21,051 nt of DNA from a virus, in IMG/VR virus record IMGVR_UViG_3300037861_000339, positions 1 through 21,051 of that record; one strand, given 5' to 3'. The first letter of the stretch is position 1; each line of letters starts with the position of its first letter. Shown piece by piece: positions 1-21,051 of this stretch. Below the pieces are notes generated by a model. That model searched no databases. It was not told where the DNA came from and saw nothing but the letters and a program-made list of their open reading frames with translations. A program made the translations under genes and the position numbers.

Positions 1-31
1 CCCTAATCTGTTTCTACACTTGCCTTTTTCG

Positions 32-57
32 AAAAAACGCGATATATGGTGGCGTTT
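32..57 (-). terminator. Intrinsic terminator after the terminase genes
   Basis: Read on the minus strand, AAACGC pairs with GCGTTT (positions 57-52 with 40-35) across an 11-base loop, followed by a run of T. It lies 23 bases beyond the stop codon of the large terminase gene, so it would end the terS-terL transcript. The stem is short (6 bp), which limits confidence. Confidence 0.5.
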
Positions 58-79
58 ATTAAAAAAAACAAAAAAAACC

Positions 80-1672
80 CTATTTTTTCAGCGTATGCCC
101 TTTGAACAATGGCAAGAAAACTTTGTCGTGTTTTTGTTTGATAAGCTTAAAAACCTGCTTACTATATCTCCAGTAGAGTGGGATATCAAAAGTATCAGAG
201 AAGTGAGTCGCATGTTGCTGAGGCAAGACCTTAGACTTCTCGCTTCGTTTATCTTTTACAATTGTGTTGGATTTATTGCCAGCAAGAGCTGGAGCATTCT
301 CTAATGATATAATAAGATCCTGGCAATTGTTCTCGTTGATTTCAATTGCAGGCAATCCCATTGTACCACCATGTTTCAATAAGTAATTGATCACTATAAA
401 CTTCTCGTTATGCGGTGGATTCTCGGCACCTTTGCGCACCTTGACTAAAACCTTCCAGCCTTGACGCTTCAAACAATCAATCGCCTGCTCTGCAAACGTT
501 ACTCTAGAGTTGGGCGTTTTATTGTTACCATTACGGTCATAATAGAACTCGATCGCGTTATTGTGTTTCTTTTTATCCTCATAGTAAGGAGCAAACTCTT
601 CATCAATTAAGTCGTCAATGATCTTGGGTGAGTTCACATAGAAAGTCTTGAGACAACGGTAGCGTTCCCCCTGGTCTTGTGATACCTTAAGCGTGATGAT
701 ATTACCCCAGTCAATGGTCAGGATAAGCGGCTTACTCTTCATGTAATCCGTGTCTTGATTGCAATTGAAATCCTTAGCCTTAGCACGTACACCTACTCCT
801 TCAAGGTATACCATATCATAGGCATTGCGGTAATAATGCTTCTTTGGGTCCAGCTGTGGATAGAATCCATTAGTAACCTTGGCAGGTCGTATATTCCTGA
901 TCTCTGCATCATAATGCATCACGCTTGGTGCGTTGTCTCGCATTCTTTCGAACCAAGAAGAACTAAGATTGTGCTTATTGACTGCTGCCGGAGCTTTGAC
1001 AAATAACACCTTCCAAGGTTCTTTCTTAGCTAACGCATCCAAGTCAGTGAACCATTGCCCTTTCTTAGTCATAGCGACAGAAGACGCATATATCTCAGCA
1101 TTACACAACGGCTGATCTTCATATAAACCGCCACAAGTGGAGCGGTTTGTAGTTTGAACATTATTAAACAACTTCACATGATCCAGCAACGCTGCCTCAT
1201 CCCCAATTACAACTGAAGAGTTCAATCCACGACCCGCATCAGTTTGATCGTTGCTGACTAATTGCCAAACAAACCCATTTGAAAAGTGAATCGTATTGTC
1301 CCAGTTCTTGCTGGGCGACTGGAAAGGCATTTCAAAACCAAGGCTTTTTCCACACTTTCCTACGACATAATCGATGTCTTCATATATCCCAAACATCGCC
1401 AATCCCGCCTTAGTAGAGGGTAGTGTCCTGGATAAGATTTGCTGATACGTTTCGCCGACTATTATTCCAGTTGCTTTAGGCATTTGCATTACGGCTTCTT
1501 TGACAAACCAGCCTAATATTGTTGACTTCCCAGAACCACGAGCCCATTCTAAAACAATGGTTTTAATATACATCTCCACCAAAGTAATTAGATTCATTAC
1601 CTTTTTACTAGCTTTGGCTATCGTGACTATTTGAGCAAGATTGAGCTCGATTTCGTTATTCTTCATCTTCAT
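80..1672 (-). CDS. terL: Phage terminase large subunit (packaging ATPase and nuclease)
   Basis: This is the motor that cuts phage DNA and pumps it into the prohead. The N-terminal ATPase has a Walker A motif, ARGSGKST, at residues 44-51 and a Walker B motif, VVIGDEA, at 154-160. The C-terminal RNase H-like nuclease shows the expected acidic residues: D321 in ILTIDWG, D379 in YYDRNGN, and D493/D496 in HFSDTFD. The 530 aa length is normal for the family. The start overlaps the end of the small-subunit gene by 17 bases. The first ATG sits directly against an AAAGGAGG sequence and the in-frame ATG two codons later has better spacing, so translation may begin at residue 3. The stop is followed by a terminator-like hairpin. 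Function is clear from the motifs; which packaging type (cos or pac) it serves cannot be told. Confidence 0.93.
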   Translation of the reverse strand: MKMKNNEIELNLAQIVTIAKASKKVMNLITLVEMYIKTIVLEWARGSGKSTILGWFVKEAVMQMPKATGIIVGETYQQILSRTLPSTKAGLAMFGIYEDIDYVVGKCGKSLGFEMPFQSPSKNWDNTIHFSNGFVWQLVSNDQTDAGRGLNSSVVIGDEAALLDHVKLFNNVQTTNRSTCGGLYEDQPLCNAEIYASSVAMTKKGQWFTDLDALAKKEPWKVLFVKAPAAVNKHNLSSSWFERMRDNAPSVMHYDAEIRNIRPAKVTNGFYPQLDPKKHYYRNAYDMVYLEGVGVRAKAKDFNCNQDTDYMKSKPLILTIDWGNIITLKVSQDQGERYRCLKTFYVNSPKIIDDLIDEEFAPYYEDKKKHNNAIEFYYDRNGNNKTPNSRVTFAEQAIDCLKRQGWKVLVKVRKGAENPPHNEKFIVINYLLKHGGTMGLPAIEINENNCQDLIISLENAPALAGNKSNTIVKDKRSEKSKVLPQQHATHFSDTFDIPLYWRYSKQVFKLIKQKHDKVFLPLFKGHTLKK

Positions 1673-2234
1673 CCTCCTTTACATCTTCATAATCGATATC
1701 CTCTGAATTCATATCATTGAAATCAATTAAACCACCATCTGTTCGACCCTCTAATGCTTTCAATACAGATGGGTGTACTTTCAATATATAGGTTTGTGCT
1801 TTCAATTTTTCTGGATCAAAATTTGGATCAGTATCTTTATCAAAACCACCAATTTTAATCCTTTGCGCGATCACTTTCAATTCTAATGCTCCATCTTTAT
1901 CCTTGATAGCTCGCTGTTGCAAACGCATTAGATCCTCCTCAATTAGGTAGCGCTTAGCTTCCTTGTGATTCTTTAATATATCTCCAAAAATCGCCAAAGA
2001 ATCATTGACATAGCGATACGCCTGAGCACGGCTAGAACCATCATTCACTAACACCGAAACAGCCTGTTCCTTGGAATGATAATTTATCATCAAGTTCCAC
2101 GCTTTGGATATTTTTATACGAGTTTCTTCTTGTGACTCGCTTAATGTAACGGTGTGTTCACCCTTGAGATAGTACTTGCGTATTTTATCCAGGGTTGTGA
2201 CTTTCTTTCGAAGAATGACCGCATTAGAACTCAT
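1656..2234 (-). CDS. terS: Probable terminase small subunit
   Basis: The 192 aa protein lies directly upstream of, and overlapping, the large terminase gene, which is the usual place for the DNA-recognition subunit. A helix-turn-helix-like segment is seen near residues 55-85 (AVSVLVNDGSSRAQAYRYV), followed by helical, charged sequence and a very acidic C-terminus (DYEDVKEDEDEE). Small terminase subunits diverge strongly, so the call rests on position, size and the HTH more than on conserved residues. Its transcript probably starts between it and the hairpin at 2291-2321, but I see no exact TAnnTTTG box there. Overlap with terL suggests translational coupling. Confidence 0.72.
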   Translation of the reverse strand: MSSNAVILRKKVTTLDKIRKYYLKGEHTVTLSESQEETRIKISKAWNLMINYHSKEQAVSVLVNDGSSRAQAYRYVNDSLAIFGDILKNHKEAKRYLIEEDLMRLQQRAIKDKDGALELKVIAQRIKIGGFDKDTDPNFDPEKLKAQTYILKVHPSVLKALEGRTDGGLIDFNDMNSEDIDYEDVKEDEDEE

Positions 2235-2290
2235 ATTGCTATTATTTTAATGCAAGGTCATAAACGGTAAGTGTAGAAAAAAGGACAAAT

Positions 2291-2321
2291 AAAAAAGCCC
2301 CACGTTTAGTGAGGCTTTTTT
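2291..2321 (-). terminator. Intrinsic terminator of the moron gene
   Basis: A 13 bp stem with one mismatch (2291-2303 with 2309-2321) and a 5-base loop, with A-rich and T-rich flanks on either side, so it can work in both directions. It begins 4 bases past the stop of the 361 aa membrane-protein gene and separates that gene from terS. Confidence 0.85.
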
Positions 2322-2324
2322 ATT

Positions 2325-3410
2325 TTATTTTGGTGTTGGTATTTTTGCTAATACTTTATTTAAAACACCCGTTACAAACTTTATTTTAGAAGGATCGTCT
2401 TCTTCTTTTTTTTCAATAGTATTGCTTTGCATTCGCTCAAAATAATTGATAATTTGGTTCCATTTCAAAGTTTCTCTCTTGTGCTCTATATTAACTTTTG
2501 ATTCACTTATATGGATGTTTATTTCATTAGTATCGGGATCTTCGTAATCTTTAACTATTGCTAAACCATACTCATTTAATGCTTGAGCTATATTGCCAGA
2601 AACAGAATAAATAGCAGACATGTTTCTCTTATCTTGATTAATTTTTTCATAGGTAATTAGTAACCCTTTTATTAAAGCATAACCTCCTGTAAATACTGCA
2701 CTTAAGCATAATGCCCAAGGTAATTTCAAAACTAATATTCCAAAAGCATAATTAATAATTGGCATTGAGCCTGCTTTGGCATCTAAAGCTAGAACATAAG
2801 CGTTATAATTGTCAAAAGATTTGAGTAAATTAGGAATACTAATTGCGATCGTCAATCCAATTGCTACAACTACAAGAACTATTACTGCCGTATAAAGTTT
2901 CATATTATTGTTTGTTTCTTCTATAAAATCTTTAAACTGATTAATTAGCCTTACCTTGCTTTTAGCATCCTGTTCTGCTAAATTAATGTCCTGTTTAGCA
3001 ATATTTTCTGCAACTTTAATAGCTTTTAAAGCTTTTTCATTAGCCGTTTTAACCGTAGTATTAATCGAACTTATTTTACTTTCAAGCTCAATATTTTTCG
3101 AATTTATTTCAATATCTAATTCATCTCTAGTTTTTCTTAACTCTTCGATTTCTTTACTAATAATCGATACAAATGAATGAAATGAAGAACCTTCAACCGA
3201 ATCTCCCTCCTTACCAATTAAATCATTTAAAGTAGATATTCTTGATTCTAGTTTCCCAATTTGCTTTTTCTTAGATGCAATATTTTTTTTTAATAAATCG
3301 TCATTTATTAAATGATCAAAATCTATGTGCTTAAAATCTTCTGCTAATTTCGAAAGTCCAGCATTACTATTTTCATAATGTTCAATAGGCAAATAAGTGG
3401 CAAAACTCAC
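2325..3410 (-). CDS. Coiled-coil protein with two membrane segments (moron candidate)
   Basis: I do not recognise a family. The 361 aa protein has a long charged, coiled-coil-like N-terminal half (about residues 40-165, rich in K, E, S and I), hydrophobic segments at about 172-192 and 222-252, and a charged cytoplasm-like tail rich in K and E. This layout suggests an inner-membrane protein with a long helical arm. The apparent start is GTG (GGAGTGAGT); no in-frame ATG lies near the N-terminus. An in-frame short ORF ends 18 bases upstream, so the gene may once have been longer. The gene has its own promoter-like box and terminators on both sides, unlike the operons around it, and it interrupts the order methyltransferase-terminase. 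A lysogenic-conversion or superinfection-exclusion role is guesswork from that layout. Confidence 0.7.
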   Translation of the reverse strand: MSFATYLPIEHYENSNAGLSKLAEDFKHIDFDHLINDDLLKKNIASKKKQIGKLESRISTLNDLIGKEGDSVEGSSFHSFVSIISKEIEELRKTRDELDIEINSKNIELESKISSINTTVKTANEKALKAIKVAENIAKQDINLAEQDAKSKVRLINQFKDFIEETNNNMKLYTAVIVLVVVAIGLTIAISIPNLLKSFDNYNAYVLALDAKAGSMPIINYAFGILVLKLPWALCLSAVFTGGYALIKGLLITYEKINQDKRNMSAIYSVSGNIAQALNEYGLAIVKDYEDPDTNEINIHISESKVNIEHKRETLKWNQIINYFERMQSNTIEKKEEDDPSKIKFVTGVLNKVLAKIPTPK

Positions 3411-3428
3411 TCCGTGAGCAGATACTAA

Positions 3429-3497
3429 TTAAGGTAATTTTTCAATAATTAGTTTTAAATCACTAATGTGATCTTCATAATCTACTTCTTCTTCCAT
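3429..3497 (-). CDS. 22-codon ORF in frame upstream of the membrane-protein gene
   Basis: Starts ATG, begins MEEEVDYEDH and ends in KLP then TAA. It lies in the same frame as the 361 aa gene: after the TAA, codons read L V S A H G and then the GTG start. Without the stop, the two would make one 390 aa protein with a plausible helical junction. It could be a leader peptide, or the original N-terminus cut off by a nonsense mutation. It is too short to judge by coding statistics. Confidence 0.35.
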   Translation of the reverse strand: MEEEVDYEDHISDLKLIIEKLP

Positions 3498-3521
3498 ATT
3501 TAATTTGTTTCGGTTAGAGAA

Positions 3522-3550
3522 CAAACCTACAAAAAAAATATAAAACAAAG
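3522..3550 (-). promoter_or_regulatory. Bacteroidetes-type promoter for the moron unit
   Basis: On the minus strand TAGGTTTG (3529-3522) matches the flavobacterial -7 consensus TAnnTTTG exactly. A CTTTG at 3550-3546, 16 bases upstream, could serve as the -33 TTG element, slightly closer than the usual 17-23. The -33 element lies in the arm of the preceding terminator, making a compact terminator-promoter junction. The ATG of the short ORF follows 24 bases downstream. Confidence 0.5.
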
Positions 3551-3573
3551 GCCTCAGAAGAAGTGAGGCCTTT
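3547..3573 (-). terminator. Intrinsic terminator after the ParB-methyltransferase gene
   Basis: A perfect 10 bp stem, AAAGGCCTCA with TGAGGCCTTT, and a 7-base loop, with T-rich sequence on both strands. It starts 2 bases after the stop of the methyltransferase gene and isolates the moron from upstream transcription. Confidence 0.88.
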
Positions 3574-3575
3574 AT

Positions 3576-4859
3576 TTATTCAAAATATTTATCGATTTCA
3601 ATTTTCGATAAAACTTCTCCATTTTTTAAGAGTTCAAAGTCCAAGTGATTTTCACGCATGTACTTAACCCATCTCCTCACATCGACATCAACATATCGAG
3701 GATCAAGTTCAATCCCGCGACATTGCCTCCAGTTCATTTCACAACAAATTAAAGTAGTACCAGAACCAAGGAATGGATCACCAATGATATCACTCTGTTT
3801 TGAACTATTTTTCATCAAGTAAGTAAATAAATCAACAGGCTTCATTGTAGGATGATCTTCGCTTCTTATCGGTTTATTAAATTCAATCACAGTGGTTTGC
3901 TTCCGGTCAGAATACCAGTTATGCGCAGCGCCTTCTTTCCATCCATAAAGTACAGGTTCGTGTTTCCATTGGTAATCTTGGCGACCCATTACGATGGAGT
4001 TTTTTAACCAAATAAGGCATTGAGCTAGTTTATAACCGCCATCCTTTAGCGCGTTTCTAAAATTAGCACCTTCACTATCTGCATGAAAAACATAAATACC
4101 ACCACCCAATTGTGTATGATCACAAGCCGTTTTATAAAATTCAAAGAGAAAGGTGTAAAAGTCGGCACTAGTCATATTATCATTTTCAATCTGCAACTTA
4201 TCTTTAGTGCCCCCGGTATAATTTACGTTATATGGTGGATCAGTCAATACGAGATCAAATAATTTTCCCTCAAGTAATGCTTCATAAACTTCTGGCGATC
4301 GACTATCTCCACAAACCACACGATGCACGAGTTTCTTTTGTTTCGAATGCATCTCATAAACATCGCCTAAAACTGTGATAGGTTCTTTTGGCAACACTGG
4401 ATCAAAGTCAGTTTCCTCTTCTGATTGTAGTTCCATAGGCAAACCATCATCTGGCAATGGAATATCATCTACATTTAATCCAAGAGACAACAAATCAATA
4501 TCCGTAAAAATGGCATTCAAAATATCAATATCCCATTCTCCAACAGATACATTCGAGCGAATATTGTACTCTTTAAACTCTAATTCAGTCAGTTCGCGAT
4601 TGGGAACACGAACATCAATATCCTCTTCGCCTCTTCCTATTTCCAAAAGAACAACAACACGCTGATGGCCAGCAATGATGATGTTATCTGTATTGATAGC
4701 AGGAATTTCAGCAAGGTTGTATTTTTCTAAACTCTCTCGAAGCTTTTGTTTTTTGTCTTCAGACAGTTTTCGGGGATTGTACTCGTAAGGAATTAAATCC
4801 TTTACTTTTCTTTTTTGGGTTGACCACTCCAGCGGAGCTAATAATAATAAATTACTCAT
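3576..4859 (-). CDS. ParB-domain DNA methyltransferase (beta-class, N6A or N4C)
   Basis: The 427 aa protein joins a ParB/sulfiredoxin-like N-terminal domain (PYEYNPRKLS at 24-33, AGHQRV at 63-68) to an S-adenosylmethionine-dependent amino-methyltransferase. Motif IV, TDPPYNV, at 206-212 comes before motif I, DPFLGSGTT, at 361-369, which is the beta-class order. HEPVLYGWK (300-308) and HPTMKPV (336-342) are typical of this phage group. DPPY points to methylation of an exocyclic amino group (adenine N6 or cytosine N4). Its start overlaps the end of the upstream gene by 8 bases, so the two are translationally coupled. There is no endonuclease beside it, so it is an orphan enzyme, probably shielding phage DNA from host restriction or marking it for packaging or replication. 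Confidence 0.9.
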   Translation of the reverse strand: MSNLLLLAPLEWSTQKRKVKDLIPYEYNPRKLSEDKKQKLRESLEKYNLAEIPAINTDNIIIAGHQRVVVLLEIGRGEEDIDVRVPNRELTELEFKEYNIRSNVSVGEWDIDILNAIFTDIDLLSLGLNVDDIPLPDDGLPMELQSEEETDFDPVLPKEPITVLGDVYEMHSKQKKLVHRVVCGDSRSPEVYEALLEGKLFDLVLTDPPYNVNYTGGTKDKLQIENDNMTSADFYTFLFEFYKTACDHTQLGGGIYVFHADSEGANFRNALKDGGYKLAQCLIWLKNSIVMGRQDYQWKHEPVLYGWKEGAAHNWYSDRKQTTVIEFNKPIRSEDHPTMKPVDLFTYLMKNSSKQSDIIGDPFLGSGTTLICCEMNWRQCRGIELDPRYVDVDVRRWVKYMRENHLDFELLKNGEVLSKIEIDKYFE

Positions 4860-5592
4860 CTTTCAAAATTTTTCTAATCGTTTCTAAATCAATTTTTAGT
4901 TGCTCCAGTTGCTCCAGCTTTCGGTTTAGCAAAGAGAGAAGTCCACGTTCTTCTGGAGACGCTTTTAGCTGCTCCTTCATCACATCGATTGTTTTCTCTC
5001 GTTTACTAATCCTAGACTGTAGGTTGTCCCTAAGCTTTACTAGTTGAATTCCGTTCAGCTTTTTGAAGTCCTCGCTTTCCTCCGTTGGCATAACTCTATT
5101 GTGATCTTTCCAGTGATCTAGAATCATCCAGGCTCTATCAATCTTGGTCCACAGATCTTCGAGTTGAATGATAATGGTAAGCGCACTATTTTCGTCATCA
5201 TCTTCAAGTAAGTTCAATTGGAATTTGAGCTCACAAGAATGATAAAAATCATTCACACGTTGACGGTAAGTGGAATGCAATTGCGGTGGATACATTGCCA
5301 TCGTTTCTTTCTGAAAAGAAACAGCAACCGACTGTTTTATAATTTCCTGCAATAAAGGCTTGGCTTTAGGTATAGGATTAACCACATCCATAGCCTTTTC
5401 TATTTTAGGAGTAATCGTAGGTTTTTCAGAAAACGAAGCCTTTTTGAGTTCGTATTTCAGTTTAAGAAAATTAGCTGTTGATTCCTTCCCGAAGCTTCTC
5501 AGCACATTGCTATTGCAAGAGGCTAATTTGCTGTAAAGCAAAACCCCATCATCGTAAGAACCGGAATAAGCAAACCAACCATGGATATTCAT
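4852..5592 (-). CDS. Conserved-looking phage protein with C-terminal coiled coil, function unknown
   Basis: The reading frame stays open to 5640, but that extension runs through a terminator hairpin and would give an unlikely hydrophobic start, so I place the start at the ATG at 5592 (MNIHGWFAY), giving 246 aa. The N-terminal 45 residues are aromatic and compact; a middle segment (YPPQLHSTYRQRVNDFYHSCELKF in part) precedes a helical tail of about 70 residues with heptad-like leucines (LLSLLNRKLEQLEQLKIDL in part). It overlaps the start of the ParB-methyltransferase gene by 8 bases. Proteins starting IHxWFxxSG... with this layout seem familiar from Bacteroidetes phages, but I cannot name a function. 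Confidence 0.75.
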   Translation of the reverse strand: MNIHGWFAYSGSYDDGVLLYSKLASCNSNVLRSFGKESTANFLKLKYELKKASFSEKPTITPKIEKAMDVVNPIPKAKPLLQEIIKQSVAVSFQKETMAMYPPQLHSTYRQRVNDFYHSCELKFQLNLLEDDDENSALTIIIQLEDLWTKIDRAWMILDHWKDHNRVMPTEESEDFKKLNGIQLVKLRDNLQSRISKREKTIDVMKEQLKASPEERGLLSLLNRKLEQLEQLKIDLETIRKILKDE

Positions 5593-5604
5593 AAAAAACC
5601 ATTT

Positions 5605-5637
5605 AAAAAAAAGTCCGAGCATTACACCCAGACTTTT
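5605..5637 (-). terminator. Intrinsic terminator ending the capsid gene cluster
   Basis: On the minus strand AAAAGTCTG pairs with CGGACTTTT (9 bp with one T-G wobble, 11-base loop), followed by eight T. It lies between the 101 aa gene and the 246 aa gene, ending 13 bases before the ATG of the latter. That leaves no room for a promoter after it, so downstream expression must come from readthrough or from a promoter overlapping the hairpin. Confidence 0.8.
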
Positions 5638-5668
5638 CACTAATTAAAAACCAATAAAAATGAAAAAG

Positions 5669-5974
5669 CTACTTAAATTCTGCTTTTCTTGCTTTTGCAA
5701 ATTCCTGAACTTTCTCACTATCAGGTTTTGCCAAAGCCAAAATTTCTACATCCTCGATGCGTCTTGCTTTTTTGATTAAATGCAATAGATCTGCAATTTT
5801 CGCCTTTTTAAAAAGCTCCTCGGCACCAGGCTTTAATCCCAAATATTGAAATCCTCCTTTGTAGACTTCCAAGGAATTATTTGGAATTCCTGTACGTAAA
5901 TCAAACCTTGCCCCACCGTTTAAAACGAAGGAGCAAGGAATGGCTAGATTTACTATTTCAAAAAACTTATTCAT
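5669..5974 (-). CDS. Small late protein, function unknown
   Basis: The 101 aa protein has a hydrophobic, possibly beta-rich first half (IVNLAIPCSFVLNGGARFDL in part) and a helical, lysine- and glutamate-rich second half. Its ATG overlaps the TAA of the upstream tail-tube-like gene in the arrangement TAATG, so the two are coupled. As the last gene of the capsid cluster before a terminator it is probably a virion or virion-assembly protein. No family recognised. Confidence 0.7.
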   Translation of the reverse strand: MNKFFEIVNLAIPCSFVLNGGARFDLRTGIPNNSLEVYKGGFQYLGLKPGAEELFKKAKIADLLHLIKKARRIEDVEILALAKPDSEKVQEFAKARKAEFK

Positions 5975-6534
5975 TATACAACTGCAGGCTCTTGTATTAC
6001 CCCAGAGTAAACAATAGGCACACAGAAGGATTCAATGGTAAAATTTACCATTTTATCATCCTCACCACCTTTTCCAGTGGTAGACTTACCTTCAATAATA
6101 TACGCCGCACTGTATTTATCCCCTACAAGACGGTTTTGTCCATCCCGTTCTGGAACTAAAAACAACATAGGCGTATTCTTATGTGTTCTCATAAATCCAA
6201 GTGTAGTCTTGTCGTTTCCTGAAACGGCAAAAGCAAAGGAGCTTTTGGTTTTCTTATTACCTTTGTTCCCTACTAAATCACACATCACTTCTCCGGTGTC
6301 TGGCATCAATACTATTTTTCCAAATCCTTTTCCAGCTTGAAAAACAATATCGGTAGTAACTTCTACTGCTGTTCCGTAAGTATAGCCCGCCTCACCATAA
6401 TTTAAAGGCATCGGAAACGTGGTGATTTGAGGATGAATGGCATAGCGCACACCCACCTCAGAAACGCCTGCTTGTACTTCACCATTGATACAAGCTGTTA
6501 AATCTTCTACTGGTAAATCGTCAAAACAACTCAT
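5974..6534 (-). CDS. Putative virion protein, tail-tube-like
   Basis: The 186 aa protein is predicted by eye to be mostly beta strand with short turns, with little helix and no membrane segment. Its second half (YSAAYIIEGKSTTGKGGEDD, then a run ending CVPIVYSGVI) has the look of tail-tube proteins, where a charged loop is followed by a strand ending in a proline-aromatic pair. It sits three genes after the major capsid candidate and is coupled to the next gene. The tail-tube reading is a weak structural guess; a head decoration or connector protein is the main alternative. Confidence 0.7.
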   Translation of the reverse strand: MSCFDDLPVEDLTACINGEVQAGVSEVGVRYAIHPQITTFPMPLNYGEAGYTYGTAVEVTTDIVFQAGKGFGKIVLMPDTGEVMCDLVGNKGNKKTKSSFAFAVSGNDKTTLGFMRTHKNTPMLFLVPERDGQNRLVGDKYSAAYIIEGKSTTGKGGEDDKMVNFTIESFCVPIVYSGVIQEPAVV

Positions 6535-6537
6535 AGT

Positions 6538-7104
6538 CTATTTTTTTAATGTTAAAAATGATAATTTTCCTGCAACCATTAAATCGATAGCATCAACATC
6601 AGCGATCCATTCTTTTTGCGTTCTATGCTGTCCTAAGTATCTAAAGGCTGCAGGTGCATCTTCTTTAAACATATATTCCAAGCCATTAGCAGCCGTAGCC
6701 GCTTCATCAGTTCTACCTTCCTGTACTGGTTCTAAAACCACTTCAATTCCAGCAGCTTCATCTGCTTTTTTAGATTCAAGAAGTGCAACAACTTCTGCTT
6801 TACTTAAACTGTCAATATCTGCAATACCTAAATATTCAGACAATATAGCTAGCAATTCAGCATCACGAGCAGCTTTTGCAATTTCATCAGCTAGCTTTTG
6901 AAATTCAACAATTGCAGCGACTAATTCTTCTACTGATTTTCCTTCCACTACAAGACCTAATTCAGTTGCTTCTGCAACTATTTCAGCATCTTGAGCTATT
7001 TTTTTTTCTGCTGTCTCAATCGCTAATTTCAATTGAGAGGCAGTAAGAGCCTCGGCATTCTCAATGCCGAGCTCTATTGCTTTTTTTACTAATTCTTTAC
7101 TCAT
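6538..7104 (-). CDS. Late protein with three HeH/SAP-like helix repeats
   Basis: This 188 aa protein is rich in Ala, Glu and Leu. Three helix-extended-helix-like units can be seen near residues 5-31 (AIELGIENAEALTASQLKLA), 44-67 (ATELGLVVEGKSVEELVAAI) and 85-110 (LSEYLGIADIDSLSKAEVVA), each with the form LGI-x-SL/SVEEL-xx-AI. Such units resemble the HeH/LEM/SAP folds. The C-terminal 45 residues (FRYLGQHRTQKEWIADVDAI in part) form a separate small domain. The ATG is preceded by AAAGGAAACT, the same context as the nested scaffold start. It follows the capsid gene by 14 bases, so a head-associated protein is likely. Confidence 0.75.
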   Translation of the reverse strand: MSKELVKKAIELGIENAEALTASQLKLAIETAEKKIAQDAEIVAEATELGLVVEGKSVEELVAAIVEFQKLADEIAKAARDAELLAILSEYLGIADIDSLSKAEVVALLESKKADEAAGIEVVLEPVQEGRTDEAATAANGLEYMFKEDAPAAFRYLGQHRTQKEWIADVDAIDLMVAGKLSFLTLKK

Positions 7105-7118
7105 AGTTTCCTTTGGTA

Positions 7119-8114
7119 TTAAATAGTTTCCTCTGGGTAGTACAGTGAATTTAATTCAGCATTTCTTAGACCTCTTACTAAAATTGTAGGAGAATTTAAA
7201 ATCACCAACTCATTAACTGCATAGTCGTACCCAAGTGTGAATTCTCCAAAAACTTTGATTTTATAATCTAATTTTTGAACATCTGTAATGGTGCCAGGAT
7301 TTTCAATGACATCAATCATTCGCACTAGGTTACCTTCTAATGTAGACTCAAGAACCGCATCATTCATGTTAGGAACTGACACGATTGCACGCTTACCTAA
7401 ACGAGTCATCAATCCTTTTGAATCTGTGAAATTGGTGTTCTTACCATACAAATCCTCATACTTTAAAGAGTAATTTTCGGCATTCGTATCACTCATCTTG
7501 ATGTTCTTTATCAAGGACTTATATTGTTTTGGAATTGATTTTTCAAAATCCAAAACCACGTCAAGAATATTATTATCATCAATAGCATCAGTTGGAATCA
7601 CAAAACAAGGGTTTATTGTGTTCAATAATAATTTACGGTGAATTTCATTCAAACCGTCCATTGATTTACCAAAAACCGTTGGTTGCGCAGCATCATGAAC
7701 CCCTGTAATAGACAATAAATTAACATCGCTTATTACCTTAGCAGCTAGCATTGTCATTACGTGTTTACTAATGCTCTTGTCTTTCAACTCAACACCTTCA
7801 TCGTATTTTTGCTCAAGCCAAGAACCAATTACTTCAGCTGGAGTAAATGCAAAATTTACTTTCTGGTGGTAGTTTTTCAACTGCTTACCACGAAATTGCA
7901 CATCGGCAGTTTCAGTCCAAGTAGTAGAGAACTGCTGCACTACATGCCCCATTAAGGAGTTTACAGTGGCGTACTCACCACGAATTTTTGGAACTAATCT
8001 TGCGATCTTATTTAAAAGAATTTCGCTAGACAAAATCATTCCATTCAGAATAGTAGGATTCTGATCCTTGAAACGTTTCGTTTCCTCTAAAATCTGGTCT
8101 ATGTTTACTGACAT
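7119..8114 (-). CDS. Probable major capsid protein
   Basis: The 331 aa protein follows 10 bases after a protease-scaffold gene, the standard place for an HK97-type coat protein. The N-terminus is helical, the middle carries mixed alpha/beta sequence, and the C-terminal section (KIKVFGEFTLGYDYAVNELV) resembles the ending seen in coat proteins of Bacteroidetes phages. There is no membrane segment or signal peptide. I cannot confirm the HK97 fold from sequence alone; the assignment depends on neighbours, size and that C-terminal pattern. Confidence 0.75.
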   Translation of the reverse strand: MSVNIDQILEETKRFKDQNPTILNGMILSSEILLNKIARLVPKIRGEYATVNSLMGHVVQQFSTTWTETADVQFRGKQLKNYHQKVNFAFTPAEVIGSWLEQKYDEGVELKDKSISKHVMTMLAAKVISDVNLLSITGVHDAAQPTVFGKSMDGLNEIHRKLLLNTINPCFVIPTDAIDDNNILDVVLDFEKSIPKQYKSLIKNIKMSDTNAENYSLKYEDLYGKNTNFTDSKGLMTRLGKRAIVSVPNMNDAVLESTLEGNLVRMIDVIENPGTITDVQKLDYKIKVFGEFTLGYDYAVNELVILNSPTILVRGLRNAELNSLYYPEETI

Positions 8115-8124
8115 AATCTAAAAA

Positions 8125-8568
8125 TTAAGCTTTGTTATACAATTCATTGTGACCATCTGTGGCGTTCACAACGTTATCTTGTTCCTCAAATGAATCTCCC
8201 TCGGCTTTTGGTATCGTCACCTTTGCACCAGGTTTTTTTCCATACGCCACTACAGTTGCACCTAGCAATGTAATTTTGTTCTCCGTTGTCGCTTCCGCTT
8301 CCACTTTAGCATCAAGACCGGCAGCTGTCACAGCAGTATTAATAGCTGCTTCAATTGCGGCAACACGGCTTTCGGCTGTGGTTGCTTTTCCAGTTGCTGT
8401 AGCAACGGCAGCATCTTTTTCAACTATCGCGTTTTCAATCGCTTCTAGTTGCGCTTCCGAAATCTGTATTCCACTCTTCCCGGTAATTGTAGAAATAGTC
8501 CCAAGACCATCTCCTTCAATCCCAAGAATACCTTGGATTACAGGAAAGCCTTTAGTCTTTTTTGACAT
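8125..8568 (-). CDS. Nested in-frame scaffold protein
   Basis: An ATG at codon 302 of the protease gene opens a 147 aa frame ending at the same stop. It is preceded by AAAAAGGAAACT, and the 13-mer AAAGGAAACTATG is identical at the start of the independent gene at 7104. It directly follows the low-complexity Asn/Ser linker, so the internal protein would be an intact scaffold domain: Ala- and Glu-rich helices (AIENAIVEKDAAVATATGKA in part) and an acidic tail. This mirrors the known lambda C/Nu3 arrangement, where an internal start supplies free scaffold. That reading is inferred; no expression data are available. Confidence 0.6.
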   Translation of the reverse strand: MSKKTKGFPVIQGILGIEGDGLGTISTITGKSGIQISEAQLEAIENAIVEKDAAVATATGKATTAESRVAAIEAAINTAVTAAGLDAKVEAEATTENKITLLGATVVAYGKKPGAKVTIPKAEGDSFEEQDNVVNATDGHNELYNKA

Positions 8569-9471
8569 AGTTTCCTTTTTTGAATTATTATTTGAATTTG
8601 AATTTGAATTTTTTGCAGCTGCTAATTCGAAAACCTTTGCGATGGCAGTTTGAAGTGTGCCAATTTCGTCAACTAGTTTTCTTTCTAATGATTCCTGAGC
8701 GTTCCAAGTTCCACCTTTGAAAACATCATTTGGAACCGCAGAACGAACGGCCTTAATATCATTGATAAACTCCTCCGCAATAGGATCAAGTTCGTTTTTA
8801 ATATAAAGCTCAGGATTGCCTTTTAGCAATTGCTCGAAGGCGTTGTTCTTTTCTGTAGATTGCGTAGCATATTCTGTAATTACCTTAGCGCCTTTTTTCT
8901 CGTACATGCCAGAAACATCAATAAAATGAATCATAACACCAATGCTTCCAATGGCATCTGCACGTTTATTAGCCACAATATAATTAGCAGCACTAGCGAT
9001 GTAGTAAGCAGCAGAACACATCAACCCATCTGTGTAAGCCACAACTGGTTTTGAGGTTTCTTTAATAAAATCGTAAAATTCAGGAGTTCCTGAAACTTGA
9101 CCACCGCCAGAATCAATATCTAAAACAACCCCTTTACAATTTGGATCCTGTAAATAGGATTGCATCATTCTAGCTTTCGTTTTTGTCCCAGCAGGACCAC
9201 ACTCTTGATTGTATTTATAAATAGGATCTTTCAACCCAATTACAGCAACATAAGATTCGCTGTTATTTCCTTTATCAAAAGAAGCCGCTTTCAAACTGTG
9301 CTTTCCCTTTACTGCAATAAATACATCAGGGATTTTTATTTTTAGATCAACGACAGAAACAAGAGACTTACCTTCTATAATAGAAAAAAGAGAAGGCAGT
9401 AAAGCTTTCCCGTACTGTTCATGAATGAACCATTTTCCATTTATTAATGAATGAATGTTTTGTACGCTCAA
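8125..9471 (-). CDS. S49-family (SppA-like) prohead protease with C-terminal scaffold
   Basis: Residues about 70-285 form an S49/ClpP-like serine peptidase. The signs are VVLDIDSGGGQVSG (115-128), the likely nucleophile Ser153 in LMCSAAYYIA, and GSIGVM (175-180). Lys208 in STEKN could be the general base by analogy with short SppA proteins. After an asparagine/serine linker (287-297) the protein continues with an Ala-rich helical scaffold and a charged tail, 448 aa in all. In phages this enzyme clips the scaffold and coat during head maturation. The start appears to be TTG at 9471; the next in-frame ATG is 100 codons later, beyond the start of the enzyme domain. The last 147 codons are also readable as a separate gene. 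Confidence 0.88.
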   Translation of the reverse strand: MSVQNIHSLINGKWFIHEQYGKALLPSLFSIIEGKSLVSVVDLKIKIPDVFIAVKGKHSLKAASFDKGNNSESYVAVIGLKDPIYKYNQECGPAGTKTKARMMQSYLQDPNCKGVVLDIDSGGGQVSGTPEFYDFIKETSKPVVAYTDGLMCSAAYYIASAANYIVANKRADAIGSIGVMIHFIDVSGMYEKKGAKVITEYATQSTEKNNAFEQLLKGNPELYIKNELDPIAEEFINDIKAVRSAVPNDVFKGGTWNAQESLERKLVDEIGTLQTAIAKVFELAAAKNSNSNSNNNSKKETMSKKTKGFPVIQGILGIEGDGLGTISTITGKSGIQISEAQLEAIENAIVEKDAAVATATGKATTAESRVAAIEAAINTAVTAAGLDAKVEAEATTENKITLLGATVVAYGKKPGAKVTIPKAEGDSFEEQDNVVNATDGHNELYNKA

Positions 9472-9547
9472 AATATAAAAGTTTTTCGTTAGTATTATTG
9501 ACGATACAATTTTACTACCATATTACACTTTTAAAAAGGACATTGTT

Positions 9548-9997
9548 TTATATAGAAACCTTGAGAAAATACGCGTTTCCACGACAAACGACCGTAAAAC
9601 CATTGTCTTGTAATGGATTAGTGGTATTATCATCTGTATAGAGATAATCTAAAGGCATTTCATTACAGCCTATGATGATCTTTCCATATCTATGGTGCAG
9701 AATCACAATTACCTTTCGGTTGTGAAGCAGTTCTAACCGTGCAGCTGTATCTGGCAATTGATTGTTTATTGCAATTTCAATCTTATAATCGCGAATCAAG
9801 CCTCCATCAGTCATCTTGCTGGTAGCAGGATACTTCAAGTCTTCGAACATTGGTACAATAACAACGCATTGATCTTCATCATAATTAATGTCTCTTTTTT
9901 CTAAAACATATTTTAAAGGATAAAAAACACTCTTTGAGTCCAGGATAGAAACCTTAGTGATGTTTTTATAATTTTCGGAGGTGATTGCGTTGATCAT
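9548..9997 (-). CDS. Small late protein, possible head-tail connector or tail protein
   Basis: The frame extends to a TTG at 10012, but the ATG five codons later (MINAITSENY) is the better start, giving 149 aa. The sequence is mainly beta-like, with a central ITEM-like stretch of alternating hydrophobics (KVIVILHHRYGKIIIG) and an ending (DNGFTVVCRGNAYFLKV) of the type seen in small phage neck and tail proteins, where a positive strand reads xNGFxVxxxG. It sits upstream of the protease gene with a 76-base gap. Family not recognised, so the role is tentative. Confidence 0.68.
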   Translation of the reverse strand: MINAITSENYKNITKVSILDSKSVFYPLKYVLEKRDINYDEDQCVVIVPMFEDLKYPATSKMTDGGLIRDYKIEIAINNQLPDTAARLELLHNRKVIVILHHRYGKIIIGCNEMPLDYLYTDDNTTNPLQDNGFTVVCRGNAYFLKVSI

Positions 9998-10075
9998 AAT
10001 AATAAAAGTCAATTAATTAATTTACAAAATAATGAAAATATCGTGTACAAATCGTGGGAAAGTTTATTTGTCCAC

Positions 10076-10516
10076 TTAGTTGTGTTTTACTTTTCGCATG
10101 ATATCCTTTAATAATGTTTCAAATTTTATATCATCTTCGCTAATATTGTAATCAAATAAAAGCTGGCGAAGCGAAGTTTCCTTCTTCATTCCATTGAGTC
10201 TAAAATTAAGATCCACATAGGTTCTCATTTCTTCCCGGAAAACGTCATCGGCTCTTTGATTAAATTTCCTGATAATCTTAGAATCAATGTGAATGCCCAT
10301 ATCCTCCATGTACCGCAAGGATATCTCTACTGGAAAAACAAGATCAAAACTCACTTTATTAAAAACAACATAGCGCTTCGATAGAATGTCGAGAACCATA
10401 CTTCCAAAAAAATCAGACTTGGTTACTACTAATTTTTCGCCTACTTTTTTTTGCAGATATTTATAAACATGCGGTTTTACAGGAAAATTTATGATAACAG
10501 CGGAGCGTTCTGACAT
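10076..10516 (-). CDS. Phage protein of unknown function, first gene of the late region
   Basis: The 146 aa protein begins MSERSAVIINFPVKPHVYKY, then has mixed helices and strands and a helical C-terminus with many basic residues (FETLLKDIMRKVKHN). A region near residues 30-50 (VTKSDFFGSMVLDILSKRYV) could be a DNA-binding helix pair. It is the first minus-strand gene downstream of the non-coding repeat region and would be driven by the TATATTTG box at 10556. A regulator of the late operon is possible but not shown. Confidence 0.65.
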   Translation of the reverse strand: MSERSAVIINFPVKPHVYKYLQKKVGEKLVVTKSDFFGSMVLDILSKRYVVFNKVSFDLVFPVEISLRYMEDMGIHIDSKIIRKFNQRADDVFREEMRTYVDLNFRLNGMKKETSLRQLLFDYNISEDDIKFETLLKDIMRKVKHN

Positions 10517-10548
10517 CTTATTTTATTTTTAAATTATTTTTTAAAAAA

Positions 10549-10556
10549 CAAATATA
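10549..10556 (-). promoter_or_regulatory. Promoter-like -7 box for the late region
   Basis: On the minus strand TATATTTG matches TAnnTTTG exactly, 33 bases before the ATG of the 146 aa gene. No TTG stands at the usual -33 distance; instead a GTCAATTAATTAC sequence lies just upstream. This would fit a phage promoter that needs an activator. A related ATTGAC motif recurs in the early switch at 20431-20452. Confidence 0.4.
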
Positions 10557-10587
10557 AAGTAATTAATTGACTTTTTTTGGTTTTTTA

Positions 10588-10784
10588 GTTCCACAGTTCC
10601 ACACACTGAAAATCAGCAACTTACATTGTGGAACCATTGTGGAACTGTGGAACCTCTTTGTTTATTTTAAAATAGTTCCACAAGTTCCACAGATAAAAAC
10701 AAATAATAATTTTATCTAATTATCTATATAATAGATACTTATATACTATAAAATTAAAATTGTGGAGTTGTGGATTTGTGGAAC
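10588..10784. repeat. Iteron-like GTTCCACA array, candidate replication origin
   Basis: GTTCCACA occurs at 10588, 10596, 10675 and 10684, and the reverse complement TGTGGAAC at 10627, 10638, 10646 and 10777, with two decayed copies at 10761-10774. The tandem pair at 10588-10603 is perfectly complementary to the tandem pair at 10638-10653, so a 16 bp hairpin can form. A block of almost pure A/T (10692-10760) lies within the array. Clustered iterons next to an easily melted region are typical of replication origins, but a regulator-binding array is also possible. Confidence 0.6.
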
Positions 10785-10796
10785 TATTTATATTTG
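10768..10796 (+). promoter_or_regulatory. Plus-strand promoter candidate leaving the repeat array
   Basis: TTG at 10768-10770 and TATATTTG at 10789-10796 are 18 bases apart, close to the flavobacterial -33/-7 pattern. There is no plus-strand gene in the following 800 bases, so the product would be a non-coding RNA. Confidence 0.4.
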
Positions 10797-10980
10797 ACAT
10801 TCTTCCTCTTTCATAAATCTTTTTTTAATTGGGGGATCGGGGAAAAAACAAAAAAAAGGGAATTTTTAATTTCTTCTCGATTTACTATTTAATTCATTCC
10901 CGTTTTATGGTAGTATTGCGAGTCAACTAGTCCACTAGTCCACATATTTACAGTGATTTTTATAATTGGGGGCGCGAGGG

Positions 10981-11089
10981 AATTACAGGTGCGAGATGTT
11001 TACGATAGTTTTTAATTACGGCTATTTAAAGGATAATCATTACTGGCCAGTAGACAGCTAGAAATACAATTACAGGTGAGGCATGTTTA
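10981..11089. repeat. Pair of imperfect 22-base direct repeats
   Basis: The copies are at 10981-11002 and 11068-11089. Both begin AATTACAGGTG and end ATGTTTA, with a four-base core that differs (CGAG and AGGC). The start-to-start distance is 87 bases. No function can be assigned; they may be protein-binding sites or duplicated RNA elements. Confidence 0.6.
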
Positions 11090-11114
11090 GATTTTGAGAA
11101 TATCTTATAAATAG

Positions 11115-11142
11115 AAAATCACCCCTTTTAAAGGATGATTTT
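11115..11142. terminator. Bidirectional terminator-like hairpin
   Basis: AAAATCA (11115-11121) pairs with TGATTTT (11136-11142), with an inner CCTTT/AAAGG pair. T-rich sequence follows on plus (TTTTATGTTTTATG) and on minus (TTTTCTATTT). It could end the plus-strand RNA candidate, or the minus-strand tRNA-like element 10 bases away. Confidence 0.55.
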
Positions 11143-11152
11143 ATGTTTTATG

Positions 11153-11237
11153 AACCATATAAGGATTCGAACCTTTTAACCCCGCGTGACCCACGTGTCG
11201 CATAAAGTTCGTTAAAAAATGCTTGCTGGTTATGGTT
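11153..11237 (-). other. tRNA-like element (decayed tRNA or attachment site)
   Basis: On the minus strand AAGGTTCGAATCCTT is a standard T-arm core. It is followed exactly by TATGGTT, which pairs with AACCATA 85 bases from the outer end, as an acceptor stem should. A hairpin terminator follows. However, no proper D-arm, no U8 and no anticodon loop with U33 can be found, and CCA is not encoded. So this is not a working canonical tRNA by eye. A tRNA remnant, an attP-like copy of a tRNA 3' end, or chance are the options. Confidence 0.35.
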
Positions 11238-11278
11238 AAGGTTTTCTTTATTTCATATCGTTTGGGGTTTTAAGGGTT

Positions 11279-11503
11279 TTAAAAAGGTACTATTTCCTTT
11301 TTAGTAATTTCTTCTAAATTTGTTCTTAAAAATTTAAGCGACTTAAACTTCCCTGTGATAACATAGCCAATAGTACTTCCTTTTAATACTTGCTTGATCA
11401 ACCTTCCTGATTTACAATTATAGCACAATCCGCATTTTGTAAACACATAATTTGGCGCAAATGAAATGCGGTACTTTGCAATATAATTAACAGTGATTAT
11501 CAT
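11279..11503 (-). CDS. Small phage protein resembling homing-nuclease-associated modules
   Basis: The 74 aa protein has the pattern Y-x-ISFxPNYxFTKCG-x-YNCKSGRLIK, then GSTIGYVITGKFKSLKFL. This looks like the modules that precede HNH domains in phage homing endonucleases and that also occur alone. No HNH motif (paired histidines and asparagine) is present, so it has no visible nuclease activity. It is the first phage gene to the left of the R-M cassette, with its start 36 bases from the cassette edge. Before insertion it probably lay directly downstream of the small genes now ending at 13967. Function unknown. Confidence 0.6.
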   Translation of the reverse strand: MIITVNYIAKYRISFAPNYVFTKCGLCYNCKSGRLIKQVLKGSTIGYVITGKFKSLKFLRTNLEEITKKEIVPF

Positions 11504-11549
11504 GGGTTAGCGTGTATTAAAATTAGGTTTAGTGAGTAGTTATAAGCCA

Positions 11550-11582
11550 TTTTGTGAAAAACGAAACTGTAAGATATTTTTA
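11550..11582 (+). promoter_or_regulatory. Promoter candidate for the endonuclease gene
   Basis: TTTTG at 11550-11554 and TATTTTTA at 11575-11582 (7 of 8 matches to TAnnTTTG) are 20 bases apart. The spacing to the ATG at 11609 is suitable. It lies within the cassette, so the endonuclease would carry its own promoter. Confidence 0.35.
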
Positions 11583-11608
11583 TTAACTTGCGGACTTTTA
11601 AGAAAATT

Positions 11609-12448
11609 ATGGAAAGATCAATCGACATAGTAAATAATTCTGAACATTTAAACGAATGGGTTTTAAAAAGTATAAACCTATTTAAAGACACTAATTATTT
11701 AGATCAAATTCTTGCGGTTTATCCTTTTCAAATTGCATCTCCTGAAAGACTTGATTTAAATTTAAGACGAAGAATAATAAATGCACATCAATCAAGAAGA
11801 ACAAATGAATTAATACATATTCTTGAAGGTTTAACTAAATTTCCTTACGAAGACCCGATTTGGTATTTACTAAAAAACATTGAAGGATGTGGTGAAAATA
11901 ATCCAGTGCAAATTGAAAGAATTGCAAATTCTTTGTACTCAATGACTGCAGAGGAAACAGTCGTTAGACTTGAGGCTGCTCCAAAATTAAATACTCAAAT
12001 GGGACCAATGTTTAATGCTTGGTTAAGATTAAACTTTACTCCTTTACCATTAAATCTTTTTCAAGAATCAACAGAAGGAATTTGTATTCTTGATGCTTCT
12101 GAAGAAGTTGGAAAATTATATATTAATGACATTCTCCATCAAAATTTAGACAAAAGACCTGATTTAATAGCAAAGGTAAACAATCAATTAATCATTGGAG
12201 AAGCAAAATGGATAGGACAACCAGGAGGAAATCAAGAGAAACAAGTACAAGAAGTAATAAAATTCTGCAGAAACCAAAGAGGTGCAGTAATTAGAATCGG
12301 AGTTGTAGATGGTTTCCCTTGGTCATTGTTTAATATAAATCACCGTTTAGTGAACAATAAAGAAGCTGTTAATATCCAAGAGTCTGAATATGATATTGTT
12401 AGTTCATTATTGTTGCACGAATATTTAGAAAAATTTCTTAATCAATAG
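11609..12448 (+). CDS. Type II restriction endonuclease, PD-(D/E)XK fold
   Basis: The frame is open from a TTG at 11588, but the ATG at 11609 (MERSIDIVNN) is preferred, giving 279 aa. The catalytic signature is clear: P184-D185 in DKRPDLIAKV, then E198 and K200 in LIIGEAKW, giving PD-x12-E-x-K. The N-terminal half is helical and has no recognised motif; the C-terminal part (EKQVQEVIKFCRNQRGAVIR) is the helix-strand expected after the catalytic core. Its tail overlaps that of the methyltransferase gene by 11 bases in convergent orientation. Together they form a type II-like R-M system cutting DNA that lacks the matching methyl mark. Recognition sequence not predictable here. Confidence 0.8.
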   Translation: MERSIDIVNNSEHLNEWVLKSINLFKDTNYLDQILAVYPFQIASPERLDLNLRRRIINAHQSRRTNELIHILEGLTKFPYEDPIWYLLKNIEGCGENNPVQIERIANSLYSMTAEETVVRLEAAPKLNTQMGPMFNAWLRLNFTPLPLNLFQESTEGICILDASEEVGKLYINDILHQNLDKRPDLIAKVNNQLIIGEAKWIGQPGGNQEKQVQEVIKFCRNQRGAVIRIGVVDGFPWSLFNINHRLVNNKEAVNIQESEYDIVSSLLLHEYLEKFLNQ

Positions 12449-13736
12449 AAACATACTCATAAAAATTACACTTAACTTTCTCTTTTTTAAATGTTTGTTT
12501 TATGACATCAAACGATTGGTTAGAATTATCAATACCTATCCAATTTCTCTTTAATAGATTTGCAACTAAAAGTGTACTTCCAGAACCTGCAAAACAATCC
12601 ATAATAAGAGAATCTTTATTTGAAGAATTTAAAATAATTCTTTTCAATAAATCGTGATTTTTTTGCGTAGGATATTCAACATATGAAAGTCCTTTATCTT
12701 TAAATGCCCAAACATCTTGGACTTTTTTTCCTTTATGTTCATTTGCAAAAACCATTTTTCTTGGATTTCCATTTGCAGACCATTCTATTAATCCTAAATT
12801 ATCTAATCTAGTTAGTTCTTCTCTGCTGTATCGCCAATGTCTGCCTTTTGGTGGTAGAATTCCTTTCCATTCTTTTCCAGTGTCTCCATCAATAGTAATT
12901 CCCGGAGCGTGAATAGGATTTGTTGTATATCTACCATAAATAGGGTGAATTTTCGAAAAATTATCTATTTCTTCATCTTTTGTCAGAGGTTCTTTAATTT
13001 CATTCCATATATTTTTATCTCTATTTTTAGCGTAAAACAATATCATATCAGAATAATTACCATAAGCATTTCTAGAAAAATTTTTAGGATTGCATTTAAT
13101 TCTAGTAATATCATTAATAAAGTTTTCATAACCAAAAACTTCATCCATAATTATTTTGACATAATGTCCAATTTTTTTATCAATATGTAAATAAATACTT
13201 CCACTTTCAGACATAAAATCTCTTAATAAAAAAAGTCTTTTTCTTAAAAATTCCAAAAATTCACTATTAACTAATTTATCTGAATAAGCGAGATCATTTT
13301 CAATATTTGAAAAATTCAATCCAGTTCCAAAAGGTGGATCAATATAAATTAAATCAACTTTACCTTTAAATTTTGGCAATAAAGACTTTAAAACATAATA
13401 ATTATCTCCAAAAATCATTTTATTAGATAAAATTTGGTTTTCATCATTAATTGATTTCAAAAAACCTAAAGGCTTGTAATTTAATATTTCAATTTCATTA
13501 GATTTACCTTCATAATCTAAATAACAATTACGACTTTTCTTTAAATATAAAGTTTCAGGTTCAGAAACCATAGAGTTAGTTGATAAGAAATTTTCAAATT
13601 CTTGATATGAAACTCTATAACTTTTATTTATTTTTACAGCATTTAACTCTTTCTTTTGTATATATTTAGAAACAGTTTGTCTAGTAATTTTTAATGTTTT
13701 AGCAACATCACCTACGGTCAAAAAATTCTTTTCCAT
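12438..13736 (-). CDS. HTH-fused adenine DNA methyltransferase of the R-M system
   Basis: The N-terminal 50 residues form an excisionase/MerR-type helix-turn-helix (LTVGDVAKTLKITRQTVSKY, then VSYQEFENFL). The rest is a beta-class methyltransferase: DPPFGTG at 133-139 (motif IV), YPTQK at 355-359 and DCFAGSGST at 380-388 (motif I). The DPPF form and YPTQK fit adenine-N6 enzymes. It protects host DNA against the convergent endonuclease. The fused HTH and an inverted repeat ending 7 bases before the ATG suggest that the enzyme represses its own gene, as is known for some other type II methyltransferases with N-terminal HTH domains. It is encoded in the same cassette as the endonuclease. Confidence 0.88.
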   Translation of the reverse strand: MEKNFLTVGDVAKTLKITRQTVSKYIQKKELNAVKINKSYRVSYQEFENFLSTNSMVSEPETLYLKKSRNCYLDYEGKSNEIEILNYKPLGFLKSINDENQILSNKMIFGDNYYVLKSLLPKFKGKVDLIYIDPPFGTGLNFSNIENDLAYSDKLVNSEFLEFLRKRLFLLRDFMSESGSIYLHIDKKIGHYVKIIMDEVFGYENFINDITRIKCNPKNFSRNAYGNYSDMILFYAKNRDKNIWNEIKEPLTKDEEIDNFSKIHPIYGRYTTNPIHAPGITIDGDTGKEWKGILPPKGRHWRYSREELTRLDNLGLIEWSANGNPRKMVFANEHKGKKVQDVWAFKDKGLSYVEYPTQKNHDLLKRIILNSSNKDSLIMDCFAGSGSTLLVANLLKRNWIGIDNSNQSFDVIKQTFKKEKVKCNFYEYVSID

Positions 13737-13742
13737 AATTCA

Positions 13743-13769
13743 TAATTTGACACAAAGTAACACAAATTA
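13743..13769. promoter_or_regulatory. Operator candidate for methyltransferase autoregulation
   Basis: TAATTTG (13743-13749) and CAAATTA (13763-13769) form a perfect 7 bp inverted repeat with a 13-base spacer, ending 7 bases upstream of the methyltransferase ATG. The spacer and flanks also hold ACACAAA twice. The location is right for a site bound by the HTH of the enzyme. Confidence 0.5.
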
Positions 13770-13808
13770 ACATATAAAAACAAGTGACATTTAAAAAAAA
13801 ATAAAAAC

Positions 13809-13945
13809 GGCTTATAACAGCACCTACAAAAAATTGGCGGTTCAGTGGATAAATGAAGTTTTGTGCTTCGTATCAAGTTTTGTGGTGGCAGACAGTTTAG
13901 TGCTTCGAAATCGCCAACTTCTTGTAGCTGCAAACCGTTGTAGGC
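13809..13945. repeat. attC-like 137-base imperfect palindrome
   Basis: Outer arms GCTTATAAC (13810-13818) and GTTGTAGGC (13937-13945) pair over 9 positions with two wobbles. Inner arms, CCTACAAAAAATTGGCGGTT (13823-13842) and the matching stretch AATCGCCAACTTCTTGTAG (13909-13927), pair with an unpaired AC on the left arm. About 66 bases of loop lie between. R''-L''-loop-L'-R' with an extrahelical base is the attC plan, and the length is within the attC range. It has no real ORF; the 71-codon frame across it is a shadow. Confidence 0.6.
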
Positions 13946-13966
13946 AAATTAAAAAATTACTCGCTT

Positions 13967-14158
13967 TTATCGTATTATCATAAAAAGACTAAACAACTGC
14001 AAAGCTAATGTTGGCAATTGTATTCCTAAAATTATACTCCTGTCTAAATGGATAGCTTTACCTATCACGTTTGTAAATATTGCTATTGGAATAATTGTCA
14101 ACACAACCCAAAGGAAACCGCCTTTTTCTGCTAATTTTTTCATCTTAGATTTTTCCAT
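13967..14158 (-). CDS. Small membrane protein with two predicted helices
   Basis: The 63 aa protein has a basic N-terminus and hydrophobic segments at about 15-33 and 43-61. It overlaps the end of the preceding 51 aa membrane protein gene by 14 bases. Translation may start at the ATG five codons later. Two short membrane proteins in tandem suggest a holin-like or accessory membrane function, but no lysis enzyme is nearby, so the role is open. Its stop is 22 bases from the right edge of the cassette. Confidence 0.55.
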   Translation of the reverse strand: MEKSKMKKLAEKGGFLWVVLTIIPIAIFTNVIGKAIHLDRSIILGIQLPTLALQLFSLFMIIR

Positions 14159-14300
14159 TTAAATAAAATAGTGAAGTGAGTAATAAAACAGCTACTATAA
14201 ACCCAATTGAAAACCCAAATAATCGGGCAACTCTTAGATCGTACTTTTGCTCTTGTTGCTCGTAATCATAGCTGTAAAGTGGTTTGTTTTCGTTTTTCAT
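14145..14300 (-). CDS. Small single-span membrane protein
   Basis: A TTG at 14330 keeps the frame open, but the ATG at 14300 (MKNENKPLYS) is the likely start, giving 51 aa. A polar, tyrosine- and glutamine-rich N-terminus is followed by one hydrophobic helix (FGFSIGFIVAVLLLTSLFYL). It overlaps the downstream membrane protein gene by 14 bases. No family recognised. Confidence 0.5.
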   Translation of the reverse strand: MKNENKPLYSYDYEQQEQKYDLRVARLFGFSIGFIVAVLLLTSLFYLNGKI

Positions 14301-14304
14301 GACT

Positions 14305-14673
14305 TTATTGTTTAAAAATTTCTGTTTCAATTTGATCCTCGTAACTATTTATGGTAACAATTAATCCCGGGTTGTACTCCTCTTCAGTGACTTTCTTCCT
14401 TCCAACCGCCGTTTGAGTATAATAATCAGATTGGATCATCGAGCAGTGCTTTTGTTTCACATACCCAAAACCTTCAAGTCCTTGAGCCGTACCGCTCATT
14501 GAAATTGCAACTGCTAGATGCTTTACAAAATCTTCTTGGCGACTTTCATCGTCAGTCGCCAAGAAGTGTTGAGACCATTCTTCAATTGTATCATTGGTAT
14601 AGATCGCATCATCTATTTCAATCTCGTATTCATCCGTTCTAACAACTTCTACTTTGTATTTAAGTATTGACAT
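14305..14673 (-). CDS. Accessory phage protein, function unknown
   Basis: The 122 aa acidic protein starts MSILKYKVEVVRTDEYEIEI, looks alpha/beta and soluble, and has no membrane segment. Its second half holds a GFGYVKQKH stretch and an acidic end. It lies 11 bases after the DUF7220 gene and shortly before two small membrane protein genes, in what seems one operon running from the primase gene. No motif identifies its job. Confidence 0.6.
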   Translation of the reverse strand: MSILKYKVEVVRTDEYEIEIDDAIYTNDTIEEWSQHFLATDDESRQEDFVKHLAVAISMSGTAQGLEGFGYVKQKHCSMIQSDYYTQTAVGRKKVTEEEYNPGLIVTINSYEDQIETEIFKQ

Positions 14674-14684
14674 GTTTTCGTTTT

Positions 14685-14903
14685 TTAAATGGTTCTTATG
14701 CTATTAAAAAGCCTTCTTATGATATAGCCCCTAGTAAATGAAACCACAAAAAATAGCAGTGTTATTTTTAAATTGGTTTCATGACTAATGATAATTCCAA
14801 ACTTTGGAAAAATAAAAAGCTGTACTGCAAAACTGGAAACTAATCCTACGATTGTGTTGGCTATGCTCTCTAGTACTGAGAGCCTTACTGGCTGGTTTTT
14901 CAT
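14685..14903 (-). CDS. DUF7220-type phage membrane protein
   Basis: I place the start at the ATG at 14903 (MKNQPVRLSV), though an ATG six codons earlier is possible. The product is 72 aa with two hydrophobic helices and a basic tail (FTRGYIIRRLFNSIRTI). The pattern (RLS-x2-E-x3-N-x4-G, then QLFIFPKFG, then TRGYIIRRLFN) fits the small phage protein family I know as DUF7220. Its role is not established. The start lies 3 bases past the stop of the upstream NUMOD1-like gene. Confidence 0.7.
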   Translation of the reverse strand: MKNQPVRLSVLESIANTIVGLVSSFAVQLFIFPKFGIIISHETNLKITLLFFVVSFTRGYIIRRLFNSIRTI

Positions 14904-14905
14904 AT

Positions 14906-15214
14906 TTATATTTTTTCCCATTTAAAACCTCCACCAAATTCTATGTTCCCATTCACAGCAGAATAAATTTGTTGTAATGGAACTCCTGTTTTTTGATGCG
15001 CTTCAACAACACTTTTAAACTCAATTTTTTCATTTCCGACATACTGAACTACCGGCTGACCTTTGTTACTGTTATACCAGTTCCCCTTTTTATAACCGAG
15101 AGGAGAATTGATTAAATTAACTAAATCCTCTTCAGTCCATTTAGAGCGGTTTTTATTCCACAAGTAATGATGTGGAAATTTTCTAAGCTGTTCTAATTCT
15201 TCTTGTTTTGTCAT
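14906..15214 (-). CDS. Small protein with a C-terminal NUMOD1-like DNA-binding module
   Basis: The 102 aa protein ends in a segment (EAHQKTGVPLQQIYSAVNGN, then GGGFKWEKI) with the NUMOD1 pattern: a small helix-turn-helix and a terminal GGFxW. NUMOD1 modules are DNA-binding parts of homing endonucleases, but no nuclease motif is present here. The N-terminal half is charged and contains a tryptophan- and leucine-rich stretch (NKNRSKWTEEDLVNLINSPL). It may be a stand-alone DNA-binding protein or a nuclease remnant. Confidence 0.6.
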   Translation of the reverse strand: MTKQEELEQLRKFPHHYLWNKNRSKWTEEDLVNLINSPLGYKKGNWYNSNKGQPVVQYVGNEKIEFKSVVEAHQKTGVPLQQIYSAVNGNIEFGGGFKWEKI

Positions 15215-15236
15215 AGTAAATATTTTTTTATTGGTT

Positions 15237-15515
15237 TTATAATAAATTGTTTCTTTTGCAAGTTTCCTTGTAGAGTTCTAGTATTTTTTCCCAAACAGAA
15301 GGCACTTTAATTTTTACCTTCTGCGGCCCTCTTGGAGTAAGTATCGATTCTTCTTTTATGTAAGAGGTGTTCTCATATATTTCTGAACCTACTTTCTCTC
15401 GACCGTTGCGATTGATAATGATCTTATATTTTCCAGAGTTTGATGCCTTCGGGTAAATAGTGATCAAATTATCATTGCATACTTTTGCGTATCGGTGAAA
15501 CTCTTTTGCGTCCAT
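15237..15515 (-). CDS. Small accessory phage protein, function unknown
   Basis: The 92 aa protein is basic, with a predicted strand-rich middle (KYKIIINRNGREKVGSEIY) and a helical end (WEKILELYKETCKRNNLL). Its ATG falls 2 bases after the stop of the primase gene, so it is part of the same transcript. A nucleic-acid-related role would fit its charge and position, but nothing in the sequence proves it. Confidence 0.6.
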   Translation of the reverse strand: MDAKEFHRYAKVCNDNLITIYPKASNSGKYKIIINRNGREKVGSEIYENTSYIKEESILTPRGPQKVKIKVPSVWEKILELYKETCKRNNLL

Positions 15516-15517
15516 AA

Positions 15518-18500
15518 TTAAAAGATATCAGGTATAGTAATTTGCTTATCGTCATCCTCTCCAAAATCTACAATACCAAGGCGTTTCATTATCGAATAAT
15601 TGAAAGCGTAACCACTAGTAGCCTTGCTCCCGATTCTTCTGGTTTTGTACGGGCCTATGTAATACTTCTTTGATTTCAAGTAGTTTCTTATTGTTGTCAT
15701 CCCGATCAGTTCCTCTCCTTGTCGCTTAGTAACTTCCTTCTGGTAATCTTGCCAAACCTTAGAAAAATTGATAAATAAAATTTGATCGTTGTCTTTATTA
15801 TTAAAAGTCTCTACTTCGTTTTTCTTAGGAGAATACTTGAAGCTTCCAGCGCGCTCAATGTCATAATCCTCTCCATTTCTAACTACCGTTACAGGCGTTC
15901 CTCCATGCTGTCCTGTGGGCGTGCTGGCTAGATATTCTACAATTCGCCAAAAAGCAGCTAGACCATCTGAGTCGGCAATAGTTTCTGAATTTTCAACAAT
16001 TGAGTCCGTTGTGAGCTTTAAATAGTTCTCATAAGTAAAAGGAAAATTGAATTTATCCTTGAGCATTTTTACGGTAACCAAAAGCTGGAGGTAATTGTCA
16101 AAAACTCGGTTCTGGTACTCCTGATCCTTCAAGGCTGCTTTCAACTCCTTTGAAGTTTCCGAGTAGACTTTAGTTAAGTTTTTTGCAAATTCATCACGGT
16201 GCTTAATTGTGTCCAGGATAAAAGAGGAGATCCCTGTTTTGTTCCAAGCGATCAATTTATTGTAGTCTTCTTTTTCCTGCGAGGAGAACTCTCTATTTTC
16301 AAAGTTCGCAATTATTGATCTTGAAGGAAGCGCACCATCATCCCTAGTGGGCAAGTATTGCCCAGAATAGTAAACCGCTGAGTTGATCTTATCTACCGTA
16401 GTTCTATTGCTTTCAAATCCTTTTCCTTTTTCACGGCCTATTCCGTTCCAGGTTCCTTTCAAAGTCTGGTGCATCGCTTCGTCAATATCGTCGCGCATTT
16501 CGTCACAAAACACTATTGTGTTTTTGCACCTGGTTAATCTTCGAGACAAACCTACAAGTGTAGAAGTGTTCAGCTCCAGAGGATTTAAGTTCCAATAAAA
16601 AAACGCTTGCATACATGAGCCAAAACCTGATTTACCACTATCCTTTTGGCCGAAACCACCAAATAAGGGAAAGAAGTTGTAATGCTGGATGAATAAATCT
16701 CTAAAATTTGCAGCTAAACAAAACGCAACCCCTAGTTTCCCTTTATCACCAAAAACCGTTACAATTTGGTTTGCCCATTGATCTAAGGAAACCGGGGCTT
16801 CTTTATGAATAAAGTGGCGATCATTCTCAAATGGGTCATCGCCTTCATTAGCTGATTTGTATATTTCAGAATGCGAGGGCGAATAGAAATGAGTGATATC
16901 AGAGCGGTATTCGCTGTCTGTTTTTTCTAAACCTTCCACATGCACAATACCATATTTATTTACTTTGTGAAAACTCTTATCATGATACACACCATCTGCA
17001 AAAGCAAAAAACCCTTGGCGCTGCTGCCCTAAAATCTTTAACTCAGAGGCTGTTATAAAATCGCTCAATAATTTTTGAGAAATCAGCATAAAATCAATTC
17101 CTTTTGATTCTGGTTCGAAAGAGAAAAACCCTTCCATAATCAAACGTTCTTTGAATTTTGTCCAGTTAATTAAATCCGTACTTTCAAAATCAATTAATCT
17201 TTTATGACCCAGCGTATTGATCACTTCACAAAGACGTTTGTTATCTTGTCGACCTTCAACATGAAATAACGCTTCGACTCGAAAGTTTGTCCCTTTATAA
17301 AACGTTCCGCCACTATTAAACCAGTACGCATTCTCAATTTGGCAAAAACGATATTTCAAATATTCCTCTTTATTGGCACCTTCTGGAAGTCTTAAAAATT
17401 CATTTTCCTTTTTATCAACTTCCTTTGATGTTGCTTTTTTTGCTTTCTCACTCTCTTCCTCTTTATAAGAAATGATCGATTGAATTTGAGCCGGTTTTTG
17501 CTCGAGAATCTTGGCTACTTGTTTTACATATTCGGCTTGCAAAATCTTATTTGGAATCAAATTCAAAGTGATCGCAATCCCTTCTACCGATTCTGCTAAA
17601 AGGGTTGGGTCATACTTAGGATAGTCAGCAAGTTGCTTGTCAATGTCTTTTTCGCAATCGCTAATTTGTTTAAAAATTTTAGCATTTGATTTTTTGGCGA
17701 AATTGCGTTGGATAGAATCCATTTCTTTCATCAACTCATCCGTTACCAGTTGAAAGCGCAAACCCTCCGCTGAGCCTTCAAAATCCTTGCGTAGATCATT
17801 TTCTAACCAAACCAAGTCAGGGTGTTTCGCTTGCTGTTGCAAAACCTTGGCTTTCCAAATAATGGCATCTTCTTTTTTAGTTTCAATAAATTTATTGATA
17901 TCCTGTTTTTTGGATAGGCTGTCAGGGTCTTCGCCTTCAGGACAAATCACAACTTCTACCTTAAAACCGTGTCTTAAAAGAATATCAATGTCACGATGCA
18001 CCGCTCTCATCCCTGCAGCATCACCATCACGAAACAAAATCACATGTTTGCAAAATCGGTTTAAAAGGTTGGCGTGGCTTTCTGTCAAAGCGGTACCACA
18101 AGTAGCCACAGCATTTAGACATTCTGCTTGGTGCAAGGCTATTACATCCGTATACCCTTCTAATAGAATGGCTTTACCGGAGGTGTTTATTGTTTTTTTA
18201 GCTTGAAAAAGACCGTAGATTACTTTGTCTTTTTGGTACAATTTGGACTCCTTAGAGTTCATGTACTTAGCATATTTCTTTTCCTCTTCTTCTTCGCCTC
18301 TTCGCCCACCAAAACCTGCAATATTTCCCTTTTCATTTAGTATTGGAAACATTACTCTATTTCTAAAGAAGTCATAGGAAGCGCCATCTTTTGTATTGGT
18401 AAAACCTAGATTTTTAGCTAGTTCAAAATTTCCATTATTGATCGCTGGAGTCGAAATAAAACTTTTCTCATTTGGTGAAAACCCAACCATAAAGTCTTCT

Positions 18501-18958
18501 AAAATTTGATTCGAAAAACCACGATTTAACATCATTTGTTTTGCCCAATGATTTAATGGTAGTTCCGTAAATGCGTTCTGGTACTTTTCTGAGGCAAAGT
18601 CGACTAGTTTTTTCATGGAAAGAAACTCATCGTTTATTTTCTTTTGATCCTCGCTTTGATCGTCGTATTCCAGAACTATATTACAAATAGCTGCAGCCTT
18701 CTCGATCGCTTCATAATAGCCAATGGAATGCTTTTTCATCAGGAAAGAAACAGAGTTACCACCAAATCCTGCTGCATAATCAAAAAATACGTTTTTAACC
18801 GTATTTACATGACAGCTAGGACTTTTCTCAGTTACAAATGGTGAAAGGCAAAAGAAAGATGATCCTTTTTTTACAAGTGTTTCAGTATTTTCAAAAACGG
18901 TGTCAATTCTTGCTTCATCGATTATAGTATCAATAGATGTTTGTTTTATAAATCTCAT
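15518..18958 (-). CDS. Primase-helicase fusion for phage DNA replication
   Basis: I choose the ATG at 18958, which overlaps the TGA of the upstream gene as ATGA, giving 1146 aa. The N-terminus resembles the DnaG CHC2 domain (FFCLSPFVTEKSPSCHVNTV in part) but lacks the metal ligands: the CPxH His is replaced by Phe and the CxxC pair is absent. A Toprim primase core follows: ILLEGYTD at 264-271 and LFRDGDAAG at 308-316. After a connecting region comes a helicase-type ATPase with Walker A GFGQKDSGKS (768-777) and Walker B NTIVFCDE (813-820). A small C-terminal winged-helix-like region is likely (TTIRNYLKSKKYY). It should prime and unwind DNA at the phage origin. Confidence 0.88.
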   Translation of the reverse strand: MRFIKQTSIDTIIDEARIDTVFENTETLVKKGSSFFCLSPFVTEKSPSCHVNTVKNVFFDYAAGFGGNSVSFLMKKHSIGYYEAIEKAAAICNIVLEYDDQSEDQKKINDEFLSMKKLVDFASEKYQNAFTELPLNHWAKQMMLNRGFSNQILEDFMVGFSPNEKSFISTPAINNGNFELAKNLGFTNTKDGASYDFFRNRVMFPILNEKGNIAGFGGRRGEEEEEKKYAKYMNSKESKLYQKDKVIYGLFQAKKTINTSGKAILLEGYTDVIALHQAECLNAVATCGTALTESHANLLNRFCKHVILFRDGDAAGMRAVHRDIDILLRHGFKVEVVICPEGEDPDSLSKKQDINKFIETKKEDAIIWKAKVLQQQAKHPDLVWLENDLRKDFEGSAEGLRFQLVTDELMKEMDSIQRNFAKKSNAKIFKQISDCEKDIDKQLADYPKYDPTLLAESVEGIAITLNLIPNKILQAEYVKQVAKILEQKPAQIQSIISYKEEESEKAKKATSKEVDKKENEFLRLPEGANKEEYLKYRFCQIENAYWFNSGGTFYKGTNFRVEALFHVEGRQDNKRLCEVINTLGHKRLIDFESTDLINWTKFKERLIMEGFFSFEPESKGIDFMLISQKLLSDFITASELKILGQQRQGFFAFADGVYHDKSFHKVNKYGIVHVEGLEKTDSEYRSDITHFYSPSHSEIYKSANEGDDPFENDRHFIHKEAPVSLDQWANQIVTVFGDKGKLGVAFCLAANFRDLFIQHYNFFPLFGGFGQKDSGKSGFGSCMQAFFYWNLNPLELNTSTLVGLSRRLTRCKNTIVFCDEMRDDIDEAMHQTLKGTWNGIGREKGKGFESNRTTVDKINSAVYYSGQYLPTRDDGALPSRSIIANFENREFSSQEKEDYNKLIAWNKTGISSFILDTIKHRDEFAKNLTKVYSETSKELKAALKDQEYQNRVFDNYLQLLVTVKMLKDKFNFPFTYENYLKLTTDSIVENSETIADSDGLAAFWRIVEYLASTPTGQHGGTPVTVVRNGEDYDIERAGSFKYSPKKNEVETFNNKDNDQILFINFSKVWQDYQKEVTKRQGEELIGMTTIRNYLKSKKYYIGPYKTRRIGSKATSGYAFNYSIMKRLGIVDFGEDDDKQITIPDIF

Positions 18959-19239
18959 AAAGAAGCGGCTATTGATGCGTTCATACCTAATGTTTTCCAA
19001 GTGTTGAGAAGTGCAGGAGACTTCATTTGCGAAAAATAAAACTGGTGGTTGCTCCTTTCTTCTTTGTACTCCTCCATTGTAATTCCATAAAGATTAATTT
19101 GTTTGTGTAAGTATTTAAGTTCCTCTTTCAATGGAAAAGTAAGAGTGTCCATTTGTTTTTCAGTAAAAAAACCAGAACGTTCAAAGTTTTCTATTTGAAG
19201 CTCTATAAGTTCTATTTTTGGTATAATTAAATCATCCAT
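18955..19239 (-). CDS. Small replication-region protein, function unknown
   Basis: The 94 aa protein is helical and acidic at the start (IIPKIELIELQIENFERSG) and continues with amphipathic helices. Its stop TGA overlaps the ATG of the primase-helicase gene, so the two are translated together. An assembly or loading partner of the primase is a natural idea but not proven. A terminator-like hairpin lies 29 bases upstream. Confidence 0.65.
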   Translation of the reverse strand: MDDLIIPKIELIELQIENFERSGFFTEKQMDTLTFPLKEELKYLHKQINLYGITMEEYKEERSNHQFYFSQMKSPALLNTWKTLGMNASIAASL

Positions 19240-19267
19240 ATAATTTGATTTTAAATGTTTTTCGGTT

Positions 19268-19293
19268 AAAAAAGCCCAGCATTGCTACTGGGC
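19268..19293 (-). terminator. Intrinsic terminator between early and replication genes
   Basis: GCCCAG (19274-19279) pairs with CTGGGC (19288-19293) around an 8-base loop, and on the minus strand six T follow. It ends the early regulatory transcript. The replication genes that start 29 bases further on have no visible promoter of their own, so partial readthrough or antitermination may control them. Confidence 0.85.
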
Positions 19294-19351
19294 GATGGTA
19301 GTAGTCTCAAGCGTACAGCTTGAAAAAGGGTAAGAACGTGGGTAATGGGTT

Positions 19352-19507
19352 TTAAAACTTGGCTTTCGGGTTGATTGCCTTTATTTTTTTTCGATAAAAA
19401 CGTATGATTATATTCTTATCACTAACGTTCAAATCAGGGTCTAGTTCGACCTCATTAATCTTTATACTTAGAATAGCTATTTGATTTTTTTTAGTGATTA
19501 CGAACAT
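19352..19507 (-). CDS. 51 aa overlapping small protein
   Basis: An ATG inside the last codons of the LuxR-type gene opens a 51 aa frame, MFVITKKNQIAILSIKINEV, then ELDPDLNVSDKN, ending basic (FYRKKIKAINPKAKF). The 10-base overlap, the ending with a TAA and the well-balanced residue use suggest a real gene rather than chance. Family unknown. It accounts for most of the gap before the terminator; the rest (19294-19351) has a small CAAGC/GCTTG hairpin and no gene. Confidence 0.5.
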   Translation of the reverse strand: MFVITKKNQIAILSIKINEVELDPDLNVSDKNIIIRFYRKKIKAINPKAKF

Positions 19508-20067
19508 AATTTCAAGATTTGAAAATTATAGGCGACTGCCACTAATCGAGGTCTGGATAAAATCCCCAGTTTTTCGTACAGTTTTTGTTTTTTGGTTTCT
19601 AAAGTATTTATACACACTTTTAATTTTTCGGCAATTACTGGAATAGTGTCTTCAGTGGCTAAAAGATGGATCATATTAATTTCAAAAGGAGTAATAATAT
19701 GACCTTTGATTTTGAAGAAGCCGCAAACAATGCCTTCCATAGGACATTCACCTCTAAAGCCACACTCGTGATACTCTGATTCTGAAAACTTACCGTCAGC
19801 ATAATCGGCCATGAAATCATAACCTCCAAACTTGCATTCAGCAAATTTTTCTAGTTGTTTTTCTAAAGTATTAAAGCCTGAAAGTTCTAATGCTTGCACC
19901 GTTGCCGGAGAAGAAAACATTTCCTTTTTTAGTACTTTAATAAAATCAATTGGTAATTCAAATAGGTTCTTCACAACACCTGAGTGTGTGGCCATTACTT
20001 TACCATTTACAGAAAACAACTCAATGTTTTCGTCAATTAAACCGCTTGGAATTTGTATATTTGTCAT
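19498..20067 (-). CDS. LuxR-type transcription regulator with a four-cysteine middle
   Basis: The 189 aa protein ends in a GerE/LuxR helix-turn-helix (about 124-185: ITPFEINMIHLLATEDTIPV, then NTLETKKQKLYEKLGI). The middle has Cys78, Cys102, Cys108 and Cys115 in the form C-x23-CGFRGEC-x6-C, which could bind zinc or an iron-sulfur cluster. The N-terminal 70 residues carry no known motif. As the second gene of the early transcript it may activate later phage genes. No receiver domain is present, so it is not a classical response regulator. Confidence 0.78.
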   Translation of the reverse strand: MTNIQIPSGLIDENIELFSVNGKVMATHSGVVKNLFELPIDFIKVLKKEMFSSPATVQALELSGFNTLEKQLEKFAECKFGGYDFMADYADGKFSESEYHECGFRGECPMEGIVCGFFKIKGHIITPFEINMIHLLATEDTIPVIAEKLKVCINTLETKKQKLYEKLGILSRPRLVAVAYNFQILKLCS

Positions 20068-20095
20068 CGCTAGATTATTAGAAACCTCGTAAGAA

Positions 20096-20377
20096 TTAAT
20101 TTTCTTTTGAGGTTTTTTTTGTTAAACCAAATCGTTCTTTTACTTCTTTATTTTTATTACCAACTTCTACAAGTGCATTCATTATATCTTCATTAAATGC
20201 AGCTTCATCCGCTTTTTTGACCTTGATTATATAGCGCTTTGAAAAGCTTTTTTCAATTACTCCTGAGTCTTTCCACTTTTCTAAAACAATTAATGTTTGT
20301 TTAACATAGTTGTGCGGTAGGTTTTCCAAAGCATCATTAATATCTGATGGGGTGACTCCATTGTTTTTATTTTCCAT
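20096..20377 (-). CDS. First early gene, small charged protein
   Basis: The frame is open from a GTG at 20398, but the ATG at 20377 (MENKNNGVTP) is preferred, giving 93 aa. A helical segment (PSDINDALENLPHNYVKQTL) is followed by a lysine-rich beta stretch and more helix, with a basic C-terminus (GLTKKTSKEN). It is transcribed from the TACTTTTG promoter, divergent from the repressor. Early position suggests a regulator such as an antirepressor or Cro-like protein; no motif proves it. Confidence 0.6.
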   Translation of the reverse strand: MENKNNGVTPSDINDALENLPHNYVKQTLIVLEKWKDSGVIEKSFSKRYIIKVKKADEAAFNEDIMNALVEVGNKNKEVKERFGLTKKTSKEN

Positions 20378-20420
20378 ATTATTAGTATCTTTGTTCACTG
20401 TTTATACGTTATTAGTTCAC

Positions 20421-20451
20421 CAAAAGTAAATCAATTAATTGACAAAGTCAA
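20421..20451 (-). promoter_or_regulatory. Early promoter (TTG-N20-TACTTTTG)
   Basis: On the minus strand TTG (20451-20449) and TACTTTTG (20428-20421) are 20 bases apart and fit the Bacteroidetes consensus. The predicted start is shortly before the 93 aa gene. The operator palindromes lie between and over the two boxes, so a bound repressor would block this promoter directly. Confidence 0.65.
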
Positions 20452-20452
20452 T
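20431..20452. promoter_or_regulatory. Overlapping operator palindromes in the lysogeny switch
   Basis: TCAATTAATTGA (20431-20442) is a perfect 12 bp palindrome, and ATTGACAAAGTCAAT (20438-20452) is a perfect 6-3-6 inverted repeat that shares its left arm. Three ATTGA/TCAAT half-sites result. They sit between the divergent genes and over the early promoter. For the repressor gene a weak mirror promoter (TTG at 20439-20441, N20, TACTTATT) also overlaps them, so one protein could set both directions. Confidence 0.6.
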
Positions 20453-20484
20453 AAAAAACTTTACTTATTTTAAAAATATTTATT

Positions 20485-20850
20485 ATGCACGTCCAAACCG
20501 AAAAAATTAAGCAACTGATTGAAGTGTATGGAAAGAGTCAAAATTATGAAGACAAAGCCCACACAAAGCGGTTTTGCGAAGACTTTTCATTGAGCTACAC
20601 CCAGTGGAATGCATACCTTAGAGGAGCACAAAATATAGGTATAAAAATTATCGAGCAATTGATTGATATTTTTCCAAACTTAAACTTGAACTGGCTTTTA
20701 AAAGAGGAAACGAATATGTTTATAGGACAAGATATACCAGGAATGGTATCAGAACCAAGTTCAAAATATGGTAAAAACATTACGAATTTAGATCTATTAA
20801 AAAAACTAGAAGAAATACAAAAAGAAGTCCATAAAATGGCTGAAAAATAA
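20485..20850 (+). CDS. HTH repressor, probable lysogeny regulator
   Basis: The only plus-strand gene of the phage set, 121 aa. Residues about 15-62 form a small helix-turn-helix domain of the Bacteroidetes Xre type (FCEDFSLSYTQWNAYLRGAQ, then IIEQLIDIFPNLNLNWLL), where the FPxLNxxWLL ending is typical. The remaining part is a proline/serine linker and a coiled-coil end (LDLLKKLEEIQKEVHKMAEK), good for dimerisation. There is no peptidase domain, so it is not a LexA-like self-cleaving repressor. It is divergent from the early operon with palindromes between, and ends before a strong plus-strand terminator. Confidence 0.78.
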   Translation: MHVQTEKIKQLIEVYGKSQNYEDKAHTKRFCEDFSLSYTQWNAYLRGAQNIGIKIIEQLIDIFPNLNLNWLLKEETNMFIGQDIPGMVSEPSSKYGKNITNLDLLKKLEEIQKEVHKMAEK

Positions 20851-20940
20851 AAACGTGTCTTGCAAATGACACAGCAAAAAACTTAAAACGTTTATTTATA
20901 GCTAGTTAACTTGATAAAAAATGTACTGGAGGTACCACTT

Positions 20941-20971
20941 AAAAACCTGGATATGTCTATCCGGGTTTTTT
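20941..20971 (+). terminator. Intrinsic terminator after the repressor gene
   Basis: A 13 bp stem with one wobble (20941-20953 with 20958-20970) and a four-base TGTC loop, followed by T. It is about 90 bases beyond the repressor stop; the gap also holds a small GTGTC/GACAC hairpin near 20856. It would work in both directions. The last 80 bases of the window show no gene I can support. Confidence 0.85.
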
Positions 20972-21051
20972 CTTTTAAAAATCTACTGTATAGCTACTTT
21001 TAGACTCCAGCTATTTGATAAACCAACAAATAAGATGCGATTTCAAAACAA

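Follow-up and report, generated by a model that had tools for sequence, protein, structure and literature searches.

The cassette and its restriction-modification genes

The window analyzed here, by which we mean the whole stretch of 21,051 bases, is a virus record with genes for a terminase, a protease, and a primase. On its plus strand, a gene cassette extends from crossover to crossover over positions 11540–13937, bounded by exactly complementary end boxes. The G|TT edges at which an earlier interpretation from the letters alone (the sequence-only reading) had placed the crossovers are found at 11539/11540 and 13937/13938, and the cassette is richer in AT than its surroundings (27.7% GC within versus 35.5% outside), as was also proposed there. 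The whole 2398-base cassette is present with 99.5% identity at the same place in a near relative of the phage (L006/L013).

The cassette encodes a Tsp45I-type type II restriction endonuclease of 279 amino acids (11609–12448, plus strand; Pfam PF06300, 1e-33, 117 bits over a cut-off of 25 bits) and an N6/N4 DNA methyltransferase of 432 amino acids with an N-terminal helix-turn-helix domain (12438–13736, minus strand; PF01555, N6_N4_Mtase, 3.8e-43; PF12728, HTH_17, 5.1e-13). Both frames are open, and the genes converge with an overlap of 11 bases. The complete restriction-modification (R-M) pair claimed at the outset is therefore present, with a PF06300 nuclease and an N6/N4 methyltransferase of the family lying together as in Tsp45I-type systems. 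Because the genes are convergent, a single promoter at the left edge cannot serve both, and we infer that they bring promoters of their own.

The specificity of Tsp45I is GTSAC; outside the cassette this sequence occurs 11 times versus 13.1 expected, which is no clear avoidance. The closest relative of the R-M system, with an endonuclease 65% identical that adjoins its methyltransferase, lies in genome G147. No folded site of the kind described below occurs within the 20 kb examined around it, indicating that the R-M system need not be a cassette. Apart from the R-M pair, the window encodes another DNA methyltransferase (3576–4859, minus strand), whose N-terminal part is ParB-like.

The left cassette edge, GTTATAAGCC (11539–11548, plus strand), is the sole exact reverse complement of positions 13809–13818 in the window, and both sequences are single-copy there, as the claim of a complementary edge had it. 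Pairing between left edge and outer arm reaches 14 of 15 bases. The exact 10-mer arose in 38 of 20,000 shuffles of bases 11039–13808; a 10-base edge match by chance is unlikely. Once the cassette is circular, the left edge is its own R′-like box. The flank of the left junction (11516–11539, plus strand) ends in AGTA|GTT, as does the first junction of the relative phage L008; this flank is possibly a remnant of attI or a secondary site, although the likeness to L008 is weak and could be due to chance.

At the other end, the right box GTTGTAGGC (13937–13945, plus strand) contains the crossover and would be the left edge of a next cassette. No further cassette was found to the right of 13938, where the best box matches at 8 of 10 bases (16136) and is not accompanied by a site. 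An empty site joining 11539 directly to 13938, suggested as a check, was looked for and not found: in viral contigs, the pattern of the left junction matched only the relative with the same insert, and a search with the joined flanks aligned to that relative alone, split into two halves.

The folded site and its family

The cassette ends in an attC-like recombination site (13809–13945, plus strand) of a Bacteroidota family, which scores 134.7 bits with model R1, the site itself being a row of the R1 alignment. Its left outer arm is the R″-like box GGCTTATAAC (13809–13818), followed by the left arm of the inner stem (13820–13839; a covarying helix, columns 13–33 of alignment A1) and, on the other side, by the right arm (13912–13931; columns 111–131). 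The minus strand of 13805–13945 folds with −18.5 kcal/mol (z −1.91; 9 of 200 shuffles as good), whereas the plus strand reaches −14.4 kcal/mol (z 0.05; 91 of 200). At the circular junction, the computed energy of the bottom strand is −23.4 kcal/mol versus −15.0 kcal/mol when integrated, the boxes adding about ten pairs. The large palindrome noted in the sequence-only reading is thus real, as seen from the minus-strand fold and from a stem that covaries across the family. Rfam gave seven sub-threshold matches on the window, none of them at the folded site, and no tRNA was found in the window.

A blastn search with the site matched three Bacteroidota plasmid records and none of 50,697 phage records. 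A pattern scan of genome contigs yielded at least 119 stretches, nearly all of them titled as Bacteroidota or kin, and a profile of 106 elements gave 243 matches in 126 of 132 loci. Alignment A1 comprises 53 varied, hand-picked sites with the conserved parts YAACA and CGTT. In its stem, 85.5% of cells are paired versus 53.4% after shuffling, a percentage favored by a consensus structure drawn from the window and one other row. Double changes number 285 versus 97 in shuffles, and the covariation score is 0.677 versus 0.161, with slid versions of the stem nowhere near. The number of stem pairs with a double change (18 versus 17.4) and of further pair types (50 versus 47.4) shows no excess over shuffles.

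The covariance model built on the 53 sites found a match in 110 of 120 sampled Flavobacteriaceae genomes (E 0.001; up to 27 candidates scored per genome). Across the phylum Bacteroidota, 113 of 198 genomes matched at E 1e-6 and 85 had no match; in a second Bacteroidota-drawn sample, which overlaps the first and was taken around a metagenome-assembled genome (MAG) titled Desulfobulbaceae, 55 of 99 matched. This MAG (L125, genome G448) is itself rich in sites, and because it was taxonomically drawn with Bacteroidota genomes, its title may be wrong. The boxes of the family are GTTR on the right (197 of 203 sites) and end in YAAC on the left (200 of 202), whereas the canonical sequences are rare: GTTRRRY fits 16 of 203 right boxes and RYYYAAC 14 of 202 left boxes; GTTATAA of the window does not fit. 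The cassette in the window thus carries an attC-type folded site at its 3′ end, and in our reading 13809–13945 belongs to an attC family that is widespread in Bacteroidota.

Complementarity of cassette ends across the family

If these units are cassettes, each box that follows a site also opens the following cassette and should match the arm of that cassette's site, not the arm of the site it belongs to. Among 84 adjacent pairs of the first locus set, the mean match was 5.12 of 7 variable bases, with 54 pairs at 6 or 7, versus a mean of 2.52 after shuffling and a highest mean of 2.96 in 1000 shuffles. Left and right boxes within a single site of this set match at 2.57 and 2.73 of 7. The rule also holds in loci outside the model: bacterial loci gave a mean of 4.83, with at least 6 of 7 bases matching in 23 of 40 pairs, and viral loci a mean of 5.40, with 19 of 30 pairs at that level, whereas within-site matches of at least 6 occurred in 2 of 71 bacterial and 1 of 63 viral cases. 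In the first set, 30 of the 84 pairs match at 5 or fewer bases, and since pairs were accepted at distances of up to 6 kb, some of these may reflect sites missed in between.

Across the family, the left box of a cassette matches the arm of its own site far above shuffles. The ends are complementary in the window (10 of 10) as well as family-wide, and in the fold computed for the circle the R boxes are paired.

A tyrosine recombinase beside the arrays

The first locus set contains 17 matching tyrosine recombinase ORFs in 16 loci, including that of L008. In the 12 bacterial loci of this set without an IS91-type gene, sites occur only downstream of the recombinase gene and in the same sense. With one recombinase as query, 85 of 120 Flavobacteriaceae genomes match at E 1e-50, mostly with one match each. 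We compared 40 recombinase loci (∼10 kb per side where the contig allowed) with 19 control regions elsewhere in the same genomes. The covariance model found 176 matches in 33 of the 40 recombinase regions versus a single match in the 19 controls. All matches fall into two layouts: in 29 loci the sites (159 matches) lie downstream of the recombinase gene and share its sense, and in 4 loci (17 matches) they lie upstream of it and have the opposite sense; a less sensitive profile gave 88 and 15 in the same layouts. Four of the seven recombinase loci without a match end at most 170 bases past the gene, and in the remaining three (L142, L158, and L172) sequence beyond the gene is present and contains no site match.

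The edge of the first cassette was located from sequence by complementarity. The best-matching edge lies 29–138 nucleotides from the recombinase gene in 28 of 33 loci (25 of 29 in the downstream and 3 of 4 in the upstream layout), and in 20 of these 28 it matches at 10 of 10 bases; five loci do not fit. The 45 bases before this edge contain a perfect inverted repeat with arms of at least 8 bases in 13 of the 28 loci, versus 0.31 expected from shuffles. Such a repeat, exemplified by ATAAACGCACCGGTGCGTTTAT in L160, could be what attI looks like in this family; it is absent in the window and in L008.

The integron-integrase model TIGR02249 matched all ten recombinases searched, in two stretches and with 138–211 bits, below its cut-off of 265. 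The nearest solved sequences are XerA (5hxy, 1.1e-42), then a XerC-like protein, and then VchIntIA (2a3v, 1.2e-33). The alignment to VchIntIA breaks between its residues 174 and 247, which we take to be where the IntI patch lies. An IntI-specific patch was not found in the integrase, and as judged from this alignment the recombinase appears to be without it. A quick tree, with long branches and no bootstrap, separates the array recombinases from five further ones of F. jejuense and groups 11 of 12 phage recombinases together, with IntI1 and Leef_1 left unplaced. The recombinases of L071, L080, and L086 have N-terminal extensions of varying length without a Pfam match, in which a repeated motif near WSKTLKAWH was noted by eye.

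At three loci (L004, L097, and L123), the tyrosine recombinase adjoins an IS91-type (HUH) transposase gene near arrays. Nor is the palindrome tied to a single transposase, which the sequence-only reading had named as a refutation: among the 16 recombinase loci of the first set, an IS91-type gene occurs in these 3; on plasmid L300, the pair of recombinase and IS91-type genes is present with no site match. On the Myroides odoratimimus plasmid p63039 (L004, 3263–6991), blaOXA and blaMYO-1 are located between family sites and aadS follows the last site, with the pair of tyrosine recombinase and IS91-type transposase alongside.

Relatives of the phage and viral recombinase loci

Relatives of the phage with ∼69–78% DNA identity lack the R-M genes and diverge from the window between ∼10,860 and 15,200. 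Four of them (L008, L009, L010, and L011, the last two alike at this locus) carry model matches there, with the same orientation to the capsid gene that the window shows. Five of the six distinct sites match their own edge at 10 of 10 bases and the sixth at 9 of 10; in L008, a short third unit that is not a model match has ends that match 10 of 10, as found by eye. L012 has no site match at the cassette locus, and the L007 contig stops short of it. Different junctions in relatives without the R-M genes, which had been named as evidence against a cassette, are thus other cassettes of the same family, with L012 lacking a site; this is what a cassette locus predicts.

L008 also encodes a recombinase at the cassette locus, 52 nucleotides from the first edge. 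The statement that no integrase is in view holds for the window, in which the best match of the L008 recombinase has an E value of 2.4, and not for this relative. Likewise, the integrase proposed to act in trans need not act from elsewhere, as one relative encodes an integrase in the locus itself. A second recombinase is present in the L008 contig (a 411-amino acid frame), and the L013 contig has one in a 406-amino acid frame.

A viral scan for relatives of the L008 recombinase retained 80 of 83 loci, some on near-duplicate contigs and with a few overlapping matches, and gave 232 site matches in 64 of the 80. All but four matches (228 of 232) are in the divergent layout, and these four are all in L265. 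A terminase profile matched 17 of 42 contigs tested, some weakly, and did not match that of L008; the viral nature of the contigs therefore rests largely on IMG/VR. In the cultured Polaribacter phages Leef_1 and Freya_10, the layout is divergent and the sites are weaker, as are those of phage P12002L. The best own-edge matches are 10, 9, and 8 of 10 in Leef_1, 9, 9, and 9 in Freya_10, and 10, 8, 8, 7, and 7 in P12002L, where 7 or 8 of 10 is a level that chance also gives. Ingeline_1 has a recombinase and no site match. In viral contig L210, a phage array with five model matches (1662–5970) includes a DNA methyltransferase ORF (5099–5830) between two of them.

Interpretation and alternatives

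Positions 11540–13937 very likely (probability of roughly 0.9) form an integron-type cassette that carries all of a type II R-M system and has been inserted where phages of this group hold their cassettes. The boxes, the folded and covarying site, the arrays, the nearness of the recombinase, the first-cassette edges, and the differing cassettes in relatives can all be read directly in the DNA. The sequence-only reading of an integron cassette gains from the family-wide complementarity of ends, the covarying site, the arrays with a nearby first edge at the recombinase, and the other cassettes in relatives.

The integrase that acted would belong to a tyrosine recombinase lineage close to IntI and Xer that appears to lack the IntI patch and whose genes adjoin arrays in bacteria and in certain phages. 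It would recognize the folded strand of the site, as IntI does, and probably cuts at G|TT. Cassettes would leave as circles, in which their own boxes then pair over ∼10 bp, and would enter at attI or at another attC. The R-M system may shield infected cells or lysogens from other phages while its methyltransferase marks the DNA of the phage that carries it. The site family would thus work like an integron, whereas it falls outside the IntI type as defined by the patch and by GTTRRRY boxes. It is also probable that Bacteroidota and phages share an overlooked integron lineage with patchless integrases and boxes outside GTTRRRY, and that a phage clade encodes its own integron, a swap-in locus for small genes and for anti-phage or counter-defense genes such as R-M.

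As an alternative, the palindrome could be a terminator or a REP- or IS-derived mobile repeat, and the edge match a product of chance. The palindrome does lie at the end of a gene, its integrated fold is only mildly better than shuffles (z −1.91), and IS91-type transposases occur near some arrays. This alternative would not account for own-edge complementarity in three locus sets, for arrays of the same sense, or for the concentration of sites beside one kind of recombinase (33 of 40 regions, one match in 19 controls). Edge complementarity and recombinase association together speak against such an element as the sole account, which we regard as highly improbable. The cassette might instead have arrived from a bacterial array by homologous or illegitimate recombination, at a phage locus without active exchange. 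This would explain why the window holds no integrase and why no empty site was found, and such routes are raised for phage cassettes in the portion of PMC9892861 available. Still, four relatives (two alike) carry different box-matched cassettes, one of them with a recombinase, and the viral recombinases cluster together and have arrays, which makes this route unlikely, if worth keeping in mind.

We consider it improbable that the L008-type recombinase is a lysogeny integrase located beside arrays by coincidence or through a shared hotspot. Bartlau et al. (PMC8776804), in the part of the paper available, take the integrases of such flavophages as signs of temperate life, and in the same part the word "integron" is absent. 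That part, however, tabulates two integrases each for Leef and Ingeline, and L008 and L013 have the additional frames described above. Furthermore, site matches adjoin the recombinase in 64 of 80 viral loci and are divergent in 228 of 232 cases.

Significance and relation to known systems

If this interpretation is true, most Flavobacteriaceae have such arrays, and resistance genes can ride on them, as blaOXA and blaMYO-1 do on the Myroides plasmid. Phages with both cassettes and integrases would offer a direct virus–host route for defense and counter-defense genes. The need for the IntI patch in folded-site recombination would become a testable question, and the presence of a single-strand transposase (IS91-type) beside folded-site cassettes is worth study.

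Integrons of Bacteroidota are reported as few in the text available of PMC9024848 (also PMC8618304, PMC9668308, and PMC2426708, each in part). According to the same portion of PMC9024848, elements with an integrase and no cassettes had been described before, and IntegronFinder 2.0 reports one complete integron, in Salinibacter. The attC models described in the accessible part of PMC8352920 were built for eleven taxa, which do not include Bacteroidota. In its accessible part, a tyrosine recombinase survey (PMC8138268) remarks on an integron-like subgroup in which conservation of the insertion characteristic of integron integrases is incomplete, so that patchless relatives were already noticed by sequence. 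Among the open-access papers listed by full-text searches, a coverage outside which subscription papers and preprints fall, no title or abstract opening contains a description of the site family or of such integrases beside arrays. Within this literature, the integrase lineage, its spread, and the phage-encoded platforms appear new, whereas phage integrons are already published.

A cassette in a flavobacterial phage with no integrase in view had been called unusual at first reading; phage-borne attC clusters, some with methyltransferases, are on record, and five of six phage attC sites tested were active with class 1 IntI, including one of two P12002L sites (PMC9892861, available portion). Model R1 matches P12002L (L214) at five places, one of which has a 10 of 10 own edge, and these may not be the sites assayed in that paper. 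The phage attC clusters of Qi et al. (2023; PMC9892861) share with our locus the DNA-modification cassettes in a flavobacterial phage (methyltransferases in P12002L). They differ in that an integrase of this lineage is not described in the portion available, whereas here the R-M pair is complete and some phages encode a recombinase themselves.

Compared with other Tsp45I-type R-M systems, the locus has the same combination of a PF06300 nuclease with an N6/N4 methyltransferase and differs in being carried as a phage cassette. XerA (5hxy) is the closest solved sequence among the XerA, XerC, and XerD recombinases, whereas the recombinase here is encoded beside cassette arrays. With the IntI integrons (class 1, Vibrio, and other chromosomal integrons), the family shares arrays, a folded attC-like site, G|TT edges, end boxes that are complementary in the circle, and a tyrosine recombinase that adjoins the array with the first junction nearby. 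In contrast to them, its recombinase appears to lack the IntI patch, its boxes consist of GTTR plus variable bases and are mostly not GTTRRRY, and recombinase gene and array share one orientation in 29 of the 33 chromosomal loci that have matches, whereas they are divergent in phages.
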